A stretch of 60,468 nucleotides of DNA from Acidiphilium rubrum (lineage in GTDB: Bacteria > Pseudomonadota > Alphaproteobacteria > Acetobacterales > Acetobacteraceae): positions 1 through 60,468 of the forward strand of contig NZ_FTNE01000024.1 in NCBI RefSeq assembly GCF_900156265.1. Reading direction: 5' to 3'. Position 1 is the stretch's first letter; each line of letters starts with the position of its first letter. Positions 1-60,468 of this stretch are shown one piece after another. The translations under genes and the position numbers were made by a program. A model generated the notes under the pieces. The model was not told where the DNA came from. It searched no databases and was given only the letters and a program-made list of their open reading frames with translations.

Positions 1-435
1 GCCCTAACCCTGCCGCGCGGCTTCGCCTGGCTCATCCGCCTGCTGCCCAACGGCCCAGCCGCCCCCATCGTCGCCGGTGCCAACGCCCGCGGCGATCTCC
101 AGCACTTCATGGAAGACCCCATCGTCCAGGCCCTGCTCGCCACCCACCCCAGCCTCGGCCGCATCCTCCGCCCGCTCCACACCATGCTCGGCCTGCGCTA
201 CCCACCCAGCATCAAGCGCCCCAAATCGACCAAGCCCCGGCCCAAGCGCATCCGCAAACCAAAGCGCCAGCCCAGCTTCATGGACCAATACAAAATCAAC
301 CCCGACGGCAGCATCGACTTCACACCCGAACAACTCCACGAAATCCTCGGCCCACCCCCACCGCCCGTGCCACCCTGGCACCAGCCGTTCATCCCCTCCT
401 TCAATGTGAAAAAAATGTGGCGCAAAGGGCCGTGA
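1..435 (+). CDS. Conserved hypothetical protein, 5' end outside window
   Basis: The reading frame is open from the first base of the window to a TGA at 433-435, so this is the C-terminal part (about 144 residues) of a longer protein. It starts with a hydrophobic stretch (LPRGFAWLIRLLP), continues through ALLATHPSLGRILRPLHTMLG, and then has a very basic Lys/Pro-rich linker (RPKSTKPRPKRIRKPKRQ) followed by a Pro-rich tail. An internal ATG at 109 is possible but the upstream frame carries the same coding character. I do not recognise a domain and assign no function. The gene converges on cca, with a perfect 14-bp palindrome between them. Confidence 0.55.
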   Translation, partial: ALTLPRGFAWLIRLLPNGPAAPIVAGANARGDLQHFMEDPIVQALLATHPSLGRILRPLHTMLGLRYPPSIKRPKSTKPRPKRIRKPKRQPSFMDQYKINPDGSIDFTPEQLHEILGPPPPPVPPWHQPFIPSFNVKKMWRKGP

Positions 436-453
436 TCTTTCACGCCTAATTCG

Positions 454-467
454 TTACGATATCGTAA
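454..467. repeat. Perfect 14-bp palindrome TTACGATATCGTAA
   Basis: It lies in the AT-rich 41-bp gap between two convergent stop codons. The arms meet without a loop, so it is more like a protein-binding site than an intrinsic terminator, although both genes end here. No binding protein can be named. Confidence 0.4.
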
Positions 468-476
468 TAAATTAAT

Positions 477-1643
477 CTACCCGCGGTGGCTCCGCACCAG
501 CATGTCCAACCGCCGCCTCATCTCCTCCCGGCCCGCCACGCAGCCGTGCTCCAACCACCAGGCCCGCAGCGCGGCAAGCAATTCGCCCACCGCCGGTCCC
601 GGCGCCACGCCCAGCGCGAGAACATCGCGACCCTTGAGCGGAAACACCGGCCGCGCCATCGCCGCAAGCCGCGCCCGCAGCGCGGCATATTCCACCCCGC
701 CGGCCAGCCAAATGCGATCGATCAACGACTCCGCCGTCCAATCCGCCAGCGCGCGCCGCAGTACCGCATCATCGGCATCCGCCCCCAGCAGCGGTGCCGC
801 CTGGATCAGCGCAAGCCGGGAGCGTTCGGCCTCCGATAATTTCAGCCGCGCCGCCAGTGCCGGATCGACCATCACCAACCCCGCGAACCGCAGCAACGGG
901 TCCGCCGGCGCACCGGCGGCAATCATGTCCTCGAGCCCGCCGAGCAACCCGGCCTCGGGCAGAATTGCCGCCAATACGCCGGTATCGCGCATCAAATGCA
1001 GCGCGCCACACGGGTCGGGTGCCGCAAGGATTTTCTTGATCTCCTGCCAGACGCGCTCCGCCGAGAGCTGCACAAGGCCCGGGTGCAGCGCGCGGATCGC
1101 CGCCAGCGCCGCCGGATCGGGTGCAGCACTTGCATAGCGGGCAAAGAAGCGAAAAAACCGCAGAATACGCAAATAATCCTCGGTGATCCGCAAGGCCGGA
1201 TCGCCGACGAAGCGCACAATCCCCGCCGCCAGATCGGCAGCCCCCCCGAAATAATCGTGCAGCGTGCCCGCACGATCGATCGACATCGCATTGATCGTGA
1301 AGTCGCGCCGTGCGGCATCCTCCCGCCAATCATCGATGAACGCAATCACGGCGTGCCGCCCGTCGGTCTCGACATCGCGCCGCAAGGTGGTGATCTCGAA
1401 ACTCTGCGCGCCGACCAGCGCGGTAATCGTGCCATGGGCAAGCCCGGTCGGAATCGCGCGCAGCCCCGCCGCCTCGAGCCGCGCCACCACGGCATCGGGC
1501 GGCAGCGGACTGGCCAGATCGATATCGGCAATGCCACGCCCGGCCAACTGATCCCGCACCGCGCCCCCCACGATGCGCGCTTCAGGGATGGCGCGCCACA
1601 GCGTGGCGAGGCCGGGATAATCGATCAAGCCGCTCGGCCCCAT
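477..1643 (-). CDS. cca: CCA-adding tRNA nucleotidyltransferase
   Basis: This is a class II nucleotidyltransferase of the CCA-adding / poly(A) polymerase family, which builds or repairs the 3' CCA of tRNAs in the cytoplasm. The head domain carries GGAVRD and the catalytic DID pair (IADIDLAS), followed by RRDFTINAM and the alpha-helical neck beginning RITEDYLRILRFFRFFARY. At 388 residues it has the usual bacterial length without an HD domain. The frame stays open to a TTG at 1700. I chose the ATG at 1643 because conserved similarity starts near IDYPGLATLWRAIPEARIVGG. A strong AAGGAGG sits 23 nt upstream of that ATG, next to an in-frame ATT, so the start is not settled. It normally forms a module with the NUDIX and DUF1285 genes, here separated by an oppositely oriented lipoprotein gene. 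Confidence 0.93.
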   Translation of the reverse strand: MGPSGLIDYPGLATLWRAIPEARIVGGAVRDQLAGRGIADIDLASPLPPDAVVARLEAAGLRAIPTGLAHGTITALVGAQSFEITTLRRDVETDGRHAVIAFIDDWREDAARRDFTINAMSIDRAGTLHDYFGGAADLAAGIVRFVGDPALRITEDYLRILRFFRFFARYASAAPDPAALAAIRALHPGLVQLSAERVWQEIKKILAAPDPCGALHLMRDTGVLAAILPEAGLLGGLEDMIAAGAPADPLLRFAGLVMVDPALAARLKLSEAERSRLALIQAAPLLGADADDAVLRRALADWTAESLIDRIWLAGGVEYAALRARLAAMARPVFPLKGRDVLALGVAPGPAVGELLAALRAWWLEHGCVAGREEMRRRLDMLVRSHRG

Positions 1644-1715
1644 TCCCGCAGTTTCAGCAATTTGCGCCTCCTTTTTGTCGTGCGAAAAATTTCTAACCAA
1701 ATCTTAATGACTATA

Positions 1716-1730
1716 TTGTAACTGTTACAA
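1716..1730. promoter_or_regulatory. Palindromic operator candidate TTGTAACTGTTACAA
   Basis: Perfect 7-bp arms (TTGTAAC / GTTACAA) flank one central T in the AT-rich divergent region between cca and the lipoprotein gene. It is 63 bp upstream of the lipoprotein start, a position suited to a dimeric regulator. No regulator is encoded next to it. Confidence 0.45.
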
Positions 1731-1793
1731 GACCATGCCAAACCGATGGCTCTCGCTTCATGTCACAATATTTAACGATCCGGAGGATTGTCT

Positions 1794-2258
1794 TTGAACT
1801 ACCGTATAGCACGACTGATTTGGCCGCTCATCGCAATTTTGCCAGCCGCCGGATGCGCATCGATCGTCGATGGCACAAGCCAGGTTCTCTCGGTCCAAAC
1901 CATCGCTGATGGCCAGCCGGTATCCGGCGCCCAATGCAGCCTGAAAAGCAACAAGGGCACATGGTTCGTGACCACCCCCGGAACGGTCACCGTTCATCGC
2001 GGCTATGACAGGCTCCATTTGAAATGCGACAAATCCGGCTATCAGCCTGGCATGCTGGCCGTTGCTTCTTCGACCAAGGGTATGGCGTTCGGGAACCTTC
2101 TATTCGGCGGCGTAATTGGTGCCGGCGTCGATATGAGCACCGGTGCGGCGTATGATTATCCGAAACTCATCACAGTGCCCATGCAGCCGGCTCCAGCAGC
2201 GACGGCATCCGTCAGCGCCAACCCGGCGCCGCAGCCGGCCAGCCAACCCGTCGACTAA
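1794..2258 (+). CDS. Small outer-membrane-type lipoprotein of unknown function
   Basis: The 154-residue product starts with a short hydrophobic signal ending in a lipobox (LPAAGC), so the mature protein should be lipidated on Cys21. The following sequence (ASIVDGTSQVLSVQT, then GAQCSLKSNKGTWFVTTPGTVTV and KCDKSGYQPG) resembles PEGA-like beta-rich lipoproteins. A Gly-rich hydrophobic segment (GMAFGNLLFGGVIGAGVD) and a Pro/Ala tail follow. A TTG at 1788 lies 1 nt after the CGGAGG at 1781-1786, so I place the start at the TTG at 1794 (7-nt spacing). Base composition is clearly less GC-rich than its neighbours, and it splits the cca / NUDIX gene pair, which suggests later insertion. Confidence 0.75.
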   Translation: MNYRIARLIWPLIAILPAAGCASIVDGTSQVLSVQTIADGQPVSGAQCSLKSNKGTWFVTTPGTVTVHRGYDRLHLKCDKSGYQPGMLAVASSTKGMAFGNLLFGGVIGAGVDMSTGAAYDYPKLITVPMQPAPAATASVSANPAPQPASQPVD

Positions 2259-2264
2259 CGGCGA

Positions 2265-2825
2265 TCAACCCTGGCGCAACGCCGTCGCCAACCGGAGCAG
2301 GATCCACGCGGTCGCACCCCAGATCACATGATCAGGGTGCGGCCAGACCGGAAAATCGCGCGTGCCGCCGTGCCAGGTGCCGCGCCGCCACTCCGGCAAT
2401 GCGGGGTCGAGCAGCGCATCGAGGCCGAGCGGAAAGATCGCTGCGACCTCGCCCGGCGCCGCGACAAACCGGGGTTCGCCATGGATCAGGGCGGTGATCG
2501 GCGTAATGTGAAAGCCGGTGCCGGTCGCGAAATCATCGAGCCGGCCGATCAGTTCGACCTGCGCGGGATCGAGCCCGATTTCCTCCCACGCTTCCCGCAG
2601 TGCTGCGGCTTCGGGCGAGGCATCCGATGGATCGACCGAGCCGCCCGGCAACGCCACCTGGCCGGCGTGGTGCAGCAGATGCGCCGAACGCCGGGTCAGC
2701 CAGACACCGCGCGCCGGCTCGATCGCCACCAGTACGGCAGCGGCTCTGGCATCGCTCGCGCAACCCTGGCTGCGGGGGCTGACCGCCGCATGGCTCAGCC
2801 GGCGGCGAATATCATCGGGGGTCAT
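2265..2825 (-). CDS. NUDIX hydrolase, CoA pyrophosphatase type
   Basis: The 186-residue protein has a complete Nudix box of the CoA-pyrophosphatase subgroup: LPGGSVDPSDASPEAAAL followed by REAWEEIGL. The acidic residue is shifted relative to the generic Nudix consensus, as in YeaB/NudL. Members hydrolyse CoA and derivatives to phosphopantetheine and 3',5'-ADP. The frame is open further upstream, but the ATG at 2825 (MTPDDIRRRL) starts the family-like sequence, and the longer frame would run into the DUF1285 gene. It lies 34 bp downstream of that gene on the same strand, so the two are probably cotranscribed. The exact substrate is inferred from the motif only. Confidence 0.88.
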   Translation of the reverse strand: MTPDDIRRRLSHAAVSPRSQGCASDARAAAVLVAIEPARGVWLTRRSAHLLHHAGQVALPGGSVDPSDASPEAAALREAWEEIGLDPAQVELIGRLDDFATGTGFHITPITALIHGEPRFVAAPGEVAAIFPLGLDALLDPALPEWRRGTWHGGTRDFPVWPHPDHVIWGATAWILLRLATALRQG

Positions 2826-2859
2826 CACGGCGCCAGTGTGAACCGCACCGCCGCGCTGA

Positions 2860-3555
2860 TCAATCCGTGCAGGAAGCCAGTTCGCCCAGCGAGAAAAACA
2901 CGCCCTGGCTCCAGACGCCGAGCACGCGCTTGCCGAATTTAATGCCGGGCTCGGCGAGCGCGACCAGCTCATAATACACCGAGCGGCTCACCCGCGCCTC
3001 GATCGGGAACATCCCCGCGCCATCGCGCACATGTAAATAAGGCGTCGGTTCGCAGGTCAGCAGATTATGCGATACGCGCAGCCCGTGGCCTGGGCCGGCG
3101 GTGATCATCTCGTCGATATTGGTGCGAAAATGCAGCACCTGCGACTGGCCCTCGCCGCTCCACTCCAGCCCGACGGCGACGAACGGCGCATCCTCCACCG
3201 CGATCCGCCCGCGCTCGGCCGGCGTTTCGAGCAGAAAATGCCCCTCATCGTCGCGCTTGAGCACGCTGGCGAACAGGCACACCATCGATTTCCGCCCGAT
3301 CGGCGAGCCGCGATACATCCAGGTGCCGTCGCGCCGGATCACGAAGGGCAGGTCACCGCAATCGACCGGCACCCGCTTGCCGCGCCCGGCCGGACCCGCT
3401 GGCTTGACCGCGCGCGGCGACGCCGCCTCCGCGAATTCGGCGAACCGCGGACTACCCTGCCGGGCCGCGCAATTGTCGTCCGACCCGTTCTGCGTCATGG
3501 TCTCCATCATCGGACTTATGGCAGATGGTCCGGCACTGCGATGAATATCGTTCAC
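2860..3555 (-). CDS. DUF1285 family protein
   Basis: The 231-residue protein matches the DUF1285 pattern: the segment CGDLPFVIRRDGTWMYRGSPIGR followed by a conserved beta-rich domain (LFASVLKRDDEGHFLLETP, then FVAVGLEW). The first 60 residues are low-complexity. The start is a GTG at 3555 with GAGG about 9 nt upstream; ATGs slightly inside are possible. The biochemical role of the family is not established. Its repeated position with NUDIX, cca and MoxR genes in alphaproteobacteria suggests a housekeeping link. It is divergent from moxR across a 90-bp AT-richer region that should hold both promoters. Confidence 0.85.
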   Translation of the reverse strand: MNDIHRSAGPSAISPMMETMTQNGSDDNCAARQGSPRFAEFAEAASPRAVKPAGPAGRGKRVPVDCGDLPFVIRRDGTWMYRGSPIGRKSMVCLFASVLKRDDEGHFLLETPAERGRIAVEDAPFVAVGLEWSGEGQSQVLHFRTNIDEMITAGPGHGLRVSHNLLTCEPTPYLHVRDGAGMFPIEARVSRSVYYELVALAEPGIKFGKRVLGVWSQGVFFSLGELASCTD

Positions 3556-3645
3556 AATCCTTAGCCTCTATGCTTCGACCTGATCGTTCATACATGCTGA
3601 TATAGGCAGGCGATACTCTCGGTAAAACCACACAGGCGATCACAA

Positions 3646-4674
3646 ATGACCAGCATATTGCAAAAAGATGGCGGCGAGGCGAGCGGGGCTGCCACACCGG
3701 ATATCCTGGCCCGGTTCGCCGCCACCACGGCAAGGCTGGCCGCGGCACGCCAGGAGGTGCGCCGGGTGATTTTGGGGCAGGATGCGGTGATCGACCAATG
3801 CCTGGCGGCGGTGCTGTCCGGCGGCCATGCGCTGATCGTGGGCGTGCCCGGCCTCGGCAAGACCAAGCTGGTCGAGGCTTTGGCGGCCGCACTCGGCTTG
3901 GCGACACGGCGCATCCAGTGCACGCCCGATCTGATGCCGGGTGATATTCTCGGCAGCGAGGTGCTGGACTCCGATGCCGCCGGGGCGCGCAGCTTTCGTT
4001 TCATCGAAGGGCCGGTGTTCACCGAATTGCTGATGGCCGATGAAATCAACCGCGCCAGTCCGCGCACTCAATCGGCGCTGTTGCAGGCGATGGCGGAAAA
4101 CCGGGTCGCGGTGGCGGGGTTGAACCGCGAACTGCCGCGGCCGTTTCATGTGCTGGCGACGCAGAACCCGCTCGAACAGGAAGGCACCTACCCGCTGCCC
4201 GAAGCACAGCTCGACCGGTTCATCTTCGAGATCCGGATCGATTACCCGAGCCTTGCCGATGAACGGGCGATGTTGCTGGCCACCACCGGCACCACGCAGA
4301 CCCGGGTAAACGCCGCGCTCGATCCCGCAAGCCTGCTGGCGGCGCAGCATCTGGTGCGCGCCATGCCGGTGGGCGAGCGGGTGCTCGATGGCATCATGCG
4401 CCTGGTGCGCGGCGCGCGGCCGGAAACCCCGATCCTGCCGGAGCTGAAAGAAGCGCTCGCCTGGGGGCCGGGCCCGCGCGCGGCGCAGGCGCTGATGCTG
4501 GCGTGCCGGGCGCAGGCGTTGCTCGATGGCAGGGAAGCCCCGAGCCTCGATGATGTCGCAAGCCTCGCCGCCCCGGTGCTGCGGCATCGGATGGGGTTGT
4601 CCTTCGCGGCGCGCGCCGAGGGCGAAGGGGTCGAGGCATTGATCGGCCGGGTGGTGACCAAGGCGCTTGGCTGA
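3646..4674 (+). CDS. MoxR family AAA+ ATPase
   Basis: The 342-residue protein has Walker A GVPGLGKTK (about residues 66-74), Walker B LLMADEIN (128-135), the sensor-1 region LATQNPLEQEGTYPLPEAQLDRF, and a C-terminal lid domain. MoxR ATPases act as chaperone-like factors that help assemble or activate partner proteins, usually those with von Willebrand A or DUF58 domains. The gene opens a tightly packed operon in which its stop codon overlaps the start of the DUF58 gene, the typical MoxR-DUF58-membrane protein order. The client here is not known. Confidence 0.93.
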   Translation: MTSILQKDGGEASGAATPDILARFAATTARLAAARQEVRRVILGQDAVIDQCLAAVLSGGHALIVGVPGLGKTKLVEALAAALGLATRRIQCTPDLMPGDILGSEVLDSDAAGARSFRFIEGPVFTELLMADEINRASPRTQSALLQAMAENRVAVAGLNRELPRPFHVLATQNPLEQEGTYPLPEAQLDRFIFEIRIDYPSLADERAMLLATTGTTQTRVNAALDPASLLAAQHLVRAMPVGERVLDGIMRLVRGARPETPILPELKEALAWGPGPRAAQALMLACRAQALLDGREAPSLDDVASLAAPVLRHRMGLSFAARAEGEGVEALIGRVVTKALG

Positions 4675-5518
4675 TCATCGGGCGTCCGCACGCAGCCGGA
4701 TCGCCGCGGCCGAGGCGCTGGCGGCCCGGCTGCCGGCGCTGGTGCTGGCAGCACAGCGCCTGGCCGCGAGCGCGGCACCAGGCCGGCATGGCCGCCGCCG
4801 GGCCGGCGCGGGCGAGCAGTTCTGGCAATATCGCGACGTGCGCGACGGCGATTCCCCCGCCAGCATCGACTGGCGGCGCAGCGCGCGCGGCGAGCGGCTG
4901 TATGTGCGCGAGCGCGAGTGGGAATCGGTCGAGACCCTGGTGATCGACGTGCAGGATCACGAGGGGATGGATTTCACGGGCCAGACGAACCAGCCGACCA
5001 AGCGGGACCGCGCCTTGTTGCTGGCGCTGGCGCTTGCGGCACTCGCCCTCGATGGCGGTGAGCGCGTCGCCCTGTTCGGCCGCACCCCGGCGTTCGGCGG
5101 GCCGGGCGCGCTCGATCGTCTGGCGGCGGGGTTCATGCTGGCGGCGAGCACGACGCCGGTGGCCGGGCGGCTCGCGCTGATCGGCGATTTTCTGGCACCA
5201 CCCGAGGCGATCGCCGCCGATCTGGCGCGGCACGGCGCGGCGGGTCGGGGCGGCGTGCTGGTGCAGGTGCTCGATGGCGCGGAGTGCGATTTTCCCTATC
5301 GCGGCCGGGTGCTGTTCGAACGGCGCGGCGAAGCGGCCGAGGATATCGCCCGCGCCGAAGACATCGCCGCCGCCTATCGGGCACGCCTCGCCGCCCAGCG
5401 CGACGCGGTGATCGGCCTCGCCGAAGCCGCACGGCTGGTACCGCTGTTGCACCGGACTGACGCCGCACCCGGACCGGCGCTCGCCGCGATCCGCGCGGGG
5501 CTGGAGCCGGTCTCGTGA
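4667..5518 (+). CDS. DUF58 domain protein, MoxR partner
   Basis: The 283-residue product has the DUF58 signature around residues 40-80: GRHGRRRAGAGEQFWQYRDV, then GDSPASIDWRRSARGERLYV. It continues into a vWA-like fold with ETLVIDVQDHEG, where a degenerate metal site would lie. The start is a TTG at 4667 overlapping the moxR stop by 8 bp, so translation is probably coupled. DUF58 proteins are usually encoded with MoxR and with Bat-like membrane proteins, as here. Activity is unknown. Confidence 0.88.
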   Translation: MADHRASARSRIAAAEALAARLPALVLAAQRLAASAAPGRHGRRRAGAGEQFWQYRDVRDGDSPASIDWRRSARGERLYVREREWESVETLVIDVQDHEGMDFTGQTNQPTKRDRALLLALALAALALDGGERVALFGRTPAFGGPGALDRLAAGFMLAASTTPVAGRLALIGDFLAPPEAIAADLARHGAAGRGGVLVQVLDGAECDFPYRGRVLFERRGEAAEDIARAEDIAAAYRARLAAQRDAVIGLAEAARLVPLLHRTDAAPGPALAAIRAGLEPVS

Positions 5519-8196
5519 TCGGGCCGATCAGCTTCGCCGCCCCCGCCATCCTGGCCGGGCTCGCGCTGCTGCCGGCGCTGTATTTTCTGCTGCGCGCCAC
5601 CCCGCCGGCGCCGAGGCGGCAGGAATTTCCGCCGCTGCGTCTGCTGCGCGACATCATGCCGACCGAGCGCACCCCGGTGCGGATGCCGTGGTGGCTGCTG
5701 CTGCTGCGCCTGCTGGGCGCGGCGCTGGTGATCATCGGCTTCGCCGGACCGCAGATCGTGCCGCCGCGCCTGCTGGCGGGCGACGGGCCAGTGCTGCTCG
5801 CGATCGACAATGGCTGGGCCGCGGCAGCCGATTTCACCGCCCGCATCGCGGCGGCGCGGCATCTGGTGGATCAGGTGGCGGGCCAGCGCGGCATCGTGCT
5901 GCTCGCCACCGCGGGCAACGCCGCCGGCCGACCGCCGCGCGCGAGCGGCGTGCTCGGGCGGATCGGCGCGCTCGATGCGCTGGGCGCGCTGCACGCCGAA
6001 CCCTGGCCGGCGGATCGCGCGGCGGCTGCTGCGGCGGTCACGGTCGCGCGCCGGCGGATTGCCGGGCTGACCGGCGTGTATCTGGCGGATGGGCTGGCAG
6101 CACCGGGGTTGCGGCGGTTTCTCGCCGCACTCGATCCCGCACGGATCATCGCCGGTTCGCCGGATAGAATACGCCTGTTGCAGTCGCCGAAGTTGAGCGC
6201 GGATGGTGCGCTGATCGCCCGCCTCGCGGTGGTGCCGCAGCAAAATGAAGTGACGCAGCCGGTGCTGGCCGAAGCCTCATCCGGGGCGGCGCTCGCGCGC
6301 ATCGTGGTGCGCATCGCGCCGGGTGCGGCCAGCGGCGCGGCGCGGTTCGACCTGCCGGCAGCCCTTGCATCCCAGGTGACCTCGCTCGCGCTGCCCGGTG
6401 CGGCCGGACCCGGCGGGGTCATGCTGCTCGATGGCGCGACGCGGCAGATCGTGGTCGGGCTGGTTTCCGGCGGCACCGCCAATCCCGAGCAGAAACTACT
6501 CGGCTCACTCTATTATGTGCGCCGCGCCCTGCCGCCGGGCAGCGTGGTGCGGACCGGGCGGATCGGCCCGCTGGTCGCCTCCGGCATCAGCGCGCTGATC
6601 CTGGCCGATGTGCCGTTGAACCCGGCCGATCGCAGCACGTTGGATCGGTTCATCGCCGGCGGCGGCGTGGTGATCCGCTTCGCCGGACCGTTGACGGCAC
6701 CGCAACCCGATACGCTCACCCCGGATCACCTGCTGGATGGCGTGCGGATGCTGGGCGGTGCGCTGGCCAGCGGCAAGCCTGAGCGGATTGCGGCGTTCGA
6801 GCGCGGCGGGCCGCTCGCCGGCCTCACGCCGCCGCGCGCGGCGACCGTCTCGCGCCAGATCCTGGCCGATCCCGCGACGCTCGACCCGGCGACCGTGTGG
6901 GCGCGCCTGTCGGACGGCACGCCGATCGTGCTCGGTGTGCGGCGCGGCCGGGGCGTGCTGGTGTCGGTGCTGACCACCGCCAACACCGCCTGGTCGAACT
7001 GGCCGATCGCGGCGGATTTTCCGGCGCTGATCGGCAGGCTGGTGCGCCTGGGCACCGGGGCCGCGCCGAAATCGGGCTTGCTGCGGCCGTTGCGGGTGCT
7101 CAACGGCATCGGCACGCTGGGCGTGCCGGGCGCGGGCGCGCGGCCAATGGCGGTGGCGGATTTCGCTCATACCACCGTCTCGCCCGCGCATCCGCCGGGG
7201 TTATGGGGCGATGCGCAGGGGTCGATCGCGCTCAATATCGGCGGCCATGTGCCGCCCCTCGCGGCGGCGGCGCTGCCCGCCGGCGTGCCGGTGACCGGGC
7301 TGGATGCGCTGCCGCGCGCGCGCCGGTTCGGCCCGCCGATATTGGCCATCGCACTGGCGCTGCTGCTGGCCGATCTGCTGATCTCGCTGCTGCTGCGCGG
7401 CGCGCTGCGGTGGCGGGCGGCTTTGGTGCTGCTCGCGCTGCTCAGCGGCGGGCATCGGGCGCGCGCGGCGACCCCAGTTCCGGCCGGCGCGCTGGCGCCG
7501 ATGCTCGCCTATGTGCGGACCGGTGATCCCACGATCGATCGGATCAGCCGCTCGGGGCTCGGCGCGATCGCCGATCTGGTCAACCAGGAAACCGCAGCGC
7601 ATCTGGGTGCGCCGCGCGGCGTCACGCCGGGGGTGAGCCCGATCAATTTATATCCGCTGCTCTACTGGCCGATCACCGGCGCCACGCCGGCACCGGATGC
7701 CAAGGCGTGCCACGCGCTCGATGCGTTCATGGCCGGCGGCGGGCTGCTGGTGATCGATACCGATGGCGGCGGCAGCGATGCCGCCGGCTCCGGCGCCGGG
7801 TTCGACCCCGGGGCCGATGCGGCGCTGCACCGCGCCACCGCCTGCCTCGCCATTCCGCCGCTGGTGGCACTGACCGCGCGGGACACGCTGGCCCACACGT
7901 TCTTCCTTGCCCGCAGCTTTCCCGGCCGGTTCGACGGTGCGCCCGTGTTCATCGCCGCCAAGGGGGCGCGCGATGCCGATGGCGTCAGCCCGGTGGTGAT
8001 CGGCTCGAACGACTGGGCGGGGGCCTGGGCGGTCGATGCTTCGGGCATGCCGGTGCGCGCCTTGCTGCCCGATACGCCCGGCCAGCGCGAGCACGCTGCC
8101 TGGTTCGGCGTCAATCTCGTGATGTACGCGCTGACCGGCACCTATAAATCCGATCAGGTGCAGATCCCGGCCATTTTGCGCCGGCTCGGGCAATAA
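5515..8196 (+). CDS. BatA/DUF4159-type large membrane protein
   Basis: This 893-residue protein begins with a BatA-like N-terminus: two hydrophobic helices around residues 5-28 and 60-80 with the basic PPAPRRQEFPPLRLLRDI between them. A long vWA-like/beta-rich region follows, with two more helices near 610-660, after which the DUF4159-like domain starts (MLAYVRTGDPTIDRISRSGL, later NLYPLLYWPI). DUF4159 belongs to the glutamine-amidotransferase-like fold and is thought to lie in the periplasm. Start GTG at 5515 overlaps the DUF58 stop by 4 bp (GTGA). Likely a client or scaffold of the MoxR ATPase; its role in the envelope is inferred. Confidence 0.85.
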   Translation: MIGPISFAAPAILAGLALLPALYFLLRATPPAPRRQEFPPLRLLRDIMPTERTPVRMPWWLLLLRLLGAALVIIGFAGPQIVPPRLLAGDGPVLLAIDNGWAAAADFTARIAAARHLVDQVAGQRGIVLLATAGNAAGRPPRASGVLGRIGALDALGALHAEPWPADRAAAAAAVTVARRRIAGLTGVYLADGLAAPGLRRFLAALDPARIIAGSPDRIRLLQSPKLSADGALIARLAVVPQQNEVTQPVLAEASSGAALARIVVRIAPGAASGAARFDLPAALASQVTSLALPGAAGPGGVMLLDGATRQIVVGLVSGGTANPEQKLLGSLYYVRRALPPGSVVRTGRIGPLVASGISALILADVPLNPADRSTLDRFIAGGGVVIRFAGPLTAPQPDTLTPDHLLDGVRMLGGALASGKPERIAAFERGGPLAGLTPPRAATVSRQILADPATLDPATVWARLSDGTPIVLGVRRGRGVLVSVLTTANTAWSNWPIAADFPALIGRLVRLGTGAAPKSGLLRPLRVLNGIGTLGVPGAGARPMAVADFAHTTVSPAHPPGLWGDAQGSIALNIGGHVPPLAAAALPAGVPVTGLDALPRARRFGPPILAIALALLLADLLISLLLRGALRWRAALVLLALLSGGHRARAATPVPAGALAPMLAYVRTGDPTIDRISRSGLGAIADLVNQETAAHLGAPRGVTPGVSPINLYPLLYWPITGATPAPDAKACHALDAFMAGGGLLVIDTDGGGSDAAGSGAGFDPGADAALHRATACLAIPPLVALTARDTLAHTFFLARSFPGRFDGAPVFIAAKGARDADGVSPVVIGSNDWAGAWAVDASGMPVRALLPDTPGQREHAAWFGVNLVMYALTGTYKSDQVQIPAILRRLGQ

Positions 8197-10211
8197 TGGC
8201 CGGGCCGATCCTGTTCGCACCGCTGGTGCCGGTGCCTGCGCTGGCGGCGCTGAGCACCGTGGCCATCGTGATCGTGCTGCTCGGGCTACGCCGCCGCGCC
8301 CGTGGCACGCTGCTGCGCGCGCTCGGGTTCGCGCTGCTGCTGCTGGTCCTCGCCGGGCCGCGCTGGCAGGTGCAGACCACCACCGGCCTGCACGATATCG
8401 CGCTGGTGATCCGCGATCGATCGCCTTCGATGACGATCGGCCGGCGCGCCGCGATGAGCGATGCGGCGTTTCATCATCTGATGGCACATGTGCCGCCCGG
8501 CACTGATGTGCGCGTGGTGACGCTGCGCGGCGCGGGCGATGACGGCACCAAATTGTTCGGCGCGATGCGCGATGCGCTGGCCACCATCCCGCCCGCACGG
8601 CTGGCCGGCATCATTGCCCTGACCGATGGCGAAGCGACCGATGGGCCCATCCCGATTCCCAAAGGCGTCGCGGTCTCCGGCTTGATTGCGGCGCGCGGCA
8701 ACCAGACCGATCGGGCGCTCGATCTGATCGCGGCACCGCGCTACGGGCTGGTCGGGCATCGTGTGGCGCTGCGGTTCGCGGTGCTCGATCACGGCGTGGC
8801 CGATCACGGCACGCCGGTGCCGGTGACCGTTTCGGTCGATGGCAAGGCGGTTGCGCATGTCATGGCGCCGGTCGGCAACACGATGACGGTGAAGCTGCGG
8901 ATCGCGCACGCCGGTACATCGGTCGTCGCGGTGGCGGCAGAGCCGCTGGCGGGTGAGGTGTCGCGCGCCAATGATCAGGCGGTGTTCGATCTGGCGGGGG
9001 TGCGGCGGCGGCTGACCGTGCTGCTGATCGCCGGCGCGCCCAACCCCGGCCTGCGCACCTGGCGGCTGCTGCTCAAGGCCGACCCCGCCGTGCGGCTGGT
9101 CAATTTCACCATCCTGCGCCTGCCGACCGAACCGCTGGCCGCCCCGGTGAACGACATGGCGCTGATCCCGTTTCCGGTGAACCAGCTGTTCGGCCGCGAC
9201 CTCGGCAAATTCGACCTGATCATCATGGACCAGTTCGCCAACGATGACCTGCTGCTGCCGCCCTACCTCGCCAACATCACCGCGCATGTGCGGGCCGGCG
9301 GCGCCCTGCTGGTTGAAACCGGCCCGGAATTCGAGGGCGAAAACTCACTCGCGCGCTCGCCGCTGGAGCCGATCCTGCCGGTACAGCCGTTCGGCGACGG
9401 CACCGTGACCGGCGGGTTCACCCCGAAATTGACCGGGGATGGCAAGCGCGATCCGGTTACCGCAGCGCTCGCGCATGATCATCTGGCACCATGGTACCGC
9501 TATGAAACCGTGCAACAGACCGGCGGGGTCACGCTGCTGCGCACACCGGGGCCTGCCCGTGCGCCGCTGCTGGTGCTTGCCCATGCCGGCAAGGGACGCG
9601 TCGCCGTGCTGCTGTCCGACCAGTTCTGGCTCTGGGCGCGCGGCGCGCTCGCCCATGATCCTGCCATGGCGGGGCCGGCCGAAGCGCTGCTCCGGCGCAC
9701 CGTGCACTGGCTGCTCGGCGAACCCTCGCTCGCGGCACGGCAACTCACCGCGCAGTTCGACGGCACCACGCTTGATATCACCCGCCAATCGCTGAAAGGC
9801 GGCCCACCCGGCTCGGCCGTGGTCACCGATCCGTCGGGCAAGACCACCACCATCGCCCTGCACGACGCCGGGCCCGGCCGCTACCAGGCACGCCTCGCCG
9901 CAAACGCACAAGGTGTCTGGCAGGTCCGGGCGCACGGCATGACCGCCTACGCCGGCGCCGCCAACGACGATCCGGCGGAACAGGCCGATCTTGCCGCTTC
10001 CGACCGCATCATCGGCCCGCTTGCCACCCACACCGGCGGGCACATCATCTGGCTCGGCAAAACCCCGAACCCCAGCTGGTCCGGCCTGCTCCACCGCCGG
10101 CACGCCGCGCTGGTGACCGGTGAACGTGACATTCCCATCCCGCCCGCGCTGCCAACCGCCATCCTGGCCCTCGCCCTCCTCACCGCGGCTTGGTGGCGCG
10201 AACGCGGCTGA
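8196..10211 (+). CDS. Membrane-anchored vWA-like / amidotransferase-like protein of MoxR operon
   Basis: The 671-residue protein has two N-terminal hydrophobic segments (LAALSTVAIVIVLLGL and ALGFALLLLVLAGPRW), then a vWA-like region starting DIALVIRDRSPSMTIG, where the DxSxS-like metal site is imperfect, and IIALTDGEATDG. A later segment (LIIMDQFANDDLLLP with VRAGGALLVETGPEFEG) resembles class I amidotransferase folds without an obvious catalytic Cys. One C-terminal helix (LPTAILALALLTAAWW) ends the protein. Its ATG overlaps the previous stop by one base (TAATG). It is the last gene of the operon and is followed by a large composite palindrome that could terminate transcription. Confidence 0.82.
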   Translation: MAGPILFAPLVPVPALAALSTVAIVIVLLGLRRRARGTLLRALGFALLLLVLAGPRWQVQTTTGLHDIALVIRDRSPSMTIGRRAAMSDAAFHHLMAHVPPGTDVRVVTLRGAGDDGTKLFGAMRDALATIPPARLAGIIALTDGEATDGPIPIPKGVAVSGLIAARGNQTDRALDLIAAPRYGLVGHRVALRFAVLDHGVADHGTPVPVTVSVDGKAVAHVMAPVGNTMTVKLRIAHAGTSVVAVAAEPLAGEVSRANDQAVFDLAGVRRRLTVLLIAGAPNPGLRTWRLLLKADPAVRLVNFTILRLPTEPLAAPVNDMALIPFPVNQLFGRDLGKFDLIIMDQFANDDLLLPPYLANITAHVRAGGALLVETGPEFEGENSLARSPLEPILPVQPFGDGTVTGGFTPKLTGDGKRDPVTAALAHDHLAPWYRYETVQQTGGVTLLRTPGPARAPLLVLAHAGKGRVAVLLSDQFWLWARGALAHDPAMAGPAEALLRRTVHWLLGEPSLAARQLTAQFDGTTLDITRQSLKGGPPGSAVVTDPSGKTTTIALHDAGPGRYQARLAANAQGVWQVRAHGMTAYAGAANDDPAEQADLAASDRIIGPLATHTGGHIIWLGKTPNPSWSGLLHRRHAALVTGERDIPIPPALPTAILALALLTAAWWRERG

Positions 10212-10215
10212 TGCC

Positions 10216-10464
10216 GGTGGGCTGGGGGCACTGAGGGTAAGTAAGATCAGGGGGCTTTGCCCCCCGAACCCCCACTAAGGGCTTAGCCCTTAGAACCCGC
10301 TAGTTTTAGGCAAGGGGAGGGCTGTCCAGGCCAGATCGGCGGAGCTACCGAGGCAGCGCCCTCCCCTTGCCTAAAACTGATGGATTTTAAAGGCTCCGCC
10401 TTTAACGGGGGTCCAGGGGGCAGAGCCCCTTGGCCTTGCTTACCCTCAGTACCCCCAACCCACC
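10216..10464. repeat. Composite palindromic element A between convergent genes
   Basis: About 250 bp form one nested palindrome. Outer 30-nt arms at 10216-10245 and 10435-10464 match at 27 of 30 positions. Inner 21-bp arms at 10302-10322 and 10358-10378 match perfectly. Short self-complementary hairpins lie between them: GGGGGCTTTGCCCCC near 10250, AAGGGCTTAGCCCTT near 10278, AAAGGCTCCGCCTTT near 10389 and a GGGGCAGAGCCCC unit near 10417. The same modules in reverse orientation form element B at 36755-36985. Position between two convergent genes suggests a bidirectional terminator and/or mobile repeat. Confidence 0.8.
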
Positions 10465-10469
10465 CGACA

Positions 10470-11246
10470 TCAGACGACGATCGGGTGGCTGGCGCCGTCC
10501 ATGGAGATGTTGACGCCGGTGATGTAGCTGGCGCGGTCGGAGGCGAGGAATGTGACGGCGTTTGCGATATCTTCGGGGCTTGCCATGCGGCCGAGCGGGA
10601 TGCGGGCGATGCCGCGGGTGCGGGCTTCATCGGTGGTGATGCCGGCGAGGCGTGCGTCGGATGCGAGGCCTTCGTTGACGCGGTCGGTTTCGGTCAGGCC
10701 GGGGTTGAGGCCGATGACGCGCAGGCCGCGGGGGGCGTAGGCGGTGGCGAGGCCGGCGGTTGCGAGCATGAGGGCGGCGTTGGCGGCACCGCCGGCGAGG
10801 TGGACCGGCGAGGCGATTTTGCCGCCGGCGCCGATGACGTTGATAATCACGCCGCGGCCGCGTGCCGCCATCAGTTTCACCACCGGATCGATCACGTTGA
10901 TGTAGCTGAAGTATTTCGCATCCATTGCGGCGCGCCAATGGGCGGGTGTGAGGTCATCGGGCGGGGTGCGTTTTGCGGCGCCGGCGCTGTTGACCAGGAT
11001 ATCGATCGGGCCGAGGCGGGCTTCGACCTGAGCGACCATTGTGGCGGCCGCATCCGCGTCGATCAGGTCGGCGGCAAAGCCGGTGGCGGATGGGATGGTG
11101 TGCAGGGCGGCGTCGAGATTGGCCTGGCTGCGCGAGCAGATCGCGACGCGGGCACCTTCGTGCGCGAAGGCGACGGCGCAGGCGAGGCCGATGCCTTTGG
11201 AGCCGCCGGTGATCAGGACGCATTTGCCGTCGAGGTTGAGGTTCAT
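10470..11246 (-). CDS. SDR family protein lacking the catalytic Tyr/Lys
   Basis: The 258-residue protein has a good Rossmann start (VLITGGSKGIGLA), the NSAG motif and the C-terminal MDGASHP, so it belongs to the short-chain dehydrogenase/reductase family. The usual YxxxK active site is missing: the aligned segment reads PVHLAGGAANAALML, with His149 in place of Tyr and Gly153 in place of Lys. It may be an atypical SDR or a non-enzymatic NAD(P)-binding protein. It starts 4 bp after the stop of the alpha/beta hydrolase gene, so the two form an operon, and it belongs to the cluster controlled from 12.0-12.15 kb. Confidence 0.82.
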   Translation of the reverse strand: MNLNLDGKCVLITGGSKGIGLACAVAFAHEGARVAICSRSQANLDAALHTIPSATGFAADLIDADAAATMVAQVEARLGPIDILVNSAGAAKRTPPDDLTPAHWRAAMDAKYFSYINVIDPVVKLMAARGRGVIINVIGAGGKIASPVHLAGGAANAALMLATAGLATAYAPRGLRVIGLNPGLTETDRVNEGLASDARLAGITTDEARTRGIARIPLGRMASPEDIANAVTFLASDRASYITGVNISMDGASHPIVV

Positions 11247-11250
11247 CGGG

Positions 11251-12024
11251 TCAGGTCATCCTTTCGATCAGGCCGGCGATCAGCGGCGGGTCCTGGAGTT
11301 GTGGCACGTGGGCAAGCCCGGGGAGAATCTCGAGCGTGGCGCCGGGCAGTGCGGCCGCCAGGGCTTCCGCCATGGCGGGTGGGGTGGCCTGGTCTTCCGC
11401 GCCGACCAGGATGCGGGTTCGGGCGGTGATGCGGGCGATGTCGTTGGTCAGGTCGAGGGTTTCCAGTGCGGCGCAGGCGGCGGCGAACTGGGCCGGGTCG
11501 GTTTGCAGGAAGGCCGACCGCCGTTGTTCGATCAGGTCGGGGTGATCGGCGCGGAAGGCGGCGCCGAACAGGCGGGCCATGGCGGTATCGGCGATGGCGG
11601 GCAGGCCTTTGGCCGCCGCGGCCTCGCGCATGCCGCGAAATGCGGCCCGGCCCGGATCGGAGAAGCGCAGCCCGGCGCCGATCAGGACCATGGCGCCGAC
11701 GCGGGACGGATGATCGAGCGCGAGGCGCAGGGCGAGGAAGCTGCCGAAGCCATTGCCGACGACGAGCGGCGCGGCGGGCAGTGCCAGCGCGGCGATGGTT
11801 TCGGCCAGTGCCGCGGCGATCGGGGCGAGGCCACCCTCGATCGGCGGCAGGCCGGCGAAGCCCGGCAGGTCGAGCACGATGGTTTCGGCACGGGTCGCGA
11901 GCAGCGGCGTGATGCCGGCCCAGCTTGAGCCATCAGCCAGCAATGAGTGCAGGAAAATGATCGGCCGGCCGGCGCCGGTGCGGTGCACGCCGATCCGTTG
12001 CCGCGTGGAAACATGGTCTGTCAT
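11251..12024 (-). CDS. Alpha/beta hydrolase fold protein with Gly at the nucleophile position
   Basis: The 257-residue protein resembles 3-oxoadipate enol-lactonase / meta-cleavage hydrolases, with the oxyanion-hole region IIFLHSLLADGSSW and cap domain. The nucleophile elbow reads VVGNGFGSFLAL, so the expected Ser of GxSxG is Gly92. The acid (ILVGAEDQATPP) and the histidine (GLAHVPQLQDP) are present. It may use another mechanism or not be a hydrolase. Start ATG at 12024 has a GGAGA ribosome binding site; an in-frame GTG at 12045 is less likely. Upstream lies a GATATATCA motif shared with the divergent GntR gene. Confidence 0.8.
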   Translation of the reverse strand: MTDHVSTRQRIGVHRTGAGRPIIFLHSLLADGSSWAGITPLLATRAETIVLDLPGFAGLPPIEGGLAPIAAALAETIAALALPAAPLVVGNGFGSFLALRLALDHPSRVGAMVLIGAGLRFSDPGRAAFRGMREAAAAKGLPAIADTAMARLFGAAFRADHPDLIEQRRSAFLQTDPAQFAAACAALETLDLTNDIARITARTRILVGAEDQATPPAMAEALAAALPGATLEILPGLAHVPQLQDPPLIAGLIERMT

Positions 12025-12045
12025 CGTCTCTCCCTGAGCTGTCAC

Positions 12046-12054
12046 GATATATCA
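12046..12054. promoter_or_regulatory. GATATATCA operator copy 1
   Basis: The 9-base motif lies 22 bp upstream of the hydrolase start and recurs as part of a perfect palindrome at 12119-12130 upstream of the GntR gene. Two copies in one divergent promoter region suggest binding by the GntR regulator encoded next door. Confidence 0.45.
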
Positions 12055-12118
12055 ATGCTGATGCTAGCCGATAAATTTGATTAGTTACAGGCTCTGAATC
12101 CTGCTTGTTTTTTTGATC

Positions 12119-12130
12119 GTGATATATCAC
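12119..12130. promoter_or_regulatory. GTGATATATCAC palindrome, likely GntR operator
   Basis: This perfect 12-bp palindrome lies 21 bp upstream of the regulator start. FCD-type GntR proteins commonly bind short palindromes in their own promoter. Together with the copy at 12046 it could control both divergent units. Confidence 0.5.
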
Positions 12131-12151
12131 AAACGGAACTGGGGGTTCCAG

Positions 12152-12784
12152 ATGTTGATGCGAACGAGCGTCTATGCCGCGCTGAAGGATGACATCATCG
12201 CCTGTCGCCTGATGCCCGGCACCGAACTGCGCGAGCCCGAGATTGCGGCGCGCTACAGCGTTGGCCGCTCGCCGTTGCGCGAGGCGCTGCTGCGGCTGGA
12301 GGCCGAGGGTCTCGTGGTGATCGTGCCGCGCCAGTACTGCCGGGTCGCGCCGATTTCGCTGCGCGATGCCGCCGATATGTTCGGCCTGCGCCGTGTGCTG
12401 GAACCCGAGGCGGCGCGGCTGGTGGCGCGCACGGCCGACGATGCGGCGCGCACGCGCCTGCTCGCGGTGGCGGCGGGCGATGAGGCGGCGGATTTCATCG
12501 ATGACAACCGGCGGTTCCATTGCACGCTGGCCTCGCTGGCGCCGAACCGCCGGCTGGGGGCCTCTTGCGTCGAGATCATCGAGCAATCGGATCGGCTGGT
12601 CCGGGTCAGCCTCGCTCAGATCGAGGGGCGGCGGCCGGATCTGCTGATCGGCGAACATCGCGCCATCGCGGACGCAGTGGTGCGGGGTGATGCGCGCACC
12701 GCGGCACGGCTGTTACGCGCGCATATCGATGCCGCCGAGACGCGCGTGCTCTCGGCACTGCGGCGGGCCGCCGTGATCGACTGA
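12152..12784 (+). CDS. GntR family regulator with FCD effector domain
   Basis: The 210-residue protein has an N-terminal winged helix (YAALKDDIIACRLMPGTELRE, then IAARYSVGRSPLREALLRLEAEGLV), typical of FadR-subfamily GntR proteins. A helical FCD-like C-terminal domain follows with metal-ligand-type histidines in NRRFHCTLA, GEHRAI and LRAHID. FCD regulators sense small carboxylates. Start ATG at 12152 follows a G-rich ribosome binding site; the frame is open to 12113, but that start would lie within the operator region. It is divergent from the hydrolase/SDR operon and 53 bp upstream of the MFS gene, so it probably regulates the whole cluster. Confidence 0.87.
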   Translation: MLMRTSVYAALKDDIIACRLMPGTELREPEIAARYSVGRSPLREALLRLEAEGLVVIVPRQYCRVAPISLRDAADMFGLRRVLEPEAARLVARTADDAARTRLLAVAAGDEAADFIDDNRRFHCTLASLAPNRRLGASCVEIIEQSDRLVRVSLAQIEGRRPDLLIGEHRAIADAVVRGDARTAARLLRAHIDAAETRVLSALRRAAVID

Positions 12785-12837
12785 ACGATGACACCACCAT
12801 CAATCAATAAAAAATCGAGAATCGGGAGAGAACGACA

Positions 12838-14190
12838 ATGGATCAGGTGATATCGCAAGACAAGGCGATCATGGGTGCTTCGGCGGGGGCGCGGCTCGAT
12901 CGGCTGCCGATCGGCGCGTTTCACCGCCGCGTCATGCTGCTGATCGGCATCGGCATGTTCTTCGACGGGTTCGACATCTATATCGCAGCGACCGTGCTGG
13001 GTGCGACGATCCGCAGCGGGTTCGCAACCTTGCCGCAGGCGGCGCTGTTCGTATCGGCGACTTTCGTGGGGATGATGCTGGGCTCGGTGGTCACCGGGTT
13101 TCTGGGCGACCGGTTCGGCCGACGCTTCACCTATCAGGCCAATCTGGCGATTTTCGGCCTCGCCTCGCTCGCCGCCGCGTTCGCGCCGGGCATGGGCGTG
13201 CTGATCGCGCTGCGCTTCGTGATGGGGTTCGGCCTCGGGGCGGAGAATGTGGTGGGGTATTCGACCCTCACCGAGTTCATCCCGCCGGCGGCGCGCGGCC
13301 GCTGGCTCGGCATGATGGCGGTGATCGTGGTGACCGGCCTGCCGGTTTCGGCCCTGCTGGGTTATGCGCTGGTGCCGCATTTCGGGTGGCGGATCATGTT
13401 CATTCTTGGCGGCATCGGCGCGCTGTTCGTGTGGCAGGCGCGCAAGGCGCTGCCGGAATCGCCGCGCTGGCTGCAGACCGTCGGGCGGGATGCGGAGGCT
13501 GAGGCGTTGCTCGGGCGGATCGAGGCGGAAGCGTCCAACGGCGCGCCGCTGCCGCCGCCGGCGCCCGGCATCGCGGTGCCGCTGCAACCGTTTTCCGCGC
13601 TGTTCGCACCGCCGTTGCTCGCCCGCCTGGTGCTTGGGTGCATCGCGCTGATCGTGATCAACACGCTGATCTACGGGTTCATCACCTGGCTGCCGACCTT
13701 CATGGTCAAGCAGGGGCTGAGTGTGGCGCAGAGTTTCGGCTATGCCGTGCTGATGGCGCTGGGTGCGCCGATCGGCTCGGCGATCGGCGCGTTCGGGGCG
13801 GATCGCTGGGGGCGCAAGCCGTGTATCGTCGTGGCATCAGCCCTCGCCATCGTGTTCGGCGCGATCTATCCGTTCGTGCGCGATCCGGCGTTTCTGCCGG
13901 TGATCGGTTTCGCTCTGACCATTCCGATCTATATCCTGGTCGCCATGCTGTTCGCGATCTACATTCCCGAATTGTTCCCGACCGAAATCCGGCTGCGCGC
14001 GGCCGGAATTTGTAACATGTTCGGGCGCGGTGCGACCATCATCACGCCGTTCATGGTGATCCGTCTGTTCGCCGATTATGGCGTCAAGGGCGTGCTGGCC
14101 ATGATGATCGGGCTGCTGCTCGCGCTGATCGTGGCGGTGCTGGTGCTGGGTGTTGAAACCAGGCAGCGCCGGCTGGAGGCGATTGCCTGA
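12838..14190 (+). CDS. MFS transporter, aromatic acid / metabolite:H+ symporter type
   Basis: This 450-residue protein has the 12-helix layout of the major facilitator superfamily. The DGFDIYI motif in helix 1 (residues 43-49), GFLGDRFGRR in the loop between helices 2 and 3 (87-96) and RFVMGFGLGAE in helix 4 are characteristic of the AAHS and related sugar-porter groups that carry organic acids. A GGGAGAG ribosome binding site precedes the ATG. It is followed after 1 bp by the XDH-family gene, so substrate import and oxidation may be linked. The substrate is unknown. Confidence 0.88.
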   Translation: MDQVISQDKAIMGASAGARLDRLPIGAFHRRVMLLIGIGMFFDGFDIYIAATVLGATIRSGFATLPQAALFVSATFVGMMLGSVVTGFLGDRFGRRFTYQANLAIFGLASLAAAFAPGMGVLIALRFVMGFGLGAENVVGYSTLTEFIPPAARGRWLGMMAVIVVTGLPVSALLGYALVPHFGWRIMFILGGIGALFVWQARKALPESPRWLQTVGRDAEAEALLGRIEAEASNGAPLPPPAPGIAVPLQPFSALFAPPLLARLVLGCIALIVINTLIYGFITWLPTFMVKQGLSVAQSFGYAVLMALGAPIGSAIGAFGADRWGRKPCIVVASALAIVFGAIYPFVRDPAFLPVIGFALTIPIYILVAMLFAIYIPELFPTEIRLRAAGICNMFGRGATIITPFMVIRLFADYGVKGVLAMMIGLLLALIVAVLVLGVETRQRRLEAIA

Positions 14191-14191
14191 C

Positions 14192-16504
14192 ATGGATCGA
14201 TCGATGCTGAACCACCGCCCGACCCAATCCGAACGCGACCGCACCCGCTGGGTGACCGGAGCGGGGCGCTACACCGCCGATATCGCGGTGCCGGATGCGC
14301 TGAGCGCCACCTTTCTGCGCTCGCCGCATGCCCATGCCGAGATCGTTTCGATCGATATCGGCGCCGCACTTGCAATGCCCGGCGTGATCGCCGTGCTGAC
14401 CGGGGCGGATTGCGCGGACGCCGGCTTCGGCAATTTCCGCGGCCTGATGCGCTACGGGGCCGACGGGCCACACCCGCTGATCGTGCCGTTCCGACCGGTG
14501 CTGGCCCACCAGCGGGTGCGCCATGTCGGCGAGGCGGTGGCCTGCGTCATTGCGACCAGCGAGAGCGCAGCGCTCGATGCGAGCGAGGCGATTGCGGTGA
14601 CCTATCGTGACCTGCCCGCCGTGATCGGCATCGATGCGGCGGGCAAGGCGGATGCCCCGGCGGTCCATCCGCAAGCGCCGGGAAACCTCGCCTTCGCGCA
14701 TCAGGCCGGCGATGCTGCGGCGGTGCGGGCCGCGTTCGACGCTGCTGAAACAATCGTGGCGACGGCGTTCGACCTGCCGCGGCTGGCGCCTACGACGATG
14801 GAGCTACGCGGCATCATCGCCCGCTACGACGAGGCGGCAGGGATTTATCATTTGATCACGCCGCATCAGGGTATCAACGAAATCCGGGCCGATCTGGCGG
14901 CGGTGCTGAACGTACCCGAGGCCAGGATCAGCATCGAGCTGCCCGATGTCGGCGGCGGGTTCGGCGCACGCAGCCCGGCCTATCCCGAACATGCCGCCCT
15001 GCTGCTCGCCGCGCGCCGCACCGGCCGGGCGGTGCGCTGGGTCGCGAGCCGGAGCGAGTCGTTCCTGACCGATTACTATGGCCGCAGCACGCGACTCGCC
15101 GGGCGGCTGGCGCTCGATGCGGCGGGGCGGTTCACCGGGCTCGAGATCACCTACGAGACCGATCTCGGCGCGTATATCACCACGGTCGGCGCCTTCGTGA
15201 ACGTGCACAACCCGTTGATGAGCGGCAGCGGCACCTACGGTATTTCCGCGATTGCCGCCAATTTCCGCCAGTATTTCACCAATACCGGCCCGATCGGGCC
15301 GTATCGCGGCGCCGGACGGCCGGATGTGGCGTTGCTGATCGAACGGCTGGTCGATCGCGCCGCGACCGCGCTGGGGGCGGACCCACTCGAACTGCGCCGC
15401 CTGAATGCGATTCCGCGCACCGCCTTCCCTTATCGGACCGCGCTGGGATCGACCTACGACAGCGCCGATTACGCTGCCCTGATCGATGCGGCGCATCAGG
15501 CCTCGGACTGGGATGGGTTTGCCGCAAGGCGCACCGAGGCACAGGTGCGCGGCCGGTTGCGCGGGCGTGGCGTGGCATTGTTCACCGAAATCGCCGGCGG
15601 CGGTGCCGCGACGCGCGATGAGGCGCGGGTTGTTCTGGGCGTGACCGGTGGCCGGGCGACCGCGCGGATCGAAACCGTGACCGGCGGCAGCGGCCAGAGT
15701 CAGGCCGAGACCTATGCGTTCATTCTGGCCGAGCGGCTCGGGATGGACCCCGCCGATATCGAACTCGCAGCGAGTCCGGCGCATTCGACGCTGAACGGCG
15801 GTGGCTCGATCGGCTCGCGATCAACCCTGAGTGCCGGCAGCGCGATCGCCGATGCGGGTGATCAGCTGCGCCGGCACCTGCTGGCCGCCGCCGGGCTGCG
15901 GGCCAATGCGCCGCCCGCGGAGTTGATCATGGCGGGTGGCGCGATCTGCCGGCCGGATGGCAGCGTCGTGCTGACGCTGGCTGAGGCCATCGCCGCGGCC
16001 GATGCGCCGCTCGATGTGGTGGGCGCGGTGCCGGTATCGTCGAGCTTTCCATCGGGCTGCCACGTCGCCGAGGTCGAGATCGATCCGCAGACCGGGCTGG
16101 CCGTGCTGGTGAGCTACGTCGCGATCGATGATTCGGGCGTCGTGCTCAATCCCATCGTCGCGGAAGGCCAGATCCATGGCGGCATCGTGCAGGGATTGGG
16201 CGAGGTATTCGGCGAGGCGATGCAGTATGACGAAACCGGCCAGGTGCTGACCGGCAGCTTCATGGACTACACCATGCCGCGCGCCGCCGATGTGCCGAAT
16301 TTCGTCACCGAGGACCGGCCGACCGCATCGCCCAACAATCCGCTCGGCGTCAAGGGCCTGGGCGAGGCCGGCACCACCGGCGCGCTGGCCGCCGCCGCCA
16401 ATGCGTTCGCCGATGCGCTGGCGATGGTGGGCGCCGAACTGCCGGCGTTTCCGTGCACGGCGCACAGCATCTGGCGCAGCATCCGCACGGCGGGATCGGC
16501 CTGA
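14192..16504 (+). CDS. Xanthine dehydrogenase family molybdopterin-binding subunit
   Basis: The 770-residue protein is a large catalytic subunit of the molybdenum hydroxylase family. It contains the N-terminal a/b hammerhead (RWVTGAGRYTADI, SPHAHAEI), DVGGGFGAR, the PYRGAGRP motif that marks the non-CO-oxidising (form II) group, GGSGQSQAETYAF, and a C-terminal GVKGLGEAGTTG with the catalytic Glu. Such enzymes hydroxylate aldehydes, purines or N-heterocycles and require 2Fe-2S and FAD subunits. Neither partner gene is adjacent, which is unusual. The ATG at 14192 lies just after the MFS stop; an ATG at 14204 is also possible. Confidence 0.92.
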   Translation: MDRSMLNHRPTQSERDRTRWVTGAGRYTADIAVPDALSATFLRSPHAHAEIVSIDIGAALAMPGVIAVLTGADCADAGFGNFRGLMRYGADGPHPLIVPFRPVLAHQRVRHVGEAVACVIATSESAALDASEAIAVTYRDLPAVIGIDAAGKADAPAVHPQAPGNLAFAHQAGDAAAVRAAFDAAETIVATAFDLPRLAPTTMELRGIIARYDEAAGIYHLITPHQGINEIRADLAAVLNVPEARISIELPDVGGGFGARSPAYPEHAALLLAARRTGRAVRWVASRSESFLTDYYGRSTRLAGRLALDAAGRFTGLEITYETDLGAYITTVGAFVNVHNPLMSGSGTYGISAIAANFRQYFTNTGPIGPYRGAGRPDVALLIERLVDRAATALGADPLELRRLNAIPRTAFPYRTALGSTYDSADYAALIDAAHQASDWDGFAARRTEAQVRGRLRGRGVALFTEIAGGGAATRDEARVVLGVTGGRATARIETVTGGSGQSQAETYAFILAERLGMDPADIELAASPAHSTLNGGGSIGSRSTLSAGSAIADAGDQLRRHLLAAAGLRANAPPAELIMAGGAICRPDGSVVLTLAEAIAAADAPLDVVGAVPVSSSFPSGCHVAEVEIDPQTGLAVLVSYVAIDDSGVVLNPIVAEGQIHGGIVQGLGEVFGEAMQYDETGQVLTGSFMDYTMPRAADVPNFVTEDRPTASPNNPLGVKGLGEAGTTGALAAAANAFADALAMVGAELPAFPCTAHSIWRSIRTAGSA

Positions 16505-16513
16505 CCGTCAGGC

Positions 16514-16777
16514 CTATTTGAGCTGGCTGTCCTTGCTGCCGCGCCGGTTGAAGCCGATGTTGGCCGGTCGTTGGTCGGCGGCGGACTGGCAGGCGATGCA
16601 GGTTCGCACGCCGGGCACCGCGTTGCGGCGCGCCTGCGGGATGTCCTCGCCGCATTCCACGCAATGGGTCTGTCCCGCACCGGTCGGCATGCGGGCGCGG
16701 GCGCGCATCACCTCGTCCTTCACGGTATCGTCGATCTGGTCCTGTACCGCCCCGTCCGGGGCCCATCCGTTCGCCAT
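16514..16777 (-). CDS. DksA/TraR family C4 zinc-finger protein
   Basis: The 87-residue protein has the TraR/DksA C4 finger with Cys39, Cys42, Cys60 and Cys63 (CVECGEDIP, then CIACQ) after a short coiled N-terminus containing DTVKDEVMRARARM. It is close in size to the YbiI-type short members. These proteins can bind the RNA polymerase secondary channel, but short members are less studied. The frame is open to 16894, but the ATG at 16777 begins the conserved part. It converges on the XDH gene with 9 bp between stops. Confidence 0.85.
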   Translation of the reverse strand: MANGWAPDGAVQDQIDDTVKDEVMRARARMPTGAGQTHCVECGEDIPQARRNAVPGVRTCIACQSAADQRPANIGFNRRGSKDSQLK

Positions 16778-16880
16778 TGTCCTGGTCCGGTTTGCTGGTT
16801 GCGCCGATCCTGCAACATGGGACGGCTGAGCCGCGTTGGAAAGCACCGATTCTGCGGTGAATTGCGGAATGTCGGCTGAG

Positions 16881-16894
16881 TTGATCAGGATCAA
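16881..16894. promoter_or_regulatory. Perfect FNR/FixK box TTGATCAGGATCAA
   Basis: The site matches TTGAT-N4-ATCAA exactly. Its centre is 41.5 bp upstream of the A of the hemN ATG at 16929, the class II activator position if transcription starts at the start codon. It lies between divergent genes and could also affect the DksA/TraR gene. Confidence 0.85.
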
Positions 16895-16928
16895 GGCGCG
16901 ATCGAGCCAATCGGTCTAGCGTTCGCTC

Positions 16929-18281
16929 ATGGACACGTTTTCCCTGCTGGCGCGCTACGATCGCCGACTGCCGCGCTACACAAGTTACCCGACGGCCGCG
17001 AACTTCGATACGCGGGTCAATGCCAGGACCTATCGGCGCTGGCTTGGCGCGATCCCTGAGGGCAGCGCAGCCTCGCTTTATCTGCATGTGCCGTTCTGCG
17101 CCAGCCTGTGCTGGTTTTGTGGCTGCAACACCAGCGTGGTGCACAGTGTTGGCGCCCTTGAGCGTTATGCGGCGGCGATGGTGGCGGAAATCGAGAGGGT
17201 CGCTGCGGCGATCGGCCATCGTCTGCCGGTGCGTCATGTTCATTGGGGTGGCGGCACGCCGACCGCCTTGCCCGCCCCCCTGATGCAGGCGATCGATGCC
17301 GCACTGCGCCGGCATTTCATGATCGACGGTGCGACCGAAATCGCGATCGAGCTCGATCCGCGCACGCTGCCCGCGACGGCCGAGGCCGATCTGCGCGCGC
17401 TCGGGATCGGCCGTGCCAGCCTGGGGGTGCAGGATTTTTCACCGCTGGTGCAGGAGGCGATCGGCCGGCACCAGAGCGTGGCCGAGACGCGCGATGCCGC
17501 GACGGTTGCGCGTGTGGCCGGCGCCCGCTCGATCAATCTCGATCTGGTCTATGGGCTGCCGCAGCAGACCGTCGCGTCGCTCGAGGCGACGATTGCGTCG
17601 GTCCTCGAGATCGAACCGGACCGGATCGCGCTCTATGGCTATGCCCATGTGCCCTGGATGCAGAAACGTCAGGCGGTGCTGGCCGGTTTCGACCTGCCCG
17701 ATGCGGCGGCGCGGCTGTGCCAGCAGACCCGCGCGGCGGCGATGCTGGTCGAGGCCGGGTATCGCAGGATCGGTCTCGATCATTTCGCGAAACCCGATGA
17801 TCCCATGGCTCAGGCCCGCGGCACACCGCGCTTGCGGCGCAATTTTCAGGGCTACACATTGGATGACGCCGCCGTGCTGATCGGGTTCGGTGCTTCCGCG
17901 ATCTCGGCGTTACCGCAAGGCTACGCGCAGAACGTGACACGGACGATCGAGTATCTCGATGCGATCGAAACCGCGACGCTGGCTACCGCGCGCGGCATCG
18001 CGAGGACGGCGCAGGATGACCTGCGCAGTCGGATCATCGAGCGGTTGATGTGCGATCTGACCGTCGATGTCGCGTCGATCGCGGACGCCGCCGGCATGGA
18101 TGGCGCGACGCTCGATGACGCGTGGCCGCAGCTCGAACCGCTGGAGACCGATGGGTTGATCCGGCGCAACGGCGCGGTTGTTACGATCACCGAGGCGGGC
18201 TGGCCGTTTCTGCGCTGTGTCGCCGCGTGTTTCGATCAGTATCTGGACCCGCAGGCTTCGCGCCATGCTGCGGCGATCTGA
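16929..18281 (+). CDS. hemN: Oxygen-independent coproporphyrinogen III oxidase (HemN-like radical SAM)
   Basis: The 450-residue protein has the radical SAM CxxxCxxC motif (Cys57, Cys61, Cys64 in CASLCWFC), preceded by the HemN-type N-terminus RYTSYPTA and LYLHVPFC, then GGGTPTALP and LGVQDF. HemN decarboxylates coproporphyrinogen III to protoporphyrinogen IX without O2 in the cytoplasm. The N-terminal RYTSYPTAANF tag and the length favour true HemN over HemW. The perfect FNR box explains low-oxygen induction. No Shine-Dalgarno is visible before the ATG, in line with a possible leaderless mRNA. Confidence 0.92.
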   Translation: MDTFSLLARYDRRLPRYTSYPTAANFDTRVNARTYRRWLGAIPEGSAASLYLHVPFCASLCWFCGCNTSVVHSVGALERYAAAMVAEIERVAAAIGHRLPVRHVHWGGGTPTALPAPLMQAIDAALRRHFMIDGATEIAIELDPRTLPATAEADLRALGIGRASLGVQDFSPLVQEAIGRHQSVAETRDAATVARVAGARSINLDLVYGLPQQTVASLEATIASVLEIEPDRIALYGYAHVPWMQKRQAVLAGFDLPDAAARLCQQTRAAAMLVEAGYRRIGLDHFAKPDDPMAQARGTPRLRRNFQGYTLDDAAVLIGFGASAISALPQGYAQNVTRTIEYLDAIETATLATARGIARTAQDDLRSRIIERLMCDLTVDVASIADAAGMDGATLDDAWPQLEPLETDGLIRRNGAVVTITEAGWPFLRCVAACFDQYLDPQASRHAAAI

Positions 18282-18298
18282 CCGCTGGTTGATTTTTG

Positions 18299-18847
18299 TC
18301 ACGCTGAGGGAGTTGGTGCCCGATCGGGCGTGCCTGCGAGGTTTGAGGCAAAGCCGATCAATCCTTGCAGGATCGCGACCGGGTCGGGCGGGCAGCCGGG
18401 GATGTGCAGATCGACCGCGATCACCTGCGATGCCGCGCCGAGGCAGGCGGGGCTGGCCGCGAACATTCCGCCGGTGCAGGCGCATTCGCCGATCGCGATG
18501 ACGAATTTCGGTGCCGGCATCGCCTCATGGGTGAGACGCAGGGCGGCGTGCATGGCGCGCGTCATCGGGCCGGTGATCATCAGCACATCGGCGTGGCGGG
18601 GCGAGGCGACGAATTTCAGGCCGAAGCGTTCCAGATCGTAAAACGGGTTGCCGAGGGCAATGAGCTCCAGTTCGCAGCCGTTGCAGGAGCCCGCATCGAA
18701 GGCGCGGATCGCGAGCGAGCGGCCGAGGCTGTGCCGGGCCACGCGGTCGAGTTCGGCGGCCAGGGCCGCTGGCTCGCCGGGTGTGATGCTCGGTGCCGGT
18801 TCGGTGAGCCGGCCGCGCCACAGGTTTTCGATCAGGGTTCTGCGCAT
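18299..18847 (-). CDS. Hydrogenase-4/complex I-like 4Fe-4S small subunit (HyfI/NuoB type)
   Basis: The 182-residue protein has four cysteines suited to an N2-type cluster: Cys55 and Cys58 (SCNGCE), Cys122 (GEC) and Cys152 (PGCPPDP). The order matches HyfI, HycG and NuoB. It would carry electrons next to the large subunit on the cytoplasmic side of a membrane complex. It is the last gene of a six-subunit operon and starts 6 bp after the large-subunit stop. It converges on hemN with 17 bp between stops. Confidence 0.9.
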   Translation of the reverse strand: MRRTLIENLWRGRLTEPAPSITPGEPAALAAELDRVARHSLGRSLAIRAFDAGSCNGCELELIALGNPFYDLERFGLKFVASPRHADVLMITGPMTRAMHAALRLTHEAMPAPKFVIAIGECACTGGMFAASPACLGAASQVIAVDLHIPGCPPDPVAILQGLIGFASNLAGTPDRAPTPSA

Positions 18848-18853
18848 CGGTGC

Positions 18854-20257
18854 CTACAGGTCGCAGCCGGAATAGCTGGGGTTGAACGATTTGTTGCAGA
18901 GCGGGAAATCCGCGACGATGTTGCCCGCGATCGCGGTTTCCAGCGCCGGCCAGAAAAACCACGACGGGTCGCGCAGCATCGCATCCTCGACCATATCGTT
19001 GTGCAGGCGGACATGGGCGAAAATATCGCCGCGGAAGCCTTCGATCAGCGCATGCCCGGTGGTGGGGCCGGCCGGTGTGGGCAACGCGGTTTGCAGCGCG
19101 CCGTGCGGCAGGGTGGCCAGCAGGTTATCGATCAGCGCCGCACTCTGGTCGAGTTCCGCCATGCGAATCCGCAGCCGCGCATCGACATCGCCGCCCGTCC
19201 GGCAGGGCACCACGAAGCGGCCTGTGTCGTAGGGCGGGTAGGGTGCATCGCGCCTTGCATCGAAATCCTGGCCGGAGGCACGGCCGACATAGCCGCCGCA
19301 GCCGAGGCGCTGGGCGATCGCCGGGTCGAGCCGGCCGGTAGTGGCGACGCGGTCCTGCAAGGAGGCGGTCTTTTCGTAGAGTTCGAACAACCGCCGCCAC
19401 TGCGCGAGCAGATCGGGCAGGCCAGCGCGCAGCAGGGCCGCGTTGTCGGCACTCAGGTCGCGCGCGACGCCGCCGGGGATGATGATGTCCATCATCAAAC
19501 GATGCCCGAAACACGCGGCGCACAGGCGCAGCACCCGTTCACGCAGACCGGCGGTGAGCGCGTGCATCAGGGGAAATCCGCCATCGTTGCAGATCGCACC
19601 GATGTCGCCGAAATGATTGGCGAGGCGTTCAAGCTCCGCCATCACGCCGCGCAACGCCGCGGCGCGCGGCGGGGCGGCGATGCCGAGCGCCTGCTCCGCC
19701 GCGCGGGCGAAGGCGAAGGCGTATGCCACGGTGGAATCGCCGGAAATCCGCCCGGCGAGGCGCGCGGCGTGCCCAATCGTCTGGTCGCGCATCAGGCCCA
19801 GCGTGGCTTTGTGCGTGTAGCCGAGCCGGACTTCGAGCCTGACCACGGTTTCGCCGTTGACCGAGAAGCGAAAATGGCCGGGCTCGATGATCCCGGCGTG
19901 CACCGGACCCACCGGGATCTGATGAATGCCGGGGCCGAGTGCTGGTTTGAATTCGTAGGCGGCGCTGTGATCGAGCCAGGGGCGGGGGTCCGGCGTGTCA
20001 TCGGCGGCGAGCCCGTGCAGGTCGCACAAAGCGCGTTCCATCAGGATCGCACCGGGATGATGGCGCGCGATCGAGGGGAAATGCCCGCCCTCAGTGACTA
20101 GGCTGAGCACGCTGATCGCGCCCGATCCGTGCGGCCGGGTGGCCAGATGCACCACGGCGGCATCATCCGCGGGTTCGGCCCAGAGGGCGACGAACACCGA
20201 GGCGCCGGTTGCCAGCGCGGCGGCTTCTTGCTGCCAGAGCGGCGGATCGATTTTCAT
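18854..20257 (-). CDS. HyfG/NuoCD-like large subunit lacking nickel ligands
   Basis: The 467-residue protein combines a NuoC-like N-terminal part (about residues 1-110) with a NuoD / NiFe-hydrogenase large-subunit fold: GPVHAGIIEPGHFRF at 117-131 and LGYTHKATLGLM near 145-156. At the first nickel motif, where hydrogenases have RICGxC, it reads GRISGDS (169-175). At the C-terminus, where hydrogenases have DPCxxC, it reads NPSYSGC. No NiFe site can therefore form. It fits energy-converting hydrogenase-related (Ehr) complexes rather than a hydrogenase. Start ATG at 20257; the longer frame is less likely. Confidence 0.88.
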   Translation of the reverse strand: MKIDPPLWQQEAAALATGASVFVALWAEPADDAAVVHLATRPHGSGAISVLSLVTEGGHFPSIARHHPGAILMERALCDLHGLAADDTPDPRPWLDHSAAYEFKPALGPGIHQIPVGPVHAGIIEPGHFRFSVNGETVVRLEVRLGYTHKATLGLMRDQTIGHAARLAGRISGDSTVAYAFAFARAAEQALGIAAPPRAAALRGVMAELERLANHFGDIGAICNDGGFPLMHALTAGLRERVLRLCAACFGHRLMMDIIIPGGVARDLSADNAALLRAGLPDLLAQWRRLFELYEKTASLQDRVATTGRLDPAIAQRLGCGGYVGRASGQDFDARRDAPYPPYDTGRFVVPCRTGGDVDARLRIRMAELDQSAALIDNLLATLPHGALQTALPTPAGPTTGHALIEGFRGDIFAHVRLHNDMVEDAMLRDPSWFFWPALETAIAGNIVADFPLCNKSFNPSYSGCDL

Positions 20258-20264
20258 GGCCGCT

Positions 20265-21713
20265 TCATCCCAGCATGGTCGCGACATGCGCGAACCAGGC
20301 ATAGAGAAACGCCGGCATCGCGAGGCCGATCAGCAGCACGATGCCGAGATGCAGGAAAATCGGCACCGACGAGGCGCTGATCGGGTGCGATCCCTCGCTC
20401 GGCGCGCCGAAACATAGCGTCGTCATGCGCAGCAGCAGCGCGCCGAACGCCAGCAATATGCCGAACCCGAGCAGCACCGCCAGCACCGGGGCGCGCGCGA
20501 AGGTCGAGGTGATCAGCAGGAATTCCGATGTGAAGATGCCGAACGGCGGCAGGCCGGCGATGGCAGCGACGCCGGCCACCAGCGTCCAGCCGAGCAGCGG
20601 GTGGCTGGTGGTCAGCCCGGTGATCGCGGCGATTTTCTGGGTGCCCTTGGCCTGCGCGATGTGGCCGACCGAAAAGAAGATCGCGGATTTGGTCAGCGAG
20701 TGCATCATCATCTGCAACAGGCCGGCGATGTTGCCGAGCGGGCCACCGATGCCGAAGGCGAACGCGATGATGCCCATATGCTCGATCGAGGAATAGGCGA
20801 ACAGGCGTTTGATGTCGCGCCGCCGGTACAGCATGAGGGCCGCGAAAAACAACGAGAGCAATCCAACGCCGATCATCAATATGCCGGGCTCGATCGTCGC
20901 ATGGCTCATCGCCAGCACCATTTTGAACCGCAGGATGGCGTAGAGGGCGACGTTCAGCAGCAGGCCGGACAGCACGGCGGAAATCGGCGTCGGCCCCTCC
21001 GCATGGGCATCCGGCAGCCAGGCGTGCATCGGCACCAGCCCGGCCTTGGTGCCGTAGCCGATCAGCAGGAAAATGAACCCGACATTGAGCAGTGCCGGGT
21101 CGAGCGCCGCGGCGTGGTGGCGCAGATTACTCCATTGCATCGCCGCCATCCCGGTGCCCAGCACCGGCTTGGCCGCGAGATAGACCAGGATGGTGCCGAA
21201 CAGCGCGAGCGCGATGCCGACGCTGCCGAGAATGAGGTATTTCCACGACGCCTCGATCGAGGCCGGGGTGCGGTAGATGCCCACCATCATCACGGTCGAC
21301 AGTGTGGCGAGTTCGACGCCGAACCACATCAGGCCAAGATTGTTGGTGATCAGGGCGAGATTCATCCCCACCATCATCACCTGGTACATTGCGTGATAGA
21401 ATCGCAGATAGCGCGGTGTCAGATGCCCGGTTTGCAGTTCGTGCGCGATGTAGCTGGCGCTGAACAGGCTGGTGGTGCAGCCGACGAAACCGTTGAGCAG
21501 CAGGAAGACGATGTTCAGATCATCGATCAGGAACAGCGTGGTCGGCGCCGGCCGGTGCCAGAGCAGCAGGCACGCGGCCGCAATGGTCAGGACACTCGCG
21601 ATCACGTTGAGCCGCGCCGCCAGGCGCCAGGACGGCACCACGGCGAGGATGCCAGCAGCCGCTGCCGGGATGGCGATGGTGGCGATCACCGCATCGAACG
21701 CAAGACCGTTCAT
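20265..21713 (-). CDS. Proton-translocating antiporter-like membrane subunit (HyfF type)
   Basis: The 482-residue protein is a Mrp-antiporter / NuoM,N-like subunit with about 13-14 helices. It contains the conserved region MWFGVELATLSTVMMVGIY, the lysine-bearing IGYGTKAGLVPMHAWLPDAHAEGP loop, and YSSIEHMGIIAFAFG with LTKSAIFFSVGHI. These residues belong to the proton channel of this family. It starts with an ATGA overlap of the previous gene and would pump or conduct protons or sodium in the membrane arm. Confidence 0.9.
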   Translation of the reverse strand: MNGLAFDAVIATIAIPAAAAGILAVVPSWRLAARLNVIASVLTIAAACLLLWHRPAPTTLFLIDDLNIVFLLLNGFVGCTTSLFSASYIAHELQTGHLTPRYLRFYHAMYQVMMVGMNLALITNNLGLMWFGVELATLSTVMMVGIYRTPASIEASWKYLILGSVGIALALFGTILVYLAAKPVLGTGMAAMQWSNLRHHAAALDPALLNVGFIFLLIGYGTKAGLVPMHAWLPDAHAEGPTPISAVLSGLLLNVALYAILRFKMVLAMSHATIEPGILMIGVGLLSLFFAALMLYRRRDIKRLFAYSSIEHMGIIAFAFGIGGPLGNIAGLLQMMMHSLTKSAIFFSVGHIAQAKGTQKIAAITGLTTSHPLLGWTLVAGVAAIAGLPPFGIFTSEFLLITSTFARAPVLAVLLGFGILLAFGALLLRMTTLCFGAPSEGSHPISASSVPIFLHLGIVLLIGLAMPAFLYAWFAHVATMLG

Positions 21714-22387
21714 GACGCCTCACCGCGAAACGCATCGAGCGCCGTGCTGTCCACCGTGTCGAACCGCTCGCGGATGCGGAACAGAAACACCCCGATCACG
21801 ATGAAGGCGATCAGGACCGAGAAGGCGACGCTGATTTCCACCACCAGCGGCATCCCCTGCGCGCCGGCGGCGGCGAGGATCAGGCCGTTTTCGAGCGACA
21901 TGAACCCCGCGATCTGGCTGACCGCGTTGCGCCGCGTCACCATCATCAGCATCCCGAGCAGAATGACCGAGAGTGCGAGAGCAACGTCCTCGCGCGCTAG
22001 CGCATCGGCATGGGCGGCGGTGCGCAGCATCACCACCATCGAGAGCGCGACCAGCCCGATGCCGCCCAGCATGGTCAGGCTGATGCCGCCCACCGCCTCG
22101 ACCTGGCGGTGAATGCCGAAGCGCTCGACGATGCGGTGCAGCGCGATCGGGATCACGATCGCCTTGAAGCCGAGCGCCAGACCCGCCGTGATGTAAAGCT
22201 CCGGCGCGTGCTGGATATAGGCCTGCCAGCCGACCGCACAGCCGAGCACCGCGGCGTGCAGCGCGAGCACGTTGATCACGGACGACAGCCGGTCCTGGTA
22301 CAGCATCATGAAACTCACCAGCACCAGCGCGCCGGCCAGCACATGCGCGATGCTGAGTGCCGTGGCGGATGACATGACATGATCCAT
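21710..22387 (-). CDS. HyfE-like membrane subunit
   Basis: The 225-residue, strongly hydrophobic protein has about seven helices and resembles HyfE of hydrogenase-4 (a NuoK-related subunit), with FGIHRQVEAVGGISLTMLGGIGLV, LGMLMMVTRRNAVSQIAGFMSLENGLILAA and a C-terminal charged tail. The acidic residue in SLENG is the one conserved in NuoK/HyfE. Its ATG overlaps the stop of the HyfC-like gene (TGATG). Confidence 0.87.
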   Translation of the reverse strand: MDHVMSSATALSIAHVLAGALVLVSFMMLYQDRLSSVINVLALHAAVLGCAVGWQAYIQHAPELYITAGLALGFKAIVIPIALHRIVERFGIHRQVEAVGGISLTMLGGIGLVALSMVVMLRTAAHADALAREDVALALSVILLGMLMMVTRRNAVSQIAGFMSLENGLILAAAGAQGMPLVVEISVAFSVLIAFIVIGVFLFRIRERFDTVDSTALDAFRGEAS

Positions 22388-23343
22388 CACAGCGATGCCG
22401 AGACGAACAGCAGCAGCGTGCCGAGCAGGCCGAGCATCAGCGCGGCCCCGATGAAATTCGGCACCCGGAACACCCGCATCTTGGCGATCGCGGTTTCGAA
22501 CAGCGCGAGCAGCACGCCGCCGGCGGCGAGTTTCACCAGATAGGCGAACAGCCCGAGCGCCAGCGCGGCAGGCCCGGCGCCGGGTGCGGCAATCGCGACC
22601 GGGGCGAAGATGCAGACGATCAGCGACAGATACAAAATAAGCTTGAGCGCGTGGGCAAGCTCGATCAAGGCAAGATGCCGGCCGGAATACTCCAGCACCA
22701 TCGCCTCGTGCACCATGGTCAGTTCCAGATGCGTCGCGGGATTATCGACTGGAAACCGCCCGGTTTCGGCCAGCGCCACGATCACCAGCGCGACCAGCCC
22801 GAGCGCCAGCGACAGGCGCAACCCCTGGGTGCCTTCGTGCATGAACGTGGCGATGGCGGATAACTGGCTCGATCCTGCGACGAGTGCGACGGTGAACACG
22901 ATCATCAGCATCGCCGGTTCCGCGAGCGAGGCGAACATCGCCTCGCGGCTCGCCCCCAGCCCGCCGAACGCGGTGCCGATATCGAGGGCCGCCAGCATCT
23001 GGCAGAACCGCGCGGTGCCGAGCAGTGCGACGATCACGATCAGATCGCCCGACCATGAGAACAGCAGATCGGTCGCGAAACTCGGCACCAGCGAGGCCGA
23101 GACCCAGGTGATCGCGAACATCAGATAGGGCGCGGTGCTGAAAATCCACGAGGCATCGGTGGCGATGATCGCGTCCTTGCCGATCAGCTTGGCGAGATCG
23201 CGGTAAATTTGCAGCAGCGGCGGCCCGCTGCGGCGTTGCAGCCGGGCTTTCAGCACGCGGACAAACCCGGCCAGCAGCGGGGCCAGCGCCAGCATCAAGG
23301 CCATCTGCGCCAGTTGCAGCGCCAGCCTCGTGATCAACCCCAT
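22387..23343 (-). CDS. HyfC/NuoH-like membrane subunit
   Basis: The 318-residue protein belongs to the respiratory complex I subunit 1 family, with LLAGFVRVLKARLQRRSGPPLLQIYRDLAKLIGK after the first helix, EPAMLMIVFTVAL, and the conserved acidic loop LAETGRFPVDNPATHLELTMVHEAMVLEYSG. This subunit joins the membrane arm to the soluble module and forms the quinone-site region in complex I. The ATG at 23343 overlaps the HyfB-like stop by 10 bp. The frame is open upstream, but that part lies in the HyfB gene. Confidence 0.92.
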   Translation of the reverse strand: MGLITRLALQLAQMALMLALAPLLAGFVRVLKARLQRRSGPPLLQIYRDLAKLIGKDAIIATDASWIFSTAPYLMFAITWVSASLVPSFATDLLFSWSGDLIVIVALLGTARFCQMLAALDIGTAFGGLGASREAMFASLAEPAMLMIVFTVALVAGSSQLSAIATFMHEGTQGLRLSLALGLVALVIVALAETGRFPVDNPATHLELTMVHEAMVLEYSGRHLALIELAHALKLILYLSLIVCIFAPVAIAAPGAGPAALALGLFAYLVKLAAGGVLLALFETAIAKMRVFRVPNFIGAALMLGLLGTLLLFVSASL

Positions 23344-25373
23344 AGCGCGATCCAGCCGAGCAGCGCGACCAGCGCCATGAACACGAACGCGAGGTAGCGC
23401 CTTATGGTGAGGAATTGCAGCCGGTTGGTCTGCCCGGCCAGCCAGTCGATCGCACCGATCAGGGGCGCATACAGCAAAGACCACGCGGGATCGCTCCAGC
23501 GCAGGTTCAGCCGCGCCGGGTGCGCCTCGCCCGGCAGCGGCAGCGTGGCCTCGTCATGCGCGCGAAATATCACGCCGGCGAACACCCGGCGGATTGGCTG
23601 GACGAAGCCCGAGGGCGAATATTGCGTGATGAGCGTGCGCGCCGGCGGGCCGAATTCCTGATAGCCGCAGCCCCAGGCGGGCGCGCGGCGCGTGATGCGC
23701 ACGCCGAACCGGCGCAGCGCGAGCGCGCCGATGACCGCGCTGATCGCGATGAACAGGGCGATCAGCAGCGGATCATACGCATTCTGGCGGGAAGCGACCG
23801 GCACGATCGTCAGCCACGACAGGCCGGCTTGCGTGCTCACCCGCGCGCCGAGCAGGGCGTGGGTGACCGGTGCCAACAGATCGATCGCGAAACCAGGCAG
23901 CAGGCCGGCGGCGACACACAGCGCCGCCAGCACGATCATGGCGCTGAGCGACCATCGATCGGTCTCTTGCGCGGCGGCGGCGGCGGTTCCGCGCGCGCGG
24001 CCGAGATAGGCAATGCCATAGAGGCGCACAAAACACGCCGCGGCGAACGCCGCCGACAGGGCGACCAACGCGCCGATCGCCGGCACCGCCAGTTTCAGAC
24101 CGAATTGCGGCAGTGCGGGGCTGAGCAGGATCGCCTGCAACAGCAACCATTCCGAGGCAAACCCGTTGAGCGGCGGCAGGGCGGCAATCGCCAACGCGGC
24201 GATCAGCATCGGCACCGCGCTGCGCCGCATCCGGTGGATCAGCCCGCCCAGTTGCGCGAGATCACGCGTGCCGGTCGCGTGCTGGATCGCGCCGGCGCCG
24301 AAAAACAGCGTCGATTTGAACAGCATGTGGTTCAGCGCATGGAACAATGCCGCGGTCAGCGCCAGGGCGGCCGCCGCCATCATGCCATCGGCCTTGAACG
24401 CCAGCGCCAGACCCAGACCGACGAAGATCAGCCCGACGTTTTCGATCGTGCTGTAGGCCAGAATCGTCTTGATATCGTCTTCCATCAGCGCATACAGCAC
24501 GCCGAGCACCGCGGTCATGCCGCCGGCCAGCAGCACCACCAGCCCCCACCACCAGGCGGGCGGGCCGGCGAGGTCGAACGCGATGCGAATGAACGCATAG
24601 ACCGCGACCTTGGTCATCACCCCGCTCATCAGCGCCGAAACATGGCTGGGTGCGGCGGGGTGCGCGCGCGGCAGCCACACATGCAGCGGCACCAAGCCCG
24701 CCTTCGACCCCGCGCCGAGCAACGCCAGGATCATCACCGCCGATCCGATCCAGCGTGCGCGCGGCACCGCCCGCATCGCCGCGAAGGCGTAATCCCCCGC
24801 CGGTCCCGCGAGCAGGCCGAAACACAGCAGCAGCGCGAGCGTGCCCGCGCTCGCCATCAACAGATAGATCACACCGGCGCGCCTCGTCGCGGCCTCGCTA
24901 TGGTGCGCCATCACCAGCGCCCAGGATGCCAGCGACATCACTTCCCAGCACAGCAGAAACCCATAGGCATCCGCCGCGATCACCACGAGGTTCATGGCGG
25001 CCAGAAACACCGGATAGACCGGCAGCACGCGCCAGGGTTCGGCCTCGTGGCGCGCATAGCCGAGCGCGAACAGGCTGGCCGCCGCCCCACCGATATTGGC
25101 GATGATCAGAAACGCCGCCGCCAGATCATCCATGCCGAACTGCATTCCGAGCCCAGACGCTCCGAGATGGGGCAAGCCGATCGGCAGAACCACGAGCGGG
25201 TCAGGTGCGATGCCGAGCGCCAGCTGCGCCAGCGCCGCCAGCAACGCGACCACCGCGATGGCGAGCGAGCCGCCATAAACGATCATCCGCCCGGCCGGAC
25301 GGCGCGCGAGCACGCCACCCACCCCGCCGAGGATGAGCGACGCCGCGGCACACATCAGGATGATCGGTGTCAC
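23334..25373 (-). CDS. Proton-translocating antiporter-like subunit with long C-terminus (HyfB type)
   Basis: The 679-residue protein is a NuoL/HyfB-like subunit with 14 or more helices. It contains LCWEVMSLASWALVMAHHSEAATRRAGV, the GAGSKAGLVPLHVWLPRAHPAAPS loop, YSTIENVGLIFVGLG and HALNHMLFKSTLFFGAGAI, all typical of hydrogenase-4 component B. The C-terminal part (WGCGYQEFGPPARTLITQYSPSGFVQPIRRVF) is characteristic of HyfB. The start is a GTG at 25373, only one base after the stop of the XRE regulator, so the regulator and the complex are probably cotranscribed and coupled. Confidence 0.9.
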   Translation of the reverse strand: MTPIILMCAAASLILGGVGGVLARRPAGRMIVYGGSLAIAVVALLAALAQLALGIAPDPLVVLPIGLPHLGASGLGMQFGMDDLAAAFLIIANIGGAAASLFALGYARHEAEPWRVLPVYPVFLAAMNLVVIAADAYGFLLCWEVMSLASWALVMAHHSEAATRRAGVIYLLMASAGTLALLLCFGLLAGPAGDYAFAAMRAVPRARWIGSAVMILALLGAGSKAGLVPLHVWLPRAHPAAPSHVSALMSGVMTKVAVYAFIRIAFDLAGPPAWWWGLVVLLAGGMTAVLGVLYALMEDDIKTILAYSTIENVGLIFVGLGLALAFKADGMMAAAALALTAALFHALNHMLFKSTLFFGAGAIQHATGTRDLAQLGGLIHRMRRSAVPMLIAALAIAALPPLNGFASEWLLLQAILLSPALPQFGLKLAVPAIGALVALSAAFAAACFVRLYGIAYLGRARGTAAAAAQETDRWSLSAMIVLAALCVAAGLLPGFAIDLLAPVTHALLGARVSTQAGLSWLTIVPVASRQNAYDPLLIALFIAISAVIGALALRRFGVRITRRAPAWGCGYQEFGPPARTLITQYSPSGFVQPIRRVFAGVIFRAHDEATLPLPGEAHPARLNLRWSDPAWSLLYAPLIGAIDWLAGQTNRLQFLTIRRYLAFVFMALVALLGWIALWG

Positions 25374-25374
25374 G

Positions 25375-25632
25375 TCACATCACGTCGCCCTTCAGCCGAA
25401 CGCCGCGCCCCGCGCCGGCATCGGACACGTCGCCAGGCCGGATCACGATGATCCCGGCCCGATCGAGCGCATCGAGCAGCTTCATGAGGGAATCGACATT
25501 GCCGCGCACGACACCCTCGCTCCCCTCCATCCGCTGGATCGTCGGTAGCGACAGGCCGGACAGCTCGGCCAGCTGTTTCTGGTCGATGCCCAGGAGCGCC
25601 CTGGCGGCTTTCAGCTGCCCAGCCGATATCAT
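25375..25632 (-). CDS. Small XRE-family regulator heading the Ehr-like operon
   Basis: The 85-residue protein has an N-terminal Cro/C1 helix-turn-helix: AGQLKAARALLGIDQKQLAELSGLSLPTIQRMEGSEG. A short domain follows with SLMKLLDALDRAGIIVIRPGD, which resembles the HTH proteins whose C-terminus predicts an age/size-like epitope. The ATG at 25632 starts the recognised part; the frame is open to 25740 but with unrelated sequence. Its stop is one base before the first antiporter subunit. Repeats of AAACATG lie just upstream. Confidence 0.83.
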   Translation of the reverse strand: MISAGQLKAARALLGIDQKQLAELSGLSLPTIQRMEGSEGVVRGNVDSLMKLLDALDRAGIIVIRPGDVSDAGAGRGVRLKGDVM

Positions 25633-25637
25633 GTATG

Positions 25638-25663
25638 AAACATGGATATAAACATGTGAACAT
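25638..25663. promoter_or_regulatory. AAACATG repeats upstream of the XRE gene
   Basis: Two exact AAACATG copies (25638-25644 and 25650-25656) are spaced 12 bp start to start and are followed by GAACAT at 25658-25663. They sit 5-31 bp upstream of the XRE start, in a low-GC patch that could also hold the operon promoter. They could be autoregulatory half-sites. Confidence 0.35.
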
Positions 25664-25803
25664 CTATAACCAACTCTCTGAAGTTGAAAAGAGCCGAGTG
25701 GGCATTGCCGCCGTGCGGTGCCCCGCGCTTGCGTGATCATCGGGATGGGTGGCGCGAGGCCGCTGATCGTCGTCTAATCCCTGACCTTGAAGGAGATAAT
25801 GGC

Positions 25804-26514
25804 ATGACCCTCGCACCAACCGCAGCGTTTCACCGCGCCCTGATCGTCGGCGCCGGGTCTGGGCTGAGCGCATCGCTGGCCCGGTTGTTCGCGGGCCATG
25901 GGCTCAGCGTGGCGCTGGCGGCCCGCACGACCGAAAAACTGGCACCCCTCTGCGCTGAAACCGGCGCCCGCGCCTTCACCTGCGATGCCGGCAATCAAGC
26001 GTCGGTGGCGGACCTGTTCACGGCGGTCGAGGCCGCGATCGGCAGCCCCGATGTCGTGATCTATAACGCATCCGGGCGGCTGCGCGGCCCGATCGAGACG
26101 CTGGACCCCGCCGATGTCGCAAGGGCGCTCGAAATCTCGGCATTCGGCGGCTTCCTGGTCGGCCAGCAGGCGGCACGGCGCATGATCCCGCAGCATCACG
26201 GCGCGATTCTGTTCACCGGCGCGTCCGCCAGTATCAAGGGCTATCCGCAATCCGCCCCGTTCGCGATGGGCAAATTCGCCCTGCGCGGCCTGGCTCAGAG
26301 CATGGCGCGCGAACTGGCACCCCAGGGCGTCCATGTCGCGCATTTCGTGATCGACGGCGGCATCGCCTCGGCCAGCCGCCCGGTACCCGCCGAAGCGCCG
26401 GACAGCCTGCTCGACCCCGACGCGATCGCTCTGACCTATTGGCAGATCCTGCATCAACCGCGCAGCGCCTGGACCTGGGAGATCGAACTCCGGCCCTGGG
26501 TCGAGCGGTTCTGA
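25804..26514 (+). CDS. SDR family oxidoreductase with Phe in place of catalytic Tyr
   Basis: The 236-residue protein has the nucleotide-binding VGAGSGLSASLARLF (about 15-29), VVIYNASGRLRGP and a late segment HVAHFVIDGGI. In the active site it reads SAPFAMGKFALRGLAQ, so the residue aligned with catalytic Tyr is Phe153 while Lys157 is kept. This FxxxK form is common in one SDR subfamily, so it is probably genuine. The ATG at 25804 follows AAGGAGAT; a second ATG 5 bp earlier is out of frame. It is divergent from the XRE regulator, and its substrate is unknown. Confidence 0.83.
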   Translation: MTLAPTAAFHRALIVGAGSGLSASLARLFAGHGLSVALAARTTEKLAPLCAETGARAFTCDAGNQASVADLFTAVEAAIGSPDVVIYNASGRLRGPIETLDPADVARALEISAFGGFLVGQQAARRMIPQHHGAILFTGASASIKGYPQSAPFAMGKFALRGLAQSMARELAPQGVHVAHFVIDGGIASASRPVPAEAPDSLLDPDAIALTYWQILHQPRSAWTWEIELRPWVERF

Positions 26515-26651
26515 TGATGATCGGCACGCGGCTCCTGTGGACAGATCTGGTCACGATCAAACCACAGGCGAAAGCAACGGCGCTGCTGTAGTTCAATGCT
26601 GCGCATCCCGCCTGCCGTGGTTGCTCACACCGATGGCGACGACCGGTTTGA

Positions 26652-28529
26652 TCAGGCACGGACGCCAGACGTCGAACCGGGTGCCGGACCGGCACGATCG
26701 CCGCCGAGTGCGCGCAAGGCATTCAGGATCACCATGATGTCGATGACTTCCTGCAACAGAGCGCCAAGCACCGGCGGCAGATACCCGAACGCCGCGACCG
26801 CCATGGCGATGAACGACAGCCCCATCCCGACCGTGATCGATTGCAGTGCGATTCGACGCGCACGGCGTGCAATGGCGATCGCTTCGGCGATCCGATCGAT
26901 CCGATCGACCATCAAAACAACATCCGCCGCTTCCGCCGCCGCCGCGGCACCGCGTGCGCCCATGGCGACGCCGATGTCGGCCGCCGCGAGTGCTGGCGCA
27001 TCGTTGATGCCATCGCCGATCATCATCGTCATGCCGTAGGCCCGTTCGGCGCGGACACGCGCGATCTTGTCGGCGGGGGACAACGCCGCGAACACCGCAT
27101 CGAGCCCCAGATGATCGCCGATCCGCTCAGCCGGACCCGCGCGGTCGCCGGTGAGCATCACCAGCCGCCTGAATCCGGCCGCGCGCAGGGTCTGCACGGT
27201 CGTCATCGCTTCGGGTCGCTCGGTATCGGTCAGCAGGATCACCCCGGCCACCCGATCATCGATTGCGACCCACGCCGCCGCCGCCGCCGCCTGCGCCTGG
27301 GCAACGGCGCTTCCCTCGTCCGGCGGCATAATGCCATTGGCACGCAACAGTCCGGCGCCGCCAACCATGACGCGCCGCGCCCCGATCAGGCCGGCCAGCC
27401 CGCTGCCGGGCGTTTCCGCGACATCGGTGGGAATGGTCAGCGCCGATGCCGTAGCGCCGGCCGCGGTAATCGCCACCGCGACCGCGTGCTGCGAGACCTG
27501 CTCGAGCGATGCCGCATCGTGCAGCACCGCGGCGGCGGCGAAACCTTCCAGCACCTCGACACCGGTCATCCGTGGCAATCCGGTCGTCAGCGTGCCGGTC
27601 TTGTCGAACAGGGCGACGTTGGCGCGGGATAACCGCTCGAGCGCGCCGCCGCCCTTGATGATCACACCACGTCCGGCCGCCCGGGAAATGCCGCAGATCA
27701 AGGCGACCGGCGTCGCCAGGATGAGCGGGCACGGCGTGGCCACCACCAGAATGGCGAGCGCGCGCATCGCCTCACCGGTCCAGAGCCAGACCGCGACGCA
27801 CGACGCCAGGGTTACCGCCAGAAACGCGATCGCCCAGCGATCGGCCAGCCGCGCCATCGGCGGTCGCTCGCGCTCGGCAGATCGGACCAGCCGCACGATC
27901 GCCTCGAACGTGCTGTGCGCCGCCGTCGCGGTGCCGCGCAGGACGAACGGGCCGCCCGCGTTCAACACGCCGCTGCGCACCGTTTGATCGACCACCCGCG
28001 TCACCGGCAACGGCTCGCCGGTCAGGGCGGATTCGTCCAGAATCGCCGGGCCCTGCACCACCGCGCCATCGACCGGCACCACCTCGCCCGGCTTGATGAT
28101 CAACTCATCGCCGATCGCCACCGCCGCGATCGCGATATCGACGATCACGCCATCGCGGGTGCGATGCGCGATCACCGGCGTGCGCGAAACCAGCGCCGCC
28201 AATTCCCGCCGCGCCCGCGCCCCGGCATATTCCTCGAGCGCCGCACCGCTGGCGACCATCGCGGCGACGATCACGCCCGCCAGATGCTGCCCCAGCGCGA
28301 TCGAGGCCGCGATCGCCAGCAACGCGATCAGATCGACCCCGAGTGTGCCCCGCCACAGCCCGGCGATGAAATCGATCGCCACCACCAGTGCGACGATCGC
28401 GGCCGGACCATCCCAGGCGACGATCGTGAGCTGCCGATACCCCAGCGCATCGGCCACCAGCCCCACGGCCAAACCGACCACGACAAGGCCGAGAACCGCC
28501 GCGCGCAACCGGGCATGCGCAAGCATCAT
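26652..28529 (-). CDS. Heavy-metal translocating P1B-type ATPase
   Basis: The 625-residue protein carries the P-type ATPase landmarks TGE (170-172), DKTGTLT (from 309), a GDGIND hinge and TGDRAG. The membrane metal motif is TPCPLILATP (265-274) rather than CPC, and the HP dipeptide of the nucleotide domain is replaced by SQHA (346-349). There is no N-terminal HMA metal-binding domain. These features point to a divergent P1B group whose metal cannot be named with certainty. It would export a metal across the inner membrane. Downstream of VIT and AI-2E genes on the same strand, it likely forms a transport cluster. Confidence 0.9.
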   Translation of the reverse strand: MMLAHARLRAAVLGLVVVGLAVGLVADALGYRQLTIVAWDGPAAIVALVVAIDFIAGLWRGTLGVDLIALLAIAASIALGQHLAGVIVAAMVASGAALEEYAGARARRELAALVSRTPVIAHRTRDGVIVDIAIAAVAIGDELIIKPGEVVPVDGAVVQGPAILDESALTGEPLPVTRVVDQTVRSGVLNAGGPFVLRGTATAAHSTFEAIVRLVRSAERERPPMARLADRWAIAFLAVTLASCVAVWLWTGEAMRALAILVVATPCPLILATPVALICGISRAAGRGVIIKGGGALERLSRANVALFDKTGTLTTGLPRMTGVEVLEGFAAAAVLHDAASLEQVSQHAVAVAITAAGATASALTIPTDVAETPGSGLAGLIGARRVMVGGAGLLRANGIMPPDEGSAVAQAQAAAAAAWVAIDDRVAGVILLTDTERPEAMTTVQTLRAAGFRRLVMLTGDRAGPAERIGDHLGLDAVFAALSPADKIARVRAERAYGMTMMIGDGINDAPALAAADIGVAMGARGAAAAAEAADVVLMVDRIDRIAEAIAIARRARRIALQSITVGMGLSFIAMAVAAFGYLPPVLGALLQEVIDIMVILNALRALGGDRAGPAPGSTSGVRA

Positions 28530-28566
28530 CCAAACCCACCGTCGATGACCGCCGCGATCACGCCGC

Positions 28567-29262
28567 TCATACCGCCGAGCCGATCAAGGCGCCGATGCCG
28601 GTGGTGATGCCCATGGCAAGCGCGCCCCAGAACGTCACCCGCAGAGTCGGCCTCAGCAAGCCTGCCCCACCGGCTTTCGCACCGATCATGCCCAGCACGG
28701 CGAGGAACAGCAGCGACCCCGCCCCGACCACCGCCAGCAGCGCGCTCGCCGGGGCTAACAAGACCAGGATCAGCGGTGCTGCGGCACCAACCGAGAACGT
28801 GGCGGCCGAGGCCATGGCCGCCTGCACCGGCCGCGCCGTCGTCGCTTCCGAAATGCCGAGTTCATCGCGGGCGTGGGCACCCAGCGCGTCCTTTTCCATG
28901 AGTTGCCGCGCAACCTCATGGGCGAGTCCGGCCTCCAGACCACGGTCGACGTAGATCCGGGCAAGTTCTTCGGTCTCGGCGCCGGGATTGCCGGCCAACT
29001 CGCTGCCTTCGCGCGCCAGATCGGCCCGCTCCGTATCGGATTGCGAACTGACCGACACATACTCGCCCGCCGCCATCGACATGGCACCCGCGACCAACCC
29101 CGCAACACCCGCCACCAATACGCCGTGCGCGTTGCCGCCGGCGGAGGCCACACCCAGCACCAGGCTCGATGTCGATATGATGCCATCGTTCGCGCCCAGC
29201 ACCGCTGCCCGCAGCCAGCCGATCCGCGCGATCAAGTGAGTTTCCCGGTGAGTTTGCCGCAT
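28567..29262 (-). CDS. VIT1/CCC1 family Fe/Mn transporter
   Basis: The 231-residue protein has the family start RIGWLRAAVLGANDGIISTSSLVLGVA, the acidic AGAMSMAAGEYVSVSSQSDTE loop and a cytoplasmic metal-binding region rich in Glu (ELARIYVDRGLEAGLAHEVARQLMEKDALGAHARDEL). Three more helices follow. VIT/CCC1 proteins move Fe2+ or Mn2+ out of the cytoplasm. Two adjacent ATGs exist; the one at 29262 has better spacing to GGAGA. It sits 37 bp upstream of the P-ATPase gene. Confidence 0.9.
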   Translation of the reverse strand: MRQTHRETHLIARIGWLRAAVLGANDGIISTSSLVLGVASAGGNAHGVLVAGVAGLVAGAMSMAAGEYVSVSSQSDTERADLAREGSELAGNPGAETEELARIYVDRGLEAGLAHEVARQLMEKDALGAHARDELGISEATTARPVQAAMASAATFSVGAAAPLILVLLAPASALLAVVGAGSLLFLAVLGMIGAKAGGAGLLRPTLRVTFWGALAMGITTGIGALIGSAV

Positions 29263-29302
29263 CATGATCTCCGTTTTGGTTCCGGCCCGTCGCCAATGGC
29301 CT

Positions 29303-30391
29303 CTATACGACTTCGCTTTGCACTGTTGATCGAAGGTGCGGCACGGCACCAGCATCCTCTGCCCGCGGCGCCAACCCCAGACCGTGCTGCACATAAAGGA
29401 TTTCGACCACCGCCATCAGAAACAGCGTCAGCGGGGCGGCGAGCAGCACACCGAGCGGGCCGAGCAGCACGCCGAATGCCACGGTCGACAGAATGGCCAG
29501 CACCGGGGGAAACGATGTCACCTGCGCCTGCACCATCGGCGTGATGAAATTACCCTCGACGAAGTGAACCGCCGCATACATCAGCATGACCGATCCGGCC
29601 TCCAACGGTCCCTGCGTCAATGCCACCAGCGTCGCCGGCACCGCCGCGAGCACCGCGCCGACATACGGAATAAAGCACAGCAACCCGCCCATCAGTCCCA
29701 ACGCAAACGCGGCCTGAATGCCGAGCAGCCATAACCCCAGACCGCTCAGGACGCCGATCGTCGCCATCACCAGAATCTGGCCGAGCAGCCAGCGCTCGAG
29801 GATCTGCCCGGTCGTGAGAAACAGCCCTTCGGCCGTAGCCTGATAGGGCGGCGGCACCAGCCGAAAACACAGGCGCCGGTAGCGAGCGGGTTGGGCGGCA
29901 AGATAGATCGCCGCAAACAGCGCAATCACCGCATAGCCGAGCCCCCGCATGATCATCCCTGCCGCCGCGGCGACGATCCCGGTTGCCCAGCCCGTCGCCC
30001 CCAGAACATTGGCGCGATGGGCCTGAGCCAGAATCTCCCGTCCGTAGGCGGTTGTCTTCAATCGGTTGATGACCAGTTCGAATCCGGCCGGTGCGGTCTG
30101 GAGCACATCGTTGAACTGTTTTGCAACGGTGGAGCCAAAGATCCACAAAGCGGCGGCAACAATTGCCAAGCCCAGCAGCAGCACCGCTGCCAGCGCTATG
30201 CCACGCCGGATGCCGGTATGTTGCGCAATCCATCGCGCGGCAGCACACAGCCCGATTGCGGACAGAATGGCCCCAAACAACAGGACGACAATGTCTGCGA
30301 GTTGCCAGGCGGCCACCGCCAAGGCGCCGATCACCAGGACGACCAGCACCTTGGCCGCGAACCGGCCCAGCGTGACGGGGTTCGAAGTCAC
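29303..30391 (-). CDS. AI-2E (PerM/TqsA) family permease
   Basis: The 362-residue protein has about eight helices in the 2-3-3 layout of the AI-2E exporter family. Two helices start near residue 13, and the C-terminal part contains GLLCFIPYVGAVLAAVPATLVAL and NFITPMVQAQVTSFPPVLAILSTVAFGVLLGPLG, which are the conserved motifs. Family members range from autoinducer-2 export to ion transport, so the substrate is open. The start is GTG at 30391. A perfect FNR box lies about 400 bp upstream with no closer gene between. Confidence 0.88.
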   Translation of the reverse strand: MTSNPVTLGRFAAKVLVVLVIGALAVAAWQLADIVVLLFGAILSAIGLCAAARWIAQHTGIRRGIALAAVLLLGLAIVAAALWIFGSTVAKQFNDVLQTAPAGFELVINRLKTTAYGREILAQAHRANVLGATGWATGIVAAAAGMIMRGLGYAVIALFAAIYLAAQPARYRRLCFRLVPPPYQATAEGLFLTTGQILERWLLGQILVMATIGVLSGLGLWLLGIQAAFALGLMGGLLCFIPYVGAVLAAVPATLVALTQGPLEAGSVMLMYAAVHFVEGNFITPMVQAQVTSFPPVLAILSTVAFGVLLGPLGVLLAAPLTLFLMAVVEILYVQHGLGLAPRAEDAGAVPHLRSTVQSEVV

Positions 30392-30971
30392 GTGGGCAGC
30401 GCCGTTTTCGATCGGGCTTGGAGAGCAGGATCGATCGCGTTCGGCGCCGCGGCTTCACTTGGCCGGGATGACGCTGCTGGCAAAACGGGACACTGCAGGT
30501 TGATTAGCCTTGAGCAATCCCGTTCGAGGGCAAGCGCTGTCAAGGTCGGCACCCTTGCCTCAGCCAAGCAGGATGAACGCGGTTGCAAAAACCAGGGTTC
30601 GTTCGAGGTCGAACGCGGGCGACTGCGCTTTGTCATTGCAAACCCCCACTCCGGCCCAAGCCGGCTCGCGAAACGGTGGAAACCATAGCTGGTCGCCTTC
30701 TCATGGCTGTGCGGCGCTTGGCTGGGACGGCGATGGTCGCCAACAGCCCCGCTTCGCAGCCTCCTTTTCACATCGTTCAGCACGCTTGGCTTTGATATGA
30801 ATCAATCGGCGCCTGCCGGAGCGACCGCCAGCAAGTGTGGCGCAGGCGGGCTACTTATTCACAGCGGTGGTCATCGTCGCTCTTCGGGTATGGTTGGAAT
30901 TGCAACCGATCAGGTGGTGTAACCTGGCGTCTGGCAATTTGTCTGTGTTCAGCAGGGTCGCGTTCATGGGC
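30392..30971. other. Intergenic region, no convincing gene
   Basis: Several short frames exist on both strands, but none has recognisable domains or family-like composition. The region contains a perfect FNR box at 30792-30805 and a change to lower GC from about 30780 onward. I see no RNA gene or strong terminator. Confidence 0.5.
30792..30805. promoter_or_regulatory. Perfect FNR/FixK box TTGATATGAATCAA
   Basis: The 14-bp site matches TTGAT-N4-ATCAA. No start codon of a solid gene lies within 150 bp on either side. On the minus strand it could drive the AI-2E/VIT/P-ATPase cluster through a leader of about 370 nt. On the plus strand no gene follows. Confidence 0.65.
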
Positions 30972-32732
30972 TCAAACCGTTGTTGTAATACCAGGCGCGA
31001 ATTCGAATTTCTCACCGGCTTCCTGTCCAGCGGTATAGGCATCACGAATGACACGTTTGCCCGTAGCGTGGGACCTTTGACTTAGATGAAGCCCAAGCTT
31101 GGACATTTCTTCTTCGATCATGGCCGATTTGACAGGAACCAGATCTCGGCCGGACGCGCTACGGATGGTCTCGTCACGGGCGGCGCGCATCGCACCGAGC
31201 TTGGCGGAAATACCGCGGGAAAGCCCGATCTGAAACGAGTTGGTTGCTGACCTGCGATCCCCTTTCATCTCTTCGTACAGGTCGCTCCGGCGGAAAACGG
31301 CGGTCTCCGTATCGAAGGCGCGCTCGACCATCTCATAGAGGTATTGTGCAGCCGTGACGTCGCTGCGAAGGCCGAAGAAGATGTAGCGCAGCGGTGCGCC
31401 TTGAGCGCGTTCGGACCAGACCCGGCAGTCGAAGAACGCGGCGATTGCGGGAATGCACTCGTCGATCGGCGCGATCCGGCGCCGGTTGGTCTGGATGCCG
31501 ATCCCCTCGCAGGGCTGCGCCTGCAGTTCGAGTTCGTTCAACGACAGCCCGTACCGATCGAGCAACTCGGCGACCTTCTCCGCAGCCGCCATAGCCTCCT
31601 GTTCGGTACAGCCCTGAGCGACGGTTTTTGCGCGCAGGCCCTGGATTCGTTGAACCAGCCGGTCCAGAGGCAGGTCGCTGTTACTGGTCTGCCGATTGCC
31701 CGGTCGGGGACGGAGCCGATCGAATAGCAGGCGGATGCGGGAGGGCCACCCGCGCGTCGCAATGGCTTCGTCGAGCGTGCGGGCAATGATATCCAACGTC
31801 AGCCCGACGGATCCACCGCGTTCCCGCAACCAAACGGTTTCAAGCTGCGCGGCGGCAATGCACTCGAACGCATCCGCCATGAGCTCATCCTTCGCGTCGC
31901 GTGCGGTGAGCGCCGCGTCCAACGCGTCAAAAATCCGGGTCTGATCCGCTAGTCTCCGGGCGCGCAGCATCAGTTCCTGACTGGGTGGCTTGCCCGCCAA
32001 TGCGGCCCAGTCTTGCGCAAGGGCGTACAACGCCTCGTCGATCTCCTCGTATAGACCTGGCTCATTGCCGTCCGCGGGCGGACGGTTGAGGCCGGGAATT
32101 TCTACGGTTCCGTGTCGAACGACATGGGTATAGACAGCCTCGGCCCAGCGGGCGTTGGCAAAGCTGCCCTTTCCACCCGCTGCTGCATGGCTCTGGGCGA
32201 CGGCCAGAGCGTCCTGATCGAGCGGTGTGACCGCACCGATCAGATAACCGCATCGATCACCGGTCACGGCGACGCGGGCGACGATGGGGATTTCCAGTGG
32301 AAACGGCGGCAGGTCGGCACCTTCGATCGCCAGCGTTTCCCCGGCCAGGATATCGTGGACGGTAAGGCGGCCATCCGCCTCGGTCTTCTGAATACGGAGC
32401 AATCGGAAGCGTGCTTTGGCAAGCGCTGCGAGGGCTGCGGCATCAATGGATGAAACCTTCCCCCGGCTGCGGGTTAGGCGATCAAACGCAGTCGAGCCGC
32501 TGGCAGAGGGTTGCGACACGAGCAGGTCGGCCGACAGCAATATCGCATCGGCCATCATTGCCATCATCCGGTCGTCCGTAATGGAAGAGTGCGGCTGCTC
32601 GCGTGGTGCCCATTTTCGCATGAGGGCGTCGGCACGATCCGGGGCCACGAAATCGAGCGCCGCCGTAAAAAATTTATCAAGCCGCGCGTGGATCCCTGAT
32701 GAAGAAGACATAGTCCGTGCTGTCGCAGGCAT
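30972..32732 (-). CDS. DUF2786 domain protein with long N-terminal extension
   Basis: The 586-residue protein has a C-terminal DUF2786-like part (about residues 340-586), starting RLVQRIQGLRAKTVAQGCTEQEAMAAAEKVAELLDRYGLS and followed by a conserved domain with YLYEMVERAFDTE and SFQIGLSRGISAKL. DUF2786 proteins are usually about 200-250 residues and often belong to phages or mobile regions. Here some 330 extra residues precede it, which I do not recognise. GGGAG lies 6 nt before the ATG. Base composition is less GC-rich than the flanks and an IS630 remnant follows on the opposite strand, suggesting transfer. The function is unknown. Confidence 0.8.
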   Translation of the reverse strand: MPATARTMSSSSGIHARLDKFFTAALDFVAPDRADALMRKWAPREQPHSSITDDRMMAMMADAILLSADLLVSQPSASGSTAFDRLTRSRGKVSSIDAAALAALAKARFRLLRIQKTEADGRLTVHDILAGETLAIEGADLPPFPLEIPIVARVAVTGDRCGYLIGAVTPLDQDALAVAQSHAAAGGKGSFANARWAEAVYTHVVRHGTVEIPGLNRPPADGNEPGLYEEIDEALYALAQDWAALAGKPPSQELMLRARRLADQTRIFDALDAALTARDAKDELMADAFECIAAAQLETVWLRERGGSVGLTLDIIARTLDEAIATRGWPSRIRLLFDRLRPRPGNRQTSNSDLPLDRLVQRIQGLRAKTVAQGCTEQEAMAAAEKVAELLDRYGLSLNELELQAQPCEGIGIQTNRRRIAPIDECIPAIAAFFDCRVWSERAQGAPLRYIFFGLRSDVTAAQYLYEMVERAFDTETAVFRRSDLYEEMKGDRRSATNSFQIGLSRGISAKLGAMRAARDETIRSASGRDLVPVKSAMIEEEMSKLGLHLSQRSHATGKRVIRDAYTAGQEAGEKFEFAPGITTTV

Positions 32733-32794
32733 AACTCACTCCCGGATGAAGTTGAGAGTCTAGCAGGCCCGGCATCGAGTCGCATACCGGCTCA

Positions 32795-33293
32795 GATGGA
32801 GCCCGTGTCGGGCAGAAAGGCTTCCTCGAAGCGATCTGGGCGCCGATTGGCTCACGGCCGCCGATGGTACGCGACAACCGGCGCGACTCCGTGGACATTC
32901 TCGGCGCCATCTGCCCAACGCGTGGCATCGGTGCTGCCATCATCATCATGCCTGGCGTGAATACCGAGGCGATGAACAAGCATCTCAAGTTGCCAGGGCG
33001 CCACCTGCGCCCATGCCCTGCTGGTCTGCGATGGTGCCGGATGGCATCAACCCGGCGAACCGCTGATCGTGCCAGACAACATCACCCTGCTCCGGCTCCC
33101 GCCTAATGCGCCGGAACTCAATCCTATGGAAAACGTCTGGGATTATCTGCGCGGTGACAAATTAAGCGGCCTCGTCTGCCACACTTACGAGACCATGCGC
33201 GACGCCAGCAAAGAAGCCTGGAATTTCATCGCCAATGACGCGGCTCCAATTGCCTCAATCGGAACCAGAGACTGGGCATGCGTCGATCTTTAG
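32795..33293 (+). pseudogene. IS630 family transposase remnant, 5'-truncated and frameshifted
   Basis: Two frames together give the C-terminal half of an IS630-type DDE transposase. Frame 2 encodes DGARVGQKGFLEAIWAPIGS and ILGAICPTRGIGAAIIIMPG up to about 33005. Frame 3 continues with LLVCDGAGWHQPGEPLIVPDN and LPPNAPELNPMENVWDYLRG. A frameshift near 33005-33015 separates them, and about 150 N-terminal residues are missing. It cannot make an active enzyme. No inverted repeats were found around it. Confidence 0.85.
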
Positions 33294-33307
33294 GGCCACG
33301 GGTATAA

Positions 33308-33399
33308 CGGGGTCCAGGGGCGGCGGAGCAGAAGGTTCCAGCGATGCTCTTCATCGCTGGACTGGCTCCGGAGGGAGAGCCCTGGCCTTGCTTGCCCCG
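33308..33399. repeat. Degenerate copy C of the composite palindrome
   Basis: The segment has the GGGGTCCAGGGG start and the AGCCCTGGCCTTGCTTGCC end seen in element A, around a perfect 9-bp hairpin (CCAGCGATG / CATCGCTGG at 33338-33346 and 33352-33360). It lies between the IS630 remnant and the convergent molybdo-oxidoreductase gene and probably serves as a terminator. Confidence 0.55.
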
Positions 33400-33403
33400 C
33401 GCC

Positions 33404-34159
33404 TCAGGCGCCGGCGAACCAGTCGTAGCCCTGGTTTTCCCAGTAGCCGCCGGGGTAGGTGTTGGTGACGGCGATCGATTGCAGGTTTTTGGCACTTTTG
33501 TAGCCGAGTTTGGTGGGGATGCGCAGGCGGAGTGGTGCGCCCCATTCGGGGGTGAGCGGCTTGGTTTCGAAATCGAGCGCGAGGATGGTTTGCGATTGCA
33601 GGGCGCTCGGCATGTCGATGCTGGTGGAGTAGCCATCGAAGCAGGTGAAATTGACGTATTTCGCGCGCGGATCGGCGCCGATGCGTTTGAGGAAGCTGTG
33701 GAGCGGGATGCCGGACCATTGGCCGATCTGGCTCCAGCCTTCGATGCAGATGTGGCGGGTGATCTGGCTTTGTTGGGGCAGGGTGCGGAGGTTGGCGAGG
33801 GTCCAGGGTTTGGTTTGCTGGACCAGGCCGCTGACGCCGAGTTGCCAGGTGGCCGGGTCGACCACGCGGACCTGCCAGTCCGGGTAGTAGGCGTTGAAGC
33901 GAAACGGTTTGGTGATGGCGCTGGCGGGGTAGGTTTCGGCGAGGCGCGATTTGCTGAACAGGGCTTCCTGAATGCGGTCGTCGAAGCGGAGCATGGCTTC
34001 GAGTGCGGCATCGACGCCGGAGTGGGTCGAGAGGTCGCAGCCGGTGAGCAGAGTGAGGGCACCGAGCGAGAAGCCGCCGCGCAACAGGCCGCGCCGGCGC
34101 ATGCGGTCGAACTCGGGTTTCACGTCGGACGGGCGGACCGCAACGGGTTTGTTGGTCAT
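33404..34159 (-). CDS. Periplasmic molybdopterin oxidoreductase, MsrP/sulfite-oxidase fold
   Basis: The 251-residue protein starts with a Tat-like signal, RRRGLLRGGFSLGALTLLTGC, that also contains a lipobox-like LLTGC. The mature part shows the sulfite-oxidase-type fold: the Mo-ligand cysteine in TRHICIEGWSQIGQWSG, NFTCFDGYSTSIDMP, and LRIPTKLGYKSAKNLQSI. MsrP-type enzymes reduce oxidised methionine or related S-/N-oxides in the periplasm, receiving electrons from a membrane b-type cytochrome. It overlaps the cytochrome b gene by ATGA. It is shorter than E. coli MsrP, so a different substrate is possible. Confidence 0.87.
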   Translation of the reverse strand: MTNKPVAVRPSDVKPEFDRMRRRGLLRGGFSLGALTLLTGCDLSTHSGVDAALEAMLRFDDRIQEALFSKSRLAETYPASAITKPFRFNAYYPDWQVRVVDPATWQLGVSGLVQQTKPWTLANLRTLPQQSQITRHICIEGWSQIGQWSGIPLHSFLKRIGADPRAKYVNFTCFDGYSTSIDMPSALQSQTILALDFETKPLTPEWGAPLRLRIPTKLGYKSAKNLQSIAVTNTYPGGYWENQGYDWFAGA

Positions 34160-34779
34160 GGTGCGGTTTCCGGATCGGCTTTTGTGTTGGCGACCATAGA
34201 GACCAGGGTGCGCGGATAGAAAGCGACCAGTGTGACATGGATGATGATGAAGCCGGCGATCAGACCCATCATGGCGAGATGGATGCCGCGCGCGATCGGG
34301 TAGCCACCGAACAGGCCGGTGAGCCAGCCGAACTGGACGGGTTTCCAGATGGCGAGGCCGGTGGCAACCGCGAGGGTGATGATGAGGATGACCCCGGCGT
34401 AGAGCAGTCGTTGCACCGCGTTGTAGTGACCGGCGCGGTGCGGCAGGCGCAGGCGCAGTGCGGCGCCGAGGTCGTGTGCGACGGCGGCGGGGGTTGGGGG
34501 GTGCAGCTCGCGGCGGAAGTGACCGGAGGCGATGCCGTAGGCGATATAGGCCAGACCATCGACAAACAGCAGCCACATCGCGCTGAGGTGCCATGCGAGG
34601 GCGCCGCCAAGCCAGCCGCCGAGCCCGGCCCAGCGCGGGAACAGGAAGGGCAGGCTGGGCGAGGCGTTGTAGATTTCCCAGCCGCTGAACATCATGCAGC
34701 CGATCGCGTACACGCCGATCCAGTGCATGATGCGGATGGGCACCGGGTGCGCGGGGCGGCGGGGACGCGGCTGGCTCAT
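34156..34779 (-). CDS. Cytochrome b561-like membrane subunit for the molybdo-oxidoreductase
   Basis: The 207-residue protein has about four or five helices with histidines placed for b-type haems: PVPIRIMHWIGVYAIGCMMFSGWEIY, AWHLSAMWLLFVDGLAYIAYG, HRAGHYNAVQRLLYAGVILI and RGIHLAMMGLIAGFIIIHVTLVAFY. It resembles the Ni/Fe-hydrogenase / thiosulfate reductase cytochrome b family. It would pass electrons from the quinone pool to the periplasmic enzyme encoded next. Start ATG at 34779; the longer frame overlaps the upstream gene and is rejected. Confidence 0.87.
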   Translation of the reverse strand: MSQPRPRRPAHPVPIRIMHWIGVYAIGCMMFSGWEIYNASPSLPFLFPRWAGLGGWLGGALAWHLSAMWLLFVDGLAYIAYGIASGHFRRELHPPTPAAVAHDLGAALRLRLPHRAGHYNAVQRLLYAGVILIITLAVATGLAIWKPVQFGWLTGLFGGYPIARGIHLAMMGLIAGFIIIHVTLVAFYPRTLVSMVANTKADPETAP

Positions 34780-34804
34780 GGCTGGTTGCTTCCTGGCAGG
34801 CCGA

Positions 34805-35500
34805 TCACATCGGCGGTGTGACGCCGTCAACCCCGACCGCGACGGCGCCGGCGGTAATCTTGCCGTCGGATTCGCTGGCCTTGATGAAGACGTGGGCGCC
34901 GGTGACGGCATCGGCTTTCATGCCGGGTGCGAACTTGACGATCGGCGCAGTAGGGGGAACCAGGATGGTCTGCTGGCCGCCTTTGTAGGTGACGGTGAGG
35001 CGTTTGACGCCGTCGCTCGATTTGGTGGCGGCGACGTTACCGTTGGTCATGGTGCTGCTGACTTTGCCGCCGGCCGCGCCGCCCGAGACCGCGGCGACGT
35101 TGCCGTTGGTCATGGTGCTGGCGGTTTTGGTGCCGCCGGACAGGGTGGTGTCGGGCAGTTTGTCCCACGCATAATGACCGTCGCCGGTGCCGCGCATCGC
35201 GTTCGGGAAGATGACGACTTCGAGCGCGATCAACTGGGAGCCGACGGTTTTGGTCGCGGTGCCGATGTAGGTGTTTTTGTCGATCATACCGAGCGAGGAT
35301 TTTTCGACCTTGAGGAAATGGGTGTCGCCGCCGATCATGACCTGTTCGGTCTTGCCGCTGTTGGTCTTGAGGGTCAGCGTATCGGCGCTGATCGCGGTGA
35401 TGGTGCCGCGCAGGCGGACCGGGGTGGATGCTGCCAGCGCGCCGACCGAGATGGCCGAAACCGCCGCGGCGGCGAGGCTGAGGGTGACGAATCGCTTCAT
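34805..35500 (-). CDS. Secreted DUF5666-like protein with internal repeat
   Basis: The 231-residue protein has a clean Sec signal (MKRFVTLSLAAAAVSAISVGALAAS) and a small beta domain VRLRGTITAISADTLTLKTNSGKTEQVMIG, resembling DUF5666. Two copies of STMTNGNVAA are separated by about 20 residues and correspond to a near-identical DNA repeat at 35024-35130. The end VKFAPGMKADAVTGAHVFIKAS is repeated in similar proteins. It opens the operon with the cytochrome b and MsrP-type genes (25 bp gap), so it may help or belong to that periplasmic system. Function unknown. Confidence 0.78.
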   Translation of the reverse strand: MKRFVTLSLAAAAVSAISVGALAASTPVRLRGTITAISADTLTLKTNSGKTEQVMIGGDTHFLKVEKSSLGMIDKNTYIGTATKTVGSQLIALEVVIFPNAMRGTGDGHYAWDKLPDTTLSGGTKTASTMTNGNVAAVSGGAAGGKVSSTMTNGNVAATKSSDGVKRLTVTYKGGQQTILVPPTAPIVKFAPGMKADAVTGAHVFIKASESDGKITAGAVAVGVDGVTPPM

Positions 35501-35722
35501 GGTGGTTCCCTTTGCTGTGAGACACTGCGTGCCCCTGGAGATGGTACGCTGTGGCGATGACAAAAGTCCGGGATGGTTGGTGATAATTTGGTAATGTGCG
35601 GCGCGGGTCGGGGGATGGGCCGGGGGTGCGGTGGACAAAAACGGCAGGGGGGCTGTACTTTACCAGTAACGGACGATCGCCCCATGATCGGGGAGGACGC
35701 ATGGCATGACAGGAACAACCCA

Positions 35723-36754
35723 ATGGAATATCGCCAACTCGGACGCTCCGGCCTCATGGTACCGGTTCTCAGCCTCGGCACCGCGACCTTCGGCGGCAGC
35801 AACGAATTCTTTCGCCGCTGGGGCGAGACCGATGTGGCGGAGGCGGCGCGGATGGTCGATCTGTGCCTCGATGCCGGGGTGAATTTTTTCGATACCGCCG
35901 ATGTGTATTCGCAAGGCATGTCCGAGGAGATTCTAGGCCAGGCGCTGAAGGGCAAGCGGAGCCGGGCGCTGATTTCCTCGAAAGCGACGTTTCCGACCGG
36001 GGACGGGCCGAACCAGCGTGGATCGTCGCGCTATCATCTGGTGCGGGCGTGCGAGGCGAGTCTGAAGCGGCTGGGCACCGATCATATCGACCTGTATTTC
36101 ATGCACGGGTTCGATGCGGTGGCGCCGGTCGATGAGACGCTGCGGGCGCTGGACGATCTGATCGGTGCCGGCAAGATCGGATATATCGGGGCGTCGAATT
36201 TCTCCGGCTGGCATCTGATGAAGTCGCTCGCGACGTCCGAGAAGTACGGGCTGGCGCGGTATGTGGCGTATCAGGGGTATTATTCGCTGGTCGGACGGCA
36301 TTACGAATGGGAATTGATGCCGCTCGGGCTCGATCAAGGGGTCGGCCTAATGGTGTGGAGTCCGCTGGGCTGGGGGCGCCTGACCGGCAAGATCCGCCGG
36401 GGTCAGCCCGATACCTCCGGCCGGATCGCGGCCGGTGGGGCGGAAGGCGGGCCGATCGTGGATGACGAGTATTTGTACACCGTGGTCGATGCGCTCGATA
36501 TCGTTGCCAAGGATACCGGCAAATCGGTGGCACAGGTGGCGCTGAACTGGCTGCTGCAGCGGCCAACCGTGGCCAATATCGTGATCGGGGCGCGTACCGA
36601 GGCGCAGCTCAAGCAGAATCTCGACGTGGTCGGCTGGTCGCTGAGCACGGAACAGGTCGGGCTGCTGGATCGGGCGAGCCATCAGACGCCGATCTATCCG
36701 TACTGGCACCAAACCAATTTCAATGATCGGAACCCGAAGCCGACGGCTTGGTAG
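35723..36754 (+). CDS. Aldo/keto reductase
   Basis: The 343-residue protein has the complete aldo/keto reductase tetrad: Asp and Tyr in NFFDTADVYSQG, Lys in LISSKAT, His in LYFMHGFD. The NADPH site IVIGARTEAQLKQNL lies near the C-terminus. It resembles the AKR group with YghZ/Tas-like members that reduce aldehydes or sugar-derived ketones. The ATG at 35723 has AGGA 8 nt upstream; the frame is open to 35573 with no conserved content. It converges on eutC through element B. Confidence 0.92.
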   Translation: MEYRQLGRSGLMVPVLSLGTATFGGSNEFFRRWGETDVAEAARMVDLCLDAGVNFFDTADVYSQGMSEEILGQALKGKRSRALISSKATFPTGDGPNQRGSSRYHLVRACEASLKRLGTDHIDLYFMHGFDAVAPVDETLRALDDLIGAGKIGYIGASNFSGWHLMKSLATSEKYGLARYVAYQGYYSLVGRHYEWELMPLGLDQGVGLMVWSPLGWGRLTGKIRRGQPDTSGRIAAGGAEGGPIVDDEYLYTVVDALDIVAKDTGKSVAQVALNWLLQRPTVANIVIGARTEAQLKQNLDVVGWSLSTEQVGLLDRASHQTPIYPYWHQTNFNDRNPKPTAW

Positions 36755-36985
36755 TTGTGGGAGTGGGACATAAAGAAGGAAGGCCAGGGGCGCTGCCCCT
36801 GGACCCCGCCAAAGGCGGAGCCTTTGGAATCCATTAGTTTTAGGGGTAGGGAGGGCCGGCTGCCGGGCTCTCAAACAGTATTGTCTGGACGCCCTCCCTA
36901 CCCCTAAAACTAGCGGGTTCTAAGGGCTAAGCCCTTAGCGGGGGTCCAGGGGGCAGAGCCCCCTGGGCTTCTTCCTTGAGCCCCA
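36755..36985. repeat. Composite palindromic element B, reversed relative to A
   Basis: Perfect 21-bp inner arms lie at 36836-36856 and 36891-36911. The left half carries CCAGGGGCGCTGCCCCTGG and AAAGGCGGAGCCTTT; the right half carries TAAGGGCTAAGCCCTTA and a CAGGGGGCAGAGCCCCCTG-type unit. Outer arms (AAGAAGGAAGG against CTTCTTCCTT) are imperfect. Modules match element A in reverse complement. The right part overlaps the 3' end of eutC and encodes its last 15 or so residues. Confidence 0.8.
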
Positions 36986-37712
36986 CCCCCGTCACCTGCC
37001 GGTGCAGCGCTTCGCGGATCAGCCAGGCGAGGGTGTCCGCCGCGGCGTCGGGGGAGAGGCCGCCTTTGGTGTGGATGTTCGAGATGCAGTTGCGGGCAGA
37101 ATCGCGGCAGCCGCGTTTGGGGGCGTAGGTGAGGTAGATGCCGAGGCTTTCGGCGACGCTGAGGCCGGGGCGTTCGCCGATCAGGATGGCGCAGAGCCTG
37201 GCGTTGAGGGCTTCGCCGATATCATCGCCGATGGCGACACGGGCCTGGGTGGCGATGACGATGGGGGCGATGCGCAGGTGGGGCAGGCGGCGGCGCACCG
37301 CGTTGAGTGTGGGGATGGCGTTGGCGGCGACGGCGGTGGCGGAGAGGCCATCGGCGATGACGAACACCGCATCGTAGTCGCCCGGGGTGAGCAGGGGACG
37401 GCAATCGGGGTGCAGGCGGCGGCCGAGGTCGGGGCGGCGGAGGTATTGCTCGCGGCTGGCGGCTTCGCTGTGGACGGTGATGACCGGCGGATCGAGCGCT
37501 GCGCGCAGGGCTTCGACATCGAGGCTGGCGTGCACCGCATCGCGCGCTTTGGCGTGGGCGAGCTGGAAGGCGAGCACGTCGTGCATCGGCATGGCGTCGC
37601 CGATGCGGCCGAGGCCGATGCGTGCGTTGGTGGTGGCGCGGAGTTTGGCCCAGGGGTCGTTGGCCCGGGGATCGTTGACGGTTTGGGGGGTCAGGTCGGG
37701 CTCAGGCGGCAT
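36927..37712 (-). CDS. eutC: Ethanolamine ammonia-lyase small subunit
   Basis: The 261-residue protein matches EutC, with ARIGLGRIGDAMPMHDVLAFQLAHAKARDAVH, the cobalamin-contact region ADGLSATAVAANA, LIGERPGLSVAESLGIYLTYAPKRGCRDSARNCISNIH, and the usual C-terminal LAWLIREALHRQVTG. With EutB it forms the B12-dependent enzyme that splits ethanolamine into acetaldehyde and ammonia. The final residues KEEAQGALPPGPPLRA are not part of the family and come from the composite palindrome. It overlaps the eutB stop by 11 bp. No other eut genes are nearby. Confidence 0.95.
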   Translation of the reverse strand: MPPEPDLTPQTVNDPRANDPWAKLRATTNARIGLGRIGDAMPMHDVLAFQLAHAKARDAVHASLDVEALRAALDPPVITVHSEAASREQYLRRPDLGRRLHPDCRPLLTPGDYDAVFVIADGLSATAVAANAIPTLNAVRRRLPHLRIAPIVIATQARVAIGDDIGEALNARLCAILIGERPGLSVAESLGIYLTYAPKRGCRDSARNCISNIHTKGGLSPDAAADTLAWLIREALHRQVTGVGLKEEAQGALPPGPPLRA

Positions 37713-39090
37713 CGGCGCCGATCAGGCGTTGCACGAATTGGCGTTCGGGCAGGCGGACGCGGCCGCGATCGTCGAGCATGCCCATGGTTTCGAGCCAGGC
37801 CTCGAACTCCGGGGCGGCGCGGACGCCGAACGTGGAGCGCAAATAGAGCAGGTCGTGGTAGGACAGGCTCTGGTAGTTCAGCATGATGTCGTCCGCACCA
37901 GGGACGGTGATGACGAAGGTGACGCCGGCGGTGGCGAGCAGGGTCATCAGCGTGTCCATGTCGTCCTGATCGGCTTCGGCGTGGTTGGTGTAGCAAACGT
38001 CGCACCCCATCGGCACACCGAGCAGCTTGCCGCAGAAATGATCTTCGAGGCCGGCGCGGATGATTTGCTTGCCGTCGTAGAGATATTCCGGGCCGATGAA
38101 GCCGACCACAGTGTTGACCAGCAGGGGTCTGAAATGGCGGGCTACGGCGTAGGCGCGGGCTTCGATGGTCTGCTGGTCGATGCCGAAATGCGCGTCGGCC
38201 GAGAGCGCCGCGCCCTGGCCGGTTTCGAAATACATGACGTTGTCGCCGACCGTGCCACGAGCGAGCGACAGAGCGGCGTCCTGCGCTTCGGCGAGGATGG
38301 CGAGGCTGACGCCGAAGCCGGCGTTGGCGGCCTCGGACCCGGCGATGGATTGGAACACCAGATCGACCGCGCCGCGCCGGTTCATGATTTCGATGGCGTT
38401 GGTGACATGGGTGAGCACGCAGGTCTGCGTCGGGATATCGTAGCGCTGGCGCAGCGTGTCGAGCATGTCGAGCAGGGCGAGGCAGTTGGGCACGTTGTCG
38501 GTCGCGGGGTTGACGCCGATCACGGCATCGCCGGTGCCGTAGAGCAGGCCATCGAGCGTGGCGGCGGCGATGCCGCGCAGATCATCGGTCGGGTGGTTGG
38601 GTTGCAGCCGGGTGGAGAGATGGCCTGGCAGGCCGATGGTGTTGCGGAAGCGGGTGATCACCGAGCATTTGCGGGCGACGGCGATCAGGTCCTGGTTGCG
38701 CATCAGCTTGGAGACGCCGGCCACCATTTCGGGCGTCAGGCCGGGGGCGAGCGCCTGGAGCGCTTGGGTATCGGCCTCGTAGGAGAGCAGCCAGTCGCGC
38801 AGTCCGCCCACGGTGAGATGGGCGACCGGGGCGAAGGCGGCTTCATCATGCGTGTCGATGATCAGGCGGGTGACGTCGTCGCTCTCATAAGGAATGAGCG
38901 CTTCGCTGAGGAAGGTTTTCAGCGGCACATCGGCAAGGATTGTGCGGGCGGCGACGCGCTGGGCATCGGATGTGGCGGCGAGGCCGGCGAGTTCATCGCC
39001 CGAACGGCGGGGTGAGGCACAGGCGAGAACCTGTTTCAGGGTTTCGAACCGGAAGGTCTCGCCGCTCAGGATGGCGGAATAGCGGGGCAT
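37702..39090 (-). CDS. eutB: Ethanolamine ammonia-lyase large subunit
   Basis: The 462-residue protein is a TIM-barrel EutB. It contains FETLKQVLACASPRRSGDELAGLAA, VARKCSVITRFRNTIGLPGHLSTRLQPNHPTDD, GDAVIGVNPATDNV, SIAGSEAANAGFG and MYFETGQGAALSADAHFG, with LGVPMGCDVCYTNHAEADQDD near the end. It holds the substrate site and, with EutC, coenzyme B12. I chose the ATG at 39090 (MPRYSAILSGETF); the frame continues upstream, but that part is the poly-A/T palindrome and not protein-like. Lack of microcompartment genes suggests a simple nitrogen-scavenging route. Confidence 0.96.
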   Translation of the reverse strand: MPRYSAILSGETFRFETLKQVLACASPRRSGDELAGLAATSDAQRVAARTILADVPLKTFLSEALIPYESDDVTRLIIDTHDEAAFAPVAHLTVGGLRDWLLSYEADTQALQALAPGLTPEMVAGVSKLMRNQDLIAVARKCSVITRFRNTIGLPGHLSTRLQPNHPTDDLRGIAAATLDGLLYGTGDAVIGVNPATDNVPNCLALLDMLDTLRQRYDIPTQTCVLTHVTNAIEIMNRRGAVDLVFQSIAGSEAANAGFGVSLAILAEAQDAALSLARGTVGDNVMYFETGQGAALSADAHFGIDQQTIEARAYAVARHFRPLLVNTVVGFIGPEYLYDGKQIIRAGLEDHFCGKLLGVPMGCDVCYTNHAEADQDDMDTLMTLLATAGVTFVITVPGADDIMLNYQSLSYHDLLYLRSTFGVRAAPEFEAWLETMGMLDDRGRVRLPERQFVQRLIGADAA

Positions 39091-39123
39091 GCGGGAGTAT
39101 AGGGGTAAAAAGAGCAGGCAAGC

Positions 39124-39244
39124 ACTTCTTTTTTGTGAACAAAAAAGAAGCAAAAAAAACTTTGTTAATTTGGGCCCGTGCCGGTGAAAGCGCCCGTGCC
39201 CCAGGGTCAAAAAGTTTTTTGCTTCTTTTTTCCAAAAAAGAAGT
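39124..39244. repeat. A/T-rich composite palindrome E overlapping the lacI-type 3' end
   Basis: Two long arms at 39124-39163 and 39209-39244 are inverted copies of each other. Each also folds alone: CTTCTTTTTT / AAAAAAGAAG at 39125-39134 and 39141-39150, and again at 39222-39231 and 39234-39243. A 45-bp GC-rich centre separates the arms. The right arm encodes the last 14 residues of the LacI-type regulator. It could act as a terminator before the eutB promoter. Confidence 0.78.
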
Positions 39245-40304
39245 CCTTCCCTTCCCTTTCCCCCACCGTACTCCCCCGCACCTCAAGACTCATACTCGTC
39301 TCATCGATCGTAGCCGGGCACGCCTCACCGCGCCGCAGCGCCTCGATCACGGTGCGCAGGATAGCACCGGCGCGTTGGCCGATCTGGGCGGCTTCGACGG
39401 CGATGGTGGTGATACCGGGGTGGCTGCAGCGGGCGATTTCGAAATCGCCGAAGCCGCCGATCGCGATGGTTTGCGGCACGGCGATGCGGCGGCGCTGGCA
39501 TTCGCTGATCGCGCCGAAGGCGATCGGGTCGCTGGCGCAGACCAGGCCGTCGATATCGGGCCAGCGGGCGATGGTGCGGGCGAGACCGGCGGCGCCGTGG
39601 TGCATCGAGAGCGGCGGCAGGCCGTAGCGCAGCGTGCGGGGTGGGCCGAGCCCGAGGCGGACGAGGGCTTCGAGGTAGCCGTGTTTGCGGGCTTCGCCGC
39701 GGGGGTCGCGCGGCGAGGCGCCGCCGAGGAAGGCGATGCGCCGGCGGCCGATGGCGGCGAGGTGTTCGGTCATCATGGCGCCGGCGGCGCGGTTGGAGAA
39801 GCCGACGACATGGCCGATCGGGGTGGCCGGCAGGTCCCAGGTTTCGACCACGGGAATGCCGGAGCGGGCCAGGCGATCGGCGACGCGGCTGGTATGGACG
39901 CCGCCGGTCAGCACGATGCCTTCGGGGCGATGGCGCATCATGGTCTGCACCAATTCGTCCTCGCGGCCGATGCGGTATTCGGTGGTGCCGAGCAGCAGGT
40001 CGAGCCCGGCTGCGCGCAGTTCGGCTTCGAGACCGCGCACGGTTTCGGCGAAATTGGCGTTGTCGATCGAGGGCACGATGACGGCGACGAAGCCGGAGCG
40101 GCGGCTGGCGAGCGCGCCGGCGGCGGCGTGGGGCACGTAGTGCAGCCGGTCGATTTCGGCGAGGATGCGCGCCTTGGTTTCGGGCGCGATGCGGTCGCCG
40201 CGCAGGGCGCGCGAGACGGTCATTTTCGAGACGTTCGCGGCGCGGGCGACGTCGTTCATAGTCGGCGCGCTGCGCGTTGGGGTGGGTGTTGGCGGTTTGG
40301 TCAT
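39207..40304 (-). CDS. LacI family regulator of the idonate/gluconate cluster
   Basis: The 365-residue protein has a LacI helix-turn-helix (TMNDVARAANVSKMTVSRALRGDRIAPETKARI, about 15-47) and a periplasmic-binding-protein-like sensor domain with VSFNRAAG-like segments and VCASDPIAFGAISECQRRRI. It most resembles GntR/IdnR-type LacI members. The last 14 residues (GKDFFFGKKKQKTF) are encoded by the A/T-rich palindrome and are foreign to the family. It starts 10 bp after the idnD-type stop. The nearby TGTTAGCGGTAACA site is a plausible target. Confidence 0.88.
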   Translation of the reverse strand: MTKPPTPTPTRSAPTMNDVARAANVSKMTVSRALRGDRIAPETKARILAEIDRLHYVPHAAAGALASRRSGFVAVIVPSIDNANFAETVRGLEAELRAAGLDLLLGTTEYRIGREDELVQTMMRHRPEGIVLTGGVHTSRVADRLARSGIPVVETWDLPATPIGHVVGFSNRAAGAMMTEHLAAIGRRRIAFLGGASPRDPRGEARKHGYLEALVRLGLGPPRTLRYGLPPLSMHHGAAGLARTIARWPDIDGLVCASDPIAFGAISECQRRRIAVPQTIAIGGFGDFEIARCSHPGITTIAVEAAQIGQRAGAILRTVIEALRRGEACPATIDETSMSLEVRGSTVGEREGKDFFFGKKKQKTF

Positions 40305-40314
40305 GGCGGCGGTT

Positions 40315-41334
40315 TCAGAAGGTGATCTGGACTTTCATGGCGCGGGTTTTATCGGCGGCGAGGGCGAAGGCGTCGGCCGCCTGATCGACCGGGAAGGTCG
40401 CGCTGAGCATGGGGGCGACATCGATCGCGCCGGTGCCGAGCAGGGCGACGGCGTGGGCGAATTCATCGGTGAAGCGGAAGGTGCCGAGCAGGTCGATCTC
40501 CTTGGTGACCAGGACCATCGAGGCGACCGGCAGATCGCCGCCGAGGCCGACCTGGACGATGCGGCCGCGCGGGCGGACCACCGACATCAGGGCCGGCAGC
40601 GCGCTCGGGGCGCCGGAGGCTTCGAAGCCGATGTCGAAATAGCCGCGATCGGCGGTGAATCGATCGAGCGCCTCGGGGGTGATGGCTTGGTCCGCACCGA
40701 GGGTGCGGGCGAGGGCGAGGGGCTCGGCGGCAATGTCGGACGCGATGATTTCACCGGCACCGGCATGGCGGGCGGCGAGCAGGATGAGCATGCCGATCGG
40801 GCCCATGCCGGTGATGACGACGCGATCGCCCGGGCGGAGTGCGGCGCGGGTGAGCGCGTGCAGGGCGACGGCGAGCGGTTCGGCGAAGACGGCGATCGAT
40901 GGATCGAGCCCGTGCGGCAGTTTGACGAGCTGTCTGGCCTCGACCGTGACTTCGGTGCTGAACGCGCCCTGGACATGCGGGCGACGCATCGCGCTGCCGA
41001 AGAAGCGCATGTCGAGGCAATGGTTGCTCATGCCTTCAGTGCAGAAGCGGCAGATGCCGCAGGGCAGCGCGGGGTTGATCGCCACCGCATCGCCCACCGC
41101 GAGGTCCGTGACGCCGGAGCCGAGGCCAGCAATGGTGCCGACGACTTCATGCCCGAGCACCATGGGTTCGGCGAGCCGGACCGGGCCGAAGCCGCCGTGG
41201 CGGACGTAGTGCAGATCAGACCCGCAGATGCCGCCGCGATCGATCCGCACGCGCACCTGGCCGGCGCCGGCTGGCGGAGCGGTGCGCGGTTCGACGCGCA
41301 GATCGCCGGCGCGATGGATCACGATTGCGGGCAT
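40315..41334 (-). CDS. idnD: L-idonate 5-dehydrogenase-type zinc alcohol dehydrogenase
   Basis: The 339-residue medium-chain dehydrogenase has catalytic-zinc residues Cys37 (GICGSD), His62 and Glu63 (GHEVVG), the structural zinc set Cys92, Cys95, Cys98, Cys106, and a NAD(P) motif GMGPIG. ICGSDLHYVRHGGFG is typical of IdnD. It would oxidise L-idonate to 5-ketogluconate in the cytoplasm. It is divergent from the gluconate 5-dehydrogenase-like gene, a pairing that supports the assignment. The ATG has GGAGGAATT just upstream. Confidence 0.85.
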   Translation of the reverse strand: MPAIVIHRAGDLRVEPRTAPPAGAGQVRVRIDRGGICGSDLHYVRHGGFGPVRLAEPMVLGHEVVGTIAGLGSGVTDLAVGDAVAINPALPCGICRFCTEGMSNHCLDMRFFGSAMRRPHVQGAFSTEVTVEARQLVKLPHGLDPSIAVFAEPLAVALHALTRAALRPGDRVVITGMGPIGMLILLAARHAGAGEIIASDIAAEPLALARTLGADQAITPEALDRFTADRGYFDIGFEASGAPSALPALMSVVRPRGRIVQVGLGGDLPVASMVLVTKEIDLLGTFRFTDEFAHAVALLGTGAIDVAPMLSATFPVDQAADAFALAADKTRAMKVQITF

Positions 41335-41382
41335 GGAAAATTCCTCCTTGAGACGCCGGGCGGCTTTGTGTTACGAGGGTTG

Positions 41383-41396
41383 TGTTAGCGGTAACA
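41383..41396. promoter_or_regulatory. Gluconate-type LacI operator TGTTAGCGGTAACA
   Basis: The 14-bp near-perfect inverted repeat TGTTA-N4-TAACA closely resembles the GntR/IdnR operator core of enterobacteria (TGTTACC-GGTAACA type). It lies 49 bp upstream of the idnD start and 118 bp upstream of idnO in the divergent promoter region. Confidence 0.65.
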
Positions 41397-41513
41397 TGCT
41401 CCGGAATTGTCGCGACGGCAACGCGGGTTATGGTACGGCTGACGCGTTTGATACGAAACCATAAGAATAGCGCCCGCCGGCCGAATGGTCAGGACCGGGC
41501 GCAGGGCAGGATG

Positions 41514-42278
41514 ATGACGAACCAGGCGTTTGACCTCAGCGGGAAACGTGCCTTGATCACCGGCGGCAGCCGCGGCATCGGGCTGGCGATTGCGGCTGCA
41601 CTCGCGCAGGCGGGTGCCGCCGTGGTGCTGAATGCGCGCGATGGCGCCGCACTCGAACAGGCGGCGGCCGGCTTGCGCGCGGCGGGGCACAACGTGGCGA
41701 GCCAGGCGTTCGACGTGATGGACCCGGCGAGCGTGGAGCGCGGGGTTGCGGCGATCGAGGCGGATGGTGCCATCGACATCCTGATCAACAACGCCGGGAT
41801 GCAGCACCGGATGGCGGCGGAGGATTTCGCCGAGGCGGATTTCGACCGGCTGATGGCGATCAATGTGAAGGGCGCGTTTTTTGTCGCCCAGGCGGTCGGG
41901 CGGCGGATGATCGCGCGGCGGCGCGGCAAGATTATTAATATCGCGTCGGTGCAAAGCGAGCTGGGCCGCGCCTCGATCACGCCCTATGCGATGTCGAAAG
42001 GGGCGGTGCGGCAATTGACGCGCGGGCTGTGCGCCGAGTGGGCGCGGCATAATATTCAGGTCAATGCGATCGCGCCGGGGTATTTCCGCACCGAGCTGAC
42101 TTCGGCCTTGGTGGCCGATCCCGCGTTCACCGCCTGGCTGGTCGCCCGCACGCCGGCCGGGCGGTGGGGCGAGGTGGCGGAGCTGGGCGGCACCGCGGTG
42201 TTTCTGGCCTCTGCCGCCGCCGATTTCGTCAATGGCCAGACCATCTTCGTCGATGGCGGGCTGACGAGCGTGGTATGA
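41514..42278 (+). CDS. idnO: Gluconate 5-dehydrogenase-type SDR
   Basis: The 254-residue classical SDR has LITGGSRGIGLAIA (about 14-27), NNAGMQHRM, Ser145, and an intact YxxxK (Tyr158, Lys162 in PYAMSKGAV). NAGMQHR and EFAEADFDRLMAINVKGAFFV-like segments match gluconate 5-dehydrogenases (IdnO/Gno), which reduce 5-ketogluconate to D-gluconate. AGGG lies 7 nt before the ATG at 41514; another ATG is 3 bp upstream. Its stop overlaps the start of the ABC ATPase gene (ATGA), linking metabolism with import. Confidence 0.88.
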   Translation: MTNQAFDLSGKRALITGGSRGIGLAIAAALAQAGAAVVLNARDGAALEQAAAGLRAAGHNVASQAFDVMDPASVERGVAAIEADGAIDILINNAGMQHRMAAEDFAEADFDRLMAINVKGAFFVAQAVGRRMIARRRGKIINIASVQSELGRASITPYAMSKGAVRQLTRGLCAEWARHNIQVNAIAPGYFRTELTSALVADPAFTAWLVARTPAGRWGEVAELGGTAVFLASAAADFVNGQTIFVDGGLTSVV

Positions 42279-43810
42279 GCGCTGCCCAGGTGCCGCCGCT
42301 GCTGGAGATGCGCGGCATCGGCAAATCGTTCGGCGGCACGCGGGCGCTGGACCGGGTGGATTTCACCGTCGGGCATGGCGAGATCGTGGCTCTGCTGGGC
42401 GAGAACGGCGCGGGCAAATCGACCCTGATCAAGATTCTGGCCGGGATTCACCGGATGGATGAGGGCAGTATCGGGTTTCAAGGGCGGGTGAGCACGGGAT
42501 CGCCGGGGTTGCTGCCGATCCGCTTCATTCACCAGGATCTGGGCCTGTTCGACTGGATGACGATCAGTGAGAATTTCGGGCTGACGCTGGGGTTTTTGCG
42601 CCGGTTCGGGCTGATCGACCGGGCGGCGAACCGCGCGCGCACGGTGGCGGCGCTCGCCGCACTCGGGCTCGATCGGCATCCCGACACGCGCATCCGCGAT
42701 CTTGGCCGGGCGGAGCGCGCACTGGTGGCGATTGCCCGCGCGCTGGCGGCGAACGGCGAGGTGCTGGTGCTCGATGAGCCGACCGCGAGCCTGCCGGCTT
42801 CGGAAGTGGCGCGGCTGTTCGATGCGCTGCGGCAGTTGCGGGCGCGCGGGGTGGGCATTGTGTACGTGTCGCACCGGCTGGACGAGGTGTTCGAACTGGC
42901 GGACCGGGTGGTGGTGCTGCGCGATGGCCGGCTGGCCGGCGCCGGGCCGGTGGCGGGGCTGACGGCGGACCGGCTGATTTCAATGATCGTCGGGCAGGGG
43001 TTCGCGCGACACCGGCGCACCGATTGCGCAGCCGGCACCGCGGTGCGGCTCGCGTGCCGGTCGGTGATGATCGAGACGGCGGCGCCGCTCGATGCGGCGT
43101 TCCGGGCGGGCGAGATCGTGGGCCTGGCCGGGCTGGTCGGCGCCGGGCAGGAACGGCTGGGGCGCGCGCTGTTCGGCCGGGCGGTGGTGCATGAGGGCGC
43201 GATCACGCTTGATGGCGCGGCCTATGCGCCGCGCGATCCGCGCCATGCGATGGCGCGGGGGATCGGGTTCGTCGCCGGCGACCGGACCGGGGAATCGACC
43301 GCGGCGCGGCTGAGCATCGCGGAGAATGCGTTTCTGAACCCGTATGCGCATGGCATGGGCGCGCTGGAATACATCACACCGCGCCGCGTGCATCGGCGCG
43401 CGCATGCGCTGGGGCGCCGGGTCGGGCTGCGGCCGAACCAGCCTTGGCTGCTGCTCGAACAATTATCGGGCGGCAACCAGCAGAAAGTTGTGGTGGGGCG
43501 CTGGCTCGATCAGGGGGCAAAGCTGCTGGTGGTGGAGGACCCGACTTCGGGCGTCGATGTCGGCGCGCGGGCCGAGATTTACCGGCTGTTCGCCGAGGCG
43601 GCGGCGGCGGGGGCGACGATTTTGGTGGTGTCGTCGGATTTCGAGGAAATCGCGCAGATCTGCGACCGCGCGCTGGTGTTCGACCGGGGCGCGGTGGTCG
43701 CCGAACTGGCGGGCGACGCGCTCACCATCGACCGGTTGATCGCGGCGGCATCGGCCGGGGTGTTTTCGCGGCGACATGAAGGGAGTGCGCATGGAATCGC
43801 TCAAATCTGA
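42275..43810 (+). CDS. Ribose-type sugar ABC importer, double ATP-binding protein
   Basis: The 511-residue protein has two ABC domains as in RbsA/XylG. The first has Walker A GENGAGKST (42-50) and LDEPTAS, with a degraded signature (LGRAERALVAI). The second has a degenerate Walker A (GLVGAGQERLG), a good signature LSGGNQQKVVVGRWL and VVEDPTSGVD. It energises uptake by the permease encoded next. Its ATG overlaps the preceding stop. The neighbouring dehydrogenases suggest a sugar acid substrate, but this is inference. Confidence 0.9.
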   Translation: MSAAQVPPLLEMRGIGKSFGGTRALDRVDFTVGHGEIVALLGENGAGKSTLIKILAGIHRMDEGSIGFQGRVSTGSPGLLPIRFIHQDLGLFDWMTISENFGLTLGFLRRFGLIDRAANRARTVAALAALGLDRHPDTRIRDLGRAERALVAIARALAANGEVLVLDEPTASLPASEVARLFDALRQLRARGVGIVYVSHRLDEVFELADRVVVLRDGRLAGAGPVAGLTADRLISMIVGQGFARHRRTDCAAGTAVRLACRSVMIETAAPLDAAFRAGEIVGLAGLVGAGQERLGRALFGRAVVHEGAITLDGAAYAPRDPRHAMARGIGFVAGDRTGESTAARLSIAENAFLNPYAHGMGALEYITPRRVHRRAHALGRRVGLRPNQPWLLLEQLSGGNQQKVVVGRWLDQGAKLLVVEDPTSGVDVGARAEIYRLFAEAAAAGATILVVSSDFEEIAQICDRALVFDRGAVVAELAGDALTIDRLIAAASAGVFSRRHEGSAHGIAQI

Positions 43811-44873
43811 CGCGCTGGAGCCGAGCGGGGCCGAGCGCGAGAGCATGGGGCGCGGCGAGCTGGTGCGCCGCGGGCTCACCACCTACGGGCTGCCGATCAT
43901 CACATTGTTCCTGATCGCGCTGTTCTCGATCCTGTTGCCGGATACGTTTCCGACCGCGGACAATATGCGCGCGGTGTTCGTGGTGAAATCGGTCGTGGCA
44001 TTGCTGGCGCTCGCCGCCCTGCTGCCGATGATCGCGGGGCGGATCGATCTGACGGTGGGGTATGGCATCGTGCTGTGGTCGATCATCGCGATCAGCCTGC
44101 AGGTGCAATATCACTGGCCCTGGCCGGTCGCGGTGCTCGCCGTGCTGGTGCTGGGCGGGCTGTTCGGGTTGATGAACGGGCTGCTGGTCGAGATCGCGCA
44201 GATCGACAGTTTCATTGCCACCTTGGGCACCGGCACGATCATTTTCGCTTTGGCGGAATGGTATACCGGCGGCGAACAGATGGTCGGCACGCTATCGGCC
44301 GGGTTCACCGCGATCAACGACGGGCGGTTGCTCGGGGTGGTGCCGCTGCCGGTGGTCTATGTGCTGGTGATTGCCTTCGTGCTGTGGCTGGTGACCGAGC
44401 GGATGCCGCTGGGCCGGGTGCTGTACGCGATCGGCGCAAACCGGCGCGCGGCGGAGTTGAACGGCATTGCGGTGCGCACCCATGTAGTCGGGGTGTTCAT
44501 CGCCTCCGGCGTGCTGACGGCGTTCGCCTCGGTCGTGCTGGCGGCGCAATTACGGATCGGCACGACCAGCCTGGGGCTGAGTTATTTGTTGCCCGCCCTG
44601 GTCGGCGCGTTTCTTGGCTCGACCACGATCAAGCCGGGCCGGGTCAATGTCTGGGGCACGGTTGCCGCCGAGGTGCTGCTGGCGGTCGGGATTTCCGGGA
44701 TCGAGCAGCTGGGCGGGGCGTTTTTCGTATCGGATTTGTTCAACGGCATCACGCTGGTGCTCTCGATCGGCCTGGCCGGTTTCGCGCAGCGCCGCCGTGC
44801 GGTTCATCTGAAGGCGGTGCGGCCGGCATTGGTGCCGGCACCAGCTGCCTCGGCAACAAGGGGGGATTTATGA
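43791..44873 (+). CDS. Ribose-type sugar ABC importer permease
   Basis: The 360-residue protein is a RbsC-like permease with about ten helices. GRIDLTVGYGIVLWSIIAISLQ, NGLLVEIAQIDSFIATLGTG and AIGANRRAAELNGIAVRTHV are typical of this family. The ATG at 43791 has GGGAG just upstream; the ATG at 43776 lacks a good site. It overlaps the ATPase gene by 20 bp. Confidence 0.9.
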   Translation: MESLKSDALEPSGAERESMGRGELVRRGLTTYGLPIITLFLIALFSILLPDTFPTADNMRAVFVVKSVVALLALAALLPMIAGRIDLTVGYGIVLWSIIAISLQVQYHWPWPVAVLAVLVLGGLFGLMNGLLVEIAQIDSFIATLGTGTIIFALAEWYTGGEQMVGTLSAGFTAINDGRLLGVVPLPVVYVLVIAFVLWLVTERMPLGRVLYAIGANRRAAELNGIAVRTHVVGVFIASGVLTAFASVVLAAQLRIGTTSLGLSYLLPALVGAFLGSTTIKPGRVNVWGTVAAEVLLAVGISGIEQLGGAFFVSDLFNGITLVLSIGLAGFAQRRRAVHLKAVRPALVPAPAASATRGDL

Positions 44874-45973
44874 AACCAGGAATGATCATCGCCATCGCGG
44901 CGGCATCGGCCGGATTGTCCGGGCGGGCGCTGGCCGATACCACCGTCGCGGCGGCCAAGGCGTTCGTCGCGGCGGCGACCAGCAAGACGATACCCTACAC
45001 CGGCCCGACCACCGGGCCGAAGGCGGTGCCGGGCAAGTTCATTGTCTATGTATCGACCGATCAGTCGAACGGCGGCGCGCGCGGTGTGGCCAAGGGCGTG
45101 GCGGCGGCGGCCAAGGCGATCGGCTGGCGCTTCCGGCTGATCGACGGCAAGGGCACGGCGGCGGGGCAGAACGCCGCGTTGTCCTCGGCGATCGCGCTCA
45201 AGCCGGCGGGCATCGTGCTGGGCGGGGTGGATGCGGTGCAATCCGCGCCGTTCATCGAGCAGGCCGACAAGGCGGGCATCAAGGTGGTGGGCTGGAATGC
45301 ATCGCCGCGTCCCGGTCCGATCGCTTCGCCCGGCGTGATCTATAATGTCACGCAGAACTCGCTGGACGTCGCGAAGGCGGCAGCGCTGTACGCCATTGCA
45401 AAGTCGGATGGGCACGCGAACGTGGTGATCTTCACCACCAGCGAGTATGCGATCGCGATGGCGAAATCGGCCGAGATGGCCAAGACCATCAAGCAATGCG
45501 CCGGGTGCAAGGTGCTCGCGGTCGAGAACGTGCCGCTGGGTGCCACCGCGACACGGATGCCGCAGGTGACGGCGGCGCTGCTGTCGAAATTCGGCAAGAC
45601 CTGGAATTATTCGCTGGCGATCAATGATCTGTATTATGATTATATGGCGCCTGGATTGTCGGCATCCGGTCGCAAGGGCGACGGCCCGCCGTATAACGTG
45701 TCGGCCGGCGATGGTTCGGAATCGGCGTTTCAGCGCATCCGTTCGAAACAATTCCAGACCGCGACGGTGGCGGCGCCGCTGGAGCTGGAAGGGTGGCAAT
45801 GCGTCGATGAGCTGAACCGCGCCTTCGCCGGGCAGCCGCCGGCGACCGAGACTGATCCGGTGCATCTGTTCACGCCGGACAACATCGATCAGGACGGCGG
45901 CAAGACCAATGTGTTCAACCCGTCGAACGGCTACAAGGCGGTGTTTCTGAAGATCTGGGGCAAATCGGCCTGA
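44870..45973 (+). CDS. Periplasmic sugar-binding protein of ribose-type ABC importer
   Basis: The 367-residue protein starts with a Sec signal (MKPGMIIAIAAASAGLSGRALA) and has a type I periplasmic-binding fold: GKFIVYVSTDQSNGGARGVAKGV, KPAGIVLGGVDA, and IKVVGWNASPRPGP. The C-terminus is YKAVFLKIWGK. It delivers the ligand to the permease. AAGGGGGGAT precedes the ATG, which overlaps the permease stop (ATGA). The low number of Trp/Asp contacts visible does not let me name the sugar. Confidence 0.88.
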   Translation: MKPGMIIAIAAASAGLSGRALADTTVAAAKAFVAAATSKTIPYTGPTTGPKAVPGKFIVYVSTDQSNGGARGVAKGVAAAAKAIGWRFRLIDGKGTAAGQNAALSSAIALKPAGIVLGGVDAVQSAPFIEQADKAGIKVVGWNASPRPGPIASPGVIYNVTQNSLDVAKAAALYAIAKSDGHANVVIFTTSEYAIAMAKSAEMAKTIKQCAGCKVLAVENVPLGATATRMPQVTAALLSKFGKTWNYSLAINDLYYDYMAPGLSASGRKGDGPPYNVSAGDGSESAFQRIRSKQFQTATVAAPLELEGWQCVDELNRAFAGQPPATETDPVHLFTPDNIDQDGGKTNVFNPSNGYKAVFLKIWGKSA

Positions 45974-45995
45974 TGACACGGCCAGGGCACGCGGC

Positions 45996-46637
45996 TTACG
46001 CGAGCGTGTCCTGGAGCGCCGTCAGGACTGCGACAAGGTCGATCGGGTGGGCCGAAGTGATTTCGAGGTCGCGGTCCTCGAAGGCATCGACGCCGGGGTT
46101 GTTGCGTTGCCAGGCGGCGATGGCGGCGTCGCGCGCGGTCAGCAGATCGGCGATGTCGGCCGCGAACAGGGCGAACAGGGCGTTGATGCACTGGCTCACC
46201 GGCCCGCCATCGCTGACCTGATAGGCGCGCGCATAGCCGATTGCCTGCGGTGCCGGGATGAAATCATCGTCGGTGACCCAGCGATTGGTGGTGAACAGAG
46301 CGGTGGGGCGGCCGCAGCGGTCGAGCGCGATGGCGATCAGATGATGGATCGGTGCGCCCTCGCCCCGCCCGGCCGGGCGGATGAAGGTGTGGATATGGCC
46401 AATTTCCGCCCAGGTCGGGCTGACCGCGCGCGCCGTGTCCGGCGCGTGGGCGTGGAAGTAATATTGCGCGCCGCTAACCGGATCGTGGACATCGCCGGGC
46501 GGATGATGCTCGAAGGCGATGAACGTCGCGCCGGCCAGCAGGGCGGCGACCAGGTTGGAGCCGCGATCCTCGATCGATCGCAGGGCGGCGACCAAGGCGG
46601 CGGCGGCCGCCAGACGGGCAGGATCGGCGGCGGGCAT
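45996..46637 (-). CDS. Conserved hypothetical protein, possibly DUF6969 family
   Basis: The 213-residue protein has family-like conserved blocks ATFIAFEHHPPGDVHDPVSG, AQYYFHAHAPDTARA and EIGHIHTFIRPAG, followed by LIAIALDRCGRPTALFTTNRWVTDDDF. The histidines and acidic residues could bind a metal. No signal peptide or membrane helix is seen. I recall similar proteins annotated as DUF6969, but cannot confirm. It converges on the sugar-binding protein gene with 22 bp between and lies 8 bp downstream of the small secreted protein gene. Confidence 0.7.
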   Translation of the reverse strand: MPAADPARLAAAAALVAALRSIEDRGSNLVAALLAGATFIAFEHHPPGDVHDPVSGAQYYFHAHAPDTARAVSPTWAEIGHIHTFIRPAGRGEGAPIHHLIAIALDRCGRPTALFTTNRWVTDDDFIPAPQAIGYARAYQVSDGGPVSQCINALFALFAADIADLLTARDAAIAAWQRNNPGVDAFEDRDLEITSAHPIDLVAVLTALQDTLA

Positions 46638-46645
46638 GGCGGGGT

Positions 46646-46864
46646 TTATTTGCCGGCGCAGGCACCTGATTTCATTTTTTTGTTGGCCATCGCGGCGTGA
46701 CCGGGCTTGGCGTTGGATTTCGCGCCCATCTTGCCGCCGGCGCAGGGGTTGGCGGCGGTTGCGGCCTGGGCGGGTGCCGCGCTCACGAGACCGGCGATGG
46801 CGACGGCCGAACCAAGTGCGAGGGCTGTGCGTGTGATCGGGTGGGGCGCGGTTGGGTTTTTCAT
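46646..46864 (-). CDS. Small secreted Cys/Lys/Met-rich protein
   Basis: The 72-residue protein has a Sec signal ending near PAQAATA. The mature part is short and biased: ANPCAGGKMGAKSNAKPGHA, then MANKKMKSGACAGK, with two cysteines in PCAGGK and GACAGK contexts. This resembles the small periplasmic precursors found with metal-stress ECF systems, such as bufferin-like DUF2282 proteins, but no MNIO maturation gene is next to it. It is divergent from the ECF sigma gene and has an ECF-type promoter upstream. Confidence 0.68.
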   Translation of the reverse strand: MKNPTAPHPITRTALALGSAVAIAGLVSAAPAQAATAANPCAGGKMGAKSNAKPGHAAMANKKMKSGACAGK

Positions 46865-46930
46865 GGCGGTTCCTTCCAGGGCGCTACGGCCGGGTTGATG
46901 GATGTGATCGGGCCGTACCTGTCAGTCTGA

Positions 46931-46959
46931 TATACGCGGTGTCGCAGGTTTTGGTTACC
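46931..46959 (-). promoter_or_regulatory. ECF-type promoter candidate for the small secreted protein
   Basis: On the minus strand GGTAACC (46959-46953) is followed after 16 bp by CGTATA (46936-46931), a typical ECF arrangement with an AAC-containing -35 and CGT-containing -10. It lies 67 bp upstream of the start codon and next to a divergent ECF sigma gene. Confidence 0.5.
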
Positions 46960-47057
46960 GTTCGTGCCGAGGATTTTTTCGGCGGCGCGGGTCTGGCTGG
47001 CCATGGACAGCGGCGGGGCGGCATCGGATGATCGGGGTCGCTTCTGACGGAGGATGG

Positions 47058-47624
47058 ATGGCGGAGGAAGACGCCAACTGGCGCATCTGGCTGGCGGCGG
47101 CGCAGGCGGGCGACCGGCGGGCTTATGGGGCGTTGCTGGCCGCCGCGCTGCCATGGCTGCGGGCACGGGCGCGCGGGCGGTGGCCGACGGCCACGCTGTC
47201 GGATATCGAGGATATCGTGCAGGAGACGCTGCTGGCGTTGCACCGCAGCCTTGCCTTGTACCAGCCGCCCCGGCCGGTGGCGCCGTTCCTGTTCGGCATC
47301 ATGAAGCTGCGCGGAGCCGAAGTGCGCCGCCAGCGCCATCGCCACGCGGCGCGTGAGACGATTCTGGACGATGTGCCGGTAACCTCGCAGGCGTTGCGGA
47401 CGAATCCGGATCAGGATGCGGCGGTGGATCAGGCGGCGATGCAGGCGGCGATCGGGCGGTTATCCCCGCGCGATCAGGAGATTCTCGATATGCTGAAATT
47501 GCGCGAACTGAGTTTGCTGGAAGCCGCCGCGGTTTCCGGGCTGAGCGTGACGGCGTTGAAGGTCGGCACGTTTCGGGCGATCCGGCGGCTGCGGCGTGCC
47601 ATGGGGGTCGAGGATGTCGAATGA
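47058..47624 (+). CDS. ECF RNA polymerase sigma factor
   Basis: The 188-residue protein has the sigma-70 region 2 (AQAGDRRAYGALLAAALPWLRARARGRWP, then LSDIEDIVQETLLALHRSLALYQPPRPVAPFLFGIMK) and region 4 (QAAIGRLSPRDQEILDMLKLRELSLLEAAAVSGLSVTALKV). It would direct RNA polymerase to stress promoters. GGAGG at 47049-47053 is 4 nt before the chosen ATG; an in-frame ATG at 47028 exists. It overlaps the NrsF-like gene by 11 bp, a sigma/anti-sigma arrangement. Confidence 0.9.
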   Translation: MAEEDANWRIWLAAAQAGDRRAYGALLAAALPWLRARARGRWPTATLSDIEDIVQETLLALHRSLALYQPPRPVAPFLFGIMKLRGAEVRRQRHRHAARETILDDVPVTSQALRTNPDQDAAVDQAAMQAAIGRLSPRDQEILDMLKLRELSLLEAAAVSGLSVTALKVGTFRAIRRLRRAMGVEDVE

Positions 47625-48288
47625 ACGCCTGATCGCGGCGCTGGCCGATGAACTGAGCCCGGTGCGCCGCGCACCGGCGCCGGGGCACTTGACGATGTCG
47701 TGGCTGGCCGTGACGGTGCCGATACTGGCACTGGTGACGCTGATGATGGGGCCGCGCCCCGCCCTGCTGTCGTTGCTGCTGCGGCCCGGCTTTGCGCTCG
47801 ACGAGGCGCTGGCGCTGCTGACCGCGATTGCCGCCGCCTATGCTGCGTTCTGTGCCGGCCGACCTGATCAGCCGGGCTGGAAATTACTGCTGCCGGTGGG
47901 GGCGATGGCGCTTTGGCTGGGTGTGCTGGGCCGGCAATGCCTGTTGCTGTCGGTCAGTACGCAGGGCGGCGCGCTGCGGCTGCATGTCGATGCGATGTGC
48001 GTTCCGGCCATCGCGGTCGCGGGCATCGCGCCGGCGGTAGCGATGGTGTGGCTGCTGCGACGCAGCCCGATGTTCCGCACCGCGCACGCCTGCCTGTGCG
48101 GGGCGCTCGCCGCGGCGGCGCTTGCGGAGTGCACGCTCCGGCTGTTCCATGGCAGCGACAGTTTTCTTACGCTGCTGGTATGGCAGATGGGGAGCGTCGT
48201 CTTGTTCACGTTGGCCGTCGGTGCCGTAGGTCGGGCGGCTCTGGGCCGGGCCAGATCGGGGCGGACCGTCAGTTACGCCGGGTCCTGA
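47614..48288 (+). CDS. NrsF/DUF1109-type anti-sigma membrane protein
   Basis: The 224-residue protein has six predicted helices and starts MSNERLIAALADELSPVRRAPAPGHL, the cytoplasmic N-terminus that binds sigma in DUF1109/NrsF proteins. Cysteines in LGRQCLLL, DAMCVP and HACLCG could be redox or metal sensing. It directly overlaps the ECF sigma gene. It should hold sigma inactive at the membrane until a signal arrives. Confidence 0.85.
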   Translation: MSNERLIAALADELSPVRRAPAPGHLTMSWLAVTVPILALVTLMMGPRPALLSLLLRPGFALDEALALLTAIAAAYAAFCAGRPDQPGWKLLLPVGAMALWLGVLGRQCLLLSVSTQGGALRLHVDAMCVPAIAVAGIAPAVAMVWLLRRSPMFRTAHACLCGALAAAALAECTLRLFHGSDSFLTLLVWQMGSVVLFTLAVGAVGRAALGRARSGRTVSYAGS

Positions 48289-48301
48289 GCGCAGGGTGGC
48301 G

Positions 48302-49348
48302 TTATGATCGGCGGTGCGCGGTGATCGGCACGCTGATCCGCACGATCAGGCCGGGGGCATGGTCGTCGAGCGTGATCGTACCGTCGTGGAGGGCGACCAC
48401 GGCCTTGACCAAAGCAAGGCCCAGGCCGTGGCCGGCGGTGGTGCGCGCCGCATCGAGCCGGACGAAGCGGCGGAACACGCGTTCGCGGTCGGCATCGCGG
48501 ATGCCGGGGCCGCGATCGGCCAGTTCGATCGTGACGGCGCGGTCCTGCGCGTGCGCCGCCAGCGTGATGGCGATGCCGGGCGGACAATGGCGGATGGCGT
48601 TCTCGATCAGATTGACCAGCATCTGCGTGATCAGCGCGGCATCGCCCTGGATGATCAGATCATCCGCGATCGCATGGGTGAGGCGCTGGTCACGGTCTTC
48701 GGCCACCAGCTCGTAGGACTCCGCCAGCGCGCGGCACAGGGCGGACAGGTCGATCGGCTCGAAATGCCCCTGCACCGCCCCGGCCTCGACCTCGGCGATC
48801 CGCAACAGGGCAGCGAAAATCGCGATGATCTGTTCGACCTGCTGCAACGCCTGGGCGTAGCCCGGATCGGTCACCGCGCCGCGCTGTGCGTGCACCAGAT
48901 GATCGCGCAGCCGGGTGAGCGGTGCCCGCAGATCATGCGCGATGTCGCTGGTAACCTGGCGCGCGGTTTCGACCAGGCGATCGATCGTGGCGAGCATCAG
49001 GTTCAGGTCGGTGGTCAGGAAATCCAGCTCGTCGTCGATGCCGTACAGCTTGATCCGGTGCGACAGGTCGCCCGCGACGATCTGGCGGCTCGCCTCGCTG
49101 ATCGCGCGCACCCGTTGCAGGCTATAGAGCGCGATCAGCAGGCTCATCAGTAGGCCGAGCGAGATCATGAAGCCGAACACACCGGCAAACAGCCAGGCGA
49201 TTTCGGTGTTCAGCCGCGCGAAGACCGAGGCATCCTCGCCGATGAACAGGATGTCGCCGTCGGACAGGCGCTGGCCGATGCCATCGATCGCGCGCACACG
49301 CGGCGGCATGCCGGGTAGGTTCCAGCGCGTCAGGTGGCGCCAGAGCAG
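48302..49348 (-). pseudogene. Sensor histidine kinase, 5' truncated by a fusion deletion
   Basis: The C-terminal kinase is intact. One helix (IAWLFAGVFGFMISLGLLMSLL) is followed by a HAMP domain, the phosphoacceptor block VTSDIAHDLRAPLTRL (His125 from the first in-frame ATG at 49309), and the N, G1 and G2 boxes (NLIENAIRHC, DRGPGIRD, GHGLGLALVKAV). The first helix and most of the periplasmic sensor are missing. Upstream, the sequence changes abruptly near 49348 into the signal peptide of an ABC binding protein in another frame. No response regulator is adjacent. It is probably not functional. Confidence 0.8.
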
Positions 49349-49505
49349 CGGGCAGGTAGATCTGCTTGTCGATGCCGCCGACCATCATGCTGACCTTTTG
49401 CAGCTTGGGCGCGGCATGGGCGGCGGGTGACGCGAGCACGCCGGTGGCGACGACCGCCGCGGCGGCGATGCCGCGCAGCAGGCTGGCTGATGAATGCTTG
49501 AACAT
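49349..49505 (-). pseudogene. Truncated NMT1/SsuA-like ABC substrate-binding protein gene
   Basis: An ATG at 49505 with GGAGG 8 nt upstream starts a clear Sec signal (MFKHSSASLLRGIAAAAVVA, ending SPAAHA) and the first mature residues PKLQKVSMMVGGIDKQIYLPA, typical of aliphatic-sulfonate/taurine/thiamine-precursor binding proteins. After about 52 residues the family-like sequence ends and runs out of frame into the histidine kinase remnant. It is the missing binding protein of the ABC genes at 49550-51270. Confidence 0.8.
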
Positions 49506-49549
49506 TGGACGATCCTCCATGATTGTTGAGACTGGTCGTGGCCGGTGGA

Positions 49550-50440
49550 CTACAAGCCGGCCTGGCTTGTTTCGGTGGCGGCGGGTGGCCGCCAGGCGAG
49601 CAGCCGGCGTTCGGCGATCGACATGAGGCCTTCCGCCGAAACCGCGATCAGGCCGATGATGAGCATCGCGCCGAACACGCCGTTGGTGTCGAAATTGTTC
49701 TGTGCCGTCGCGATCACGAGGCCGAGCCCCTTCTGCGCGCCGAGGAACTCACCCACGATCGCGCCGATGATCGAGAAACCGAGGGCGACATGCAGACTAG
49801 CGATGATCCAGGTGGTCGCGGAGGGCACCACGACATGCCAGACCACCTGCAACCGCGAGGCACCGAGGATGCGCGCATTGGCGACCAGATTGCGATCGAC
49901 GCTGCGCACACCCTGGAACGCGTTGAAGAACACGACAAAGAACACCAGCACGGCCGCGAGCATGACTTTCGAGGGCAGGCCGAGGCCGAGCCAGATCACG
50001 AAGATCGAGCCGAGCACGATGCGCGGCAGCGCGTTCACCATTTTGATGTAGGGGCCGAGAATATCCGCGAGCAGCGGGATTTCGCCGAGCAGCACCCCCA
50101 TCACGACGCCGCTGATCACGCCGACGGCGAAACCGAGCAACGCTTCCTCCATGGTCACCCATATCTGTAGCCAGAGCGAGCCATAGGCGGTGCCGTGGAC
50201 CGCCCAGTCCGCGAGGCGCAGCAGAATGCCCCAGGGCGAGCCGGCGAAGAACGGGTCGAGGATTTTGAAATGGGTCAGCAGCTGCCAGCCGGCGACGATC
50301 ACGATGAAGGTGCCGATCTGGCCGGCCCGCACCGTGAGCTTGTAGTTGCGCACCCGGCGGCGCGCCGCGACGGCGAGCGGATCTTCGACCTCGAAGGCCG
50401 GTGCCGGGCCGCCGCGCGGGGTGATCGGGGCGTCGCTCAT
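49550..50440 (-). CDS. ABC permease, SsuC/TauC/ThiX type
   Basis: The 296-residue protein has six helices with the EAA-type loop NARILGASRLQVVWHVVVPSATTWIIASLHVALGFSIIGAIVGEF, diagnostic for NMT1/SsuC-class permeases. The N-terminal 40 residues are cytoplasmic. It overlaps the ATPase stop by 4 bp and is followed by the truncated binding protein gene, so transport by this copy would need another binding protein. Confidence 0.9.
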   Translation of the reverse strand: MSDAPITPRGGPAPAFEVEDPLAVAARRRVRNYKLTVRAGQIGTFIVIVAGWQLLTHFKILDPFFAGSPWGILLRLADWAVHGTAYGSLWLQIWVTMEEALLGFAVGVISGVVMGVLLGEIPLLADILGPYIKMVNALPRIVLGSIFVIWLGLGLPSKVMLAAVLVFFVVFFNAFQGVRSVDRNLVANARILGASRLQVVWHVVVPSATTWIIASLHVALGFSIIGAIVGEFLGAQKGLGLVIATAQNNFDTNGVFGAMLIIGLIAVSAEGLMSIAERRLLAWRPPAATETSQAGL

Positions 50441-51270
50441 GATGCTGCCCTCCGCGCAGTGGCCGCAGCCGACAGGGCATAGGTGCGTTCGACCTCCTCG
50501 CGCAGGGATTCCCAGATCTGGCGATAGAGTTCGAGAAAACGCGGGGTGAACCGGATATCCTGCACCGCACCGCGCGGGCGCGGCAGATCGATTTCATAGA
50601 CCGCCTTCACGGTGGCGGGTCCGGCGGTCATCACCACGACCAGATCGGCCATTGAAATCGCCTCCTCGAGGTCGTGGGTGACGAACAGCACCGATGGCCT
50701 GGTCTGCTCCCACAGGCGCAGCAGCTCATTGGTCATGATGGCGCGGGTTTGCACGTCGAGCGCTGAAAACGGCTCGTCCATCAGGAGCAGGCGCGGTTTG
50801 TTGATCAGCGCCGCCGCCAGGCTGACGCGCTTGCGCATGCCGCCGGAGAGCTGATGGGGGTAATGATCCTCGAACCCGGCGAGGCCGACCACGCCGAGCC
50901 AGCGCCGCGCTTCGGCCAGCGCATCGCGCGTGGCCATGCCGCGGAATTTCGGGCCGAGCGCCACGTTGTCGAGCACCGATTTCCACGGCATCAGCGCATC
51001 GGTCTGAAACACGAAGCCGGCGTTGGGCGTGATGCCGTCGACCGGTTTACCGAACACCCGCACCTGGCCGGCGCTGGCGCGTTCGAGCCCGGCGGTCAGC
51101 GTCAGGGTGGTGGATTTACCGCAGCCGGTGGGTCCGACCACGGCGCAGAACCGACCCGCCCCGACACGCAGATTGACATCGCGGATCGCCGTCATGGTCG
51201 AGCCGGTCGGCGTGACGAAGCGTTTCGTCACACCGGTCAGTTCGATGCCGTCTTCAGTTGATACACTCAT
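50437..51270 (-). CDS. ABC ATP-binding protein, SsuB/TauB type
   Basis: The 277-residue protein has Walker A GPTGCGKST, the Q-loop FQTDALMPWKSVLDNVALG, signature LSGGMRKRVSLAAAL, Walker B LLLMDEPFSALD and H-loop VLFVTHDLEEA. The N-terminal IELTGVTKRFVTPTGSTMTAIRDV is family-typical. Its start lies 12 bp from a stretch of six 15-bp tandem repeats that separates it from the upstream porin gene, and only a weak ribosome binding site is visible. Confidence 0.92.
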   Translation of the reverse strand: MSVSTEDGIELTGVTKRFVTPTGSTMTAIRDVNLRVGAGRFCAVVGPTGCGKSTTLTLTAGLERASAGQVRVFGKPVDGITPNAGFVFQTDALMPWKSVLDNVALGPKFRGMATRDALAEARRWLGVVGLAGFEDHYPHQLSGGMRKRVSLAAALINKPRLLLMDEPFSALDVQTRAIMTNELLRLWEQTRPSVLFVTHDLEEAISMADLVVVMTAGPATVKAVYEIDLPRPRGAVQDIRFTPRFLELYRQIWESLREEVERTYALSAAATARRAAS

Positions 51271-51281
51271 ATCGATACTCT

Positions 51282-51371
51282 GCTGTTGGTAGCGGGGCTG
51301 TTGGTAGCGGGGCTGTTGGTAGCGGGGCTGTTGCTAGCCGGGCTGTTGGTAGCGGCGCTGTTGTTGGCGGG
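51282..51371. repeat. Six tandem copies of a 15-bp unit
   Basis: The unit GCTGTTGGTAGCGGG is repeated at 51282, 51297, 51312, 51327, 51342 and 51357. The first three copies are identical; the others have one to three changes. The repeat fills the gap between the porin stop and the ABC ATPase start. It is a minisatellite-type sequence likely to vary in copy number. Confidence 0.92.
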
Positions 51372-51372
51372 C

Positions 51373-52893
51373 TCAGAAATGCCAGATCCCCCCGAATTCG
51401 AACCGATCGGCATTTTTCGGCGGCACGTTGGTGCCCCGCTGGAACTGCTTCTGGCCGATCATGCCCTCGATCCCGAGATCGACGCTGGGCACCGGCCGGT
51501 AAATCAGGTTGATGTGGGCGGTCTTGGTGGCGATCGCGTTCGCGGTATCGACCGGCAGGAAACCCGCGAGGTTGAGATGATTGTACCCGATCGCGACGGT
51601 CGAGCGCAGCTTGGCGGTCCAGAAATGCTGGACCCAGGCGGTGAATCCCTGGTCGTCCTGCACTTTCGAAGCAATGGTCAGCGGCGTCCCGGTCACGCCG
51701 TTGTCGACCGCCAGCACCGAGGCGACGTTACCGCCGAAATCATCGGGGATGTAGCGGCCGATCGCGCCGGACCAGAGCTGGGCGCCGATGTTGTCCTGCC
51801 CGAAGCCCTTGTTGATCGCACCGAGGTTGAGGGTGGTGCCGACCAGGCCGGCGCCGGTGATATGGCTCACCCGGTCGCCGTAGCCATCGGTGTAGGCGAC
51901 GTCGCGTACCACCGCGCCGAGCTGAAAGTGCAGCAGCTTGCTGGTGTATTGATACCGCGCGCTGAAATCGGGCATCGGCTCGGTGACCGAGGGGACCTCG
52001 ATATTGTCGCGCGTGTCCTGATAGCCGCTTTGCGGGCTTTCCGCCGCGATCGAGACGATCGATGCCTTGTTGAACGGGAAGGTCAGGCGGATCTGTTCGG
52101 TGCGCTCAGCCGGAATGCCGGCCGGGCCGCCGTTGTCGAAGGTCTCGGGCGTGTCGGTCGCATCGAGGAAGTTGGAGTTGAGCATACCGAGCGTGAGCGG
52201 CCCGATGGTGCCGTAGGCGAACACGATGCGCGCTGAATAGGAGTTGTTCTGCAGCGCCTGATTGTAGTCGCCGCCGGCGACGAACCCATAGAAATCCAGC
52301 GCGAAATTCGTGGTGATCGGGCCGAGGTCGCTCGGCGTGCTGGTCTGCACGATCAGGCGCGAGACCTTGCTCTGGAACTGGAAATCACCCGCGCTCGCGC
52401 GTCTTGCCGGGCTGGGCGGCAGCAGATTGCCGATCGAGAATTTCGGGCCGAAATTCTGGGTCGGGCTGTATTCCGCCTGGAAATTGATGAAGCCGCCGAT
52501 ATGGATCGAGGTGTTGGTCCCGGGAATCACGAACGAGCCCGGCAGCGCGCCCATGGTGACGTACTGGTTGTTCGGCAGGCCTTCCTGCTGCGCCCGGGTG
52601 GGCGATTCCTTCTGGGACATTGTGGCCAGCACGGCATTGCGCGCGGCGATCAGGGTTTCGTCGTGCTTCTGGCGGGTGGCCATGGCGGCGGCGCGTTCGC
52701 GCATGGCCAGCGCGCGGAGCTGTTCCTTCCGCTCGACCTGGGCCTGATTAGCCTGGATCGCGGCCAACTTGGCCGAGAGCGCGTTGATCTGGGCCTGCAA
52801 CTGGCTGATCTGGTCGGCCTTTGCCGCATGCGGCATGGCGGCGGCCAGCGCAATGGCGGAGCAGACAAATAGGGCGTGTTTGGAAACTCTCAT
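51373..52893 (-). CDS. DcaP-like outer membrane porin
   Basis: The 506-residue protein has a Sec signal (MRVSKHALFVCSAIALAAAM, ending AAKA) and a coiled-coil region ISQLQAQINALSAKLAAIQANQAQVERKEQLRALAMRE. A beta-barrel region follows, with SIHIGGFINFQAEYSP, SRLIVQTSTPSDLGPITTNFALDFYG and repeated amphipathic strands. It ends in RFEFGGIWHF, with the C-terminal aromatic signal for outer membrane assembly. The coiled coil plus barrel fits DcaP-type trimeric porins. GGAGG lies 10 nt before the ATG. It is upstream of the ABC transporter genes and probably supplies their substrate. Confidence 0.87.
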   Translation of the reverse strand: MRVSKHALFVCSAIALAAAMPHAAKADQISQLQAQINALSAKLAAIQANQAQVERKEQLRALAMRERAAAMATRQKHDETLIAARNAVLATMSQKESPTRAQQEGLPNNQYVTMGALPGSFVIPGTNTSIHIGGFINFQAEYSPTQNFGPKFSIGNLLPPSPARRASAGDFQFQSKVSRLIVQTSTPSDLGPITTNFALDFYGFVAGGDYNQALQNNSYSARIVFAYGTIGPLTLGMLNSNFLDATDTPETFDNGGPAGIPAERTEQIRLTFPFNKASIVSIAAESPQSGYQDTRDNIEVPSVTEPMPDFSARYQYTSKLLHFQLGAVVRDVAYTDGYGDRVSHITGAGLVGTTLNLGAINKGFGQDNIGAQLWSGAIGRYIPDDFGGNVASVLAVDNGVTGTPLTIASKVQDDQGFTAWVQHFWTAKLRSTVAIGYNHLNLAGFLPVDTANAIATKTAHINLIYRPVPSVDLGIEGMIGQKQFQRGTNVPPKNADRFEFGGIWHF

Positions 52894-53024
52894 CGGCACC
52901 GTTCCTCCCAGAACATTTTTTTGAACAGCCCGATCCGGATGGCCGGGCCATGTTGAGGGCGTGGATGACGGATCGGTAATTCCGCATCCATGGATGAAAT
53001 CGTGTGGATTTGTAATGTGCAGCG

Positions 53025-53046
53025 GCCGGCAGCGCGGAGCCGGCCC
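53025..53046 (-). terminator. GC-rich hairpin after the HerA-like gene
   Basis: GGCCGGC (53025-53031) and GCCGGCC (53040-53046) form a perfect 7-bp stem with an 8-nt loop just past the stop of the upstream HerA-like gene. There is no T-run, so it is at best a weak or Rho-linked terminator. Confidence 0.45.
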
Positions 53047-53053
53047 GGGCGGC

Positions 53054-54580
53054 CTAGCGGATAGGGTCGTCCTGCATGGTCGGGGCGTCCTGCGTGTCCG
53101 GCGCATCGGGCGCGCCGGGGGCGGTGGCCCAGGCGAGTTCGACCAGCGTGACGATGCGGCGCCCGGCGCCATCGGTCTGGCAGACGATCAGCCCCTGTTC
53201 CTCCATATAGGTGAGCAGGCGGCGGGCGCGGCCGAGCGAGCGGGTGCCGTAGGCGCGCGCGATCGCCTGATCACCCGGGCACGGCAGACCCTCGCGGGCG
53301 GTGCGGGCGATCATCATGAAAATACCCTGGATATCCTCGGGCAGCACGGCGGCGCGGGCTGCGATGTCGCGCCAGATATCGTCTTCGGCCATGTCGCTGC
53401 TGATGCCAGCGCGGGCGTGGGTCAGCATGCGGCGGAAGGTGACCAGATCGGGGGCGACGGTGCCGAGACCGGCGATCCGGCAGCGGACCAGGAAATCCTG
53501 ATACAGCACGCCGATCGCGCGGAACCCGGCTTCGGGGTCGGCCAGGATGGCGGCCAGAATCCGATCGAGCCGGGCCGCGCGTTCGGCCCGCTCGGCCGGG
53601 CTCGCGTCCGGCTCGGGCGATGGGCTGCGGCTTTCGGCGACCAGCGGTGTCGCGGCCATCAACTGGCTCAGCAAATCAGGCGGCGGCGTCGCGGGGGCGC
53701 GGCGCGGCAGGCGCACGGCATCGGGCGGGGTTGCGGCAAGGATGACGGCGCGGGCATCATCGAGTGCGGCTTCGGGCAGGGGCAGCAACGATGGCGGCGC
53801 GTTGCGCGGCTGGGTTGCCGTGCCGCCGATGCGGATGCCGAGCGGACGGCGGCTGAGCGCGGGGCCCAGCGCCATGAAATGGCCGCGTTGCAGATCGCGG
53901 AACGCTTCGGCCTGGCGGCGTTCCATGCCGAGCAGATCGGCCGCGCGGGCCATGTCGATATCGAGGAAGGTGCGGCCCATCAGGAAGTTCGACGCCTCGG
54001 CCGCGACGTTCTTGGCCAGTTTGGCGAGGCGCTGGGTCGCGATAACGCCGGCGAGGCCGCGCTTGCGGCCGCGGCACATCAGATTGGTCATGGCACCGAG
54101 GGCGAGCTTGCGCGCCTCATCCGACACCTCGCCGGCGACGGCGGGGGCGAACAGCTGCGCTTCATCGACCACGACCAGCATGGGGTACCAATGGTCGCGG
54201 CCGACTTCGAACAGGCCGCCGAGGAAGGCGGCAGCGCGGCGGAGCTGGGTTTCGGCATCGAGCTGTTCGAGGTCGAGCACGGTGGAGACGCGGTGGATGC
54301 GCGCGCGTTCGCCGGCGAGTTGCAGGTCCTGTTCGGTATGCAGTGCCGCATCGATCACCAGATGGCCGAACCGCTCCGCCAGGGTCACGAAATCGCCCTC
54401 GGGGTCGATGATGGTCTGCTGCACCCAGGGGGCGGATTGTTCGAGCAGGCGGCGCAACAAATGGGATTTGCCGGAGCCGGAATTGCCCTGCACCAGCAGC
54501 CTGGTCGCCATCAGTTCCTCGAGGTCGAGCATCGCCGGCGCGCCGGCCGCAGTGGACCCCATATCGATTGCAGTCGTCAT
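53054..54580 (-). CDS. HerA/DUF87-type ATPase
   Basis: The 508-residue protein has Walker A VQGNSGSGKSHLLRRLLEQ, TIIDPEGDFVTLAERFGH and Walker B LVVVDEAQLFAP, then CRGRKRGLAGVIATQRLAKLAKN with the arginine-finger region. This is the HerA/FtsK-type ATPase core (DUF87). A helix-rich C-terminal part, AIARAYGTRSLGRARRLLTYMEEQGLIV, looks like a winged helix. HerA-like ATPases move DNA, often with a NurA nuclease, but no nurA is adjacent. Its role may be chromosome maintenance or defence. Confidence 0.85.
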   Translation of the reverse strand: MTTAIDMGSTAAGAPAMLDLEELMATRLLVQGNSGSGKSHLLRRLLEQSAPWVQQTIIDPEGDFVTLAERFGHLVIDAALHTEQDLQLAGERARIHRVSTVLDLEQLDAETQLRRAAAFLGGLFEVGRDHWYPMLVVVDEAQLFAPAVAGEVSDEARKLALGAMTNLMCRGRKRGLAGVIATQRLAKLAKNVAAEASNFLMGRTFLDIDMARAADLLGMERRQAEAFRDLQRGHFMALGPALSRRPLGIRIGGTATQPRNAPPSLLPLPEAALDDARAVILAATPPDAVRLPRRAPATPPPDLLSQLMAATPLVAESRSPSPEPDASPAERAERAARLDRILAAILADPEAGFRAIGVLYQDFLVRCRIAGLGTVAPDLVTFRRMLTHARAGISSDMAEDDIWRDIAARAAVLPEDIQGIFMMIARTAREGLPCPGDQAIARAYGTRSLGRARRLLTYMEEQGLIVCQTDGAGRRIVTLVELAWATAPGAPDAPDTQDAPTMQDDPIR

Positions 54581-54814
54581 GTCTTGATGTGTAGCCCTTC
54601 AGCATGGATGGGCTCATCGATCGGGCCTCACCCGCCAAGTCTTTACCCCGCCGGCGGCGGCACCGCCAGACGCGGAGGGATGGGGTGGCGTTAGGCGGAT
54701 GTTAGGAATGATGCGGTATCACCGCCTTCGTTGCAGCGGTTTGAAGCCTTCCGCCCATCCACAGAGAAAAAACCGATCGATCGCTGCCGGTTTTCTTTGT
54801 GGCCCAGACAAAAA

Positions 54815-55696
54815 ATGGACTTTGATATGATGCTCGATGCCGCGGCGACGCAGAAATGGATGGGCCGGTTGCGTGAGGCGACATCGGCGATATCGCCCAA
54901 CAGCGGCGCATTGGACTGGCTACTCCGCCAGACCATCCACACACACATGCACCGGATTGCGGTGCTGCCCGCCTTCGGGCTCACGCGCGGCACCATCCGG
55001 GTGCTGGACGTTGGCGCCGGGACCGGCGCGCTCTGCCTCGATATCGCCTGGCTGTGCGGGCCGGAGGCACGGATCATCGCGGTCGATCGGGATGCGCAGA
55101 GCATCGCACTGCTGCAGGACCTGGCCGCGCGGCTCGGTTGCACAATCGAGAGCCGGCTAGGCGAGGCGTATCGGCTGCCCGTGGCGTCCGCCAGCCAGGA
55201 TTTGACGGTGTGCCGGTTCCTGTTCCAGCACCTCGACCAGCCCGCGGCGGCGCTGGCTGAAATGATCAGGGTAACCGCGCCGGGCGGCCGGGTCGCGGTG
55301 ATGGATGTCGATGACGGGGCGTGGCTGTCCTACCCGGGGGAAGCGCCGGTTCTGGAGCAGTTGAACGAAGCGATCCGGCTGTGGCAGGCATCGATCGGGG
55401 CGGGCCGGCAGATCGGGCGGCGACTCTATCATTTGTTTCGATCCGCCGGATTGACCGAATTGCAGGTGCTGTCGGTGCCACGGGTTCGGCTCGGCACCTA
55501 TTACGGACGCAACCACGAGCTCGAGGCGCATCACAAGGCGTATTACCTCAATTATCGCGACGCGCTGATCGGCGCCGGGCTGATCACGGCGGCAGCGTTC
55601 GACGCCGCGATCGCGGCGCTGGAGCGCTCGATGAATGACGATGATTTCGGCTTCTCTTCGGATTTCATCGCGATCGGCCGGGTCCCGTACGCCTGA
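54815..55696 (+). CDS. Class I SAM-dependent methyltransferase
   Basis: The 293-residue protein has motif I VLDVGAGTGALCLDIAW (63-79), the acidic end of strand 2 in IIAVDRDAQS, motif III-like DLTVCRFLFQHLDQPAAALAEMIRVTAPGGRVAVMDVDDG and a C-terminal part with YYGRNHELEAHHKAYYLNYRDALI. It resembles UbiE/Methyltransf_11 proteins acting on small molecules. I chose the ATG at 54815, although no strong ribosome binding site is seen and the frame is open to 54731. The substrate is unknown and it stands alone. Confidence 0.85.
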   Translation: MDFDMMLDAAATQKWMGRLREATSAISPNSGALDWLLRQTIHTHMHRIAVLPAFGLTRGTIRVLDVGAGTGALCLDIAWLCGPEARIIAVDRDAQSIALLQDLAARLGCTIESRLGEAYRLPVASASQDLTVCRFLFQHLDQPAAALAEMIRVTAPGGRVAVMDVDDGAWLSYPGEAPVLEQLNEAIRLWQASIGAGRQIGRRLYHLFRSAGLTELQVLSVPRVRLGTYYGRNHELEAHHKAYYLNYRDALIGAGLITAAAFDAAIAALERSMNDDDFGFSSDFIAIGRVPYA

Positions 55697-55921
55697 TTCG
55701 CGGCGGTTGGCGCAGGTGTGAAGAGCGGCACAACCGACGGCCACGGGTTCGACGCGCTCCAGTATAGTTGCAACGGGCCAGACTGTTCTGCATGAACGGT
55801 CTCGCCGACACCAATTCACTCACCGCAGGAATTTGGGCGCTCTAAGGCAGCCGCGCCGTTCCGTATCAGGGCGAAGCGGGGCCAGAGTTTCCAGTGTATC
55901 GCCGTCATGATCCGGAAAATC
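55697..55921. other. Intergenic spacer with no visible feature
   Basis: The 225 bp between the methyltransferase gene and the tRNA gene contain no convincing reading frame, hairpin or repeat. Confidence 0.4.
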
Positions 55922-55996
55922 TGGTGGGCGCGACAGGGATTGAACCTGTGACCCCCGCCGTGTGAAGGCGATGCTCTACCGCTGAGCTACGCGCCC
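55922..55996 (-). tRNA. tRNA-Val (CAC)
   Basis: On the minus strand a complete 75-nt cloverleaf is seen: acceptor GGGCGCG pairing with CGCGCCC, a D-arm containing AGCTCAGCGGTAGAGC, an anticodon stem TCGCC/GGCGG with loop TTCACAC (anticodon CAC), and a T-arm ACAGG-TTCAATC-CCTGT. The 3' ACCA is encoded. Confidence 0.97.
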
Positions 55997-56052
55997 GATC
56001 CGACCGGTGATCTAGCTTTACCCGGGGATTGACGCAAGAGGGCGCCAATCGG

Positions 56053-56610
56053 TCACGTCGCCCGGGTCGGGCGGGCGCTGGCGAAGGCGATGCCGAGGAA
56101 GCCGACCAGGCACGCCACGCTGAAGCCGTTCAGCGTGATCAGGCTGGAATATTCAGCACCGCTGTAGCGCTTCAACGGCACCCAGGTACCGAACCGCAGC
56201 ACGCCGTAGGCGATGAATGGCAGTGCCGCGATCGCGAGCGATACGATGCGTTCGCGCTGGTGAAACCCCAGCGTGCCGAGCAGGACGCAGGGGATCAGGA
56301 ACAGCGCAGTGCCAGAGGAGAAGCCCAGCACCGCGCTGCACCACACCGTGTTCAGCACGCCCACCACGGTCAACACCAGCCGGCCCGCCAGCCCATTGCG
56401 CCGCGCGACGGCGGGCACCACCGCCCAGAACGGAAAGGAACACAACGTCAGCAGGATCGACGGTGCCGCATCGCGCCCGAGCACCGCCCAGAGATAGAGC
56501 GGATAGAACGGCGTATTGCCGGCCAGCACCATCGCCACCTTGTTCAGCGCGAAGGTCAGCGGATCGTCATGCGCGACGTAGCGGCCGAGTGCAGCGAACA
56601 GCGACTTCAT
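56053..56610 (-). CDS. Six-helix membrane protein of unknown function
   Basis: The 185-residue protein has about six hydrophobic segments, e.g. FWAVVPAVARRNGLAGRLVLTVVGVLNTVWCSAVLGFSSGTALFLIPCVLLGTLGF and NGFSVACLVGFLGIAF. The pattern resembles integral sensor domains (MASE-like) seen at the N-termini of cyclases, but it ends without a cytoplasmic output domain. Its ATG overlaps the CFA-type stop (ATGA), so it is the third gene of the DUF1295-CFA operon. Function not known. Confidence 0.75.
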   Translation of the reverse strand: MKSLFAALGRYVAHDDPLTFALNKVAMVLAGNTPFYPLYLWAVLGRDAAPSILLTLCSFPFWAVVPAVARRNGLAGRLVLTVVGVLNTVWCSAVLGFSSGTALFLIPCVLLGTLGFHQRERIVSLAIAALPFIAYGVLRFGTWVPLKRYSGAEYSSLITLNGFSVACLVGFLGIAFASARPTRAT

Positions 56611-57635
56611 CCCGCCGGGCGCAGCCGGTAATGGCTGACGCCCCAGGCATCGCCGCCGCGATGGCCGAACAACCCCTCGGTCGCGAGGAAAAAGAGCCGC
56701 CAGCGGCGCTTCCACAGCCCGGCATCGGCCCGGTAGACCGATTGCAGGATATCATCGATCGCGCCCTCATGCCGGTCGTAATTGTCGAGCCAGTCACGCG
56801 CGGTGCGGGCATAATGCGCGCCGCTCCAGCGCCAGTCCGCCTCCAGCGTGAACAGGTCGGGAAACTGGGTGATCAGCCCGTGGCTCGGCATGATGCCGCC
56901 GGTGAAAAAATGCTGGGCGATCCAATCCGCACGGTCGTGATGATCGAACCGATAGGTGCCGCGCCGGTGGGAAAACACGTGCAGGAACAGCCTGCCCTCC
57001 GGCGCCAGCCAGTGGCGGATGCGGCCAAGCAAGGCGCGCCAGTTCGACATATGCTCGAACATTTCGACCGAAACCACACGGTCGAACCGGGCATCGGTCT
57101 CGAAATCGTTCATGTCGGCGGTGATGATCGTGAGGTTGTCAAAACCGCGCGCCGCCGCCTGCGCCTCGATATAGGCGCGCTGCGAGGCCGAGTTCGAAAC
57201 CGCGGTGATAGTGGCTTCAGGATAATGCTCGGCCATCCACAGGCTCAGCGAACCCCAGCCGCAGCCGAGTTCGAGAATCCGCTGGCCATCCCCCAGTCCC
57301 GCGTTGGCGCAGGTGCGCTCGAGTGCGGCAATCTCGGCCTCGGCCAGGGTGCTCTGGGCGGTGTCGTAAAAACAGGAGGAATATTTCCGCCGTGGCCCGA
57401 GGACCAGGCCGAAAAATGCCGCCGGCACCTCGTAGTGCTGCGCGTTCGCCGCATCGGCATGCAGCGCAACCGGCAGACGCGCCATCTCGAGCGCAAATGC
57501 CCGCTCCGTCGTGTCCGACGCATCGGCCAGCTTCCGGTCGGTCCGCCCCACCAGGCCGGCAATGCCCTTGCGGGTCAGGCTGTCGGGGATCGGCAGGCGT
57601 TCGGCGACATCGGCCATGGTGGCTGCGAAATTCAT
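56607..57635 (-). CDS. Cyclopropane-fatty-acyl-phospholipid synthase family methyltransferase
   Basis: The 342-residue protein has the CFA-type substrate region AQHYEVPAAFFGLVLGPRRKYSSCFYD (65-91) and SAM motif ILELGCGWGSLSLWMAEHYP (120-139). Later motifs are FDRVVSVEMFEHMSNWRALLGRI and LHVFSHRRGTYRFD. It would add a methyl or methylene to unsaturated acyl chains or act on related lipids. GGAGA lies 6 nt before the ATG at 57635. Coupling with a DUF1295 protein is a common pair, and the exact product is uncertain. Confidence 0.88.
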   Translation of the reverse strand: MNFAATMADVAERLPIPDSLTRKGIAGLVGRTDRKLADASDTTERAFALEMARLPVALHADAANAQHYEVPAAFFGLVLGPRRKYSSCFYDTAQSTLAEAEIAALERTCANAGLGDGQRILELGCGWGSLSLWMAEHYPEATITAVSNSASQRAYIEAQAAARGFDNLTIITADMNDFETDARFDRVVSVEMFEHMSNWRALLGRIRHWLAPEGRLFLHVFSHRRGTYRFDHHDRADWIAQHFFTGGIMPSHGLITQFPDLFTLEADWRWSGAHYARTARDWLDNYDRHEGAIDDILQSVYRADAGLWKRRWRLFFLATEGLFGHRGGDAWGVSHYRLRPAG

Positions 57636-57727
57636 CAGTCTCTCCGGTGCAAGGGTCCTACCCCCGGAGTACGCCGCAACGCGGCCATTGGATGATGCAG
57701 AATCGACACGCGCCCGATCCCGCATGG

Positions 57728-58540
57728 TTACTGGCGCTTGGGCGGCAGTGGAATCATCGGGCTCACCCTTGCCTGATAGTCGCGGTAGGCGGCCCCGCGC
57801 GACTCCACCATTTCCCGCTCCAGCGGTGGCACGCCGGAGATTTTATCGAGCAGCACATACATGAACACCGGCCCGATCAGGGCGAGCAACCCCGGCCACC
57901 ACAGCCCGGCCAGCGCGATCAGCGGATAGCTCAGCCAGATCAGGAACTCGAAAAAATAGTTCGGATGGCGCGACCACCCCCACAACCCGGCCTCGCACAC
58001 CTTGCCTTTGTTCGATCTGTCGGCGCGAAACGCATGCATCTGCCGGTCCGCCAGTGCCTCGCCGCCGATCGAGATCGCGAACACCGCAAGCCCCGCCAAA
58101 GTCCAGCCGAACGACAACGGATGCGGATTATTGGCCGCGGTCATCACGCACAGCGCCAGCAGCCAGGCCACCACCGCCTGGATCATCAACAGCCAGAACA
58201 TCCGCGATTCGAACGCCGCCCCCCACTCCGCCCGAAACCGGGCATAACGCGCATCCTCATGCGTGATCGCGCGCGTGCGCTGCACGATGTAGCCGCCCAG
58301 CCGCGCCGCCCACAGCAGCACCAGCACCGCCACCAGCAACCGCCGCCCCACCGGCGCCGGACCGATCGGCACCAATGCGCCGATCGCGCCCGCAATGCCG
58401 GTGCCGAACGTCCAGAACGCATCGACCCAGCCGGAATTGCGCGTGCGCTTCTGCGCCGCCCAGGCCCCCGCCATCACCAGAGCCAGAAACACCAGCAGTA
58501 CGATCGCAAGAATAAGATAAGGCATGGGCTTAACATTCAT
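57728..58540 (-). CDS. DUF1295 / steroid 5-alpha reductase-like membrane protein
   Basis: The 270-residue protein has six or seven helices and the DUF1295 signature: NSGWVDAFWTFGTGIAGAIGAL near the start, ADRQMHAFRADRSNKGKVCEAGLWGWSRHPNYFFEFLIWLSYPLIAL near the end, and GVPPLEREMVESRGAAYRDYQARVS. Relatives use NADPH to reduce lipid double bonds. It heads an operon with the CFA-type enzyme and the small membrane protein, suggesting lipid modification. The start is ATG at 58540 or 58525. Confidence 0.88.
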   Translation of the reverse strand: MNVKPMPYLILAIVLLVFLALVMAGAWAAQKRTRNSGWVDAFWTFGTGIAGAIGALVPIGPAPVGRRLLVAVLVLLWAARLGGYIVQRTRAITHEDARYARFRAEWGAAFESRMFWLLMIQAVVAWLLALCVMTAANNPHPLSFGWTLAGLAVFAISIGGEALADRQMHAFRADRSNKGKVCEAGLWGWSRHPNYFFEFLIWLSYPLIALAGLWWPGLLALIGPVFMYVLLDKISGVPPLEREMVESRGAAYRDYQARVSPMIPLPPKRQ

Positions 58541-58623
58541 CGCGCCGGCGCCCCGTCAAGGGGGCGGCTTCGGCATGGCGCCAGATTGGCCTATATCCAG
58601 ACCAGCCCAACCAGGAGCCCCCA

Positions 58624-59172
58624 ATGTCCAGGATCGACGAAACCCGCAGATTCATCCCCGTCGCCATCGCCGTCATGACCGTGTCCGACACAAGAACCTC
58701 GGCCAACGATACCTCCGGCGATACACTCTCTACCCGCATCACCACCGCCGGCCACCACCTCGCCGATCGGACCATTCTGCGCGACGACGCGGACCTGATC
58801 GAAACCCAACTCCGCACGTGGATCGCCAACCCCGCCATCGACGTCGTCATCACTACCGGCGGTACCGGTGTGACCGGACGTGACGTCACCCCCGAAGCGT
58901 TCGACCGCGTGCTCGACAAGCACATCGAAGGCTTCGGCGAACTCTTCCGCATGCTCAGCTACCAGAAGATCGGAACATCCACGATCCAGTCCCGCGCCAT
59001 CGGCGGCGTCGCCGGCGGCACCTACCTGTTCGCCCTGCCCGGCTCAACCGGCGCCGTCAAAGACGGCTGGGATGATATCCTGCTGTTCCAGTTGGACTCC
59101 CGCCACCGCCCCTGCAACCTCGTCGAACTCATGCCCCGCCTGCAAGAACACCTCACCACGGCATCGCCATAA
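58624..59172 (+). CDS. moaB: MoaB/MogA-type molybdenum cofactor protein
   Basis: The 182-residue protein has the MoCF-binding fold with VMTVSDTRTSANDTSGDTL, DVVITTGGTGVTGRDVTPEAF, and FRMLSYQKIGTSTIQSRAIGG followed by LFALPGSTGAVKDGWDD. It adenylylates molybdopterin in cofactor synthesis. The length favours MoaB over MogA. AGGAG lies 6 nt before the ATG. The window also encodes two molybdenum enzyme families (XDH-type and MsrP-type). Confidence 0.92.
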   Translation: MSRIDETRRFIPVAIAVMTVSDTRTSANDTSGDTLSTRITTAGHHLADRTILRDDADLIETQLRTWIANPAIDVVITTGGTGVTGRDVTPEAFDRVLDKHIEGFGELFRMLSYQKIGTSTIQSRAIGGVAGGTYLFALPGSTGAVKDGWDDILLFQLDSRHRPCNLVELMPRLQEHLTTASP

Positions 59173-59177
59173 TGGCT

Positions 59178-59254
59178 CCTTTGCCCCCTCGACCCCCACC
59201 AAGGGCATCTCGGTGCTTACGCGGCCTAGGGCCACGGTCGCCTTGAGCCCTTAG
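59178..59254. repeat. Composite palindrome copy D interrupted by the IS5 element
   Basis: The segment from TTTGCCCCCTCGACCCCCAC to GAGCCCTTAG matches the start of element A (TTTGCCCCCCGAACCCCCAC, then AAGGGC and AGCCCTTAG), but with an insert of about 35 bp between the two hairpin arms. It ends in TTAG exactly where the IS5 element begins. Confidence 0.6.
59251..59254. repeat. IS5 target-site duplication, left copy (TTAG)
   Basis: TTAG directly flanks the left end of the element and is repeated at 60465-60468. It matches the YTAR preference of IS5. Confidence 0.85.
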
Positions 59255-60464
59255 GGAACCTCTGAGCAGCCGAGTTTTTCACTATCGTGTCTGTTGTGCA
59301 AACAGTGATCGACCGGCAACGGCTGTGTTGGGCCACCCGACGGCGCAAATTCGTAGCGATTTTGGACTTTTGGGCGGCTTCCAGAGCCTTTTTTCCGGGC
59401 GCTGGACAGACTCGCCCCCGACCCTCAACCCGCCGGTGTGATCACCCGCCGTGCGATGTAGAGGTTCACCAGCGCAAACTGGCTGAATAGGTGCTGCTCA
59501 TTCTTGAACAACCCGCGATACCGCACCTTCGTATGGCCGAACTGGCGCTTGAGAACCCGGAACGGATGCTCGACCGCCGAACGCAGCGCTGCCATCAGCC
59601 GGTTCAGCCGCTTCTGCTCAGGCGTCGTGTCGTAGCCTTTCGTGCGCTTGAATGGCACAAACCAGCGCGGGCCAGCCTCGTCCTCTTCGCGCACACGGTC
59701 CGGCTCGCGCGTTTTGTCGGCGTAGCCGCGGTCACCATGCGCCGTTTGCTCGTCGCCGTGCAGCAACGTCTCCGCCATGCTGTAGTCCGACACCTTACCG
59801 GTCGTGACCTCCAGCGCATGCACCAGGCCGTGCGCCGTATCGACGCCGATATGCGCTTTCATGCCGAAATGCCACTGGTTGCCCTTCTTGCTCGACGTCA
59901 TCTCCGGGTCGCGTTGGCGGGCTTGGTTCTTCGTCGAGGGCGGGGCGGCAATCAGGGTTGCGTCCACAATGGTGCCTTCGCGCAGGATCAGGCCTTGGTC
60001 CGTCAATAGCGAGACAACCTCCTGGAACAGACTTTCCGCCAGTTGGTGCGCCTCCAGCAAATGGCGGAAGTTCAGGATCGTCGTCTCGTCGGGCATGCGA
60101 CTCTCGCCCGCGTCCAGTCCCGCAAAGCGGCGCAGCGCGGGGATATCGTGCAGCGCTTCCTCCATTCCGGGGTCTGAATAGCCATACCAATGCTGCAGCA
60201 AGTGGATCCGCAGCATCGTGCTCAACCGATAGGGCTTGCGCCCTCGCCCGGCGAGCGGATAGTGCGGTTCGATCAGTGCCTCCAGCCGCCGCCACGGCAC
60301 CACGCGCTCCATCTCCGCCAGAAACACGTCCCGCCGGGTGATCTTCCGCTGTTTGCGGAAACCGTCATACTCAGCAAAACTGCGCTGCATCCAGGGTCAT
60401 CCTCTCTGTCAAACCCAGTGAATCATACCGAAAGCGTATCGTAAAGGACTTTTTCAGAGTTTCC
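59255..60464 (-). mobile_element. Complete IS5-family insertion sequence, 1210 bp
   Basis: Ends GGAACCTCTGA (59255) and the reverse of GGAAACTCTGA (60464) match at 10 of 11 positions. TTAG at 59251-59254 and 60465-60468 is a 4-bp direct duplication fitting the YTAR target of IS5-group elements. One full-length transposase gene is inside. The length fits the IS5 subgroup. It is inserted in a composite palindrome. Confidence 0.92.
59425..60390 (-). CDS. IS5-family transposase
   Basis: The 321-residue protein has the IS5 N-terminal domain (VVPWRRLEALIEPHYPLAGRGRKPYRLSTMLRIHLLQHWYGYSDPGMEEAL) and the DDE triad Asp143 (IVDATLI), Asp220 (HGDRGYAD) and Glu274 (AVEHPFRVLKRQFG). There is no frameshift or stop, so it is probably active. 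It leaves about 170 bp of noncoding element on its 3' side and 74 bp on its 5' side. Confidence 0.95.
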   Translation of the reverse strand: MQRSFAEYDGFRKQRKITRRDVFLAEMERVVPWRRLEALIEPHYPLAGRGRKPYRLSTMLRIHLLQHWYGYSDPGMEEALHDIPALRRFAGLDAGESRMPDETTILNFRHLLEAHQLAESLFQEVVSLLTDQGLILREGTIVDATLIAAPPSTKNQARQRDPEMTSSKKGNQWHFGMKAHIGVDTAHGLVHALEVTTGKVSDYSMAETLLHGDEQTAHGDRGYADKTREPDRVREEDEAGPRWFVPFKRTKGYDTTPEQKRLNRLMAALRSAVEHPFRVLKRQFGHTKVRYRGLFKNEQHLFSQFALVNLYIARRVITPAG

Positions 60465-60468
60465 TTAG
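60465..60468. repeat. IS5 target-site duplication, right copy (TTAG)
   Basis: These last four bases of the window repeat the TTAG on the left side of the element, so the element lies fully inside the window. Confidence 0.85.

Follow-up and report, generated by a model that had tools for sequence, protein, structure and literature searches.

The operon described here lies in a window of 60,468 nucleotides (the whole stretch of Acidiphilium rubrum DNA that was analysed) and is hyqRBCEFGI, already known as the 'endo-hydrogenase' operon of Azorhizobium (2009–2012). Its large subunit has lost both nickel-binding cysteine pairs and the operon retains a cluster-bearing small subunit and two antiporter-like subunits; Hyq is not a [NiFe] hydrogenase and, in our judgement, is most likely (at about even odds) a redox-driven proton pump that works with a putative soluble carrier. 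The seven genes, an XRE regulator followed by HyfB-C-E-F-G-I, occupy the minus strand from 25632 to 18299 and either overlap by 4–10 bases or are separated by gaps of 1–7 bases (Table 1). The order R-B-C-E-F-G-I with the regulator first matches that of the published seven-gene operon, an identity that the original prediction had missed. The gene calls agree with the original prediction, which was made from the DNA letters, in the order and close packing of the six subunit genes, in the single base that separates the regulator's stop from the first subunit (which starts with GTG), and in the absence of HyfA and HyfH from the operon; HyfD is missing from it as well. The hydrogenase-4 membrane subunit model was the sole model match of HyqE, and the HyqG reading frame has an alternative open start at 20302. 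Purifying selection is apparent on all seven genes (dN/dS of 0.04–0.31 against three same-genus loci, with the comparison of HyqB to one of them, L037, covering 448 codons only), and the lowest values, 0.04–0.06, are those of the regulator hyqR.

Table 1 The hyq operon and its predicted operator, in window coordinates.
Feature	Description	Length (aa)	Position	Strand	Basis or remark
HyqR operator (predicted)	CCATGTTTCATACATGA; consensus TGATGTNTNANACATCA, 3/14 scored bases differ		25629..25645	-	Overlaps hyqR start codon
hyqR	XRE-type HTH regulator (from MISAGQL)	85	25375..25632	-	PF01381 (HTH_3) above cut-off
hyqB (HyfB)	NuoL-like antiporter subunit	679	23334..25373	-	Hydrogenase 4 subunit B model above cut-off (Pfam, NCBIfam)
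hyqC (HyfC)	NuoH-like subunit	318	22387..23343	-	PF00146 (NADHdh) and alignment
hyqE (HyfE)	Membrane subunit aligned with E. coli HyfE and NuoK		21710..22390	-	Alignment; NCBIfam PRK11492 below cut-off
hyqF (HyfF)	NuoM/NuoN-like antiporter subunit	482	20265..21713	-	Hydrogenase 4 subunit F model above cut-off
hyqG (HyfG)	Large subunit without nickel ligands	467	18854..20257	-	Complex1_49kDa above, Complex1_30kDa just below cut-off
hyqI (HyfI)	Small subunit, one predicted 4Fe-4S site	182	18299..18847	-	PF01058 (Oxidored_q6), four Cys

When aligned with E. coli HycE and HyfG, HyqG displays RISGDS in place of RVCGIC and NPSYSG in place of DPCYSC. The [NiFe] group 4 ligand motifs RxCGxC and DPCxxC are absent and, as had been predicted, both nickel cysteine pairs are gone. 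Conservation was counted over 131 Hyq rows which, upon removal of 5 duplicates, gave 126 distinct rows (12 from this genus and 114 from others). The former nickel positions hold Ser at 172, Ser/Ala/Thr at 175, Ser/Ala/Thr/Gly at 461, and Gly at 464, with one exception. This is the HyqG of a Xanthobacteraceae MAG (locus L104), which alone among the Hyq rows retains a Cys at 172 (RTCGDS). Residues D174, D218, and H215 are invariant (126/126), and I124 and D225 are each found in 124 of the 126 rows. In place of the three Asp (D174, D218, and D225), HycE and HyfG of E. coli carry Ile, Asn, and Phe. Judging from the alignment, the conserved residues would line one pocket, and the emptied HyqG pocket appears to carry a conserved residue set that is specific to Hyq, a feature that is new here.

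Cysteines 223 and 454 are each present in all 12 genus rows and in 106 of the 114 others. Position 460 is a Cys in 100 of the 114 non-genus rows (Gly in 7, Ala in 6, and Leu in 1), whereas in the 12 genus rows it is always Pro or Ala, and a Cys is found at 465, a position at which none of the 114 others carries one. In the window's HyqG, the third conserved Cys position is a Pro and the Cys is at 465 instead. Among the 126 rows, only this genus has its last HyqG cysteine shifted five residues later, which is also new here. Cysteines 258, 491, and 497 of Azorhizobium HyqG have been called completely conserved. On the inferred mapping to these positions, C223 and C454 are kept in the window and the third cysteine is lost; compared by the published description, the position of Cys-497 is the one at which the window's protein has Pro, its own Cys following five residues further on. 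Because 14 of the 114 non-genus rows have Gly, Ala, or Leu at this position, the third cysteine is not universal. The notion that the loss of Cys-460 is always compensated by Cys-465 was rejected, as other lineages have lost the former without gaining the latter.

In a quick tree of 57 rows that included two true hydrogenases and in which some distant rows had long branches, HyqG fell outside the E. coli HycE/HyfG pair (support of 99) and outside NuoD (support of 100), and the branch joining the Hyq-like rows had a support of 95. The nearest solved structure by profile is the large subunit of formate hydrogenlyase (7z0s_E, E value of 8.6e-85), followed by a membrane-bound hydrogenase (6cfw_L) and then by complex I. 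HypD, the one maturation gene searched for, had no match in the genome (completeness of 100), in keeping with the predicted lack of maturation genes at the locus. A true [NiFe] hydrogenase was rejected on the basis of the missing ligands, the tree, and the lack of a HypD match, and the tree and the HypD result uphold the claim that the operon encodes a nickel-less complex of the Ehr type. A group-4-like large subunit without Ni/Fe ligands is accompanied by antiporter-like subunits, the combination by which Ehr complexes are recognized. Such complexes (PMC6349859, PMC7894505, PMC10284858) resemble Hyq in having group-4-like subunits without nickel ligands, but they form a loose group. Within it, Hyq represents a particular six-subunit form, which is set apart by signature residues and, at many loci, by a dedicated regulator.

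The Hyq operon shares subunits B, C, E, F, G, and I with E. coli Hyf/Hyc but differs in having no HyfA, HyfD, or HyfH, no nickel ligands, and no C-terminal tail, and its genome differs in having no HypD match. The tail of HycE/HyfG is removed by a protease; HyqG, instead, terminates with SGCDL at the end point of E. coli NuoCD. HyqG retains the EPGH motif common to HycE/HyfG and, furthermore, the complex-I-like loop GRASGxDFDARR, which is absent from E. coli HyfG. Hyq thus resembles respiratory complex I in its pump residues, N2-like cluster, GRASG loop, and C-terminus, but it has no NADH arm, and I124 and G173 of HyqG align with the His and Tyr positions of complex I, which we take to be the quinone-binding residues. 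Because of these replacements, a complex-I-like quinone site is not preserved in HyqG, which counts against the redox-driven pump.

In the membrane subunits, the pump residues E144, K224, K255, and E408 of HyqB and E134, K223, and E397 of HyqF are kept according to the alignment, and at one Lys position both HyqF and HyfF of E. coli carry Asn. These Glu and Lys residues are presumably those of the proton channels. The four cluster cysteines that the small subunit had been predicted to keep (residues 55, 58, 122, and 152 of HyqI) align with the four cysteines of E. coli HyfI and are present in 103 of 103 matched loci. The corresponding residues given for Azorhizobium are 55, 58, 112, and 152 (PMC2650096, PMC3357923).

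We propose the following model for the functioning of Hyq. HyqBCEFGI would be a six-subunit core relative of complex I composed of two antiporter-like pumps, a NuoH-like heel, the HyfE link, the large subunit G, and the small subunit I with a single 4Fe-4S cluster. The movement of protons through HyqB and HyqF would be driven by, or would itself drive, redox changes in the HyqI cluster and in the Asp/Cys/Asn-lined HyqG pocket beside HyqC. Given the lack of HyfH/NuoI, a soluble low-potential carrier similar to ferredoxin or flavodoxin probably has access to the HyqI cluster, and its electron exchange would be with the quinone pool or with a small molecule bound in the HyqG pocket. Such a carrier would have to reach HyqI or HyqG directly, unless the chemistry takes place in HyqG itself. 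Pumping, its direction, the carrier, and the sign of HyqR action are all elements that we infer. No carrier gene linked to the operon was found in its flanks, which are annotated in part, and this counts against the model.

The genetics of Azorhizobium bear directly on this model. The Azorhizobium system is alike in its seven genes, their order, the leading regulator, and a HyqG devoid of both CxxC motifs. It differs in that its operon is NifA-dependent and its organism has nif and hup, whereas no nifD or hypD match was found here. According to the two reports, the hyq operon of A. caulinodans depends on NifA and its deletion lengthens diazotrophic doubling times by 21% (PMC2650096), HyqG of eight genera lacks both CxxC motifs, and hyq deletion shifts H2 evolution in both directions (PMC3357923). 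Namely, H2 evolution goes up at 20 µM O2 and, in a hupSL background, goes down below 1 µM O2, and a nifK hupSL strain still evolves much H2 (PMC3357923). The original prediction held the electron donor and acceptor of such complexes to be unknown, a statement that needs qualifying because hyq deletion in Azorhizobium changes H2 evolution; it also named H2 activity dependent on the locus as grounds for its refutation, and such activity has been claimed in print for this relative, although not with purified protein.

The simplest interpretation of these results is that Hyq turns over H2, and they count against the pump reading. A rival proposal is that Hyq is a reversible H2:quinone oxidoreductase that operates without nickel, the endo-hydrogenase of Ludwig and co-workers, which in the window organism would act on environmental H2. 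The slower diazotrophic growth of the deletion mutant, both shifts in H2 evolution, the H2 output of the nifK hupSL strain, and the retention of the EPGH motif in HyqG speak for this proposal. It is nevertheless unlikely, given that the nickel ligands are absent, that the genome has no HypD match, and that many genomes with Hyq have no nifD match. Furthermore, the authors themselves consider a Ni,Fe site in HyqG uncertain, if not unlikely, and had no cell-free assay at hand, and Table 2 of their paper does not contain a nifK hupSL hyq strain (PMC3357923). The 2012 paper left the catalytic site of Hyq open (PMC3357923). The Azorhizobium data could also mean that Hyq supplies, or draws away, low-potential electrons on which nitrogenase depends, since nitrogenase evolves more H2 when its electron flux is low. 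That the nifK hupSL strain produces so much H2 argues that this would not be a complete explanation.

Another candidate function for Hyq is that of the membrane arm of a formate-linked system in which an unlinked formate dehydrogenase is the donor. An FDH-Ehr arrangement has been proposed for other phyla (PMC6349859), and a Geobacter Ehr is more abundant on formate (PMC7894505). An over-cut-off match to Fdh-alpha is present in the window's genome and, in the class sample described below, in 19 of 24 genomes with Hyq versus 126 of 265 without it (p = 0.005), an association that ignores kinship and genome size and is confounded. However, five of the 24 Hyq-positive genomes, some of which are incomplete, have no over-cut-off match, and no formate dehydrogenase is found near the annotated Rhizobium 3841 locus, which makes this function quite unlikely. 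Very unlikely, in our estimate, is a Hyq whose nickel-free pocket performs reversible two-electron chemistry (on H2 or some other small substrate) and is coupled to a proton pump with two channels. The Hyq-conserved residues that build the pocket would be D174, D218, C223-N-D225, and C454-N-K-S and, if true, the complex I/hydrogenase fold would have a third mode of catalysis in addition to quinone reduction and Ni-Fe chemistry. Finally, a pure ion antiporter with the redox arm as a structural remnant, although compatible with lost nickel ligands and retained pump residues, is highly improbable, as a remnant would need neither the HyqI cysteines kept in 103/103 loci nor D174 and D218 of HyqG kept in 126/126 rows.

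HyqG was found in all 13 genus genomes searched, with the orthologs in the 12 others displaying 62–94% identity, and these 13 genomes (completeness of 78 to 100) contained an over-cut-off match to NifD in one case and a match to HypD in four. No NifD match was found in the window's genome. In a class sample of 289 alphaproteobacterial genomes, including the window's own, HyqG (E value of 1e-60 or better) was present in 24, NifD in 8, and HypD in 19. Three of the 24 Hyq-positive genomes had nifD, five had hypD, and 19 had neither. The associations of Hyq with NifD (p = 0.02) and HypD (p = 0.01) are both positive, with kinship ignored, as would be expected from the published link, yet the majority of the genomes with Hyq contain neither of the two genes. 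The tie of Hyq to N2 fixation and [NiFe] maturation is therefore not general, which is new here, and, with 19 of 24 Hyq-positive genomes lacking nifD and hypD matches, a general H2-recycling role of the Azorhizobium type is unlikely. As nitrogenase (nifD) and hypD were not found in its genome, the job of Hyq in the window organism is probably different from that in nitrogen-fixers. In a phylum sample, HyqG was present in 62 of 398 genomes. The gene was also found in 62 plasmid records (Rhizobium 31, Azospirillum 8, Cupriavidus 6, Burkholderia 4, Paraburkholderia 4, and Rhodococcus 2, among others). Nineteen of these plasmids are predicted to be conjugative, and the two Rhodococcus records lie outside the phylum.

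The regulator accompanies the operon in many, but not all, loci. Of the 107 loci examined, 21 were too short or had no recognizable hyfB. Of the remaining 86, which include two duplicates, 49 have an XRE homolog within 800 nucleotides upstream of hyfB. The homolog is present in 11 of 11 same-genus loci examined, with genome G009, whose contig is short, left out. First-pass estimates of the gap between the two genes fall between −22 and 48 nucleotides in 45 of 47 cases. The first gene of the annotated Rhizobium johnstonii 3841 locus, a helix-turn-helix regulator, overlaps hyfB. This strain is, we assume, the one formerly called R. leguminosarum 3841. By analogy with this annotation, HyqR of Azorhizobium is probably an XRE protein as well. 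PMC2930871 lists hyq operons as locus-tag ranges that span seven or six genes. In the window's genome, hyqR has a single match at an E value of 0.01 or better, namely itself.

A palindrome, TGATGTNTNANACATCA, precedes hyqR in 46 of 48 hyqR-positive loci (2.9 expected from shuffles) and is found in none of 36 hyqR-negative loci (0.8 expected), in a set that includes many relatives and from which the motif itself was derived. The scan covered the 200 upstream nucleotides, allowed at most 4 mismatches in 14, and left out two duplicates. As the motif had been read off the tested loci, 20 further loci were added, in which the palindrome was present in 5 of 7 with hyqR (0.5 expected from shuffles) and in 0 of 13 without (0.3 expected); one of the 13 negatives, L214, is a copy of L142, which leaves 0 of 12. 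Palindrome and start codon share bases in 19 of the 48 loci, and at such sites the start codon and the next base provide three of the fourteen scored matches, which tells against the operator, as do the three mismatches of the window's own site. Of the other 29 loci, 16 have two mismatches or fewer. A 16-base pattern taken from the window site has one exact match in the genome, the site itself, and two matches with one mismatch.

The palindrome, which is new here, predicts autoregulation. HyqR would bind it over the hyqR start and control its own operon, as a repressor or an activator. The idea that the regulator controls its operon gains support from the contrast between 46/48 and 0/36 loci. 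No description of a HyqR operator was found in the available portions of the published hyq work (PMC2650096, PMC3357923, PMC2930871). The conserved predicted operator offers a handle on the complex, since the signal sensed by HyqR is likely to be the signal for Hyq. Strict patterns for NifA boxes and sigma-54 sites have no match in the 400 nucleotides upstream of the operon in the window. Across 55 loci with hyqR and 49 without it (the latter including a duplicate), such sites are no more frequent than in shuffled sequences, and NifA/sigma-54 control was thus rejected as a general rule. One sigma-54-like site, with two mismatches, occurs in a Bradyrhizobium locus (L080). Another XRE gene resembling hyqR is found on the opposite strand about 0.5 kb or less after hyfI in L080, L081, L082, L083, and L131, of which four belong to Bradyrhizobium and one to Xanthobacteraceae.

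No flanking gene cluster, and no extra partner gene, is common to all mapped loci, in which the genes were called mechanically and most are unannotated. In the window, hemN (oxygen-independent coproporphyrinogen III oxidase, 16929–18281) converges with the operon at a distance of 17 bases, an arrangement that recurs in the nearest relative (L034) and is absent from the other loci compared. The other flank contains an opposite-strand ORF (25684–26514) followed by an ORF that, judging from its translation, looks like a metal-transporting ATPase.

Annotation labels the hyq genes 'hydrogenase 4' although the nickel site is gone. In one genome paper (PMC10672854), the organism's only hydrogenase-4, which may or may not be hyq, is read as H2-producing. 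Two further Ehr-like types were noted. A reduced cluster beside RNase HII (L053, 9155–13611; contig C35 of the window's own genome, about 194154–198610) is present in eight genus genomes, the window's own and seven others. Its HyqI-like subunit keeps the CxxC, C, C pattern, its HyqG-like subunit has no nickel ligands, and its two membrane proteins are shrunken, the NuoH-like one having no Pfam match. The alignment suggests that the pump Glu/Lys region is missing from its NuoL-like protein, and in the quick tree the cluster falls on the Hyq side on a long branch. The other type, found in two same-genus genomes, G007 and G010 (L061, 5907–13381, and L062, 5647–13034), has the order C-E-F-G-I-B and the altered motif RVSGVG or RVSAVG.
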